Positions 1-40,189 of a stretch of DNA of 40,189 nucleotides are shown in pieces. Origin of the DNA: Candidatus Desulfolinea nitratireducens (GTDB lineage Bacteria > Chloroflexota > Anaerolineae > Anaerolineales > Villigracilaceae). How positions within the stretch are numbered: the first letter of the stretch is position 1; the number at the start of each line of letters is the position of its first letter. The notes below the pieces were generated by a model. It made no database searches, had not been told where the DNA came from, and was given only the letters and a program-made list of their open reading frames with translations. The position numbers and the translations under genes were made by a program. Where the stretch lies: assembly GCA_014382535.1 (NCBI GenBank), contig JACNJN010000085.1, positions 9,116 through 49,304 on the forward strand, given 5' to 3'.

Positions 1-1307
1 TGCAAGCGGATAGAGGCTTCATTATAATTTCCAGCGTCAGCTTCCTCCTGCGCCTTTTCCTGCATCCGGTATAAGTTGAGATTTGCCAGGGCTTGAACAA
101 GGGTTGGCGAGGGAGGTTCGAGAATTGCCTTCTCGGTTACATTTCGGGAAAGCCGAACTCGCATGGGTGGGGTCGGCAATGATTTTGAGAGAATATCAAA
201 TTTCAATGAGCCATTCAACAATTCTGCCTCATCCTGCAAAATTGCAGTTGGCTTTATTTCAAATTCGAGTAAGAGACTAAGCGGTTGGTCACGCAATAGA
301 ACTCCCAATTGTATCGCTTTCTCGGCAGAAAGATGTGTCGCGTTCGGTTGTAGGCGGAAAGCATAGGTTAGATCAATATTGGGGGCATTTTTAATGGTTA
401 GCTCAACGTTTTCTGCAAAGACTTTTGTCAATTGCCTAAATTTCTCTTCTAAAAATCTTTGTATTTCTTGTGGCTCAGCTATATAACTGCTGCTACTCCC
501 CGTTTTAGCAGCCAATTCATCCAGAAAGTCATCGTTCCAATCCTGGCCAATTCCCAAACCGCTAATCCCAATACCCTGTTCGGCTGTTCTTTCAGCGAGG
601 GCCAACGCCTCAGCTTCATCTCCATACGTTTGGCCATCGGTTAGCAAGATCACATGATTAACCCACTCATCTGAAAGATTTCTTCGAACTTCTTCAACAC
701 CAACTAGCAACCCTTGCAATATCTCCGTTCCACCAGATGGATTGACCCTCCTGATTTGTGTCTCCATTCTTTGACGATCCGGTTGCAATGAAGAAGGGAC
801 AAGAACCTGCGCCCGATCACTAAATGTAACTATACTAAAAATATCCTGCTGCCTTAAACTACGAACCAGGTGAATAGCTGCAGCTTTGGCCATCTCGATA
901 TTTGACCCTTTCATAGAGGTGGAGCAATCCAAAACCAGGCAGATATTTAGCGGAGGCGAAATTACCTCTTTTTCATTTTCGCGCGACTTCCACTCTAAAA
1001 GGGCATAGATCAATTGCGTTTCATTCAGTCGAACAAGACTCTGCCGGCTGTAGAGAACCCGGTGAACAATCGGCGAAATTATTTCTTCTTCCGGAACTAA
1101 TGTTGCATCGTATTGAGCTCGTTTTTCCGGATTCGATAAAAGATCGTAAGCTTGTTGAATATTTTCAAATAGTTCTGTTTCACCAGAAGCTTCATTTTTA
1201 TCTGGATGCAGAGGTTGGGCAGCATCGAAATAGGCTTGCTTGATCTCATCCTGAGTTGCATCCCTGTTTATTCCTAAAAGAGCGTAATAATCTAGCAGAG
1301 TTGACAT
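1..1307 (-). CDS. J-domain / vWA-domain protein (C-terminus beyond window)
   Basis: Partial gene; 435 codons are visible and the frame is open to the left edge. The N-terminus (about residues 4-67) reads as a DnaJ J-domain with the HPD signature at 34-36, the motif that stimulates Hsp70. A von Willebrand factor A domain follows from about residue 118, with an intact MIDAS metal site: DCSTS at 127-131, then the Thr of PSGGTEI and the Asp of LLTDGQT. The visible end (EKAQEEADAGNYNEAS) resembles the helical region that closes many Chloroflexota vWA proteins. The start is the ATG one base after the stop of the PP2C gene (TAATATG), so translation is probably coupled. With the upstream kinase and phosphatase it forms a kinase/phosphatase/vWA triad. 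Domain calls are seen in sequence; a role as a phosphorylation-controlled scaffold or chaperone adaptor is inference. Confidence 0.85.
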   Translation of the reverse strand, partial: MSTLLDYYALLGINRDATQDEIKQAYFDAAQPLHPDKNEASGETELFENIQQAYDLLSNPEKRAQYDATLVPEEEIISPIVHRVLYSRQSLVRLNETQLIYALLEWKSRENEKEVISPPLNICLVLDCSTSMKGSNIEMAKAAAIHLVRSLRQQDIFSIVTFSDRAQVLVPSSLQPDRQRMETQIRRVNPSGGTEILQGLLVGVEEVRRNLSDEWVNHVILLTDGQTYGDEAEALALAERTAEQGIGISGLGIGQDWNDDFLDELAAKTGSSSSYIAEPQEIQRFLEEKFRQLTKVFAENVELTIKNAPNIDLTYAFRLQPNATHLSAEKAIQLGVLLRDQPLSLLLEFEIKPTAILQDEAELLNGSLKFDILSKSLPTPPMRVRLSRNVTEKAILEPPSPTLVQALANLNLYRMQEKAQEEADAGNYNEASIRL

Positions 1308-1308
1308 A

Positions 1309-2214
1309 TTACCCGATCATTTTCGCTAGCACAACAGATATATTATCAGGGCCTCCAGCTGCATTAGCTGCATTAACAAGGTTCTGGCAGGCGAGTTCAA
1401 GCGTATCTACGCTATTCATGGCTTTGAACATTTCAGCCTCGCTAAGGACACCCCAGAGACCATCGCTACAAATCATTAAGGTCCCTTTTTGTGGAAAAGA
1501 AACGGTGAACAGATCAGGCTCGAGAACTTCTCCCTGCCCTAATGCCCTATATAAAACATTTTTCTGGGGGTGTTTTTCAGCTTCTTCCGCTGTAATCTGC
1601 CCTAATTCTTCGAGGCGACCTACAAGAGAGTGATCGCGAGTAATTGCTTCGAATCGCCCATCGGGATAAACGGAATAGGCACGACTATCTCCTACATGGG
1701 CAATAGTAATCTGCTGTCCTAAAACAAGCGCAGCCGTAAGCGTGGTACCACTGCCAGGGGCATCACGCTGAATGGCCTCCTGTGCTTTATTGACACCATC
1801 ATGCATAATGGTTTGAAGGGATTCGTTTAATGGTGTTGTGGGCAAGTTGAAAAGATAAGGGTGGAATTTCCGGATTATATGCCCTCCAAAGGTTCTTATG
1901 GCAGTATTGCTGGCAACTTCTCCGTATTGATGTCCTCCCATACCATCTGCTACTATATACAGCCCAAAGGGAGTGTTGCCCGCATTTCCGGCAAGAGTAG
2001 AAGTGATAACCAAGAGGCTATCTTCGTTAAGTTCACGCTGCATCCCAACAGATTGACCGCCTGCAGCAGTCAGCTGCAGCAGATCATAGGATTGCTTTTG
2101 ATTTGTGCTAAGGTTATCCACCTGCCCTGGAGATAGAGGAACTGTTTCTTTTCCATCGCTATTGGTGGTAGTTTTAATTTTGTTTGGGAATAGCTTCTTC
2201 AGAAATTCAAACAC
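1309..2214 (-). CDS. PP2C-family serine/threonine phosphatase
   Basis: A 301-residue cytoplasmic metal-dependent phosphatase, expected to reverse phosphorylation by the adjacent kinase. The family motifs appear in order: LNED at 62-65, VADGMGGH (Asp and Gly-Gly metal site at 90-94), AHVGDSRAY, TRDHS, CSDGLWG and GGPDNIS near the end, so the metal ligands look complete. About 45 residues precede the catalytic domain, and no membrane segment is seen. The start is GTG at 2214, supported by AGGAG six bases upstream; no ATG fits as well. It begins 15 bases after the kinase stop and ends one base before the J-domain/vWA start, so the three genes very likely form one transcript. Family assignment is firm; the target proteins are unknown. 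Confidence 0.93.
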   Translation of the reverse strand: MFEFLKKLFPNKIKTTTNSDGKETVPLSPGQVDNLSTNQKQSYDLLQLTAAGGQSVGMQRELNEDSLLVITSTLAGNAGNTPFGLYIVADGMGGHQYGEVASNTAIRTFGGHIIRKFHPYLFNLPTTPLNESLQTIMHDGVNKAQEAIQRDAPGSGTTLTAALVLGQQITIAHVGDSRAYSVYPDGRFEAITRDHSLVGRLEELGQITAEEAEKHPQKNVLYRALGQGEVLEPDLFTVSFPQKGTLMICSDGLWGVLSEAEMFKAMNSVDTLELACQNLVNAANAAGGPDNISVVLAKMIG

Positions 2215-2229
2215 AGGTAGCTCCTCTTC

Positions 2230-4116
2230 TCATGCCAAGAGTGCATAAAATTGGTGGTCTGTAGAACCAAAATAGACAATATCGTCATAAACTATGGGGG
2301 ATCCGGTGATCGGTCCTTCAGTGGCAAATTTCCAACGCAACTGTCCCTTACGGGCTTCAAGACAATAAAGATGACCATCAACTGAGGTGGAATATAGTGC
2401 ATCTTTGTAGACAACGGGTGAGCCAGTTACTTGATGTTCTGTACGAAAACGCCACACTTCTTTAGCTGTTTTCAAATCAATGGCATAAATAAAACTGTCA
2501 GCAGAACCAGCGAAAATCAAGTTCTCCAAAATAGCAGGGGATGAAATCGAGCCTTTTCCCATCCGGAATTTCCAAAGGACCCAACCATTGCTCGGATCCA
2601 AGGCATATAATACTCCATCCAGTGATGTGAAGTATACAGCGTGTTCGGTCACCAGTGGAGATGATGTAATACCACGGTTGGCTCTAAATTGCCATTTAAT
2701 ATTCCCTTTAAAGTCCAAACAATAGAATTCTCCACTTTCAGAGCCGAAATAAATCAGTTCATGCGCAACAAAGGGGGTAGAGCGAACAGCATCAGATGCA
2801 GTAAAAGTCCAGGCTGAACGTCCAGTCATGCTATTTATTGCATGCAGGCAGTTATCATCTGAACCAATAAAAACATGTCCTTCGGCAATGCAAGGTGATG
2901 AATGGAAAGGTCCTTCGGCAAAATGCGACCAGGAAATTTTGCCGGAGCGAGCGCTAATTACATGTAAACGTTTATCTTCAGATCCGAAATACACATTTTC
3001 ATCAGCAATGGCCGGCTTGGAAACAATGCCGCCATCCGTTGGATATTTCCATTTAAAAGTACCCTCGGCTGCATTGAGCGCATAAAGGTTGTTATCGTAA
3101 CAGCCGATATAGATCGTATTATCAAAATAGGCAGGTGTGCCACGAATTTCATCTTCGCATTTGAAACTCCAGAGTGGCTTAATCCCATTTGTCTCAAGTG
3201 ATGATGCAATCGTGGAGGGCATTCTCGCAAGCAATCCCGTTTGGCGAGCAGCAGCAGACAAGGCATCTTTCATTTCAGCGACATTCGGGTATCGATCATT
3301 GGCCTCGTATTCAAGTGCCCGTGCAATTACTGTTTCAATCTCGGGAGAAACATCCTGATTGAATTTATTGATTGGCCGCTCATTAAAAGAAAATGGTGGT
3401 TCCAAACGCGGATCTTTTTTTGTAAGCAAATGATGAACGGTGGCCCCCAACGCGTAAATATCAGCAAGGTGAGTGGCTTCACCCCGATACTGTTCTGGAG
3501 GGGAGTATCCCTCTGTTCCGATCATCGTGCCTTTTTGCCCGGTTTGGAATTGTTTAGCTATTCCAAAATCGACCAGCATAATATGACCACGATTATCAAC
3601 CATCACATTGGAGGGTTTCATATCCCTAAAAATAATCTGATCTGGCTTATGACCATGCAAAAAACTTAATACATCACAAAGCTCAATCGCCCATGAGACA
3701 ACCTGTGCTGTAGAAAGGAAACCTTCAGATTCCCGTATGACAGCTTCAAGATCCTTGCCATTAATAAATTCAAGGACCAGATAAGATCGATCTTCACTGG
3801 AGAAATAATCAAAAATACTGGGGATGGAGGGGTGTGTGAGCGTTGCCAAAATATTGGCCTCACGCTCAAAATTTTCGACAATAGTTTTTCTTATTTGTGG
3901 GTCAGGAGCAAGATTGACCATTTCCTTAACCGCAACAAGTTTTACCACATTCGGAAAATGTAAATCCCGGGAACGATAAACAGATCCCATTCCCCCAATG
4001 CCAACAATTTCCTGAATCAGGTAACGTTCAGAGAGCGTAACTCCCGGTTGTAATTGTTGCTGAACAGGTTGTGAATTACCTTCATCTTCAGAATATGTTA
4101 CTTTTTTAGTATCCAG
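2230..4116 (-). CDS. Ser/Thr protein kinase with C-terminal PQQ-type beta-propeller
   Basis: Hanks-type kinase followed by a propeller. The glycine loop (VGIGGMGSVYR), the VAVK lysine, FRDMKPSN (catalytic loop, His replaced by Phe), LVDFGIA and YSPPEQYRG are all present. From about residue 315 there are eight repeats of roughly 41 residues of the type YFGSxDxxLYALD, giving an eight-bladed PQQ-like propeller. No membrane helix separates the two parts, so the propeller is probably cytoplasmic. The first ATG in frame (3990) would cut off half of the glycine loop. The frame runs open upstream to a TGA, and no ATG, GTG or TTG lies between. The given start is CTG at 4116, preceded by GAGG; a one-base assembly error in a run of six A at 4102-4107 is the main alternative. 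First gene of the kinase-PP2C-vWA unit. Confidence 0.88.
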   Translation of the reverse strand: MDTKKVTYSEDEGNSQPVQQQLQPGVTLSERYLIQEIVGIGGMGSVYRSRDLHFPNVVKLVAVKEMVNLAPDPQIRKTIVENFEREANILATLTHPSIPSIFDYFSSEDRSYLVLEFINGKDLEAVIRESEGFLSTAQVVSWAIELCDVLSFLHGHKPDQIIFRDMKPSNVMVDNRGHIMLVDFGIAKQFQTGQKGTMIGTEGYSPPEQYRGEATHLADIYALGATVHHLLTKKDPRLEPPFSFNERPINKFNQDVSPEIETVIARALEYEANDRYPNVAEMKDALSAAARQTGLLARMPSTIASSLETNGIKPLWSFKCEDEIRGTPAYFDNTIYIGCYDNNLYALNAAEGTFKWKYPTDGGIVSKPAIADENVYFGSEDKRLHVISARSGKISWSHFAEGPFHSSPCIAEGHVFIGSDDNCLHAINSMTGRSAWTFTASDAVRSTPFVAHELIYFGSESGEFYCLDFKGNIKWQFRANRGITSSPLVTEHAVYFTSLDGVLYALDPSNGWVLWKFRMGKGSISSPAILENLIFAGSADSFIYAIDLKTAKEVWRFRTEHQVTGSPVVYKDALYSTSVDGHLYCLEARKGQLRWKFATEGPITGSPIVYDDIVYFGSTDHQFYALLA

Positions 4117-4315
4117 TTTTCCTCACTTATTACACGCCGGTAATCTCCTGGCACTATGAGATCACAAAGAAATCAGCTGCGTCATAAAAACCTTCATCTT
4201 TAAATGAATACAGAATTATAGTGTGCACGGGCTGGTTTTGCAACCGGTCGGATGGCCTACCCTTGCACATTCGTGTGTTTTGGGGCAAAATCTAGAAAAA
4301 AAAGGATTTTCAATC

Positions 4316-5230
4316 ATGACATTACATCCCCTTGCCGGAATTTACGCAGCATCAATTACCCCAATAAATGGCGATGGAGACACTCTCAGCCTTGAGTCTG
4401 TTCCCACTTATCTGGATTTTCTTGCCGAAAGAGGTTGCCACGGCGCATTACTCTTTGGCACCACAGGCGAAGGGCCATCTTTCTCATCAATCGAGAGAGC
4501 CATGCTCTTCGAGGCTGCCGTGGCAATCCGCCAAAAACATCCCGATTTTCGTCTTCTAGCCGGAACCGGAACTCCCAGCCTCCAGGAGACCATTCATCTC
4601 AACAAGGCGGCTTTCGAGAATGGTTTTGAAGGTGTCGTTGTATTACCTCCCTTCTATTTTCGCAATGCCACTGATGAAGGGCTGTTCAACTGGTTTGATG
4701 CCGTCATACGGCGATCTGTCCCGGAGGGCAAATACTTGCTCGGCTATCATATTCCCCGTGTTTCGGGGGTGCCACTATCGCATGATCTCCTCGCCCGCCT
4801 GAAAGATTCTCATCCGGTAAAATTCGCCGGGATCAAAGACTCTTCTCATGACCTGATCCACGCTAAAGCCCTGGGCGACCGTTTTGGAAGTGACCTGCTC
4901 GTTCTAAATGGAACAGATTCCTACCTCTCGCAGGCAATGAATTTCCACGCGCAGGGTTGCATTACTGCTCCTGCCAACCTGATCTCACCTGAGCTGCGCC
5001 TGCTCTGGGATACCCTCAACGCCGGGCAGGATGGCACTGTTATTCAAGGGAAAATCACCGTCATTCGTGAAATTTTGGAAAAATATATGCCCTTTCCGCC
5101 CCTCCTGAAAGCATTGGCCGCTCGCTTGCATAATTTCCCTCATTGGCCATTACGCCCCCCACTGCTTCAAACCCCATCAGATCTTGCTGATGCAGCAGTC
5201 GCCGAACTTGCCCCCTTCTTAGATCAATAA
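4316..5230 (+). CDS. DapA/DHDPS-family class I aldolase
   Basis: A 304-residue (beta/alpha)8 lyase of the dihydrodipicolinate synthase / N-acetylneuraminate lyase family, forming a Schiff base with its substrate. Visible motifs are GTTGEGPS (substrate carboxylate loop), Tyr144 in YHIPR and the Schiff-base Lys174 in GIKDSS. The loop after Tyr reads YHIP rather than the YNxP usual in true DapA. With no lysine-pathway neighbours here, the substrate (aspartate semialdehyde, a keto-deoxy sugar acid or another oxoacid) cannot be decided. The start is the ATG with AAGGA ten bases upstream; an in-frame GTG at 4223 would add 31 residues unlike the family and is rejected. The gene ends one base before the lipoate gene (TAATATG), suggesting co-translation. 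Confidence 0.9.
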   Translation: MTLHPLAGIYAASITPINGDGDTLSLESVPTYLDFLAERGCHGALLFGTTGEGPSFSSIERAMLFEAAVAIRQKHPDFRLLAGTGTPSLQETIHLNKAAFENGFEGVVVLPPFYFRNATDEGLFNWFDAVIRRSVPEGKYLLGYHIPRVSGVPLSHDLLARLKDSHPVKFAGIKDSSHDLIHAKALGDRFGSDLLVLNGTDSYLSQAMNFHAQGCITAPANLISPELRLLWDTLNAGQDGTVIQGKITVIREILEKYMPFPPLLKALAARLHNFPHWPLRPPLLQTPSDLADAAVAELAPFLDQ

Positions 5231-5231
5231 T

Positions 5232-6047
5232 ATGAGTGAAGTTTGGCGTTTATACCTTTCTCCACCTGCCACCGGCGCATGGAATATGGCAGTCGATGAA
5301 GCAATTCTTGAAAATATATCCCGCGGGGATTCCCCGCCCACGTTGCGGCTCTTCGGCTGGGTACCACCTTGTCTCTCACTGGGACGCGCACAACCTTTTT
5401 CTGATGTGAATATCCCCGCTCTGAAAGCCAATGGCTGGGATGTTGTCCGCCGTATTACCGGAGGACGTGCTATTCTGCATACTGATGAGCTGACCTACTC
5501 AATCATTTCTCCAGGTTCTAACACCCACGTCAGCGGGACATTGCTGGAAAGCTATCAACATCTCGCTCAGGGCTTGCTAACCGCCTTGAAAATGCTGGAT
5601 GTCAAAGCAGAGATGAACGAAGAAAGAGCTGAACAAAGTACGCAAGCAAACCCCGTTTGTTTTGAGACCCCCTCCGCGTATGAAATTACAGTGAACGGGA
5701 AGAAATTGATCGGAAGCGCACAAGCACGCCAGAAGGATGGGGTCCTTCAGCACGGTTCCCTCCCTTTGACCGGGGATTTGGCACGCATTACCCAGGCCTT
5801 GATCTTCCCGGACGAGGGATCCCGTCAACATGCCGCCGAGAATCTTTTGGCCCGCGCCACCACAGTGGAATCAGCTTTGGGGCGATTCACTGACTGGGAA
5901 ACGGCCAGCAAGTCTTTTGTTCAAGGGTTTGAATCGGCGTTAGGGATCAGCTTCCAACGGGACGAGTTATCACAATCCGAAACCAAACGGGCGGCATCAT
6001 TGGTTAAAGAAAAATACGCCCATCCAGATTGGACTGAGCGTATTTAA
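5232..6047 (+). CDS. lipM: Octanoyl-[acyl carrier protein]:protein N-octanoyltransferase, LipM-type
   Basis: A 271-residue member of the biotin/lipoate protein ligase fold, predicted to move octanoyl groups from acyl carrier protein to lipoyl-domain lysines as the first step of lipoate synthesis. It has the RRITGGRAILH loop that binds the acyl group, Cys143 in VCFETPSAYEI (the position of the catalytic Cys in Bacillus LipM) and the KKLIGSAQAR stretch. It lacks the C-terminal domain of LplA ligases. LipM is favoured over lipoate ligase because of the Cys and the length; LipL-type amidotransferase remains possible. The gene starts one base after the aldolase stop and probably depends on that transcript. 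LipA is not in the window. Confidence 0.85.
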   Translation: MSEVWRLYLSPPATGAWNMAVDEAILENISRGDSPPTLRLFGWVPPCLSLGRAQPFSDVNIPALKANGWDVVRRITGGRAILHTDELTYSIISPGSNTHVSGTLLESYQHLAQGLLTALKMLDVKAEMNEERAEQSTQANPVCFETPSAYEITVNGKKLIGSAQARQKDGVLQHGSLPLTGDLARITQALIFPDEGSRQHAAENLLARATTVESALGRFTDWETASKSFVQGFESALGISFQRDELSQSETKRAASLVKEKYAHPDWTERI

Positions 6048-6063
6048 TTGAACTGTTTAATAA

Positions 6064-6726
6064 TCAGGGGGTAAGGAAAATCACATTTTCATAGCCAAGA
6101 GCATCATAGAATCTTTTCAAGTAACTTTCGGCATTTTTCTGAGCTGTATCTAAAATACCATCTTCTAGTGCGGCATTCAGAATTGCTTCTTCTCCCACCC
6201 CAAGAGTTTTAATTACCATATTCGGATCAATCTCAGCCCAAAGTCCGTCCTGAATTGTATACACCTCTGTCTCGCTATTATTCAACGCAGTTATAAATAC
6301 TTCTGCTGGAGGAAGCTGTACGTATAAAACACTTCCTTCCAATTTCATATCTTCTGGTCGAATTTTTTCCATATCAATTCCGGCAATAACAATTCCGTGT
6401 ACCACAACAAGAAATTTTGTACCAAAGAGGAAGCCTAATGTTCCTTGCCTATCTTCATAGTGTACAACTTGAGTTTCATTATATTGAATTGTCTCTAGTC
6501 TTGCCAACGCACGAATTTCATTGATGATAGTCACAGGATCAGCTACAATTGTTGGCGTGGGGTTGAGCAACTCGGAGACCTGGGTCTGCATGGCACTATT
6601 TGCCTGCGCGATAGGGGCCAGGGCCTGTTGGGCTTGGGATGCACCCTCTTGTACGGATTGAACAACAAAATATGCACCTGCGCCCACAATAATTAGAAGA
6701 AGTATTGGAACCAAATATTGTTTCAT
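6064..6726 (-). CDS. DUF4230-family membrane-anchored protein
   Basis: A 220-residue protein with one N-terminal hydrophobic helix (residues 4-23) and the rest probably outside the membrane. After a short Ala/Gln-rich segment, residues 60-215 match the DUF4230 pattern as I recall it: a repeated LARLETIQYNET start, a VVVHGIVIAGID core, VLYVQLPPAEVF, and a C-terminal helix with ALEDGILDTAQKNAE. No enzymatic motif is visible and the function of the family is not known to me. It faces the lipM gene (16 bases between the stops) and diverges from phnD. A GATAAT hexamer lies seven bases before the ATG and could be a -10 box giving a very short leader. Confidence 0.8.
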   Translation of the reverse strand: MKQYLVPILLLIIVGAGAYFVVQSVQEGASQAQQALAPIAQANSAMQTQVSELLNPTPTIVADPVTIINEIRALARLETIQYNETQVVHYEDRQGTLGFLFGTKFLVVVHGIVIAGIDMEKIRPEDMKLEGSVLYVQLPPAEVFITALNNSETEVYTIQDGLWAEIDPNMVIKTLGVGEEAILNAALEDGILDTAQKNAESYLKRFYDALGYENVIFLTP

Positions 6727-6853
6727 GATCTACATTATCCTCATAAAAATAGAAAGGGAAATAAGCAAAAACTATTTTAGGATATATTATAACATTTCGA
6801 GAACACAGGTACCTTGCATTCTATTTTGTTTCGAGTTATTATCATTTCTGAAA

Positions 6854-6869
6854 GGTTGAAATTTCAACC
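6854..6869. promoter_or_regulatory. 16-bp perfect palindrome upstream of phnD (putative operator)
   Basis: GGTTGAAATTTCAACC is a perfect two-fold palindrome 33 bases before the phnD start, directly followed by CATAAT, which could be a -10 hexamer. Position and symmetry suggest a binding site for a dimeric repressor or activator of the phosphonate importer. The regulator is not identifiable from the window. Confidence 0.45.
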
Positions 6870-6901
6870 ATAATCCTACTTTTCTTTGAGAGGAGAAAAA
6901 C

Positions 6902-7792
6902 ATGAAGAAAGTTTTGTATTTGCTCTTTGTTTTGATCATTGCATCGCTTGTCATATCTGCTTGTGGCCCGGGCAAACTTGGGACAGAAAAAAACCCCATC
7001 ATCTGGGCTGTTGTTCCCTCAGGTGAAACCGAGCGCGTCGTCACAGGCTTTGAAGAAGTTGCCGCAATGATCTTCGATGAGACTGGCCTGGTTGTTCAGC
7101 CTTTGGTCGCCACTGAGTACGCTGGTGTGATCGAAGCCATGTGCAGTAATCCGCCAAAAGCTCATATGTCATCTTTGGCCACTTTCTCATACATCCTGGC
7201 TGCCGAAAGAGGCTGCGCTGATGTTTCCCTGGTCTCAGTCCGATTTGGCAGTGCTGTCTATAATGGCCAAATTTTCGTTCGCGAAGATAGTGGTATTACA
7301 TCTATTACAGAACTGGCCGGGAAGACCGTTTGCCGCCCCGACCCTCTTTCCACCAGTGGCTGGATCATCCCCAGCATCACCTTTAAAGCTGCTGGTATCG
7401 ATCCTGATACCGATCTGGCCCAAATTGTAGACGCTGGCTCCCATGATGCTTCTGTTGCCGGTGTTTATAATGGTGACTGCGATGCGGGTACATCTTATGT
7501 AGACGCCCGTGGCACCATTGAAGAGGATCATCCTGACGTCAAAGACGTCATCAAGGTCATCGAGATCTCAGCCGACATCCCCAATGATGGTGTTCAGTTC
7601 GTTCCCAGCTTTGACGCTGAAGCACGTGCTTTGATCGTTGATGCCTTGCTGGCTATCGCTGAGACCGATGCAGGCAAAGAAGCTCTTGATACCGCCTACA
7701 GTTGGAATGCTCTTGAAGAACAGAATGACACCTTCTATGATGCCTTCCGTCAGGTGCTTGATGCTGCCGGTGTTTCTGCTTCAGACTACTAA
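6902..7792 (+). CDS. phnD: Phosphate/phosphite/phosphonate ABC transporter substrate-binding lipoprotein
   Basis: A 296-residue PhnD-family binding protein. The signal peptide ends in a lipobox (VISAC, Cys at about residue 21), so it should be an envelope-anchored lipoprotein. Family features include the LATFSYILAAERG and LAGKTVCRPDPLSTSGWIIPS regions, the latter the usual helix-start Ser that contacts the anion, and VYNGDCDAGTSYVDAR. It starts after AGAGGAG six bases upstream. phnC and phnE follow, but only after 216 bases containing two strong hairpins, so phnD can be made in excess of the ATPase and permease. No C-P lyase or phosphonatase gene is nearby, so the ligand (phosphonate, phosphite or another oxyanion) is open. 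Confidence 0.92.
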   Translation: MKKVLYLLFVLIIASLVISACGPGKLGTEKNPIIWAVVPSGETERVVTGFEEVAAMIFDETGLVVQPLVATEYAGVIEAMCSNPPKAHMSSLATFSYILAAERGCADVSLVSVRFGSAVYNGQIFVREDSGITSITELAGKTVCRPDPLSTSGWIIPSITFKAAGIDPDTDLAQIVDAGSHDASVAGVYNGDCDAGTSYVDARGTIEEDHPDVKDVIKVIEISADIPNDGVQFVPSFDAEARALIVDALLAIAETDAGKEALDTAYSWNALEEQNDTFYDAFRQVLDAAGVSASDY

Positions 7793-7831
7793 AAATCCTG
7801 ATCTTTTAGTACCTGGAATGTAAATACAATT

Positions 7832-7872
7832 CACCAGCGGAGGATGCCAAAGATAGCATTTCTCCGCTGGTG
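7832..7872 (+). terminator. Hairpin after phnD (terminator or mRNA-stabilising stem)
   Basis: CACCAGCGGAG (7832-7842) pairs perfectly with CTCCGCTGGTG (7862-7872). Inside, ATGC (7844-7847) pairs with GCAT (7856-7859). It is followed only by TGTTTCTT, a weak U tract, so it may act as a 3' end stabiliser or an attenuator for phnD mRNA rather than a full terminator. Confidence 0.6.
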
Positions 7873-7920
7873 TTTCTTAAGAAAGGCGATTGGCAATAAA
7901 AAATTCCGATTGTATTATTA

Positions 7921-7961
7921 AAACCCAAAATCATAAAAACATGTTGTGATTTTGGGTTTTT
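7921..7961 (+). terminator. Intrinsic terminator between phnD and phnC
   Basis: A 13-bp perfect stem, AAACCCAAAATCA (7921-7933) with TGATTTTGGGTTT (7947-7959), a 13-base loop and a T-rich tail. The run of A on the other side means it could also act on the minus strand. It is the second hairpin in this gap and should stop most transcripts that pass phnD. Confidence 0.72.
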
Positions 7962-8008
7962 GAAATATTTTTGGCAGTACCAATCTAGACTAACTAGAGG
8001 AGAACCAT

Positions 8009-8815
8009 ATGCTTGAAGTTCGTCACCTCAGTAAAACATATGCCGACGGGACCAAGGCGCTGAAAGATGTCAGTTTTTCAGTGCCTGATGGAGAGTTTCT
8101 TGTTGTCATCGGGTTGAGCGGATCAGGGAAATCAACCATGCTCCGGTGTATCAACCGCCTGATCGACCCAACCGAAGGAGAAATTCTTTGGGACGGCGTA
8201 GATCTGGCTCAACTCAAAGGGGAAGATTTGCGCAAAGCCCGACGCAAGATTGGGATGATTTTCCAGCACTTTAATCTTGTTAAAAGATCATCTGTGTTAA
8301 AAAATGTTCTCGCGGGACGATTAGGATATACACCATCCTGGAATAGTTTAATCGGGCGTTTTTCCGCAGAGGACAAAATAAAAGCATTTGAGGCCATCAA
8401 AAGACTGGGTATCGAAGATCAGATCTATAAACGAGCCAGTGAATTGAGTGGTGGTCAGCAACAGCGTGTCGGCGTAGCCCGAGCCCTGATGCAAGATCCT
8501 GAGATGATCCTGGCCGATGAGCCTGTAGCAAGTTTAGATCCGGTGCTGGCTCACTCGATCATGCAATATCTCGAATTACTTAACCAGGAAGACAAGATAA
8601 CCATGGTTTGCAGCCTGCATTATCTGGATTTGGTACAACGCTACGCCACAAGAGTTATTGGTCTAAAAGATGGGGTACTTGTTTATGAGGGCAGCAAAGC
8701 AGATATTCGCGCAATGACAGATGAACAATTTAAGGATATTTATGGTCAGGATGCGGAACGAGTGGGCGGCGGACTTGAAGGAGATCTAGGTGTAAAAGTG
8801 GGAGGTGCAGCATGA
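8009..8815 (+). CDS. phnC: Phosphonate-type ABC transporter ATP-binding protein
   Basis: A 268-residue ABC ATPase that drives the PhnE permease. Walker A is GLSGSGKST at about residues 33-41, the Q loop is MIFQHFNLV, the signature is LSGGQQQRVGVARAL, Walker B is MILADEP, and the switch His is in CSLHYLD. The pattern VASLDPV after Walker B and the length fit the PhnC branch. Its ATG follows GAGGAGA seven bases upstream. Its last codon overlaps the phnE start (ATGA), which points to coupled translation. Two hairpins lie upstream, so it needs read-through or its own promoter; I see no convincing promoter in the 48 bases between the last hairpin and the ATG. Confidence 0.94.
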   Translation: MLEVRHLSKTYADGTKALKDVSFSVPDGEFLVVIGLSGSGKSTMLRCINRLIDPTEGEILWDGVDLAQLKGEDLRKARRKIGMIFQHFNLVKRSSVLKNVLAGRLGYTPSWNSLIGRFSAEDKIKAFEAIKRLGIEDQIYKRASELSGGQQQRVGVARALMQDPEMILADEPVASLDPVLAHSIMQYLELLNQEDKITMVCSLHYLDLVQRYATRVIGLKDGVLVYEGSKADIRAMTDEQFKDIYGQDAERVGGGLEGDLGVKVGGAA

Positions 8816-10341
8816 CTGACGACAAACTCCAACTAGGTCATATCCCTGAGGACGCCCGAGAACCCAGCCTGGTGCCTGCACCAATCGCTGCATTGGCATC
8901 CCTGATCATTCCCGGCCTGGGACAGGCTCTCGCCCGAAGCGCACGCCGAGGATTGATCCTGTTCTTTTCCTTCATAACCGTAGTGGGCCTGACAATGTGG
9001 CGCTTTGGTATTGCTGCACCGCGTGATACAGGCTGGTGGGCGATCTTTAAAAAAGGCTTGTATCTGGACCCCTTTTTAATTGTTGTCACCATCCTGCTTT
9101 TCATCCTGTACATCTGGATCGCCATTGATGCCTATTCGTTGGCAAAAGTGCGCACAAAAACTCCACTGGGAGTTTTTATCGCGCTAATGGTTATGTTTTT
9201 TGCATTGGGCTGGCAAATCGCCCAAATCGATTTGGTTGGCTTTGTTTCTAACGCTGATGATGCACTACCCGCTCTGGGTCGGGTTGGCTGGCCCTGGAGT
9301 AAAGCTATTGATTACGAGTTAACTGAAATCCGGGCAGATGCAGAAATAGAAATTCCTTGCTCAGATGCGCCTCCCCCTGAAAACACCCTTTCAGGAGACG
9401 AGCCTATCATCATTTCGACGCCAACCTGTGGAAATCTGCGTGATCAGGATGGAACCGACAATCCGGGCACAGAGCTGCACCTGGAAGGCTACAATTTTTC
9501 ACCGGGCATTGAGGTCGATATCATGTGGGAAGACCCGATTGGTGACGAATTCCGCCAGCGCCAGGGCGGAGAATATGTGATTGTTATCCCGGATGAAAAC
9601 GGTTATTTCGAAATCGACATTGAAATGCCTTACGCTCTTCTGCCACCCAGTGCTAGAGAACCAACTTATATCTGGGAAGTGTTCGGCCATCAGATTGAAG
9701 AAGTGGGGGCCGCAAAATTAAGCCACGATTTTAAATTGATCGTTGAAAAAATGATCGAGACCATTTTCATGGGCATGATGGCTACCTTCTTTGGAATCTT
9801 GTTCGCGTTGCCGGTCAGCTTCCTGGCAGCCCGAAACCTGATGTCAATATCGCCATTGACACTGGCAATCTACTATTTGGTTCGATTTATCTTGAATATC
9901 ATTCGTTCCATCGAACCGATCATCTGGGCCGTCATCTTCATCATTGTGGTCGGATTGGGGCCTTTTGCAGGCGTCCTGGCCCTGGTCTTACACTCGATTG
10001 CGGCCCTGGGCAAACTATATTCCGAAGCAATCGAATCAATCGACCCCGGGCCAATTGAAGCTGTCCAGGCTACTGGTGCCAACTGGATCCAAACTGTAAT
10101 GTATGCGGTCGTTCCACAAATCATCCCACCCTTTGTTTCCTTCACTATCTATCGCTGGGATATCAATGTGCGCATGTCCACCATCATCGGTATGGTCGGC
10201 GGTGGCGGAGTTGGCTTCCTGTTGATCCAATATATCCGTGTTCTGGATTATCGCTCTGCCGGGATGTGTGTCTGGTTCATCGCGATCACAGTCGCCATTC
10301 TGGATTATGTGAGTGCAGAGATCCGCGCCCGCTTTGTATAA
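8812..10341 (+). CDS. phnE: Phosphonate-type ABC transporter permease with extra N-terminal region
   Basis: A 509-residue permease, nearly twice the usual PhnE length. The C-terminal half (from about residue 310) is the normal permease: MGMMATFFGILFALPVSFLAARNL, several helices, and the ATPase-contacting loop EAIESIDPGPIEAVQATGA. The N-terminal half adds about four hydrophobic segments (27-41 with a IIPGLGQ motif, 47-63, 87-106, 121-138). A roughly 160-residue polar region (145-305) follows, with two Cys (183 and 206) and a beta-rich stretch GTELHLEGYNFSPG that resembles an Ig/IPT-like fold. By topology this region probably faces outside. It overlaps phnC by four bases and ends before a terminator at 10362-10399. 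Confidence 0.92.
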   Translation: MTDDKLQLGHIPEDAREPSLVPAPIAALASLIIPGLGQALARSARRGLILFFSFITVVGLTMWRFGIAAPRDTGWWAIFKKGLYLDPFLIVVTILLFILYIWIAIDAYSLAKVRTKTPLGVFIALMVMFFALGWQIAQIDLVGFVSNADDALPALGRVGWPWSKAIDYELTEIRADAEIEIPCSDAPPPENTLSGDEPIIISTPTCGNLRDQDGTDNPGTELHLEGYNFSPGIEVDIMWEDPIGDEFRQRQGGEYVIVIPDENGYFEIDIEMPYALLPPSAREPTYIWEVFGHQIEEVGAAKLSHDFKLIVEKMIETIFMGMMATFFGILFALPVSFLAARNLMSISPLTLAIYYLVRFILNIIRSIEPIIWAVIFIIVVGLGPFAGVLALVLHSIAALGKLYSEAIESIDPGPIEAVQATGANWIQTVMYAVVPQIIPPFVSFTIYRWDINVRMSTIIGMVGGGGVGFLLIQYIRVLDYRSAGMCVWFIAITVAILDYVSAEIRARFV

Positions 10342-10361
10342 GAGATGTAGCGGATAATACC

Positions 10362-10399
10362 AAGGCCCTAAAGGCGATCCATTCCCTTTGGGGCCTTTT
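10362..10399 (+). terminator. Intrinsic terminator after phnE
   Basis: AAGGCCCTAAAGG (10362-10374) pairs with CCTTTGGGGCCTT (10385-10397) with one mismatch, followed by TTTT overlapping the stem end. It closes the phn unit 21 bases after the phnE stop. Confidence 0.75.
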
Positions 10400-10408
10400 G
10401 CTGTAAAG

Positions 10409-10417
10409 TGGTAAAAT
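10409..10417 (+). promoter_or_regulatory. Extended -10 promoter element for the YdcF-like gene
   Basis: TGGTAAAAT matches an extended -10 (TGnTAAAAT). The hexamer ends six bases before the ATG at 10424, so transcription would begin at or next to the start codon and the mRNA would be leaderless. No good -35 is seen; the region is occupied by the phnE terminator. Confidence 0.5.
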
Positions 10418-10423
10418 GCCCGA

Positions 10424-11110
10424 ATGTTCAAACTGTTATTTAAAATTTATGCTCTTATTAAAAGCATTCTTATGCTAATTTTCAAACTCCTTTTCATTCT
10501 GGGAATTAGCGGCGCAATTATTTTATTGATCGCGCGTCTGATTACTGCCATCCATAGTAAAGGTCGCGTCTACAGCGTTGAAGATATTCCTGCTGAACGG
10601 GCGGCAATCGTCTTTGGTGCGGGACTCTGGCGTGATGGCAGTCCCACGCCCGTTTTACGGGATCGGGTTCAGGCCGCGTCCGAACTATACTTCCAGGGCA
10701 AGGTTGAAAAATTATTACTGAGTGGCGATAATCGTTTTGCTGACTACGACGAGCCATCCGCGATGAAAAATTACGCTCTTGGGTTGGGTGTTCCCGAAGA
10801 GGTCATTATCCTCGATTTTGCCGGTCGCCGCACGTATGACACATGCTACCGTGCCAAAGAAATTTTCGGGCTGGAATCAGCGATCCTCGTCACCCAGGAA
10901 TTCCATTTATCACGCGCACTCTATATTTGCGATGCGCTTGGGATATCAAGCAAAGGCATCAATGCAGATAGACGTACCTATAGGAAATTTTCCCGAGGGT
11001 ACTGGAATTTGCGAGAATCACTTGCCACCATCTCTGCACTCTGGGATGTGCATGTTATACATCCCATACCCGTTTTGGGAGATTTTGAACCAATTTTTCC
11101 GGAGGAATAA
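10424..11110 (+). CDS. YdcF/SanA-like DUF218 membrane protein
   Basis: A 228-residue protein with one N-terminal helix (about residues 12-40) and a DUF218 domain. Family signs are the IVFGAGLWRDGSPTPVLRDRV start, the LLLSGDNR segment with an acidic pair after it, YDTCYRAKEIFG and LVTQEFHLSRALYICDALG. SanA of enteric bacteria belongs to this group and affects envelope permeability; the biochemical activity is not established. There is no clear Shine-Dalgarno; a -10 element sits immediately upstream, so a leaderless mRNA is possible. Its stop overlaps the start of the HD-domain gene by one base (TAATG). Confidence 0.85.
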   Translation: MFKLLFKIYALIKSILMLIFKLLFILGISGAIILLIARLITAIHSKGRVYSVEDIPAERAAIVFGAGLWRDGSPTPVLRDRVQAASELYFQGKVEKLLLSGDNRFADYDEPSAMKNYALGLGVPEEVIILDFAGRRTYDTCYRAKEIFGLESAILVTQEFHLSRALYICDALGISSKGINADRRTYRKFSRGYWNLRESLATISALWDVHVIHPIPVLGDFEPIFPEE

Positions 11111-11667
11111 TGAAACGCATAGAAGCCTTAGCGATAGTTCGCGAATTCATCAAAAATGAAAATCTGGTCAAGCATATGTTTGCCGTCGAAGCCGCCATGC
11201 GTTTTTACGCCGAAAAGTTGAATAAAGATGTGGAACTCTGGGGAGTGGTCGGGCTCTTGCATGATTTTGACTGGGAGATTCATCCCACACTCGAGGATCA
11301 TCCAGCTGAGGGCGCTCCCCTCTTGCGGGAGAGGGGTGTGCCGGAACCAATCGTTCGCGCCATCCTCAGCCATGCGGAACATACCGGAATTCCACGTGAT
11401 TCCCTGATGGAAAAAGCACTCTTCGCCTGTGACGAGATCACGGGGTTGATCACCGCCGTTGCGCTGGTACGCCCCTCGCGTTCGTTAATGGATCTACAAG
11501 CGAAATCCGTCAAGAAAAAATGGAAAGATAGACATTTCGCAGCCGGAGCCAACCGCGAGGAGATGGAACAAGGTGCCGGGGAATTTGGCGTCGAATTATC
11601 TGAACATATCACGAATGTGATCGAAGCCATGCGCCGTATTGCACCTGAGCTGGGGTTGGCGGGATAA
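11110..11667 (+). CDS. HD-domain phosphohydrolase-like protein
   Basis: A 185-residue cytoplasmic protein of the HD superfamily. LVKHMFAVEAAMRFYA gives the first His, GLLHDFDWE the HD pair, and ILSHAEHTG plus CDEITGLI the later metal ligands. It resembles the stand-alone HDIG-type hydrolases whose substrates (nucleotides or other phosphates) are mostly unknown. Start is the ATG that overlaps the preceding TAA by one base, with GGAGG upstream. Co-transcribed with the YdcF-like gene. It meets the cobU gene tail to tail, with a palindrome between them. Confidence 0.85.
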   Translation: MKRIEALAIVREFIKNENLVKHMFAVEAAMRFYAEKLNKDVELWGVVGLLHDFDWEIHPTLEDHPAEGAPLLRERGVPEPIVRAILSHAEHTGIPRDSLMEKALFACDEITGLITAVALVRPSRSLMDLQAKSVKKKWKDRHFAAGANREEMEQGAGEFGVELSEHITNVIEAMRRIAPELGLAG

Positions 11668-11676
11668 TTTTTATAA

Positions 11677-11696
11677 GGGCGGACAGCCGTCCGCCC
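11677..11696. repeat. Palindrome between convergent genes (GGGCGGAC stem)
   Basis: GGGCGGAC (11677-11684) and GTCCGCCC (11689-11696) form an 8-bp perfect stem with an AGCC loop, abutting the cobU stop codon. There is no proper U tract on either strand. The sequence looks like the short GTAGGGGCGG-type palindromes I recall as dispersed elements in many genomes, and it may serve as a shared 3' end for both genes. Confidence 0.5.
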
Positions 11697-12272
11697 CTAC
11701 TTTACCTGCATCGGAATACCCGCTACAAGCAATAGCACTTCGTCGGCATGAGATGCCAGGATTTGGTTGGCACGTCCAAGAATATCTCGATAGGCGCGTC
11801 CCAATTCATAGGGTGGGACAACCCCCAGACCAACCTCATTCGATACAACCAACAGTTCTACCTCTGTCTCCCGGACATAAGCGACCAAAGCCTCCACTTC
11901 GACAATCACATTCGCCTCGATTTCAGGTTCGAAGGGATCAGCCTTTGGGTCTTCAAAGGGATCGCCTACCGGGGCGGCCGCATCCATCAGATGATTGGCA
12001 ACCAGGAAGGTCATACAATCCAGTAAAATGATACGTGCCGTGCTACCTGCCTCACGAATAGCTTGGGCAACATTTCGGGGGGCTTCTATCGTCCCCCAGG
12101 TGGATGGCCTCTCGGTGCGATGCTTCCTGACCCGCTCGATCATCTCCTCATCTTTGATCTCAGACGTGGCGACATAAAGAACATTCTCACCACCTGATTC
12201 TTTGGCCCTCTTTTCTGCAAAGGAGCTTTTGCCACTCCGGGCGCCACCGAGAACCAAGGTTAATTTTCCCAT
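11697..12272 (-). CDS. cobU: Adenosylcobinamide kinase / adenosylcobinamide-phosphate guanylyltransferase
   Basis: A 191-residue bifunctional enzyme of nucleotide-loop assembly: it phosphorylates adenosylcobinamide and then activates it with GTP. The P loop is LGGARSGKSSFAE near residue 8, and the HRTERPSTWGTIEAP stretch carries the His that is guanylylated in CobU. It is the last gene of the cobalamin operon and overlaps the end of cobQ by 13 bases. The stop codon is TAG, useful evidence that UAG is a normal stop in this genome. Confidence 0.94.
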   Translation of the reverse strand: MGKLTLVLGGARSGKSSFAEKRAKESGGENVLYVATSEIKDEEMIERVRKHRTERPSTWGTIEAPRNVAQAIREAGSTARIILLDCMTFLVANHLMDAAAPVGDPFEDPKADPFEPEIEANVIVEVEALVAYVRETEVELLVVSNEVGLGVVPPYELGRAYRDILGRANQILASHADEVLLLVAGIPMQVK

Positions 12273-13762
12273 ATGATCTTCTCCAAATATTCCATATCCA
12301 GGGTTTCTTCCAGAGTATCCGCCAAACGTGTCAGGGAAGCCGCGAATGGGTCTTTCTTTCCTGCCTCTTCACCACTCCAACCTACATCTTTCAACCAGGC
12401 TCGGCGTAGATTCTCATTCGAGAACAATCCATGCAGATAGCATCCCCAAATTTTTCCGTCCTCGCTGGTTGCTCCATCCGGCACCTGAACCGATTGACCA
12501 CTGCGTTCTATAAGTTTCATCCAGGGGCTTTGGCTATCGGTACGACCCATGTGAATTTCATATCCGCTTATTATTTCACCTTCAATATCAGCAAACCAGC
12601 CAGAACCATTTTCTATTTGGGCACTGGCCTGATGAGTGGCTTTTTCACCAGAAAAAACTGTTTCAATGGGAAGCAAACCCAATCCGGGGGCGCTTTCCAG
12701 TGCTGATTCCACATGTTCCGGATCATGGACAAGTTCTCCCAGCATCTGGTAACCGCCACATATCCCAACGACAGCGCCTCCCTTCTGTGCATGCTCCTGA
12801 ATCCTTTTTTCAAAGCCTTGCGACCGCAACCACTCCAGGTCGTTGAGGGTGCTCTTCGTCCCCGGGATGATGATCGCCGCGGGATTGCCAATTTGCTCGG
12901 GGCTATCCACATAACGAACGCGAACACCCGGCTCTGCGGATAGCGGATCGAAATCATCAAAATTAGCAATGCGGGGCAGATGTACCACGACTATCTCGAG
13001 TTCGTCAGTTGGTGAGACAGAATTCTCAAAGGGATTGTCCAACGCCACCGCATCTTCTTCAGGGATGAATAGACCCTGTAAATAGGGCACTACACCCAAG
13101 ACCGGAATATCGGTTTTATCTTCCAAAATTTTGACCCCATCTGAGAACAGCGATATATCCCCGCGGAATTTGTTGACAATAAAGCCTTTTACCAGTTCGC
13201 GCTCTTCAGGCTCCAGTAACCAGGCTGTGCCAATTAATTGTGCGAAAATCCCGCCACGGTCAATATCACCAGCTAATAGTACAGGGGCTTTTGCATAACG
13301 CGCAATCGCCATGTTAACTATATCGCCCTCTTTTAAATTAAGTTCAGCCGCACTGCCAGCACCTTCAATAATTACTAGTTCGTATTTTTCACGCAGTCGA
13401 TCCAGGGCAGCCGTTGCCTCCTTCCAAAGCATCTTCTTATTCGGATAATAGTCTTTTGCGGAAAGCGTTTTCCAGGGCCGCCCCATAACAACCACCTGTG
13501 AGCGAGAATCCGCTTCAGGTTTGATCAGGACCGGGTTCATATCCACGTGAGGTTCCAGGCCGGAGGCAATTGCCTGGGTAGCCTGCGCACGTCCGATCTC
13601 GGAGCCATCCGGGCAAACGGCAGCGTTGTTGGACATATTCTGCGCTTTGAAGGGTGCAACCCGCACTCCTCGTCTGGCGAAAAGGTGACATAAGCCAGCT
13701 ACCAGCAAGCTTTTTCCAACGGATGAGGAGGTGCCTAAAACTACGAGAACTTTTCCGGTCAT
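12260..13762 (-). CDS. cobQ: Cobyric acid synthase
   Basis: A 500-residue glutamine-dependent amidotransferase that amidates adenosylcobyrinic acid a,c-diamide at four side chains. The N-terminal P-loop domain reads VVLGTSSSVGKS, followed by FKAQNMSNNA and EADSRSQVVVMG. The C-terminal glutaminase has the nucleophile Cys in VGICGGYQMLG and a late His in GCYLHGLF. I chose the ATG at 13762 because it overlaps the cobS stop as ATGA and gives the usual MTGKVL-type start; an upstream in-frame start would add 18 residues lying inside cobS. Its presence beside cobU and cobS suggests the cell handles corrinoids upstream of cobinamide too, not only salvage. Confidence 0.94.
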   Translation of the reverse strand: MTGKVLVVLGTSSSVGKSLLVAGLCHLFARRGVRVAPFKAQNMSNNAAVCPDGSEIGRAQATQAIASGLEPHVDMNPVLIKPEADSRSQVVVMGRPWKTLSAKDYYPNKKMLWKEATAALDRLREKYELVIIEGAGSAAELNLKEGDIVNMAIARYAKAPVLLAGDIDRGGIFAQLIGTAWLLEPEERELVKGFIVNKFRGDISLFSDGVKILEDKTDIPVLGVVPYLQGLFIPEEDAVALDNPFENSVSPTDELEIVVVHLPRIANFDDFDPLSAEPGVRVRYVDSPEQIGNPAAIIIPGTKSTLNDLEWLRSQGFEKRIQEHAQKGGAVVGICGGYQMLGELVHDPEHVESALESAPGLGLLPIETVFSGEKATHQASAQIENGSGWFADIEGEIISGYEIHMGRTDSQSPWMKLIERSGQSVQVPDGATSEDGKIWGCYLHGLFSNENLRRAWLKDVGWSGEEAGKKDPFAASLTRLADTLEETLDMEYLEKIIWEN

Positions 13763-14493
13763 ATTGCCACTCCGGTTGTGAAAATAAGCAAAACAGCCAA
13801 TTCGATCAATTCGCATAGGGCGCCGTAACTATCTCCGGTCAGGCCGGGGACGCGGCGTAAAATAAAGCTTGCGCCAAGCCAAAGTATTATTCCTGAGATA
13901 GCGAAGGTCAATAAGCCGATCCAATCAGCGAAGAACCAGGCTCCCAAGACAGTCAGAACGGTAGCCAGAATGACTTGTGGCCAACGGACGTTCTCTTTCA
14001 TACCGCGCCCCATTCCTTTTTCGCGGGCGTATGGGAAAGCGAAGATTGCAATAGACAATGCCCAGCGTCCGAAAACGGGAGCAAGCAAAAGTCCAGAAAG
14101 ATTCGGGAGAGAAGTCATGGCGGCATATTTTGACAGCAGCAACACGACTCCACCAGCCACACCAAATGCGCCAACGCGCGAATCCCTCATGATCTCCAGG
14201 CGTCGCTCTGGAGTGAATCCGCCAAATAGACCATCGCATGAATCGAGAAACCCGTCAAAGTGCAGGGCACGGGTGAGCAGCAACCAGGCTGCCAGGACGA
14301 TGACCGAGACAATCTGCGTTGAAAAAATCAACTCCAGGCCACTTCCCAATCCATAAAGCACCCCGCCCAGCGCCAGGCCGACCACCGGGAAATAGCCCAC
14401 AGATCGACCCAGCTCCTGTGAGGTAAATGGGCGACGGATAAGTGCCGGAAAGGTGGTCAAAAATTGGAAAGCAGTCAGAAGTGAAGTTATCAT
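13759..14493 (-). CDS. cobS: Adenosylcobinamide-GDP ribazoletransferase (cobalamin synthase)
   Basis: A 244-residue integral membrane enzyme that joins adenosylcobinamide-GDP with alpha-ribazole (or its phosphate). About six to seven hydrophobic segments are seen. The conserved acidic motif ALHFDGFLDSCDGLFGG binds the metal, followed by RRLEIMRDSRVGAFGV. It precedes cobQ with a four-base overlap and follows cobO after 27 bases. CobT and CobC, which would supply alpha-ribazole, are not in the window. Confidence 0.93.
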   Translation of the reverse strand: MITSLLTAFQFLTTFPALIRRPFTSQELGRSVGYFPVVGLALGGVLYGLGSGLELIFSTQIVSVIVLAAWLLLTRALHFDGFLDSCDGLFGGFTPERRLEIMRDSRVGAFGVAGGVVLLLSKYAAMTSLPNLSGLLLAPVFGRWALSIAIFAFPYAREKGMGRGMKENVRWPQVILATVLTVLGAWFFADWIGLLTFAISGIILWLGASFILRRVPGLTGDSYGALCELIELAVLLIFTTGVAI

Positions 14494-14520
14494 TTTTTAT
14501 CCAATCCGCCAGGTACGGCT

Positions 14521-15054
14521 TTAAAATTCAATTCCTGGCTGTGCAGAAATTTCCTGATCTTCATAAGGATGCTTGATTTCTTTCATTTCCGTGACTATAT
14601 CGGCAAAATCTATCAACTCCTGTGGTGCATTGCGCCCAGTGATGATCAAATGCAGCATGGGCGGTTTGTTTTCCTGCAACCAGGCGATCACTTCATTCAC
14701 ATCCAACCATTCGAAATCCAATGGGTAGGTAAATTCGTCTAAAACGATCAAATCGTATTCGCCACTGGTGATCTTTTCCTGTGCCAATTTCCAACCATGC
14801 TGCGCGCGTGCAATGGTCTCATCCATATCTTTTGAACGCCAGGTAAATCCATCCCCGGTGGAAAGCCAGTCAATTCCCAGTTTTGTGGCGGCTTTAACCT
14901 CACCCCATTTTCCCTTCTCTGATTTGATGAATTGGAGAACACAGATGCGCATCCCACGCCCCCATGCGCGTAAAACCACACCAAAGGCTGCAGTGGATTT
15001 CCCCTTCCCTTTTCCCGTATTGACGATCACCAGGCCCTTTTTCTTTTTTGCCAT
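14521..15054 (-). CDS. cobO: Cob(I)yrinic acid a,c-diamide adenosyltransferase (CobA/CobO type)
   Basis: A 177-residue P-loop enzyme that adds the adenosyl ligand to reduced corrinoids using ATP. Evidence: [15 protein letters not shown] (the P loop of this family), [27 protein letters not shown], and [14 protein letters not shown] with its Walker-B-like acidic residues. Start is the ATG with GAGG five bases upstream. It sits between the importer genes and cobS, matching use of imported corrinoid as substrate. Confidence 0.94.
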
Positions 15055-15066
15055 TTTGCCTCTCTA

Positions 15067-15852
15067 TTACTTTTGTTCCAATGCGCCTTGCGGAAAAATG
15101 ATCGGCGCACCCGTAACTGGATGAGGGATAATCTCAACCGGCGTTTGATAGGCCTCACTGATATTTTCTGCACAGATCACCTCTTGCGGAGTACCAAAGG
15201 TTATTAGCTCTCCACCGACCAGCAAGGCAACTTTATCTGCAAAAAATGAAACCAAATTCAAATCATGGACGGCCATCAAAACAGCTAATTCTTTCTCTAT
15301 CGAAAGTCTTTTTATCAGCGATAATAAATTTGTCTGGTGTTGCAAGTCCAGATGATTTGTGGGTTCGTCAAGCAATAAAACAGGGGTTGACTGAGCGAGG
15401 GCTCGCGCCAGCAATACCCTCTGTTGTTCGCCCCCGGATAATTGAGCGATCGACCTGTCAGCAAAATCCTGCAATTGGGCTTGCTCCAACGCCAATCGAA
15501 CAGCATCTCTATCCTCCTGGCTCTCACGCCCAAGCCAGCTCATATAGGCTGTACGTCCCATCATCACGGCCTGCTCAACAGAATAAGCACCTCCCAATTG
15601 CCGTGTTTGAGGAACAACAGCCAAAACCCTGGCCCGTTCCGCGGTTGAAAAACGGGATAAATCTTTCCCATTGACATAGATCTGCCCGGATTCGGTGGGT
15701 ATTGTCCCGCTTACGGCTCGCACAAGCGTGGTTTTTCCGGCACCATTCGGGCCGATCAAAGCGATTATTTCTCCGGGAAGGGCCTCAATGGTAATATTTT
15801 TCAGCACCCTTTTCTGGCCATAGGCAACTGTAAGAGAGTCTATTTTTAGCAT
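15067..15852 (-). CDS. btuD: Corrinoid (BtuCD-type) ABC transporter ATP-binding protein
   Basis: An ABC ATPase of about 261 residues from the FecCD/BtuCD importer group. Walker A is IGPNGAGKTTLV, the signature is LSGGEQQRVLLARAL, Walker B is VLLLDEPTNHLDL, and the switch His is in MAVHDLNLV. I chose the ATG at 15852 (MLKIDSL) because it is one base after the btuC stop (TAATATG); an upstream in-frame start lies inside btuC. Iron-siderophore ATPases look similar, but the riboswitch and neighbours make corrinoid the likely cargo. Confidence 0.92.
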   Translation of the reverse strand: MLKIDSLTVAYGQKRVLKNITIEALPGEIIALIGPNGAGKTTLVRAVSGTIPTESGQIYVNGKDLSRFSTAERARVLAVVPQTRQLGGAYSVEQAVMMGRTAYMSWLGRESQEDRDAVRLALEQAQLQDFADRSIAQLSGGEQQRVLLARALAQSTPVLLLDEPTNHLDLQHQTNLLSLIKRLSIEKELAVLMAVHDLNLVSFFADKVALLVGGELITFGTPQEVICAENISEAYQTPVEIIPHPVTGAPIIFPQGALEQK

Positions 15853-15853
15853 A

Positions 15854-16879
15854 TTACCAGAAGACCTCTCGCTTTGCACGGCGCAGAATCCACAAGAAGA
15901 AAGGCGCGCCAGCAAGGGCGGTCACAATCCCCACAGGCAGGGTAGAGGGAGCCAACAGGATACGCGCCAGCATATCGGCCAGCAGCAACGCACTGCCACC
16001 TCCCAAAATGGATAGCGGGACGAGGCGCCGGTAATCCGCCCCCCACAGAATGCGAATCATATGCGGGACGATCAAACCTATGAAGCCGATCACTCCCGAA
16101 AATGCAACTGCTACCGCTGTGGTCAGGGATGCTGTCACAATGATGAATATTTTAGCCCGGTCAACATTCAGCCCCATCTGCTTGGCTTCTTCTTCCCCGA
16201 ACTGGAGCACATTTAGCATATGTCCAGAGATGGATAGCATCCCCATGCCTGCAAGCATGTAAGGCAAAGCTGCGATGACAGGATTCCAGCCTGCCATCGG
16301 TGAACCACCGAGCAAAAATGAAATTGCCCGGTGAAGTTGCAAATCGGTACGCAGCATCAAAAAGGAAGTCATTGCCGAAGCAAAGGCTCCTACAGCCACA
16401 CCGGCAAGGATAAGCGTCGTCATCGGGACCATACCATTTACACGCGCCAGATTGTAGACCAATACTACGGTCAGGATCGCCCCCACAAAGGCGCCGGCAG
16501 GCACCAAATAAAATCCCAGCAAGTTTGTCGGCCAGTTAAGTGACATTGCAAACACCGCACCTAGTCCAGCCCCTGAAGCGACACCGATCAGATAAGGATC
16601 AGCAAGCGGATTACGGAACAATCCTTGATACGCAGCCCCACTGCTCCCCAGGGCTGCTCCTGTCAGGACTACCAGAACCGTGTGCGGAAGGCGCACAGCC
16701 AGGATGATGGCTGAAAATGAATTTGGCCAATCAGGATTGATATTGATCCCAGGAATTTGAGCTGCCAGGATCCGGAAGATAGTCTCCGGAGGAATGAAGA
16801 CAGCACCCAGCGCAATACTGATCACAAAGGCTGTGAGCAACAAGATCGTATTCATTAAATAAGGTCGTTTGCGGATCAT
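15854..16879 (-). CDS. btuC: Corrinoid ABC transporter permease (FecCD family)
   Basis: A 341-residue permease with about ten helices. Family regions seen are SFSAIILAVRLPHTVLVVLTGAALG split across the first helices, GAAYQGLFRNPLADPYLIGVASGA, and the ATPase-contacting GVIGFIGLIVPHMIR. It lies 63 bases after btuF and one base before btuD. Cargo is assigned from the cobalamin riboswitch and the cob genes rather than from sequence alone. Confidence 0.92.
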   Translation of the reverse strand: MIRKRPYLMNTILLLTAFVISIALGAVFIPPETIFRILAAQIPGININPDWPNSFSAIILAVRLPHTVLVVLTGAALGSSGAAYQGLFRNPLADPYLIGVASGAGLGAVFAMSLNWPTNLLGFYLVPAGAFVGAILTVVLVYNLARVNGMVPMTTLILAGVAVGAFASAMTSFLMLRTDLQLHRAISFLLGGSPMAGWNPVIAALPYMLAGMGMLSISGHMLNVLQFGEEEAKQMGLNVDRAKIFIIVTASLTTAVAVAFSGVIGFIGLIVPHMIRILWGADYRRLVPLSILGGGSALLLADMLARILLAPSTLPVGIVTALAGAPFFLWILRRAKREVFW

Positions 16880-16942
16880 AATAAGCGGGACGAGGCTCCA
16901 TAACCTTTCACGGTCAGCATATGAAGCCTCGTATGATCGGGC

Positions 16943-17929
16943 TTACTCAAATATCTCGGGGTGCAAGAGTCTGGCAGTTTCTTCCAGAGCATCCACCAGA
17001 CGGGGGCCAGGAACGCTCATCATGTTGGGGTCGATAGGATAAAGTGCATTCTCAGCGACAGCAGTGATGGCATCCCAACCTGGGCGTGCGATAACAATCT
17101 CAGGAGTAACACCATAGGGTGCATCGGCCAGCAAAATAATCTCTGGATTGATAGCGATCAATGCTTCGGTACTGATCTGAGCATAATCACCTTCTAGCGC
17201 AGAAGCCGCATTGATGCCACCGGCCATGGTGATAATATAATCAATAAATGTGCCAGACCCCGTCGTCCAGGGATTGGCCGGATCAGTTGCATCCAATTCG
17301 TAAAAGACAGAAGGGAGATAAGATACAGGAGCAACTTTTTCCTGTACAGCTTTGACACGTGCATCCAGGTCTGTAATCAGGATTTCGGTTTCGGCTTCGT
17401 GACCCGTCAGCCTGGCAAAATCACGTAAGTTTTCAAATAGCTCTTCATACGAGGCGGGGTTGGCCTGCCAGTAAACATTCAACCCGAGGTCGCGCAAGGC
17501 CAGAGCCTGGTCTTCCGAGATAATCTCAGCCGCAACGACCAGGTCTGGCTCCAGCGCCAGGATGGCTTCTGTGGGCAACTCCTCCCATAACGCACCTACG
17601 CTGGTGACATCGAGGGCTGCTTCAGGATACACAGAATACTCATCGCGCCCGACAACCTGATCTCCGGCACCGATTGCAAACAGAACCTCTGTGGTAGAGG
17701 CCGAAATGGAAACGATGGCTTGCGGGTATTCGCTCAACTCAATCGTATTGCCTAAATCGTCAACAAAGATCATACCCTCTGGTTGTGGTTCTTCAGCAGG
17801 TTTCGGAACATCGGTGGATTCTACTTCAACAGGAATTTCAGGTGGGGTTGCAGCAGGGGTACAGGCTCCGAGCAACAGTCCAAATGAGAATAGCACTGTT
17901 AAAAAAAGTATTTTTTTCTTGTTTATCAT
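16943..17929 (-). CDS. btuF: Corrinoid ABC transporter substrate-binding lipoprotein
   Basis: A 328-residue binding lipoprotein. The signal peptide ends in LLLGAC (lipobox Cys about residue 23), then a Pro/Glu-rich linker (about 24-52), then the two-lobed helical-backbone domain: IVSISASTTEVLFAIGAGDQ at its start, LEPDLVVA, and AINPEIILLADA in the second lobe. Start is ATG with GGAGAG upstream. It is the first gene after the cobalamin riboswitch and so leads the transport/assembly operon. Confidence 0.93.
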   Translation of the reverse strand: MINKKKILFLTVLFSFGLLLGACTPAATPPEIPVEVESTDVPKPAEEPQPEGMIFVDDLGNTIELSEYPQAIVSISASTTEVLFAIGAGDQVVGRDEYSVYPEAALDVTSVGALWEELPTEAILALEPDLVVAAEIISEDQALALRDLGLNVYWQANPASYEELFENLRDFARLTGHEAETEILITDLDARVKAVQEKVAPVSYLPSVFYELDATDPANPWTTGSGTFIDYIITMAGGINAASALEGDYAQISTEALIAINPEIILLADAPYGVTPEIVIARPGWDAITAVAENALYPIDPNMMSVPGPRLVDALEETARLLHPEIFE

Positions 17930-17970
17930 TTATCTCTCCAACAATCTATATTTATCGGTATGGTATTTAT

Positions 17971-18001
17971 AGAATCAAAATCCCCTACCTTGCGGTAGGG
18001 G
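17971..18001 (-). terminator. Intrinsic terminator of the cobalamin riboswitch leader
   Basis: On the minus strand CCCCTACC, a GCAA tetraloop and GGTAGGGG form an 8-bp stem, followed by the U-rich tail ATTTTGATTCT. It lies between the aptamer and the btuF start, the position expected for an expression platform that ends transcription when B12 is bound. Confidence 0.75.
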
Positions 18002-18060
18002 AGAGGAATGGTTTAGTGATATAAACGCTTTCCACCTCCTTTCTGCGAGGGGTGTGGAGA

Positions 18061-18180
18061 CTAATCAAGGCGGGCGTCCTGGCTTGTTCCTGACGGAACT
18101 TACAGTTGCGCTACAGCGCCGGACTTAAACCGGCTTCGCCTTTGAACCTTCCCATCCGGGGGAAAAGGTACCTTGATCAA
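18061..18180 (-). ncRNA. Cobalamin riboswitch (aptamer)
   Basis: Read on the minus strand, the leader has the conserved core AAGTCCGGCGCTGTAGCGCA followed by ACTGTAA, and the B12 box GCCAGGACGCCCGCC (18069-18083). The ends, TTGATCAAGG and CCTTGATTAG, pair over about 10 bp as stem P1. It lies 130 bases upstream of btuF, after a -10 box and before a terminator. Cobalamin binding should reduce expression of btuFCD-cobOSQU. Confidence 0.93.
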
Positions 18181-18206
18181 AAATAAAATGTTAAAGCTCT
18201 ACGCCC

Positions 18207-18212
18207 ATTATA
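18207..18212 (-). promoter_or_regulatory. -10 box of the cobalamin operon
   Basis: A consensus TATAAT on the minus strand (preceded by GG), about 27 bases upstream of the riboswitch P1 stem. Transcription would start near 18200. No good -35 hexamer is seen 16-18 bases upstream. Confidence 0.6.
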
Positions 18213-18360
18213 CCGCGTGATATTCTTTTTTGAGATGATTTTCGGCCGCAATTATTTGGATAACCTTCCCCCCTTACTCAGGTTTCCCATAAAATGAGCA
18301 AGAAACGTAATTCATCCAGCTCCCTCTAGATAAATATTTACTGAAATCAATAGGATTTGA

Positions 18361-18387
18361 AAAGAGCCTCGCGATAGATGCGAAGCC
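18361..18387 (-). terminator. Terminator after the NnrS-like gene
   Basis: On the minus strand GCTTCGC (18387-18381) and GCGAGGC (18373-18367) pair with one G-U, followed by TCTTTT. It would end the esterase-MFS-MBL-NnrS-like transcript and insulate the cobalamin promoter downstream. Confidence 0.5.
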
Positions 18388-18406
18388 ATCTTCATGATGT
18401 TATTTT

Positions 18407-19498
18407 TTATGCTTGCGCCTCTTCACCTGCTTCTTTACTCCCAATATAGATCGTTCTTCCCATAATCCCCAAAAACAACAGAATTGAAATCGCGTTGAAG
18501 AGACTACCCCATAAGCGTAAAGGCTGCTGAAAATTCAAATCTCCAACAACACGTAGAATCAGGGATATGTGCAAAAGAATCAATGGATAATAGAATTTGC
18601 TGCTATATTTGACTGGTAAATGCAGGATTGCCGGGAAAATAATCGCCGCATGACCGAAGATCATAGAGAAGGTAAAGCCGACAAAAACCGTATGCAGATA
18701 AGCATCGTAAATCGGACCGGCAAAAACAGCTCCAGAATATAAGCCGATCACTCCACTGACACCCAACCAGACATAGCCACTCAAGAGACAAATAGCGACA
18801 AAGCGCACCAGTCCCGTTTTGCGAACCGTGATGCGGGCAATGTCGAAGCGAAGAAGCCAGAGCGCCATGAGGAGCATCCCCGCAGAAATGGTGCGAGTAC
18901 CCACATCAGACCAGAAGAGTGACAGAATTAAACCAAGTAAATAAACGCCAATTGTCATTAACCCAATGACTCGTCGTCTTTGAGATGGAGGCATAATTCG
19001 ATTTAGTTCCAACCGTTCGCCAACGATGGTCAAGACAAGAAAAGCGCTCCACCACAAGACGATCTGAAAGATAGGCAGGCCCAGAAACCAAAGCAATGTT
19101 CCAATAAACCAGGCGATGGCTCCCAGGGTCATAATGACCGTGTAGTCTGCTCGATGTTGTTTCAGGATCACGACAAAGATGACAACAAGACCAAAGCTCC
19201 CCGCAGTCATCAAGAGGGCGCCAAGAATCGCATTTCCACCTGCGACATAATAAAGCCCTCCCAGGGCGCTCAATACTGGCCCTGCATATAACCAGGATTT
19301 ATTGAGGGCAACGGCGCGCTCAATACTGATCAAGGTACCTAAAAAGCCTGCGATCATCAAAGGCCCATGCGCCATCGGCCAGGGGGATAAAGTGGGCCAT
19401 TGCCAACCCATACGCAAGAGACCACTCCACATGGCGACAAATAACACAAGTACAGCTACAAATAATAATGGAAAACGTTGGGAGGGTTTTGTAAACAT
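18407..19498 (-). CDS. NnrS-like multi-helix membrane protein
   Basis: A 363-residue protein with about ten to twelve hydrophobic helices and almost no soluble part. It resembles the NnrS family (haem- and copper-containing membrane proteins linked to nitric oxide stress) through WPMAHGPLMIAGFLGTLISIERA near the start and AYLHTVFVGFTFSMIFGHA and LLHISLILR later, which supply His residues that could bind haem or metal. It lies three bases after the MBL-fold gene. The family call is by pattern only and the role here is unknown; a haem-copper-oxidase-like subunit is the alternative. Confidence 0.6.
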   Translation of the reverse strand: MFTKPSQRFPLLFVAVLVLFVAMWSGLLRMGWQWPTLSPWPMAHGPLMIAGFLGTLISIERAVALNKSWLYAGPVLSALGGLYYVAGGNAILGALLMTAGSFGLVVIFVVILKQHRADYTVIMTLGAIAWFIGTLLWFLGLPIFQIVLWWSAFLVLTIVGERLELNRIMPPSQRRRVIGLMTIGVYLLGLILSLFWSDVGTRTISAGMLLMALWLLRFDIARITVRKTGLVRFVAICLLSGYVWLGVSGVIGLYSGAVFAGPIYDAYLHTVFVGFTFSMIFGHAAIIFPAILHLPVKYSSKFYYPLILLHISLILRVVGDLNFQQPLRLWGSLFNAISILLFLGIMGRTIYIGSKEAGEEAQA

Positions 19499-19501
19499 CG
19501 A

Positions 19502-20134
19502 TTATGCCCTAACAAAGTGATTATTCTCTTTTTCATCACCCACATTTGTCTCCTCGCCATGACCAGAGAGAATGCGCGTCTGATCGGGGAGGGAATATAC
19601 CTGCTCACGGATGCTCGCCTCCAAGGTTGCCCAATCGCCGCCGGGGAGGTCTGTACGGCCAACACTACGATAGAAGATCAGGTCTCCGCTAAACAGGATG
19701 TCTGCATCCGCACAATAGAAAGCACAATGACCGGGGCGATGTCCCGGAGTATGGCGGGTTTCAAATGAAAATTTTCCAAGCTGAAGGATTTGTCCATTTA
19801 TCAGAGTCTCAGGCTCAGGGCCCGGGTCAATCTTGAAACCAAATAACGCCGCCCCACCACCCTTTTTCCACAGATCAAGATCATCAGAGTGCAGAAGAAC
19901 AGGGGGGGCTTCGGGAAGGGCATCCACTAGTTCAGCCACTCCGCCAATGTGGTCGAAGTGGGCATGGGTGAGCCAAATTTCTTTGATCTGCCAGCCTTGT
20001 TCAGCGGCGGTTTTGGCAACCAGGGCGCCATCCCAGGAAGGATCAACAACAATAGCATCACCGGTATCGGTATCAGCAACAATAAATGAATTGGTCTGGA
20101 CAGGACCCAGGGTAAGGGAGATAATTTTCAACAT
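19502..20134 (-). CDS. MBL-fold metallo-hydrolase (glyoxalase II-like)
   Basis: A 210-residue hydrolase of the metallo-beta-lactamase fold. The dinuclear metal motif is THAHFDHIGG (HxHxDH), followed by HTPGHRPGHCAFY, the FSGDLIFY Asp and a final LSGHGEET His, so the ligand set looks complete. It belongs to the short hydroxyacylglutathione-hydrolase-like group common in all bacteria, where the true substrate is often not glutathione-linked. It lies 8 bases after the MFS gene and 3 bases before the NnrS-like gene, in one predicted transcript. Confidence 0.9.
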   Translation of the reverse strand: MLKIISLTLGPVQTNSFIVADTDTGDAIVVDPSWDGALVAKTAAEQGWQIKEIWLTHAHFDHIGGVAELVDALPEAPPVLLHSDDLDLWKKGGGAALFGFKIDPGPEPETLINGQILQLGKFSFETRHTPGHRPGHCAFYCADADILFSGDLIFYRSVGRTDLPGGDWATLEASIREQVYSLPDQTRILSGHGEETNVGDEKENNHFVRA

Positions 20135-20142
20135 AGAGGTTC

Positions 20143-21276
20143 TCAGGATTCAGGAATTAGGTTTTTGGAACGCGGGAAAAAGATCAGGGTCAGTATAATG
20201 CTAATGAATATCAGAAGCAAGGCAAAGGGGTAGGGCGATGCGGGGTCACTCACATAGAGGTATCCCGCCAGTGGCGGCGCAAGGATCAGTGAGAGAGCGC
20301 TAATGGTTTCCAGCCATCCATAGGCCAATCCCATTTGGGCTTCATGAACAAGGCTGCTCACATGGGCCGTAGCCATCGATCGAGCTGCACGATATCCTCC
20401 AAGCAGGAAATAAGCGAGACCAAAAACTCCGATCCCGGAACCGCGCCAGATCAAAAAGGCAAATATGGCAGTGAAAAGCTGGCCAAATAAAAAACCGAGT
20501 CGGGCTCTTGTTTGCCCGAGGATCAGATTCAATATCACATTGCCGAGCGCGCCCAGAGACCCTAGCAACCCGATCTGCCCCAGCGTCAGACCGCGAACTT
20601 CCTGGAGAAAATTCTGCGTAAGTGGCTGAGAGAGGTAAAGTGCAAACATCACGATAAAAATCAGACCGAGAAAGCTCAGATAGCGTTTATTTCTGAGCAA
20701 ATTTTTGGAGGAAAGTTGTGTCGACGAAGATTCGACAGGCTGTGGCGGCAGTGAGAGAATGAAAACCATGGAAATTAAAAAAACACCCAGAGCGCCATAA
20801 TAAAGTGAGCGTAAACCAAAACGATCTCCCAGCCAGCCCCCGAGGAGAGGTCCGAGAATCATTCCCAGGCTAAAAGTTGCCGAAACGAGTGTGATGGCGC
20901 GTTCAACCGTCCACTTGCCCCGTGCAGAGGTGACATAGCTATTTAAGGGAGACATAACAAAAGCTGTAAAACTATAAAAAATCAATCCTATTACAAAAAT
21001 GGACAAGGTATTGGCGGTTGCCATCAACATACAAGATAGCAAACCAATTCCCCACGCGGCACGCAGGAGCGGGCGCCGCCCAAATTTATCGGCAAGATAA
21101 CCTGCCGGAATATGAACAACGGCCATCGCCACCCCGGCAACCCCCAAAATCGTCCCGATCTGAAGAGGATCAGCCCCCAACTCAGCCAGATAAAGGGGTT
21201 GAAAATAGAAAAACACCCCTTCGCCAATTCCCCACGTGAATAGGGCCCCACCAAGAAGCAGGAGTGCTGGATTCAT
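20143..21276 (-). CDS. MFS transporter
   Basis: A 377-residue major facilitator permease with about twelve helices. The loop between helices 2 and 3 carries the family motif as GYLADKFGRRPLL, and a related GGWLGDRFG occurs after helix 4. It looks like the drug- or solute-exporter type; the cargo cannot be told. The start overlaps the esterase stop by four bases (ATGA), so the pair is translationally coupled. Confidence 0.9.
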   Translation of the reverse strand: MNPALLLLGGALFTWGIGEGVFFYFQPLYLAELGADPLQIGTILGVAGVAMAVVHIPAGYLADKFGRRPLLRAAWGIGLLSCMLMATANTLSIFVIGLIFYSFTAFVMSPLNSYVTSARGKWTVERAITLVSATFSLGMILGPLLGGWLGDRFGLRSLYYGALGVFLISMVFILSLPPQPVESSSTQLSSKNLLRNKRYLSFLGLIFIVMFALYLSQPLTQNFLQEVRGLTLGQIGLLGSLGALGNVILNLILGQTRARLGFLFGQLFTAIFAFLIWRGSGIGVFGLAYFLLGGYRAARSMATAHVSSLVHEAQMGLAYGWLETISALSLILAPPLAGYLYVSDPASPYPFALLLIFISIILTLIFFPRSKNLIPES

Positions 21277-22037
21277 TTGGCTGCTTTGTCTATTCGGTGA
21301 ATAAAGGCTGAGGCAGCTTTGAAAACCTGTGCCTTTGCTGGTTCACGGGGAATGACATGCCCGCTTTCGGTGACCCACATCATCTCTTTATCGTCTGTGC
21401 CAAGGGCATTGTAGATATTTTTCATGCTGTCCGAAGGAATATAAGTATCGTTGTGTGAATGCACCAGCAATGTGGGTGCGGTGGCATCCGGGAGTGAATC
21501 GCGCATCTCTTCCAATAGCAGGGAAATCTCAACAGCCGAACGAACGGGATTTTGGGGATAGGAAATATGGTCTTTCCATGCATCCTGATCGAACCATGTC
21601 GCCCCGGGTTCATCACTGGATTTGCTCATATAGGGCACGATTGGTGCAAGGATTTTCGCAAGTTTTAGACTTGGGAGATCAATTTTATAGGGAGTTGACA
21701 TGGCGATGACCCCATCGACTTCCAATTTTGTAGACATGAGCAAAGAAAGCGCTCCACCCATCGAAAGCCCGATCAGGAAGATGCGATCTGCTGCGCCACG
21801 CAGAAAATAAACCCCATCTTCGACGGAGTGCATCCAGTCAATATAGCGGGTGCGGATCATTTCCTCCGGATTTGTGGCGTGCCCGGCGAGCCGAACACCG
21901 AGGACACTGAAACCTTCTTCCGCTAAATATTCCCCCATCCAGCGCAGCTCTTTGGGAGCGCCGGTAAAACCGTGAACGAGGAGGCACCCCGTTTTGTTAC
22001 CGGGGAAGAAAAAGGGTTCGGCAGTTTTTATGATCAT
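21273..22037 (-). CDS. Alpha/beta hydrolase, carboxylesterase type
   Basis: A 254-residue esterase/lipase of the monoacylglycerol-lipase-like group. LLVHGFTGAPKEL gives the oxyanion region, GLSMGGALS the nucleophile elbow with Ser, HSHNDTYIP the acid, and VTESGHVIPRE the catalytic His. The triad is therefore complete. First gene of the cluster that continues with MFS, MBL-fold and NnrS-like genes. It carries no signal peptide, so it acts in the cytoplasm on small esters of unknown nature. Confidence 0.9.
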   Translation of the reverse strand: MIIKTAEPFFFPGNKTGCLLVHGFTGAPKELRWMGEYLAEEGFSVLGVRLAGHATNPEEMIRTRYIDWMHSVEDGVYFLRGAADRIFLIGLSMGGALSLLMSTKLEVDGVIAMSTPYKIDLPSLKLAKILAPIVPYMSKSSDEPGATWFDQDAWKDHISYPQNPVRSAVEISLLLEEMRDSLPDATAPTLLVHSHNDTYIPSDSMKNIYNALGTDDKEMMWVTESGHVIPREPAKAQVFKAASAFIHRIDKAAK

Positions 22038-22149
22038 GGTTATATAGCTATTCTATTTATAGGTTTCCTGCAATGCGAAGATGAACGATCCAGGTTGCCA
22101 TAGAATTTTATTGTTGGTGTATAGTTGCGCCACCCCAATACAAAGGTTA

Positions 22150-23256
22150 TTACCCCAATACACGAATTTCGCGGGGCAAAGTGCTCAAACTCTCAGCGCC
22201 ATCCTCGGTGATGACCAGATCATCCTCTACGCGGACACCATTCCGACCGGGCAGATAAATCCCAGGCTCAACTGTAAAGGCCATCCCCACTTCGAGGATG
22301 CGTTGATTATCCGCGCGCATATAGGGCGCTTCATGTCCCTCCATACCGATGCCATGTCCTGTGCGATGAGTAAAATATTCGCCATAACCTGCTTCATCGA
22401 TGATTTTTCGCGCGGCGATATCCACCACACTGGCGGGAAGACCTGGCTTTGCTGCGGCCCGTCCGGCTGCGTTGGCCTGCTGCACAATTTCGTGGATTTT
22501 AAGATATTCCGGATCCACTTCACCAATAGCAAAGGTGCGGGTGATATCAGAGACGTAAGAATTATTTGTGGCACCCCAGTCGATGACCAGAAGATCACCT
22601 TGCTGCAATTTACGTTCAGATGGGGTAGCATGGGGGTTGGCCGAATTTGGCCCTCCGGAAACAATTGGCTGGAAGGGGACTGGTGATTCGGTTCCATTTT
22701 TGAGCAATTGGCTGACCAACTCGGCAGCAATCTCTTTCTCGCTTACACCGATCTTGATCATTGGCAAAGTAGCCTCGAGGGCAGCTTCGGCAATCTTGAC
22801 CGCTTTGCGCATGGATGCGATCTCCTCTACATCCTTGCGAATACGAAGAGAGGCCATGGTTTCGGTCGCATCCGGGAAGCTTGCATTGGGAGCCGCAGCC
22901 TGCAAATGGCTATGTTCAAAAAGACGCATCCCAAGCGGCTCTACGCCGATCTTTTTCCCATCCAAACCGAGGCAGTTAACGGCTTTGCGGAATACATCTG
23001 TCCAGGTGGTGGGATCTTCATTATAGGGGAAGGCTTCTACATCATAGGGGATTCCCGTCAGCTTGGCGATTTCCAACTCAGGCAAAACAAGCGCAATTCG
23101 TCCATCTGCGGCAAAGAGGGCCACGATGGGGCGCTCCATCAGATGAAAATGAAGTCCGGTCGCGTATAGCAAGCTGGGGGTGGGGTTGAGGGCGAGAGCG
23201 TCCAGACCGAAATCTGCCAGGGCTGTGAAAAGTTTATCTAAACGGGAAATGCTCAT
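22150..23256 (-). CDS. Xaa-Pro peptidase-like M24 family metallopeptidase
   Basis: A cytoplasmic aminopeptidase of about 368 residues, of the creatinase/prolidase fold. All five metal ligands are visible: Asp in VIDWGATNNS, Asp in VSDITRTF, His in HGIGMEGHE, Glu in FTVEPGIY, Glu in VRVEDDLVI. The N-terminal creatinase-like domain covers about residues 1-130. I chose the ATG at 23256 (MSISRL) because GGAG lies six bases upstream; the ATG four codons earlier has its purine run directly against it. It removes N-terminal residues ahead of proline or cleaves Xaa-Pro dipeptides. Confidence 0.9.
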   Translation of the reverse strand: MSISRLDKLFTALADFGLDALALNPTPSLLYATGLHFHLMERPIVALFAADGRIALVLPELEIAKLTGIPYDVEAFPYNEDPTTWTDVFRKAVNCLGLDGKKIGVEPLGMRLFEHSHLQAAAPNASFPDATETMASLRIRKDVEEIASMRKAVKIAEAALEATLPMIKIGVSEKEIAAELVSQLLKNGTESPVPFQPIVSGGPNSANPHATPSERKLQQGDLLVIDWGATNNSYVSDITRTFAIGEVDPEYLKIHEIVQQANAAGRAAAKPGLPASVVDIAARKIIDEAGYGEYFTHRTGHGIGMEGHEAPYMRADNQRILEVGMAFTVEPGIYLPGRNGVRVEDDLVITEDGAESLSTLPREIRVLG

Positions 23257-23285
23257 TGAGTTCTCCATCTCTTTATAAAAACCAA

Positions 23286-24086
23286 TTATTTGTGATATTT
23301 TTTAGAAAATCGGATTTGTGCCCAATCTGAGAGACCCGGAAAGTGATTATTAATCCAGATAATAATTCCCATCCACCACGGCAATATCAGGGCGCGGCGG
23401 GGACGCCAGGCAACCTGAACAACTTTTGCGGCGACATAGTCAGAGGTCATTGAGAGCCGTGCAGGGGTTTTAAATTTTTTCTTAATGGATTTATCACTGG
23501 TTTGATTACTGAATTCAGTCACAGCGGAGCCTGGATAAATGGCCGATACATGAATGCCGAGGTGCCGCACTTCGCGGCGGAGCGCATCGGAAAAGCCACG
23601 CACACCAAATTTTGTGGCAGCATAGACGCTGTAGAGCGGTGCGGCTGTCCAACCCGTAACAGAGGACATATTAATGATATGCCCTTCACCCCGGTCTATC
23701 ATGTGGGGAAGAACAGCGCGTGTGACCTGGATCAGCCCTGTCAGATTAACAGCAATCTGGGGTTCGATATCACGTTCGGAATCGAGATTTTCAAACCAAT
23801 CCATGCGACCAAAACCTGCATTATTAAAAAGAATATCGATCTGGCCATAAAAATCAAGTGCACTTTGTACCATCAGCCTGATCTCGGCAAGGCTTGCAAT
23901 ATCTACGGGAATAGCCAGCGCCTCGTATCCCTGCTCCTGGATATCATTGGCCAATTTTTGAAGGCGATCAAGGCGGCGAGCCACCAGGATCACTTTGGCT
24001 CCCTCATGAGCAAAGAGAAAAGCTGCACTTGCGCCAAAACCAGAGGAGGCACCGGTGATCAGTACTACTTTGTCTTTGAGTTGCAT
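23286..24086 (-). CDS. SDR-family oxidoreductase with hydrophobic C-terminus
   Basis: A 266-residue NAD(P)-dependent dehydrogenase. ITGASSGFGAS is the cofactor loop, NNAGFG the structural motif, and the catalytic set is Ser in NMSSVTGW with YSVYAATKFG (Tyr and Lys). The last 40 residues (IILPWWMGIIIWINNHFPG) are hydrophobic, suggesting membrane contact, as in SDRs acting on lipids or ketones. Start is ATG with AAGGA about nine bases upstream. It lies 29 bases before the M24 peptidase gene. Substrate unknown. Confidence 0.9.
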   Translation of the reverse strand: MQLKDKVVLITGASSGFGASAAFLFAHEGAKVILVARRLDRLQKLANDIQEQGYEALAIPVDIASLAEIRLMVQSALDFYGQIDILFNNAGFGRMDWFENLDSERDIEPQIAVNLTGLIQVTRAVLPHMIDRGEGHIINMSSVTGWTAAPLYSVYAATKFGVRGFSDALRREVRHLGIHVSAIYPGSAVTEFSNQTSDKSIKKKFKTPARLSMTSDYVAAKVVQVAWRPRRALILPWWMGIIIWINNHFPGLSDWAQIRFSKKYHK

Positions 24087-24105
24087 GAGTCCATCCTTGG
24101 GTTAT

Positions 24106-24187
24106 GACTTCAGGTTTAAGACTTCAGACTTCAGATTTCAGATTTCAGCCCTGTTGTCTGAAGTCTAATGTCTAATGTCTGAAGTCT
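24106..24187. repeat. Hairpin built of 7-bp repeats between lon and SDR
   Basis: Left arm: GACTTCAG at 24106, then 7-base units ACTTCAG, ACTTCAG, ATTTCAG, ATTTCAG in tandem (24121-24148). Right arm: CTGAAGT and CTAATGT-type 7-base units (24158-24187), the inverted complement of the left arm. It fills nearly the whole gap between lon and the SDR gene, and its transcript would fold into a long imperfect stem. Not a CRISPR: units are 7 bases with no spacers. Confidence 0.75.
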
Positions 24188-24189
24188 TC

Positions 24190-26652
24190 TCAATCCTCTT
24201 CCTCTTTTTGAGTCGGGCGTGGCGGATCAATAGTCTGTTCGGGTGCAATGGCAATCTTAAGAACCTCATCCATATGCTTGACTGGGATCAGCTTCAAGTC
24301 AGTTCGGGCTGCCTTGGGAATATCCACCAGGTCCTTCATGTTTTTTTCTGGCAACAATATCACCTTCATCCCGGAGCGATAAGCGGCGAGGACTTTCTCC
24401 CGGACACCGCCGACAGGCAGAACGCGCCCACGCAGGGTGATCTCACCAGTCATCGCTACATCATGATAAACGGGATGTCCCGTCAGTGCTGAGACCATCG
24501 CCGTTGTCAGGGTAATGCCTGCACTGGGGCCATCTTTCGGGATCGCGCCTTCCGGCAAGTGAAGATGAATATCCATCCGATCGAAAACTTCGAGAGGGAT
24601 TTCAAAATCTGTCGCACGGGATTTCAGATAGGTCAGCCCGGCCTGAACGGATTCCTGCATCACATCGCCAACCCGACCGGTGATCTGGAGATTGCCTTTC
24701 CCCTCGAGGATGGCAACTTCAATGGACATGATCTCACCACCATTTATCGTCCAGGCGAGACCGGTTGCAACCCCGACCTCATCCTGCTCTTCTGCCTGCG
24801 GGATGAAGTAATCTGGTGGCCCAAGGAATTTTTCTATAGCGCGCAGGGTGATCTGCTGCGGATAATGTTTCCCTTCTGCTTTGAGCCTCGCCACCTTGCG
24901 ACAAACACGACCGATCTCACGCTCCAAATTGCGGACACCGGCCTCATAGGTGTATTCACGGATAATGCTCTTCAGAGCCTTTGGTGAAAAACGTATCCCA
25001 AGATCATCTACGCCGCTCTCTTCTATCTGGCGCGGGATGAGATACTGATCGGCAATGGCAAGCTTCTCTTCCTCGATATAACCGGGGAACTCGATCACCT
25101 CCATCCGATCAAGCAAAGCATCGGGAATATCATGTAATGAATTGGCTGTGGTGATAAACATGACCTTTGAAAGGTCAAATGGGATCTCAAGATAATGATC
25201 GCTAAAGGCGTAGTTTTGCTCCGGGTCGAGAACTTCGAGCAATGCGGATGAGGGATCGCCGCGAAAATCGGAGCCCAGTTTGTCGATTTCATCGAGCATG
25301 AAAAGCGGGTTGGCTTTACCGGCCCTCTTCATCGTCTGGAGGATCCGTCCGGGTAGCGCACCGATATAGGTCCGGCGGTGACCGCGTATTTCTGAAACAT
25401 CGCGCACCCCGCCCAGGGAAACACGGACAAATTCACGTCCGAGCGCCTCGGCGATGGAGCGTCCCAACGAGGTTTTCCCCGTTCCCGGCGCACCAACAAA
25501 ACAGAGTATCGGTTGACGTTCCTTCTTTGGTTTCAAACTGCGCACGGCAATATATTCGAGAATACGATCTTTGATCTTTTTCAAACCGTAATGATCACGG
25601 TTAAGAATTTCTGCCGCATGACTTACATCAAGCTTATCTTTCGAGGATTGTTTCCAGGGCAGGTCAACGATCCAATCGATATAGGTGCGAATGATTCCCA
25701 CCTCAGGTGCCATCGGAGGCATCTGCATCAACCGTTCCATTTCTTTATTCGCTGTCTCTTTGGCTTCTTTGGGTAGTTTGGCATCCTCGATCTTCTTGCG
25801 GATTTCGGCAATATCCCGCCCCCAAATATCCCCTTCCCCCAATTCGCTTTGGATGGCTTTCAGCTGTTCGCGCAAATAAAACTCACGCTGGCTACGATCC
25901 ACTTCAGATTGGACACGGGTATGAATTTTATTTTCAAGTTCCAGGACATCCACCTCCTGCACCAGCAAAATATTAAGTTGCTGCAAGCGAGTTGCAGGGT
26001 CTGGAAGCATGAGTAGTTTTTGTTTTTCCTGTGCAGAGATTGAAAGTGAAGAAGCAATCATATCTGCCAGCCAGCCTGGCTCAACAATATTCAGCGCGTA
26101 GAGATGGGCTTCATCGGGTATAGCTCGATCCAGGCGAACACAATTCTCAAAGGATTCGAGCACAGAGCGCATCAGCGCCTGCATCTCACGGTCGGTTTCC
26201 TTAGGCTCAAATATTGGGCGGGCACGAACCCGTATAAAGGGTTCCAGTTGAACAAATTCGACAATCTCCACTCGCCGTCGTCCCTGCACCAGCGCAGAAC
26301 TGGAACCTTCGGGCATACTGAGCAAACGTCCCACCGCCAATTCCACACCAATTGGCAAGAAATCCCCATCGCCAGGCGTATCAAGATCGGCATCTCGTTG
26401 TGTCAGGCCAATCACAGTCTGGTCATTTATCTGGGCTTCCTGGATGGCAAGTAACGAAGTCTCACGCCCAATAAAAATCGGGGAGACCATCCTTGGAAAA
26501 ATCACCAGATCACGCAGAGGAATAGCCCAGGCCTCGATCAGCCCATCTGCGTCTGCAGCACGATTCGGGACGCGATAAAGCTCCTCCGTCCGCTGTGAAA
26601 GGGAGATCCCAAAATCTTCTTCGTCTTCAAATGACCAATCGTTTCGATTCAT
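24190..26652 (-). CDS. lon: ATP-dependent protease Lon (LonA type)
   Basis: A soluble AAA+ protease of 820 residues degrading damaged and regulatory proteins. The N-terminal substrate-binding domain covers about residues 40-245, then a helical linker, the ATPase with GAPGTGKTS (Walker A) and LFMLDEIDKL (Walker B), and the protease domain with Ser710 in KDGPSAG and Lys753 in REKVLAA. The 43-residue spacing of the dyad matches E. coli Lon. I chose the ATG at 26652, with AGGA upstream. An in-frame GTG at 26670 would add six residues encoded inside the palindromic repeat. Lies downstream of folC and upstream of the heptad hairpin. Confidence 0.96.
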   Translation of the reverse strand: MNRNDWSFEDEEDFGISLSQRTEELYRVPNRAADADGLIEAWAIPLRDLVIFPRMVSPIFIGRETSLLAIQEAQINDQTVIGLTQRDADLDTPGDGDFLPIGVELAVGRLLSMPEGSSSALVQGRRRVEIVEFVQLEPFIRVRARPIFEPKETDREMQALMRSVLESFENCVRLDRAIPDEAHLYALNIVEPGWLADMIASSLSISAQEKQKLLMLPDPATRLQQLNILLVQEVDVLELENKIHTRVQSEVDRSQREFYLREQLKAIQSELGEGDIWGRDIAEIRKKIEDAKLPKEAKETANKEMERLMQMPPMAPEVGIIRTYIDWIVDLPWKQSSKDKLDVSHAAEILNRDHYGLKKIKDRILEYIAVRSLKPKKERQPILCFVGAPGTGKTSLGRSIAEALGREFVRVSLGGVRDVSEIRGHRRTYIGALPGRILQTMKRAGKANPLFMLDEIDKLGSDFRGDPSSALLEVLDPEQNYAFSDHYLEIPFDLSKVMFITTANSLHDIPDALLDRMEVIEFPGYIEEEKLAIADQYLIPRQIEESGVDDLGIRFSPKALKSIIREYTYEAGVRNLEREIGRVCRKVARLKAEGKHYPQQITLRAIEKFLGPPDYFIPQAEEQDEVGVATGLAWTINGGEIMSIEVAILEGKGNLQITGRVGDVMQESVQAGLTYLKSRATDFEIPLEVFDRMDIHLHLPEGAIPKDGPSAGITLTTAMVSALTGHPVYHDVAMTGEITLRGRVLPVGGVREKVLAAYRSGMKVILLPEKNMKDLVDIPKAARTDLKLIPVKHMDEVLKIAIAPEQTIDPPRPTQKEEED

Positions 26653-26664
26653 GCTTTTCCTATA

Positions 26665-26750
26665 CGTCACTGCGAGCTTCTTTTGCGTGGCAGTCTCCAG
26701 TTCTGGGAGGGAGATTGCCGCGTCGGCTTACAGCCTCCTCGCAATGACAG
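26665..26750. repeat. Imperfect palindromic dispersed element between lon and folC
   Basis: A roughly 86-base imperfect inverted repeat: CGTCACTGCGAG (26665-26676) against CTCGCAATGACA (26738-26749), and GTGGCAGTCTCC (26687-26698) against GGAGATTGCCGC (26710-26721). The sequence type (TCATTGCGAGGAGGC...GCGGCAATCTC) is one I recall as a widespread intergenic repeat in unrelated bacteria; this is memory, not a search. It separates the folC stop from the lon ribosome-binding site. Confidence 0.7.
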
Positions 26751-26755
26751 TGATC

Positions 26756-28081
26756 CTAATTATTTAAATTTTCACTCAAAACCGCGCGTACAGCAGCGGT
26801 CAGAAAAATTGATCCGGCGGATAGAACAAGCGCTTGATCCCCGGCAATATCTAACGCTCGGGCAACTGCCTCTTCGACAGGCTCAACCGCTTCGCACGCA
26901 ACCCCGGCCTGCTCGGCAAACCCAACCAGTTTCTGCACTTCAACAGCGCGTGGATGCACAGATTTCGTCAAGAGTACTTTTTCCAACCGAGAAGCTAATT
27001 CCTTCAACATGTCAGCCACATTTTTATCTTCCGAGACACCGAAAATTAATATGACCGGCCATTCCGGGAAGTATTCGTCGAGGGTTTGGCGCAGTTTGGC
27101 AAAGGAATCGGGATTATGGGCTGAGTCTAACACAATGGGCGGCTTCTCGCGCCAGATTTCGAAGCGCCCGGGCCATTTTGTTTCAGCAAATCCCTGTTTG
27201 AGTTGGGCAGCGTTGAACACGAGGCCTTCCTGGCGGGCGGCGATAAGCGCAGCATAAGCCGTGACCGCGTTCTCCACCTGATGGTCACCCAAAAGCGGAA
27301 TACTGAGTTTCATCTTTGGACCATTCCGCATCCAGACTTCGAGCATTTGCCCATCAATGGTTTTCTTCTTCACTTTATACATCAGATCCCGTCCAACGAG
27401 GGTTAACGGGACATTGTACTCCTCGGCGGCCAAATCCAAAACGGAGGCAGCTTCCGGTTTTTGGGGTGCTGAAACGAAGGGATGTCCCTCTTTGACGATC
27501 CCTGCTTTTTCGCGGGCGATCTCAGTCAGGGTATTTCCCAAAACAGCGGTATGTTCCAATGAAAGCGAAGTGATCACCGAAACTAGCGGCGTGACAATAT
27601 TGGTCGCATCCAGTCGTCCCCCCAGGCCGACTTCAATGACCGCAGCCGTGATCTTTTGACGAGAGAAATAGAGAAAAGCCAGCGCAGTGGTCAGCTCGAA
27701 GGTGGTGATAAAAGGAACCTGCGCCACGGAAGGCTTGATCTCTTCTACCAGGGCGGCGAATTCATCCTGCGGGATGGGGACACCGTTGATCTGCATCCGC
27801 TCAGTGAAATCCTGCAAATGGGGCGAGGTATAAAGGCCGACGCGATAGTCGGCGGCACGCAATGCGCTGGCTGTAAATGCAGCCGTGGAACCCTTTCCTT
27901 TTGACCCGGCAATATGAATGATGGGATAATCATTTTGCGGATCGCCGAGTAAATGCATCAGGTCACGCATCCGGTCAAGGTTGAACTCGGCCTTGGCCAA
28001 TTCGGAGGCATGTTTCAGGCTATAATCTACAAAAGAATAAAGGTAGTCAAGGGCCTTGTTATAAGCGGTTTCTGTATCCAT
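26756..28081 (-). CDS. folC: Folylpolyglutamate synthase / dihydrofolate synthase
   Basis: A 441-residue Mur-ligase-like enzyme that adds glutamate to dihydropteroate and folates. The P loop is IHIAGSKGKGSTAAF, then YTSPHLQDFTERMQING (the folate-binding Omega loop), EVGLGGRLDATNI, and VLDSAHNPDS at the start of the glutamate-binding domain. I chose the ATG at 28081; a TTG 12 codons upstream has no support. There is no Shine-Dalgarno, but TTGCCT-N17-TACAAT ends seven bases before the ATG, so the mRNA may be leaderless. Faces away from the HIT-family gene; lon follows after the palindromic repeat. Confidence 0.94.
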   Translation of the reverse strand: MDTETAYNKALDYLYSFVDYSLKHASELAKAEFNLDRMRDLMHLLGDPQNDYPIIHIAGSKGKGSTAAFTASALRAADYRVGLYTSPHLQDFTERMQINGVPIPQDEFAALVEEIKPSVAQVPFITTFELTTALAFLYFSRQKITAAVIEVGLGGRLDATNIVTPLVSVITSLSLEHTAVLGNTLTEIAREKAGIVKEGHPFVSAPQKPEAASVLDLAAEEYNVPLTLVGRDLMYKVKKKTIDGQMLEVWMRNGPKMKLSIPLLGDHQVENAVTAYAALIAARQEGLVFNAAQLKQGFAETKWPGRFEIWREKPPIVLDSAHNPDSFAKLRQTLDEYFPEWPVILIFGVSEDKNVADMLKELASRLEKVLLTKSVHPRAVEVQKLVGFAEQAGVACEAVEPVEEAVARALDIAGDQALVLSAGSIFLTAAVRAVLSENLNN

Positions 28082-28088
28082 TGGAAGG

Positions 28089-28117
28089 ATTGTAATCGGC
28101 GAAAGATGGCTAGGCAA
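28089..28117 (-). promoter_or_regulatory. Promoter of folC (-35/-10)
   Basis: On the minus strand, TTGCCT (28117-28112), a 17-base spacer and TACAAT (28094-28089). The -10 ends seven bases before the folC ATG, implying a start at or next to the A of the ATG. The -35 overlaps the AAGGAG ribosome-binding site of the divergent HIT gene. Confidence 0.65.
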
Positions 28118-28125
28118 GGAGTTTT

Positions 28126-28545
28126 ATGAATTGCTTTCTCTGCCAAAAACACGAGGGAATAATTGCTCCCCCACCAGGAGGATACATTCTCGATGGCGAG
28201 TACTGGAAGATCTGTCACGCCCCTGTGGACAGGGGTCCCTTAGGAACGCTTATCATAGAGTCCAGCCGACATTTTCTGGATTTTGCACAAGCTAATCCTG
28301 ATGAATTAGCAGAATACGGGCCTTTATTGAAGCAGATTTATACGGCGCTCAAAACCATAACGAAAGCAGAGCGAATTTATCAATTAATTATTTTGGAGAG
28401 CGTCCCTCATTTCCATGCATAGTTGATGCCGCGTAAGGAAGATGACGAAGAGCGTGGAGTCTCATTTATCAATAAAGACGCCAGCTGTGAATATGCTGAT
28501 GTAGAAAATTTAGTTGCTGCATTACGCACCAAATTGATGCAGTGA
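28126..28545 (+). pseudogene. HIT-family (histidine triad) protein gene interrupted by an amber codon
   Basis: Reads as one 139-codon HIT-like protein with one in-frame TAG at 28420-28422. Before it: MNCFLCQKHEG (CxxC start), GGYILDGEYW, LIIESSRHF and the triad start PHFHA. After it, in the same frame: LMPRKEDDEERGVSF and a normal C-terminus to TGA at 28543. In relatives the residue after HFHA is Trp, so TGG has become TAG. The gene has a good AAGGAG four bases before the ATG. cobU and the antitoxin gene end in TAG, so recoding of UAG is unlikely. It is either a recent nonsense mutation, a base error or a gene dying. Intact HIT proteins hydrolyse or transfer nucleotide groups. Confidence 0.85.
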
Positions 28546-28583
28546 TGTTCAGCGTCCTTAACCTCCACCTGCATACATTTCAC

Positions 28584-28632
28584 TTGACTCTCTCACGCAC
28601 AAAGCGTACAATTTGTACATAACGTACGCTTT
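28584..28632 (+). promoter_or_regulatory. Promoter and operator of the toxin-antitoxin operon
   Basis: TTGACT (28584-28589), 17 bases, then TACAAT (28607-28612). The -10 sits inside the perfect 13-base palindrome GTACAATTTGTAC (28606-28618). A wider inverted repeat, AAAGCGTAC (28601-28609) and GTACGCTTT (28624-28632), encloses it. Such overlap is what is expected for autorepression by the antitoxin or toxin-antitoxin complex. Confidence 0.8.
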
Positions 28633-28648
28633 AGCAAAGGAGTTATGG

Positions 28649-28921
28649 ATGTTCCCTACAAAAATTAAAAGCGGTGAAGCGCGCGCAAAATGGCGAGATA
28701 TTCTAGATCAGGTTTTTGCGGGCAAGGATATGCTCATTGAGCGCAATGGTAAAGAAATTGCGGTCATGATCCCCGCAGTTGATTACGAACAAATCCGTGA
28801 GACCCTGGAAGAAATGCGGGCCACACGGGAAGCCGCCGCTGCTTACAAAGAATGGAAAACTGATCCATCCCTTGCACGCGCCTGGGATAATGTTGACGCA
28901 GAACTAAATAGCGAAGAATAG
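28649..28921 (+). CDS. Phd/YefM-family antitoxin
   Basis: A 90-residue antitoxin. The N-terminal part (ARAKWRDILDQVFAG, MLIERNGKEIAVMIPAVDYE) is the DNA-binding Phd/YefM fold; the C-terminal half is charged and helical and should wrap the toxin. I chose the ATG at 28649 with AAGGAG six bases upstream; a TTG at 28613 lies inside the operator and is rejected. Four bases separate its TAG stop from the toxin ATG. The promoter and palindromic operator lie directly upstream. Confidence 0.88.
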   Translation: MFPTKIKSGEARAKWRDILDQVFAGKDMLIERNGKEIAVMIPAVDYEQIRETLEEMRATREAAAAYKEWKTDPSLARAWDNVDAELNSEE

Positions 28922-28925
28922 CCTC

Positions 28926-29198
28926 ATGGGGGAAAATCGTTGGCAAATCATTATCCATCGTAAAGCAGAAAAAACGTTGAAGCGATTGCGCGGCGAAATA
29001 TTGAATCGAACCAGGCAAGCTATTCGCTCGCTTGCAGAAAACCCGCGCCCTAAAGGTTATAAAAAAATAATGGGACATGAGAACCTCTTTCGTATCCGCG
29101 TGGGAGATTGGCGCATTATCTACGCGATTGAAGATGAGCAATTGATTATTCTCATACTCACAGTCGCTCCACGCAGCGGAATTTACAAGAATTACTGA
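28926..29198 (+). CDS. RelE/ParE-superfamily toxin
   Basis: A 90-residue toxin of the RelE type, expected to cut mRNA on the ribosome. Typical pattern: IIIHRKAEKTLKRL at the start, RQAIRSLAENPRPKGYKKI, then LFRIRVGDWRIIYAI and the final LTVAPRSGIYKNY, which gives the Arg and Tyr positions used by RelE-type nucleases. Translation is coupled to the antitoxin. It ends one base before the YlxP gene (TGAAATG), so the pair sits tightly in the local gene row and YlxP may be co-transcribed from the toxin-antitoxin promoter. Confidence 0.88.
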   Translation: MGENRWQIIIHRKAEKTLKRLRGEILNRTRQAIRSLAENPRPKGYKKIMGHENLFRIRVGDWRIIYAIEDEQLIILILTVAPRSGIYKNY

Positions 29199-29199
29199 A

Positions 29200-29481
29200 A
29201 TGCTCGGTATCCTCACCCTCCACCTGCATATTCCCGGCTGTAAATCGTTGAAAGAAAAGCGAAGCCGACTGAAACCTTTGCTGACGCGCCTGCATCGGGA
29301 ATTCAATATCTCGGTCGCTGAGATGGATTTGCACGATACCTGGCAGGATACGATCATCGCCTGTGCAGTGGTTAGCAATGATAATAAACAGGCCCAGCGC
29401 GCGCTGCAAACCGTGGTGGCGTGGGTGGAGGCTAATTGGCCAGATATGACGCTGGTGGATGAAAGTATTGAAATAATATAA
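29200..29481 (+). CDS. DUF503 / YlxP-family protein
   Basis: A 93-residue protein of the DUF503 family, short and usually found beside translation-factor genes (infB, rbfA) in other bacteria; here that context is absent. Family start LTLHLHIPGCKSLKEKRSRLKPLLTRL contains the conserved KSLKEKR box, followed by FNISVAEMDLHDTWQD. Ferredoxin-like fold is expected; function is not established. One base separates it from the toxin stop. In this context it could be a chance neighbour of an inserted toxin-antitoxin pair. Confidence 0.88.
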   Translation: MLGILTLHLHIPGCKSLKEKRSRLKPLLTRLHREFNISVAEMDLHDTWQDTIIACAVVSNDNKQAQRALQTVVAWVEANWPDMTLVDESIEII

Positions 29482-29494
29482 ACAAGAAAAGCTC

Positions 29495-29570
29495 AACACG
29501 AATGACTCGAATAAGCGAATACCGCAAATAAAAACATTCGTGTTATTCGTTCAATCGGAGCATTCGTGTT
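29495..29570. repeat. Hairpin built of degenerate 9-bp repeats
   Basis: Left arm units of nine: AACACGAAT, GACTCGAAT, AAGCGAATA, CCGCAAATA (29495-29530). After AAAAC the right arm runs ATTCGTGTT, ATTCGTTCA, ATCGGAGC, ATTCGTGTT (29536-29570). The arms are inverted complements and fill the gap between YlxP and the SDR ribosome-binding site. Confidence 0.75.
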
Positions 29571-29586
29571 AAAAAAGGAGAGTAAT

Positions 29587-30378
29587 ATGGATTTAGGATT
29601 AAAAGGCAAACGCGCCCTCGTCACCGGTGCATCGAGGGGTTTGGGATACGCCGTTGCAGCAACCCTGGCGGCTGAGGGCTGCCAGGTCGCCATCAACAGT
29701 CGGAGCATGGAAAATCTCTCTGCTGCTGCAAAACAAATTGAAAGCGACTACGGCTCCAAAGTCGCCACATTCCCCGCGGATATGAGCGATCCATCTGCGC
29801 CGGCAAACCTGATCGCAGAAACCATCAAGACTCTCGGCGGGCTGGATCTGCTCGTCACGAACGCAGGCGGTCCCCCTTCGGGCGGATTCGAGTCCTTTAG
29901 CGAAGAGGATTGGGCAAAAGGGATCGATCTTTCGTTGATGAGCCACGTTCGCTTGATAAAGGCGGCCTTACCCCACCTGCGCAAATCGGACGCAGCCAGC
30001 GTGCTGACGATCACCTCTGTTTCTGTGAAGCAGCCGATCCCCAATTTGGTGCTTTCGAATAGCATCCGCGCCGCAACAGTCGGGCTGACGAAGACTCTTG
30101 CCCTTGAACTGGGCGGGGATGGGATCCGCTTCAACTCGATCCTGCCCGGGTGGACAAAAACTGATCGAGTATTTGAATTGCTCGGAGCACGGGCACAAGC
30201 CAATGGCACGAGCGTGGACGAGGAAATGGCCAAACAAATGGAGGCCTGCCCGCTTGGGCGAATGGCCGATCCACAGGAATTTGCCAATCCGGCTGTCTTT
30301 CTGCTCTCGCCTGCCGCCTCCTATATTACCGGCGTGATGCTGACCGTTGATGGTGGGATGTATAAGGGAACGCTTTAA
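29587..30378 (+). CDS. SDR-family protein lacking the Tyr-Lys catalytic pair
   Basis: A 263-residue protein of FabG-like length. The cofactor loop VTGASRGLG (12-20) and TNAGGP are kept, as is Ser144 in TITSVS. At the positions where Tyr and Lys should stand (13 and 17 residues after Ser144) there are Ser157 and Arg161, in LSNSIRAATVG. I recall an SDR subgroup with this LSN..R pattern, so this is probably an inherited variant rather than decay. Its reaction is unknown. I chose the ATG at 29587 with AAGGAG upstream; an in-frame GTG at 29566 lies in the repeat. Confidence 0.88.
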   Translation: MDLGLKGKRALVTGASRGLGYAVAATLAAEGCQVAINSRSMENLSAAAKQIESDYGSKVATFPADMSDPSAPANLIAETIKTLGGLDLLVTNAGGPPSGGFESFSEEDWAKGIDLSLMSHVRLIKAALPHLRKSDAASVLTITSVSVKQPIPNLVLSNSIRAATVGLTKTLALELGGDGIRFNSILPGWTKTDRVFELLGARAQANGTSVDEEMAKQMEACPLGRMADPQEFANPAVFLLSPAASYITGVMLTVDGGMYKGTL

Positions 30379-30383
30379 GTTAC

Positions 30384-30445
30384 AGGTTGAAGGTTAAAGG
30401 TTGGCAGCTTAAAACCTTCAACTTGAAACTTTCCAACCTTCAACT
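30384..30445. repeat. Hairpin built of degenerate 7-bp repeats
   Basis: Units AGGTTGA, AGGTTAA, AGGTTGG (30384-30404), then inverted-complement units AACCTTC, AACTTGA, AACTTTC, AACCTTC (30413-30441). It starts six bases after the SDR stop, so it would form the 3' end of that transcript, just ahead of the next promoter (TACAAT at 30454). Confidence 0.75.
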
Positions 30446-30490
30446 GAATAAGGTACAATCTGCACTTACAACTATTTATTGGAGAAAACA

Positions 30491-30676
30491 ATGACAAAGT
30501 CTTGCCTGAATTGTGAAAAGACCGAAGAAGAAATTCCTTTGCTGGATCTGCATTATCAATCGGGGAAACTCTTCATTTGCCCACAATGCCTCCCCATATT
30601 AATCCATAAATCTGAAAAACTGGTTGATAAACTACCCGGCGCTGAGAACTTCGGAGACGCCGAACATCACCACTAA
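30491..30676 (+). CDS. Small four-cysteine protein, probably zinc-binding
   Basis: A 61-residue protein with two CxxC knuckles (Cys5/Cys8 and Cys30/Cys33), enough for one zinc ribbon, and a C-terminal acidic-His tail (GDAEHHH) plus His21. Start is the ATG at 30491 with GGAG six bases upstream; an in-frame TTG at 30479 is the weaker choice. TACAAT at 30454-30459 may be its -10. It lies three bases before murJ and is probably co-transcribed with it. I do not recognise the family; a small metal-binding or regulatory role is only a guess. Confidence 0.7.
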   Translation: MTKSCLNCEKTEEEIPLLDLHYQSGKLFICPQCLPILIHKSEKLVDKLPGAENFGDAEHHH

Positions 30677-30679
30677 AAG

Positions 30680-32221
30680 ATGAGAAAGCTTTCTTTTCTT
30701 ACGCGCACATCCTTCCTGATCGGAGGATTTTTCGCGCTGGATAAAGGGCTGGCCTTTTTGCGCTCGATCATTATCGCGCGCCAATTCAGCCTGAGCTTCG
30801 AGCTGGATGCTTTCAATGTTGCCAACAACCTGCCCGACATGCTCTTTGCGCTGATCTCAGGTGGGGCGATGTCGATGGCGCTGATCCCCATCCTGAGCGA
30901 ATATCTGACCACCCGTGGCCGTCCCGAAGCATGGAAGCTGTTCTCCAGGATTGCCAATCTCGCCTTTGTAGTAACGGCCATAGTTGGGATCTTTATCGCC
31001 ATCTTTGCTGAGCAAATCGTCCGCTCTGAGATAGGTATCGCACCAGGATTTGGTCCCGAAGAGCAGGACGTGATCATCAAACTGATGCGTTTGAATCTGA
31101 TCGCAACGACGATTTTCTCAGTCAGCGGTCTCGTGATGGGCGGTCTGCAAGCCAACCAGCATTTCTTCCTGCCCGCAATGGCACCCGCGCTATATAATAT
31201 CGGTCAAATATTTGGCGCGCTGGTTTTTTCACCCACCGAGCCTTATACAATCGGCCCGGTCACTTTCCCTGCCCTCGGGCTGGGCATCCCTGGTCTTGTT
31301 TATGGCGTCATCCTTGGTGCAACCCTGCATCTCGGGATCCAAATCCCGGGTCTGATCAAATATAAATTCCGCTGGACACCCTCACTTACACTCAAGGACG
31401 AAGGCGTGCTTATGGCGCTCAAGATCATGGGGCCACGTCTGGTCACCATGATCGGAATCCAATTGATTTTCATCGCCCGCGATAATTTTGCCTCGCGGCT
31501 CGGGGTCGGCGCAATCACCTCCCTGACCTATGGCTGGATGATCATGCAGGTCCCCGAGACCCTGCTCGGCACAGCGATTGCGACAGCCATCCTGCCAACG
31601 ATCTCCGAATATGCAGCCACTGAAAATTGGGGAAAGTTCCGTGAAACGATTGAGAACGCCATCCGCGTGTTGATCGCGTTAACCTTGCCTTTCGCAGCCA
31701 TTCTTGCCGCAGGTTTGCTACCGCTTGTCCGTCTGGTTTTTGGCTTCGACGTGGATGGCACCTCCCTGCTCACATGGACAGCCCGTGCCTATTTGCTCAC
31801 CCTGGCCGGATACGCTCTCCAGGAAGTCCTCTCGCGGGCCTTCTACGCCCGAAAAGAGGCCCTCATTCCTCTGGCGACGATCTTCGTCCGCTTTGGTCTT
31901 TATATTCTGGGCGGAGTGATCGTGTTGAAGTATTATCCTCATCTGAGTGCGATCGGGATCGCGTTGGCAGAGTTGGCGGTAGCGATTGAAGCGGCATTGA
32001 TGCTTGCCATAATGAACGCACGCCTCCCGGAGGGCGTTTCGGCATTTCCATCCCTTGGCCGAGGATTATTGGCAGCCCTTCTCGGCGGAGTATCCGCTTA
32101 CGCAGTTGCTCTTTATTTACCCGGCGGGGCAGTGCTTACCGCGATCATCGGGATGTTGGTTGGAGCGGGGATTGCATTGCCAATCGTATGGAAAGAAATA
32201 CGCCTGCTATTTAATCTCTAA
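30680..32221 (+). CDS. murJ: Lipid II flippase MurJ (MviN family)
   Basis: A 513-residue polytopic membrane protein of the MOP superfamily with about fourteen helices, predicted to flip lipid-linked peptidoglycan precursor across the membrane. Family signs: the start FLTRTSFLIGGFFALDKGLAF type with an early Arg-rich stretch, NVANNLPDMLFALISGGAMSMALIPI (PN-type loop replaced by NLPD), and LPFAAILAAGLLPLVRLVFG. Translation starts three bases after the small cysteine protein. The protein is in the normal length range. No wall-synthesis neighbours are seen in the immediate row. Confidence 0.93.
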   Translation: MRKLSFLTRTSFLIGGFFALDKGLAFLRSIIIARQFSLSFELDAFNVANNLPDMLFALISGGAMSMALIPILSEYLTTRGRPEAWKLFSRIANLAFVVTAIVGIFIAIFAEQIVRSEIGIAPGFGPEEQDVIIKLMRLNLIATTIFSVSGLVMGGLQANQHFFLPAMAPALYNIGQIFGALVFSPTEPYTIGPVTFPALGLGIPGLVYGVILGATLHLGIQIPGLIKYKFRWTPSLTLKDEGVLMALKIMGPRLVTMIGIQLIFIARDNFASRLGVGAITSLTYGWMIMQVPETLLGTAIATAILPTISEYAATENWGKFRETIENAIRVLIALTLPFAAILAAGLLPLVRLVFGFDVDGTSLLTWTARAYLLTLAGYALQEVLSRAFYARKEALIPLATIFVRFGLYILGGVIVLKYYPHLSAIGIALAELAVAIEAALMLAIMNARLPEGVSAFPSLGRGLLAALLGGVSAYAVALYLPGGAVLTAIIGMLVGAGIALPIVWKEIRLLFNL

Positions 32222-32226
32222 GCGTG

Positions 32227-32232
32227 TATAAT
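32227..32232 (+). promoter_or_regulatory. -10 box close to the TPR-type gene start
   Basis: A consensus TATAAT ending seven bases before the ATG at 32240, giving a start at or next to the ATG (leaderless). The -35 would be CTGCTA at 32204-32209 with a 17-base spacer, matching three of six consensus positions. Confidence 0.5.
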
Positions 32233-32239
32233 AGCTCCC

Positions 32240-33232
32240 ATGTCTGAATCAATTGAAGATACACAACCTGTAAAAACAAATAAAAAAACCAGTAGAAAAA
32301 GATTATTTATCACCATACTGGGATTCATCCTCATCCTCGCGCTGGGCGCCTTTGGCGGATACAACTCGGGGATCGGCATCCGAAAAAGCGCAGAAGCGAC
32401 CCAGATCGGCCAGGCTCTTGGCGAACAATTCGAACTCGGAGCCATCGCCCTGGCAGAAGGGCGTTATGACCATGCCCGCCAACATTTTGAATTTATTGTT
32501 CAACATGAGCCCACCTATCCCGGTGCTGCTGAAGCGATGGCTCAGGCCATTTTGGGGATGACTTTTACCGCCACCCCAACAATTACACCTTCCCCAACGC
32601 TCACCCCCACCCCTGATTTACGCGGCGCGGAGGCGATCATTAATAATGCGCAACAACTTATCAACACCGGTGATTGGACAAATGCCCTCGCCGCGCTCGA
32701 TCAACTCCGAAAAGAAGCTCCTGACTACCGAACCGCAGAAGTGGATGGGATGTATTATTTCGCCCTGCGCTACAATGGTGCAGATAAAATTGCCAAACTA
32801 GGCGATCTTGAGGGTGGTATCTACTTCCTGACCTTGGCAGAGCGTTTTGGACCCCTGGATAGCACCGCAAATAATCTGCGTGCAAATGCACGGCTCTATA
32901 TCACCGGTGCTACATTTTGGGAAATTAACTGGGAGCAGGCTGTAAACTACTTTGGTCAGCTTGCGGCATTTGCCCCCAATGTCTGGGATGCGGCCTCCAA
33001 TATGACGGCGGGGGAACGTTATCGGATCGCGTTGATGCGGTATGGTGATGAACGCTTTTTAGCAGATGACTTTTGTGGTGCTTATGCGCAGTATTCAAAT
33101 GCGCTCGCCTATGGCGGGTTGGATGAAACTGCCACAAAATATTCCTACGAGGCCTATGATATCTGTTATCCGGCGACCGCAACTCCCGAACCAGCCCCAA
33201 TTCCGACAGATACGCCTGTTCCCTCGCCATAA
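32240..33232 (+). CDS. TPR-type membrane-anchored protein with Thr/Pro linker
   Basis: A 330-residue protein. Residues 1-22 are polar, about 23-42 form one membrane helix, and the rest is probably extracytoplasmic. Helical TPR-like repeats (GAIALAEGRYDHARQHFEFI) come first, then a Thr/Pro linker (about residues 111-130), then further TPR-like pairs (LINTGDWTNALAALDQLR, INWEQAVNYFGQLAAFAP, DDFCGAYAQYSNALAYGG), and a Thr/Pro tail. This low-complexity linker is common in Anaerolineae surface proteins. No enzymatic motif. Three bases separate it from the CopD-like gene. I do not recognise a specific function. Confidence 0.8.
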   Translation: MSESIEDTQPVKTNKKTSRKRLFITILGFILILALGAFGGYNSGIGIRKSAEATQIGQALGEQFELGAIALAEGRYDHARQHFEFIVQHEPTYPGAAEAMAQAILGMTFTATPTITPSPTLTPTPDLRGAEAIINNAQQLINTGDWTNALAALDQLRKEAPDYRTAEVDGMYYFALRYNGADKIAKLGDLEGGIYFLTLAERFGPLDSTANNLRANARLYITGATFWEINWEQAVNYFGQLAAFAPNVWDAASNMTAGERYRIALMRYGDERFLADDFCGAYAQYSNALAYGGLDETATKYSYEAYDICYPATATPEPAPIPTDTPVPSP

Positions 33233-33235
33233 GCG

Positions 33236-33745
33236 ATGAATACCATGCCTGTCTGGGCTCTGGCCCTGATATATTGGCTACATATGCTGGCAACGGTTAT
33301 TTGGCTAGGTAGCCTTGTTGCACTGAGTTTGCTTGTTTTACCTGCTGCCCGCCGCAGTCTCGACACTAAATCGCAAAGCCAATTGCTTGAAGCCATCCAG
33401 CATCGGCTGGACCCATTGGGTTGGTTTAGCCTCGCGCTTTTGCTGGTAACAGGCCTGTTCCAGATGAGCGCCAACCCCAATTACGAGGGTTTTCTCGCCA
33501 TCAGCGGACAATGGGCGATTTCCATTCTGGTCAAACATATCTTTTTCGGGCTGATGATCCTCGTCAGCGCAGCGCAAACCTGGTGGCTGCTGCCCTCCCT
33601 TCGACGGGCGATGCTTCGTCAGCAGAAAATCGGGGATGAGACAGAATTGATTGCCTTGCGAAAACGAGAAGCTTTATTGCTCAATCTCAATCTAATTTTG
33701 GCGATTCTCATTGTAGGAATGACTGCGCTGGCCAGGGCTGCTTAA
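33236..33745 (+). CDS. CopD-like membrane protein
   Basis: A 169-residue protein with four hydrophobic segments. The first helix (YWLHMLATVIWLGSLVAL) has the His and Trp pattern of the CopD / YcnJ copper-resistance membrane domain, and SILVKHIFFGLMILVSA has a further His. Such domains may bind copper or haem, but the activity is not proved. It starts three bases after the TPR-type gene. It ends before a strong terminator, so it closes that transcript. Confidence 0.7.
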   Translation: MNTMPVWALALIYWLHMLATVIWLGSLVALSLLVLPAARRSLDTKSQSQLLEAIQHRLDPLGWFSLALLLVTGLFQMSANPNYEGFLAISGQWAISILVKHIFFGLMILVSAAQTWWLLPSLRRAMLRQQKIGDETELIALRKREALLLNLNLILAILIVGMTALARAA

Positions 33746-33763
33746 AAATTAAGCTGTAAAATG

Positions 33764-33799
33764 AAGGTCCCGTTCCCTTGAAGGGAACGGGACCTTTTT
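33764..33799 (+). terminator. Strong intrinsic terminator after the CopD-like gene
   Basis: AAGGTCCCGTTCCC (33764-33777) pairs perfectly with GGGAACGGGACCTT (33783-33796), with a TTGAA loop and a TTTTT tail at 33795-33799. Confidence 0.92.
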
Positions 33800-33808
33800 C
33801 TAACAAGC

Positions 33809-33834
33809 GACCGAGTGTTTAGAAATCCTCGGTC
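33809..33834 (-). terminator. Hairpin after the HAL2-like gene (possible terminator)
   Basis: On the minus strand GACCGAG (33834-33828) and CTCGGTC (33815-33809) form a 7-bp perfect stem 19 bases past the gene stop. The tail (GCTTGTTAG) is not very U-rich, so termination may be weak. It faces the strong plus-strand terminator. Confidence 0.45.
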
Positions 33835-33852
33835 CCTTGCTTTAAGCCTGGT

Positions 33853-34851
33853 TTATGCGCCAACATCCTTAAGAGCCTTCAATGCTGCTTCGTGCAGCAG
33901 ACCATTCGTTGCCAGCACACCACGATTATTGACCAGTTTGCGCCCGGACGAAAAATCCAGTGGCTTGCCACTAAGATCACTGATCCTCCCGCCTGCCTCC
34001 TCCAACACCAGTGAGCCAGCTGCCTGATCCCAAATTTTTTCCTGATAATCGGGCATCTTCGGTGAAAGGAGCCGCAGGATGATCTCCCCCGCACCTGCTG
34101 CCAGCACCGCATATTTGACCTGAGAATCCATCCGAACAGGCTCAGCCTGTGTTCCTAATGCGGATGCGAACTGATCTATTTTGCTGACATCCGTATGCCC
34201 GGATTCAAAGGAGCGCATCAGACGGGCCTCAACTCCCTCCGCACGCGGGGAGGCTTGGATCCGTTTCCAGTCATTTTTCTCGAAACCGGCAATACTCGTT
34301 AACCAGGTCCCCTCGCCACGTACCGCGATGAGAAGTGATCCCTCCCCTCCCGGTTCGGAGATAAATCCGTCCGTCAGGTTGGGACAGCCAAGAACACCGA
34401 TCTTTACATCCCCTTCTTCGACAAGTGCCAGTGCGACAGCATACTGGTCGCCACGGATAAAACCCTTCGTACCGTCGATGGGATCAAGCGTCCAGAAGCG
34501 GTTGGCAGAATCTGCTGCTCCCCGGTCAATCCACTCACAAACGGAAGCAGGCTTGGCTTCGGGTATGAAGCGAGCGGCGTAGGCTGTCACCTGTTCCAAT
34601 AGATGCTCTGCCCCTTCTTCTTTTAGTGCATCTGAGGCTTCTTCTCCCACTAATACCGCATCAGGAAAATCTACCATCAGCAAATATGAAACGAGCGCCT
34701 GCGAGGCAAAATCCGCGACTGTGACGGGAGATTTATCACCTTTGGTAAGGGCAGAGGCAGCGGTTTCGGTTTGCACCATTTGGATAAGCTGAGAAGCTTT
34801 CTGCACTGCGTTCAACGCAAATATAATTTCAGGGTCATTGAGATCGATCAT
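33853..34851 (-). CDS. 3'(2'),5'-bisphosphate nucleotidase, HAL2/CysQ-like
   Basis: A 332-residue phosphatase of the inositol monophosphatase superfamily. Motifs: VGEEASDAL (acidic metal ligand), LDPIDGTKGFIRGDQYAVALAL (the DPIDGTKGF core and the following HAL2-type QYAVAL), and KIWDQAAGSLVLEEAGG (the third metal Asp). This pattern favours 3'-phosphoadenosine 5'-phosphate nucleotidase over inositol monophosphatase. Start is the ATG with AAGGA upstream. It lies on the same strand as RimO but separated by an 80-base repeat-rich gap. Confidence 0.88.
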   Translation of the reverse strand: MIDLNDPEIIFALNAVQKASQLIQMVQTETAASALTKGDKSPVTVADFASQALVSYLLMVDFPDAVLVGEEASDALKEEGAEHLLEQVTAYAARFIPEAKPASVCEWIDRGAADSANRFWTLDPIDGTKGFIRGDQYAVALALVEEGDVKIGVLGCPNLTDGFISEPGGEGSLLIAVRGEGTWLTSIAGFEKNDWKRIQASPRAEGVEARLMRSFESGHTDVSKIDQFASALGTQAEPVRMDSQVKYAVLAAGAGEIILRLLSPKMPDYQEKIWDQAAGSLVLEEAGGRISDLSGKPLDFSSGRKLVNNRGVLATNGLLHEAALKALKDVGA

Positions 34852-34869
34852 GAATTTTCCTTTTTTCTA

Positions 34870-34930
34870 AACACCAGGGTCACAAAAGCTCTCAAAGGAT
34901 AAACTTTGTACTTCTTTGTGCTCTTTGTGT
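34870..34930. repeat. Hairpin-like element of CACAAAGA-type repeats after rimO
   Basis: On the minus strand the stretch directly after the rimO stop reads ACACAAAG, AGCACAAAG, AAGTACAAAG, units about nine to ten bases long. Degenerate inverted units follow (CTTTGAG, CTTTTGTGAC, TGGTGTTT) up to 34870. The 3' UTR of rimO would therefore fold back on itself. Confidence 0.6.
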
Positions 34931-36280
34931 TTAATTGGTTTCCGCTAAAACGCCCGTCAGATCATAGGCCATTGCGCCGGTAATGCGCACGGGGACCATT
35001 GCACCAATTTCGGCTTCACCTTCGATTAAGACCAGGCCATCAATTTCAGGCGCATCACGGTAGGAGCGACCTATGGCAATTCCATCATCAAAGCCTTCAA
35101 TGAGCACATCCAGCGTCTTGCCAACGAAAGATTGATTGATCTGCAATGAGATTTTTTGCTGGATTTCCATTAAGCGTTCCCAGCGTTCTTCCTTTACTTC
35201 TGCCGGGACTGGATCACCCAAAGGCTCACTGGTCGTGCCTGGCTCAAAGGAGAATTGGAAGGCACCCACACGGTCAAAGCGTGTCTCTTCAATAAAGTCG
35301 AGCAGGGCCTGGAATTCCTCTTCGGTTTCACCAGGATACCCGACAATAAAAGTCGTGCGGATGGCCAGATTTTCAATGCGCTCACGCATCTTGGCGAGGG
35401 TTTTGTGAACCCAATCCATATTGGCGGGGCGCTTCATCCGTCGCAGGGCCATTGGGGCGGCGTGCTGGAGGGGAATATCAAGATAAGGCAATATCTGTGG
35501 TCGGGAGGCCATCACATCGATCATACGATCTGTGACATAACCCGGATAGGCATACATGATCCGGATCCATTCCATTTCGGCAACAGAATCGGTCAGCTCT
35601 TCAAGCAAAATGGCAAGCCCATCCTTCATGCCGAGATCATGACCGTAATCAGTCGTATCCTGAGCGATCAGGATCAACTCACGGACGCCATTATCGCTTA
35701 ATATCTGTGCTTCCTCGAGGATGGCTTCCAGCGGGCGGCTGACAGCAGTTCCCTTAATAAGAGGGATTGAGCAAAAAGCGCATGGACGACGACAACCATC
35801 TGCGATCTTAAGATATGCGCTGGCACCAAAGACATTCGCCCGTAAGATATCGCTTTCATCCGTACCAACAGTTTTGGCATTTTCCGGTAAATGATAAAGT
35901 ACTTCGGGGCGATAATTATTGCGCATATTTCGGAGCTTTTTTACTACCTGCACAATATCCATCCAGCGACGAGTACCGAGCATCCCATCTACACCGGGAA
36001 CTTCCTGGGCAACTAATTCGCTAAAACGCTGCGTCAGGCAACCAGCCGCGATCAGCAATTGCCCCTCTTCTTTCTCTTCCGCAAGCTCCCGCAAGACGCC
36101 AATTGATTCATCACGGGAGGGACCAATAAATCCGCAAGTGTTGACGATTAACACATCCGCCAGAGCTGGGTCTTCCGAGGCATTGTAACCATCCCGCAAA
36201 AGAAGCTGCGCCATCGAATCAGAATCAACTGTGTTCTTGGCACAACCTAATGAAACTAAGTGAAAAGTATTTTCTTTCAT
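34931..36280 (-). CDS. rimO: Ribosomal protein uS12 methylthiotransferase RimO
   Basis: A 449-residue radical SAM enzyme that methylthiolates Asp89 of ribosomal protein S12. The N-terminal cluster Cys are in VSLGCAKN, VNTCGFI and AAGCLTQ. The radical SAM motif is CRRPCAFCSIP (Cx3Cx2C). A C-terminal TRAM domain begins near SFVGKTLDVLIEG and ends in GMxV-type turns. VDSDSM after the first Cys is typical for RimO rather than MiaB. The start is the ATG at 36280. A TTGAAG 16 bases before TATAGG may be its promoter, but weak. A repeat-type hairpin follows the stop. Confidence 0.95.
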   Translation of the reverse strand: MKENTFHLVSLGCAKNTVDSDSMAQLLLRDGYNASEDPALADVLIVNTCGFIGPSRDESIGVLRELAEEKEEGQLLIAAGCLTQRFSELVAQEVPGVDGMLGTRRWMDIVQVVKKLRNMRNNYRPEVLYHLPENAKTVGTDESDILRANVFGASAYLKIADGCRRPCAFCSIPLIKGTAVSRPLEAILEEAQILSDNGVRELILIAQDTTDYGHDLGMKDGLAILLEELTDSVAEMEWIRIMYAYPGYVTDRMIDVMASRPQILPYLDIPLQHAAPMALRRMKRPANMDWVHKTLAKMRERIENLAIRTTFIVGYPGETEEEFQALLDFIEETRFDRVGAFQFSFEPGTTSEPLGDPVPAEVKEERWERLMEIQQKISLQINQSFVGKTLDVLIEGFDDGIAIGRSYRDAPEIDGLVLIEGEAEIGAMVPVRITGAMAYDLTGVLAETN

Positions 36281-36361
36281 ATTTTTATACCTATAATAAG
36301 TGGAGAATGCACTTCAAACGATAAGCCATCACAATGGTAAAGGCACATTTCTCTTTGGTCT

Positions 36362-37852
36362 TTAATCGGCCGGCCCAACTACTGTTGCAAGGGGTGTTAA
36401 TGTCGGCGAAGGGGTAATTGTTGGGGTCGGTGTGACGGTGGCTGGGAGGGTCGGTGTTACCGTTGGGGTCAAGATGGTGCGAGCACCATAAATACGCTGA
36501 ACTACCTCACCAAAGCCACCCATCAACCCCATATCACGTTGATTATAGGCAATGCGTACACCTGCACCATTGGCCGTTAAAATTTCCACTTGCTCATTTC
36601 CCTCATAAACAAAGGTCGCATTGGGTTGAGCCCGACCTTCAAAAACAAGTTTCCCATCCACGTTAACGCGAATCCAAGCGCGCTCTAAAATTGTCACTAG
36701 AATCTGTACTCCGGGATTTTCCTCTTCAAAAATAGTTTCATCCAGGGGAACTACCGTCCCGGCTTCTACTACGGGGGTATTCACCACAAGCAAAGTCGGC
36801 GTAACGATTTCGTCAAGAGTCAGCGTGGGGGTGCTCATCAATATCTCTGAAATTGAGGGAGCAGTTGCCTCCACCCTTGTTGCGACCTGCGTTTTGGCTA
36901 TTCTTCCCAGCCCCCAAATTGAGAAGGCAATTAAAAGCGCGATTAGCCCCACTCCAAAAATCAAGTCTGGGGCAACATAACCACCCAATGAAAATTTACG
37001 TCTTCTCTTTTTAATTGATCCCTGAAACTGATCTGCCATCTCAAGATGTCGCTCAATGCGTTGTGCTTGCAACCCTTCTGCAAATTCCAGGAGAATTGCA
37101 TCGGTATCCAGGTCCAAAAAATCAGCATAATTATTCAACATGCCTCGGGTTTGCACAGAGGAAGGCAGGGATTCATATTTCCCCGACTCGAGGGCAGCTA
37201 AATAATGAGGGCGCAGGTGGAGGTGCCCTTCGATCTCCTCATATGTGAGGCTGAGCATCTCTCTTCGTTCACACAGGATTGAGCCAATCCTTGCAAATAT
37301 GATCCGAGATTCTTCTGGAGGATGGGATGACTCGTGAGCGATATTCTCGTCGACGCTGGCAGGTTTATCAGGTGTTGGCAGCACTTCGGGTGCGAGAGTT
37401 GGGCTTGCTTCCTCTATGGGATCAGATTCGGCCTCTTGCACGGGAGCCGGTTCAGGACCTGAACGTGGTACGCCAATCCGACGCAACAAGCGTACCCAAA
37501 AAGATATGGCTTCCTTCTCATCAGTGGAGGATTCCACATCCGTTTCTTCTTCAGGAATTTCCTCACTTTCTGCGGTAGATGCTTTCTCTACTTTTGAAAA
37601 CTCAGAAGAAATCTTTGTGACCTCAGCGTTGCGCATTTCGGCAAGAATGGAATCGATATCCAGATCCAGATGTTGGGCATAGAGACGCAAAAAGCCACGC
37701 CCCTGCGCTGGAGAGGGCATGACCGAGAAATCATCCGCTTCCAGAGCCTCGAGATATTTGATGCGGATATGTGTGCTCTCAAAGACATCCTCGAGGCTGA
37801 GGTTGTGGTCAAGACGGGCGTTTTTGAGTTGCTGACCAATGGTAAGAGACAT
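36362..37852 (-). CDS. RodZ-like membrane protein with two HTH domains
   Basis: A 496-residue protein. HTH_25-type domain 1 is at residues 4-70, an acidic Pro/Glu-rich linker at about 84-180, HTH domain 2 at 186-257, a basic stretch KKRRRK at 281-286, one membrane helix at about 297-316, a DUF4115-type beta domain at 382-455, and a Thr/Pro tail. RodZ links MreB to the wall machinery; it has one HTH, a helix and the same C-terminal domain. The duplicated HTH and the long linker make this larger than RodZ. The ATG at 37852 is used; I see no clear Shine-Dalgarno. Downstream of rplI, separated by a hairpin. Confidence 0.82.
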   Translation of the reverse strand: MSLTIGQQLKNARLDHNLSLEDVFESTHIRIKYLEALEADDFSVMPSPAQGRGFLRLYAQHLDLDIDSILAEMRNAEVTKISSEFSKVEKASTAESEEIPEEETDVESSTDEKEAISFWVRLLRRIGVPRSGPEPAPVQEAESDPIEEASPTLAPEVLPTPDKPASVDENIAHESSHPPEESRIIFARIGSILCERREMLSLTYEEIEGHLHLRPHYLAALESGKYESLPSSVQTRGMLNNYADFLDLDTDAILLEFAEGLQAQRIERHLEMADQFQGSIKKRRRKFSLGGYVAPDLIFGVGLIALLIAFSIWGLGRIAKTQVATRVEATAPSISEILMSTPTLTLDEIVTPTLLVVNTPVVEAGTVVPLDETIFEEENPGVQILVTILERAWIRVNVDGKLVFEGRAQPNATFVYEGNEQVEILTANGAGVRIAYNQRDMGLMGGFGEVVQRIYGARTILTPTVTPTLPATVTPTPTITPSPTLTPLATVVGPAD

Positions 37853-37862
37853 GGTTAAGACA

Positions 37863-37902
37863 ACATCACCGGACCCCTGTATGAAAGGAGAACCGGCGAT
37901 GT
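37863..37902 (-). other. Hairpin between rplI and the RodZ-like gene
   Basis: On the minus strand ACATCGCCGG (37902-37893) and CCGGTGATGT (37872-37863) form a 10-bp stem with one G-U and a 20-base loop, ending about ten bases before the RodZ-like ATG. No U tract, so it is not a classic terminator; it might set expression of the downstream gene. Confidence 0.5.
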
Positions 37903-37927
37903 AATTGTGTTCAAGTGACGAAAAAAT

Positions 37928-38569
37928 TTAGGCTTCGGTTTCTTCGATTTCTTCTGTTTTTTCTGCCGCTTCTTCTACAGGCTCTACTACATCTGAATCA
38001 TCTACAACTTCGGCTTCTTCAGAAGCATCTAATTCTTCTACAGCTTCTGGCATAACTGAGGCTTCAACATTTTCTTCTTCCTCAACGCCTGGAACATATT
38101 CTTCCCCTTCCGCAGGAGCGGCTTCGCCTTCACGGTAAACCACAACATTGAACTCAGGGACAAGATCCATTGTTAAACGTGCCTTGGCAATATGTTTGCC
38201 TAAGGTGCGGATCGGCTGGACTTCGATCTGCTGTTTTTTTATTTTGAAGCTGGTTTCTTTTTCAACGGCATCAGCAATTTGTTGGGTTGTGATGGAACCG
38301 TAGAGTTTATCAGAATCACCAGCCTTAGCAGAGAAGAGCAGTCGCAAACCCTCGATCTGTTCAGCCAGGCCACCTAACTCATTGTTAAGAGCCTCACGTC
38401 GTTCTGAGGCTTTCGAGCGGATGCGGTCAGCTTGTTTGAGCGCGCCGGGAGTGGCGAGGATCGCCAATCCCTGAGGGATTAAATAGTTACGGCCGTAGCC
38501 ATCTGCAACCTTTTTCACGTCACCGGCACGACCGAGCTTAAATACGTCTTTGATCAATAAGATTTTCAT
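37928..38569 (-). CDS. rplI: Large-subunit ribosomal protein bL9 with acidic tail
   Basis: A 213-residue bL9. The N-terminal rRNA-binding domain (residues 1-50) has the family signature KVADGYGRNYLIPQGLA; a long helix (about 45-75) and the C-terminal domain (80-147, KLYGSITTQQIADAV and IRTLGKHIAKA) complete the usual 148 residues. Residues 148-213 are an extra tail almost entirely of Glu, Asp, Ala and Val with one Lys. The ATG has a weak GAG upstream and the leader contains alternative hairpins. Not beside rpsF/rpsR as in many bacteria. Confidence 0.95.
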   Translation of the reverse strand: MKILLIKDVFKLGRAGDVKKVADGYGRNYLIPQGLAILATPGALKQADRIRSKASERREALNNELGGLAEQIEGLRLLFSAKAGDSDKLYGSITTQQIADAVEKETSFKIKKQQIEVQPIRTLGKHIAKARLTMDLVPEFNVVVYREGEAAPAEGEEYVPGVEEEENVEASVMPEAVEELDASEEAEVVDDSDVVEPVEEAAEKTEEIEETEA

Positions 38570-38581
38570 TTTTTTCTCAAG

Positions 38582-38628
38582 CCCTTCGGAATATAAGATT
38601 AATACGGAGCGAAGGGTACTACGCTCCG
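38582..38628 (-). promoter_or_regulatory. rplI leader with two mutually exclusive stems
   Basis: Stem A: CGGAGCG (38628-38622) with CGCTCCG (38611-38605). Stem B: CCCTTCG (38616-38610) with CGAAGGG (38588-38582), which ends about 12 bases before the ATG. The stems share bases 38610-38611, so only one can form. Seen in sequence; a regulatory role is inference. Confidence 0.45.
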
Positions 38629-38685
38629 ACCCGAAAGTATACCAGAGGGAATGAAGGCCGTCAAATTACTGGATCGGATTTAATC

Positions 38686-38714
38686 TTGCCAAAGATACAG
38701 AGCACTAGTAAGAT
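38686..38714 (+). promoter_or_regulatory. Promoter of the FtsB-like gene
   Basis: TTGCCA (38686-38691), a 17-base spacer, TAAGAT (38709-38714), then six bases to the ATG at 38721. The spacing implies a leaderless or near-leaderless mRNA. Confidence 0.6.
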
Positions 38715-38720
38715 AAGAGC

Positions 38721-39095
38721 ATGAAATCCTGGAAAAATTATTTTAAAGAAATGGCAATTATCGCGGGCGTTGTCCTGCTCGTTTTTTTGATGATGGACTA
38801 TAATTCCCGCCTTGACAAGCTAAATCAGCTTAACGATAAAGCACTCACCGTTCGTGCTGAGGCTACAGAAGTGAACCAGACCCAGATCACGTTGCAAACC
38901 CAAATCGCAGAAGCAACATCAGACGCCATTACAGAAAGAGAAGCCAGAAATAGTGGGGAAATCCAGGAAGGGGACCAACGAATTGTGCCTTTGCCCTCGG
39001 ATGGCCCTCCGCTGCCAGATACATTTATTCCGACACCTGTACCTGAGCGTATAAAAAAATGGCAGGTCTGGATGGAGCTTTTCTTTGGGAGATAA
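38721..39095 (+). CDS. FtsB/DivIC-like membrane protein
   Basis: A 124-residue single-pass protein: a short cytoplasmic start, one helix (about 12-25), then a coiled coil (about 27-75, Gln/Glu/Leu-rich) and a Pro-rich end. This is the topology of septum formation initiator proteins (FtsB/DivIC), which form part of the division complex, and the C-terminal EGDQRIVPLP resembles the segment after the coiled coil in Chloroflexota members as I recall them. The call rests on topology and pattern. A clear promoter is directly upstream. It diverges from rplI. Confidence 0.65.
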   Translation: MKSWKNYFKEMAIIAGVVLLVFLMMDYNSRLDKLNQLNDKALTVRAEATEVNQTQITLQTQIAEATSDAITEREARNSGEIQEGDQRIVPLPSDGPPLPDTFIPTPVPERIKKWQVWMELFFGR

Positions 39096-39175
39096 ATCTC
39101 TGAATGCTTCGCAATAACCAATGGGCACATATCCGCTCCACGCGTTTAATCGGGCTTGCCTCCGTTATTTAAATG

Positions 39176-39203
39176 AAAAACCTGTCTTTTCAGACAGGTT
39201 TTT
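39176..39203. terminator. Bidirectional intrinsic terminator
   Basis: AAAAACCTGTC (39176-39186) and GACAGGTTTTT (39193-39203) form an 11-bp stem with a six-base loop. The T run lies on both strands, so it can end the tRNA transcript from the minus strand and the FtsB-like transcript from the plus strand. Confidence 0.85.
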
Positions 39204-39210
39204 GCTAAAG

Positions 39211-39283
39211 TGGCGAGAGTGGGACTTGAACCCACGACCTAAGGCTTATGAGTCCTCCGCTCTGCCAACTGAGCTACCTCGCC
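39211..39283 (-). tRNA. tRNA-Met (CAT anticodon)
   Basis: 73 bases on the minus strand: acceptor GGCGAGG/TCTCGCC, D arm GCTC-AGTTGGCA-GAGC, anticodon loop CTCATAA, T arm GTGGG-TTCAAGT-CCCAC, discriminator A. The CCA is not encoded. In the anticodon stem, positions 31 and 39 (A and G) do not pair. CAT could be elongator Met or, if the C is changed to lysidine, Ile2; elongator is favoured by GTAGCTCAGTTGG. Confidence 0.93.
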
Positions 39284-39295
39284 ATAGCGGAGCAA

Positions 39296-39324
39296 ATATT
39301 ACTATGGTCTCTTTTTTTTGTCAA
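39296..39324 (-). promoter_or_regulatory. Promoter of the tRNA gene
   Basis: Consensus TTGACA (39324-39319 on the minus strand), a 17-base spacer with a run of A, and TAATAT (39301-39296). Transcription would start about six bases before the tRNA. Confidence 0.85.
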
Positions 39325-39338
39325 CGGCGTTGAGAAAA

Positions 39339-40136
39339 CTACCGCACACGACGCCGCCATTCTTCCCTAAATCCTAATTCTTTTATGCTAAGGCCTGATT
39401 CCAACGTCAGGAAATCTGTTAGTAAACGGTTAAATTTTGCCGTAGAATCAAGCATTGGAAAATAGCCAGCTCCATCAAAAACAATATGTTGCCCATAATC
39501 AGACAGGAGGCTCAACGCTTGAAAACTTGGTTGCGCAACAAGTGGATCTTGATCTCCGTTAACCAAAAGGCAGGGCGTGTGTTGAAGAATGACATTCTTG
39601 AATAGATTGCTTGCAATAATTCCGTTTTTCGAGGCGTGAATAGCTGCCGGATCTGTTTTTTTTGCATCAGCAAGTGCAATTTGCGCATCTGGCATATGAC
39701 TCGAAAGCCAGCTAACCAATTCATCCATTGTATCTGTATATAAACGGGGGTTGATCTTTTCTGTGTCCAGTGGACAATTGATAATCATCACCCGATCTAC
39801 TATGTTTGCATATGTGGAAGCAAATTCAAGGGCGACCAAAGCCCCCAAACCATGTCCTACCAGGGCGATTTTCCCGATCCCCATCTTTTCAAGAAAGGCG
39901 TGAAGAAGCGCCGCCTGTTTTTTTAGACTATATTTCTCTTGCTCCCGAGAATGGTGCGCGGTATCTCCAAAGCCCCAGAGATCAAGAGCGTAGGCGCGAA
40001 AGGATGTTGATGTGGTTTGCATGGAGGATATCCAATACCTCCATGAGCCAACCCAACCGTGCAAAAAGATAACCGGGCGTCCCCGCCCAAGCACCTCATA
40101 ATGCACAATCGCTCCTTCAAGTAAAACTACGCTCAT
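39339..40136 (-). CDS. Alpha/beta-hydrolase-fold protein with replaced catalytic Ser and His
   Basis: A 265-residue protein of the alpha/beta hydrolase fold: VIFLHGWVGSWRYW (HG oxyanion motif), ALDLWGFGDTA and a helical cap. The nucleophile elbow, usually GHSxG, reads GHGLG (94-98), so the Ser is Gly96. The acid position is kept in NGDQDPLV (Asp197). The catalytic His, usually in GAGHFP, is Tyr225 in GAGYFP. Two of three triad residues are thus lost, so it is probably not a hydrolase but may bind a ligand or partner. Start is the ATG at 40136, overlapping or adjacent to the upstream gene at the right edge. Confidence 0.88.
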   Translation of the reverse strand: MSVVLLEGAIVHYEVLGRGRPVIFLHGWVGSWRYWISSMQTTSTSFRAYALDLWGFGDTAHHSREQEKYSLKKQAALLHAFLEKMGIGKIALVGHGLGALVALEFASTYANIVDRVMIINCPLDTEKINPRLYTDTMDELVSWLSSHMPDAQIALADAKKTDPAAIHASKNGIIASNLFKNVILQHTPCLLVNGDQDPLVAQPSFQALSLLSDYGQHIVFDGAGYFPMLDSTAKFNRLLTDFLTLESGLSIKELGFREEWRRRVR

Positions 40137-40189
40137 TTTCTATTCGTCTCCGGTCTCATTTGCGTACTTGTCATTTCCGGTCTCATTTG
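40133..40189 (-). CDS. C-terminal end of an upstream gene (partial, frame uncertain)
   Basis: Two open frames run from the right edge. One ends in TGA at 40133, overlapping the hydrolase start as ATGA, and reads QMRPEMTSTQMRPETNRK. The other ends in TAG at 40140 and reads NETGNDKYANETGDE. Both contain a 14-base direct repeat with a 27-base period (nine codons), so the repeat preserves the frame either way. The close junction suggests a shared transcript with the hydrolase. Too short to name. Confidence 0.4.
   Translation of the reverse strand, partial: QMRPEMTSTQMRPETNRK

Follow-up and report, generated by a model that had tools for sequence, protein, structure and literature searches.

Introduction

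The closest described counterpart of the operon reported here is the archaellum regulatory network of Sulfolobus acidocaldarius, in which ArnA and ArnB act with ArnC/ArnD and PP2A. According to passages of PMC6509490 and PMC12852372, C-terminal threonines of ArnB are phosphorylated by the Hanks kinase ArnC, the FHA domain of ArnA binds the phosphorylated ArnB bundle, PP2A dephosphorylates ArnB, and ArnA and ArnB control archaellum expression. The Discussion of PMC12852372 gives a Catenulispora vWA protein and YfbK as bacterial structural relatives, and mentions no such operon in that section. Kinase, PP2C and vWA proteins are also combined in TerY-P modules, where the kinase has a zinc ribbon at its C terminus or, in the TerY-P-like ones, an OB-fold (passages of PMC11090510), and in one theme of the GAP1-N2 GTPase-centric systems, another theme of which includes DnaJ–FNIII-repeat fusions (passages of PMC7159879).

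Here we describe an operon of Chloroflexota, present in Candidatus Desulfolinea nitratireducens, that encodes a Hanks kinase, a PP2C phosphatase and a vWA protein with an N-terminal J-domain (J-vWA). The architecture is real, old and mostly conserved: an Arn-type operon in which the ArnB-like partner bears a J-domain. We read it, with a probability of roughly 0.6, as a phospho-switch of the Arn type, with DnaK recruited by its vWA partner. Common to both systems are the split β-sandwich, the vWA domain and the C-terminal bundle (here predicted) with a threonine in it, a zinc-ribbon FHA partner of equal cysteine spacing, and the encoding of both a Hanks kinase and a phosphatase. Unlike the Arn network, the present set is bacterial, carries a J-domain at the N terminus of the vWA protein, has a propeller-bearing kinase that is not of the ArnC type and a phosphatase of the PP2C rather than the PP2A kind, and forms one operon with an OmpR-type regulator and an 80-residue protein; binding by its FHA domain is putative. 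An Arn-like set, so far studied in Sulfolobus, thereby appears as a single bacterial operon. In the GAP1-N2 systems, by comparison, DnaJ is joined to FNIII-repeat proteins rather than to vWA, and no GTPase gene was recognised in the operon here. The sequence-only reading had found a J-domain on a vWA protein unfamiliar, and in the open-licence literature (titles, abstract starts and passages) we likewise found no description of such a fusion or of such an operon.

Gene organization at the window edge

The window, the whole 40,189-nucleotide stretch analysed (G000:C185:9116-49304, where G000 is the organism's own genome), contains the first three genes of the operon, which run head to tail on the minus strand between positions 3 and 4116:

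2230..4116, minus strand: Hanks Ser/Thr kinase with C-terminal PQQ-type β-propeller (Pfam, motifs, start analysis)
1309..2214, minus strand: PP2C phosphatase (Pfam PP2C, 1.1e-13)
3..1307, minus strand: J-vWA protein, first 435 residues; the remainder falls in an assembly gap past the window
1107..1292, minus strand: J-domain, residues 6–67 (Pfam DnaJ, 1.1e-21; coordinates computed from residue numbers)
1200..1208, minus strand: HPD motif of the J-domain
477..947, minus strand: vWA domain, residues 121–277 (Pfam VWA, 4.5e-21; coordinates computed from residue numbers)
915..929, minus strand: MIDAS DxSxS motif (DCSTS)
726..734, minus strand: MIDAS GGT of the vWA domain
633..644, minus strand: MIDAS LTDG of the vWA domain

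The genes are separated by 15 bp and 1 bp, and their order is kept in 41 loci of the order as far as the contigs extend. These results bear out what had been read from the letters: a propeller-bearing Hanks kinase, a PP2C and a vWA protein with an N-terminal J-domain, the HPD motif and the MIDAS intact, in one tight operon.

The kinase (Pfam Pkinase, 2.2e-36; PQQ-type propeller match at the C terminus) contains the motifs AVKEM, FRDMKPSN and DFGI. Its first in-frame ATG, GTG or TTG is an ATG at 3990 that lies inside the glycine loop, so translation probably starts at the CTG at 4116. No obvious transmembrane stretch is present in the kinase (no 19-residue window above 1.3 Kyte–Doolittle). The phosphatase scores slightly below the cut-off of an NCBIfam Stp1-like model (215.8 vs 230).

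The window begins next to a run of N in the scaffold, where the J-vWA gene is cut. Past the Ns its reading frame continues into an FHA domain, giving an apparent protein of 676 residues; because relatives encode J-vWA and FHA as two separate genes, we reject this fusion as an artefact of the gap. Judged from relatives, the rest of the operon completes a J-vWA protein of ~490 residues and adds an FHA protein of ~170 residues, an 80-residue protein and an OmpR regulator, often with a LuxR-type regulator gene after it; genes 4–6 (FHA, 80-residue and OmpR) lie outside the window. The FHA and vWA genes share a 4-bp overlap in 27 of the 39 loci measured. For the 80-residue protein, Sm/LSm-like barrels rank top, yet there is no match at E<=0.001, and we therefore claim no function for it.

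Predicted fold of the J-vWA protein

The body of J-vWA is predicted to adopt an ArnB-like fold. An AlphaFold2 model of the full-length relative L041, computed with eight sequences (mean pLDDT 72), places four helices in the J region (residues 7–11, 19–33, 43–58 and 60–69). In the modelled body, strands flank the vWA domain on both sides and are followed by a four-helix C-terminal bundle, the arrangement that characterizes ArnB, in which vWA is inserted in a β-sandwich ahead of a C-terminal helical bundle. Residues 78–485 of the model align end to end with residues 2–381 of ArnB (8s05_B; Z 25.6, 369 aligned, 4.3 Å), and the J-less part, residues 79–486, aligns with the Catenulispora acidiphila vWA protein 4fx5 (Z 32.1, 388 aligned), which has the same three-part body and matches only outside the J-domain. 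As this bacterial structure outranks ArnB, the J-vWA body is to be regarded as a widespread fold; E. coli YfbK has a like body according to the Discussion of PMC12852372.

In profile searches, the vWA profile matches ArnB at 5.7e-20, second behind an inter-alpha-trypsin inhibitor chain. Pfam ArnB_C hits just two of 38 members (best E 0.016). In the own genome, with its gapped protein, it hits none of one, and the control matched Sulfolobus acidocaldarius alone; Pfam vWA-TerF-like gives weak matches in 8 of 38 (best 0.00093). The MIDAS D, S and S are retained in all 40 rows of the order set that reach those columns. The search found one other vWA protein, L007, in the own genome.

The FHA partner and a conserved C-terminal threonine

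Like ArnA, the FHA protein of the operon combines an N-terminal zinc ribbon with an FHA domain, and ArnA is the top PDB match of its profile (8.9e-15, the alignment covering zinc ribbon and FHA alike). The residues C4, C7, C18 and C21, together with GR, SRxH and SxNG, are invariant (33 rows aligned of 39 available). We take GR, SRxH and SxNG to be the phosphate-binding residues. Such a role for FHA residues of this kind agrees with passages of PMC6509490, and the CxxC-x10-CxxC spacing is identical to that of C21/C24/C35/C38 in ArnA as given in passages of PMC12852372.

A possible ligand lies at the other end of the J-vWA protein. FHA domains are suited by pThr-x-x-Leu, and the last helix of the L041 model ends K-x-I-K-Y-G-T-R-A-L. 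The threonine of this KYGTRAL motif, which we infer to be a candidate FHA ligand, is found in all 40 order rows that extend this far and in 96 of 101 rows of the full set; the C-terminal threonine of the window's own J-vWA falls in the assembly gap, and the motif is known from relatives. It is present in 87 of 88 rows with an adjacent FHA gene vs 9 of 12 without (Fisher 0.005), or 88 of 89 vs 8 of 11 (Fisher 0.004) once L106, the FHA frame of which starts inside the vWA gene, is counted as FHA-adjacent; the rows share descent, and both Fisher values therefore overstate independence. In L165 the threonine is absent though an FHA gene adjoins, and one contig-end row lacks it. The motif is also absent from L007 and from two cyanobacterial homologues without FHA neighbours. 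The ligand is predicted to residue level. We rejected an equation of this threonine with ArnB T371/T375, the bundle sequence alignment scoring only −0.1 bits.

These features speak against the TerY-P interpretation of the sequence-only reading, under which the genes would form a stress or defence triad. A kinase, a PP2C and a vWA gene in one operon are indeed common to both, and PADLOC models are matched by the kinase (PD-T4-6 and mad6) and the phosphatase (PDC-M21C, 1.3e-14). Yet the kinase ends in a propeller, and its 15 Pfam matches at E<=1 include neither a zinc ribbon nor an OB family; the vWA body is of the ArnB type, with an FHA partner next door and a J-domain in front; and no PADLOC match at 1e-5 was obtained for the J-vWA and FHA proteins (both L131), the 80-residue protein or the OmpR protein. 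We consider a TerY-P-type triad very improbable.

Conservation of the operon

At the level of the order, a search of 60 genomes (own included) with the 435-residue J-vWA query gave matches through J and vWA, from query residue 1–9 through at least 430, in 52; two genomes match from residue 78–79, without J, a contig end truncates one match, and five genomes show single-domain matches only. In 40 loci chosen for spread plus our own, the order kinase, PP2C, (J)vWA, FHA, 80-residue protein, OmpR holds in 41 of 41 as far as contigs reach, the contig stopping before the PP2C gene in L116 and L133. G053 and G040 have one additional gene, with matches to FHA and kinase profiles, inserted after the FHA gene. 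Homologues with and without J were matched at 1e-30 in 163 of 296 genomes of the class and 121 of 350 of the phylum, from which 40 and 17 loci, respectively, were picked to cover both kinds rather than at random.

The operon core also persists without the J-domain: in two order loci (G036 and G050), in eight class loci (G225, G107, G209, G242, G073, G135, G315 and G090) and in five genomes of other classes (G461, G440, G489, G475 and G591). PP2C was not detected in the J-less locus G209, nor in the class loci G089 and G066. An OmpR gene adjoins the core in only four of the eight J-less class loci (G225, G242, G315 and G090) and in none of the five genomes of other classes. That the OmpR gene is non-adjacent in many class and phylum loci, and that no FHA gene stands next to the J-vWA genes G508, G417 and G390 of other classes, counts against the proposed switch. 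A paralogous J-less module was also seen; it has extra kinases and lacks the 80-residue gene, and its PP2C and FHA proteins are larger.

Beyond the phylum, no J-vWA fusion of this family was found among the genomes sampled. Fourteen genomes of other phyla reached through the loci gave no full-length J-vWA match, and a fifteenth, which has one, belongs to the Chloroflexi. The phyla of G667 and G661 match in 59 of 146 and 4 of 149 genomes, with J absent among the matches listed, all of which start at position 74 or later. Two cyanobacterial loci gave no FHA or PP2C match, one of them having a kinase match ~3 kb off. A J-vWA protein in Paenibacillus (L079), suggested by match span, was discarded, since inspection by eye showed two J-domain genes and no vWA protein among the listed frames.

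History of the J-domain

A quick-search tree of 100 vWA regions, with the J columns omitted, contains 62 J-bearing rows, all within one 77-row clade that includes the operon (support 100). The J label requires 6 changes on this tree, with at least 4 forced by starred branches, vs 30.6 with shuffled labels, which fits one gain and about five losses; several gains may also account for it. The HPD motif is intact in 56 of 63 J-bearing rows and degenerate in seven that retain the J-domain; by set, it is kept in 37 of 38 order rows (lost in L126), 14 of 20 class rows and all five phylum rows. Alignment A4 omitted L126, which lacks HPD, and the invariant HPD seen there is given no weight here. Within Chloroflexota the J-domain is old, and it has been lost or has degenerated several times; with J-less orthologues in the same kind of operon and these HPD losses, it is an add-on rather than part of the core.

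The sequence-only reading had looked to conservation of the triad with its J-domain as support for a chaperone adaptor and to homologues in related genomes without the J-domain as evidence against it. The J-vWA fusion occurs in most of the order's genomes searched. In several families J-less orthologues sit in the same kind of operon, and through these and the degenerate HPD motifs the objection holds in part.

The same pattern bears on whether the J-domain still recruits Hsp70. It could instead be a structural or docking module in an otherwise Arn-like switch, the chaperone link being historical; the survival of operon core and tail motif where J was lost in several clades, and of J-domains whose HPD has degenerated, would suit such a role. 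We hold it to be unlikely, given how widely HPD is kept, above all in the order set, and given the Hsp20 neighbours described below.

Chaperone neighbours and the proposed switch

Of 37 loci in which the contig continues for at least 800 bp, 17 have a gene with an Hsp20 match on the same strand and no more than 1.6 kb downstream of the OmpR gene; in four further loci the contig ends too early. The own genome and 19 other loci with room lack such a gene. PF00011 confirms 16 of the 17, the other (L116) being a 67-residue fragment that it does not match. The 17 loci are spread over seven families of the order. For 34 of these genomes, with 89 Hsp20 genes among them, chance would yield about 0.025 such neighbours in total; through shared descent the independent events number fewer than 17, and this expectation overstates independence.

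Co-chaperones commonly consist of a J-domain joined to a binding body. J-vWA could accordingly be a specialised co-chaperone whose vWA body binds a client and whose J-domain hands it to DnaK, with kinase, PP2C and FHA protein tuning release, and the intact MIDAS and the Hsp20 genes nearby would be in line with this. J-less and J-bearing forms have the operon core and tail motif in common, however, so J is not a constant part, and none of the recognised operon genes encodes an obvious client; we regard this explanation as quite improbable.

We favour the Arn-type phospho-switch, for which the Arn network offers a good analogy. Besides the neighbourhoods without OmpR or FHA genes noted above, several points count against it: the kinase and phosphatase differ from ArnC and PP2A, 4fx5 outranks ArnB as structural match, ArnB_C matches are few, the bundle aligns poorly with that of ArnB in sequence, J is absent from several clades and HPD from seven J-bearing rows, L165 lacks the threonine despite its FHA neighbour, and the own genome is among those with no Hsp20 gene after the operon. 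The kinase would phosphorylate threonines in the C-terminal bundle of J-vWA, chiefly that of KYGTRAL, the zinc-ribbon FHA protein would dock onto the resulting phosphothreonine, and PP2C would reverse the modification. The N-terminal J-domain would bring DnaK, a likely role for this protein but one dispensable in some clades, so that assembly and disassembly of the complex would depend on chaperone supply. The OmpR regulator may carry the output; in many relatives the downstream small heat-shock gene may be part of that output.

A more specific version, which we put forward only tentatively, is an Hsp70-gated switch: free DnaK recruited by the J-domain would dismantle or hold open the vWA–FHA complex that the kinase builds, and folding stress would thereby be passed through Ser/Thr phosphorylation to a response regulator. 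The family includes forms with J and HPD, with J but no HPD, and with no J, a natural series in which to gauge the contribution of a J-domain to a signalling protein. If DnaK does take part, Ser/Thr signalling would be coupled directly to proteostasis; the own genome encodes two full-length DnaK proteins, the gene for one of which lies next to a J-domain gene on C172.

Degenerate and J-less relatives of the J-vWA family

Among the homologues of the J-vWA protein (a vWA protein with an N-terminal J-domain), the HPD motif is absent though the J-domain is retained at loci L126 (genome G045), L173, L176, L180, L181, L182 and L186, which constitute a natural loss series. Homologues lacking the J-domain (J-less) occur in two cyanobacteria:

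L212:8635-12773, J-less vWA homologue of the J-vWA family with its neighbouring genes
L213:6075-9513, J-less vWA homologue of the J-vWA family with its neighbouring genes

At both loci (n = 2), two ClpP genes lie divergent to the vWA gene and are followed by a J-domain/TPR gene; this is another proteostasis neighbourhood, seen at two loci only. A J-less paralogous module, present at L156-L164, L168, L169 and others, comprises a kinase (often matching the FHA profile), a larger PP2C, a vWA protein with a tail of the K-K-L-R-Y-x-T-R-K-L type, a larger FHA protein and further kinases. At L111 and L112, the FHA gene is separated from the 80-aa gene by an additional 407-aa gene that both FHA and kinase profiles match.

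Gene boundaries and the 80-aa protein

Two features of the genome's own locus, L005, lie outside the window:

L005:8131-8373, conserved 80-aa protein
L005:8827-9115, run of N in the scaffold sequence, just outside the window's first base

A 676-aa frame joining J-vWA and FHA was rejected as a false fusion, as it is an artefact of this N run. The 80-aa protein has no Pfam family (best E 0.17). The model predicted for a relative's protein shows a barrel of five strands, similar to Sm/LSm folds, and Foldseek returned no match to that model at E ≤ 0.001. In the 3990-4116 region of the window, the kinase probably starts at a CTG, since no ATG, GTG or TTG separates the glycine loop from the stop upstream of it.

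Other gene clusters in the window

A phosphonate-type ABC importer occupies 6902-10341, its binding protein matched by Pfam (2.3e-46) and its ATPase and a permease assigned by eye. An apparent cobalamin synthesis and uptake cluster, judged by eye from N-terminal sequences, lies at 11697-17929 on the minus strand.
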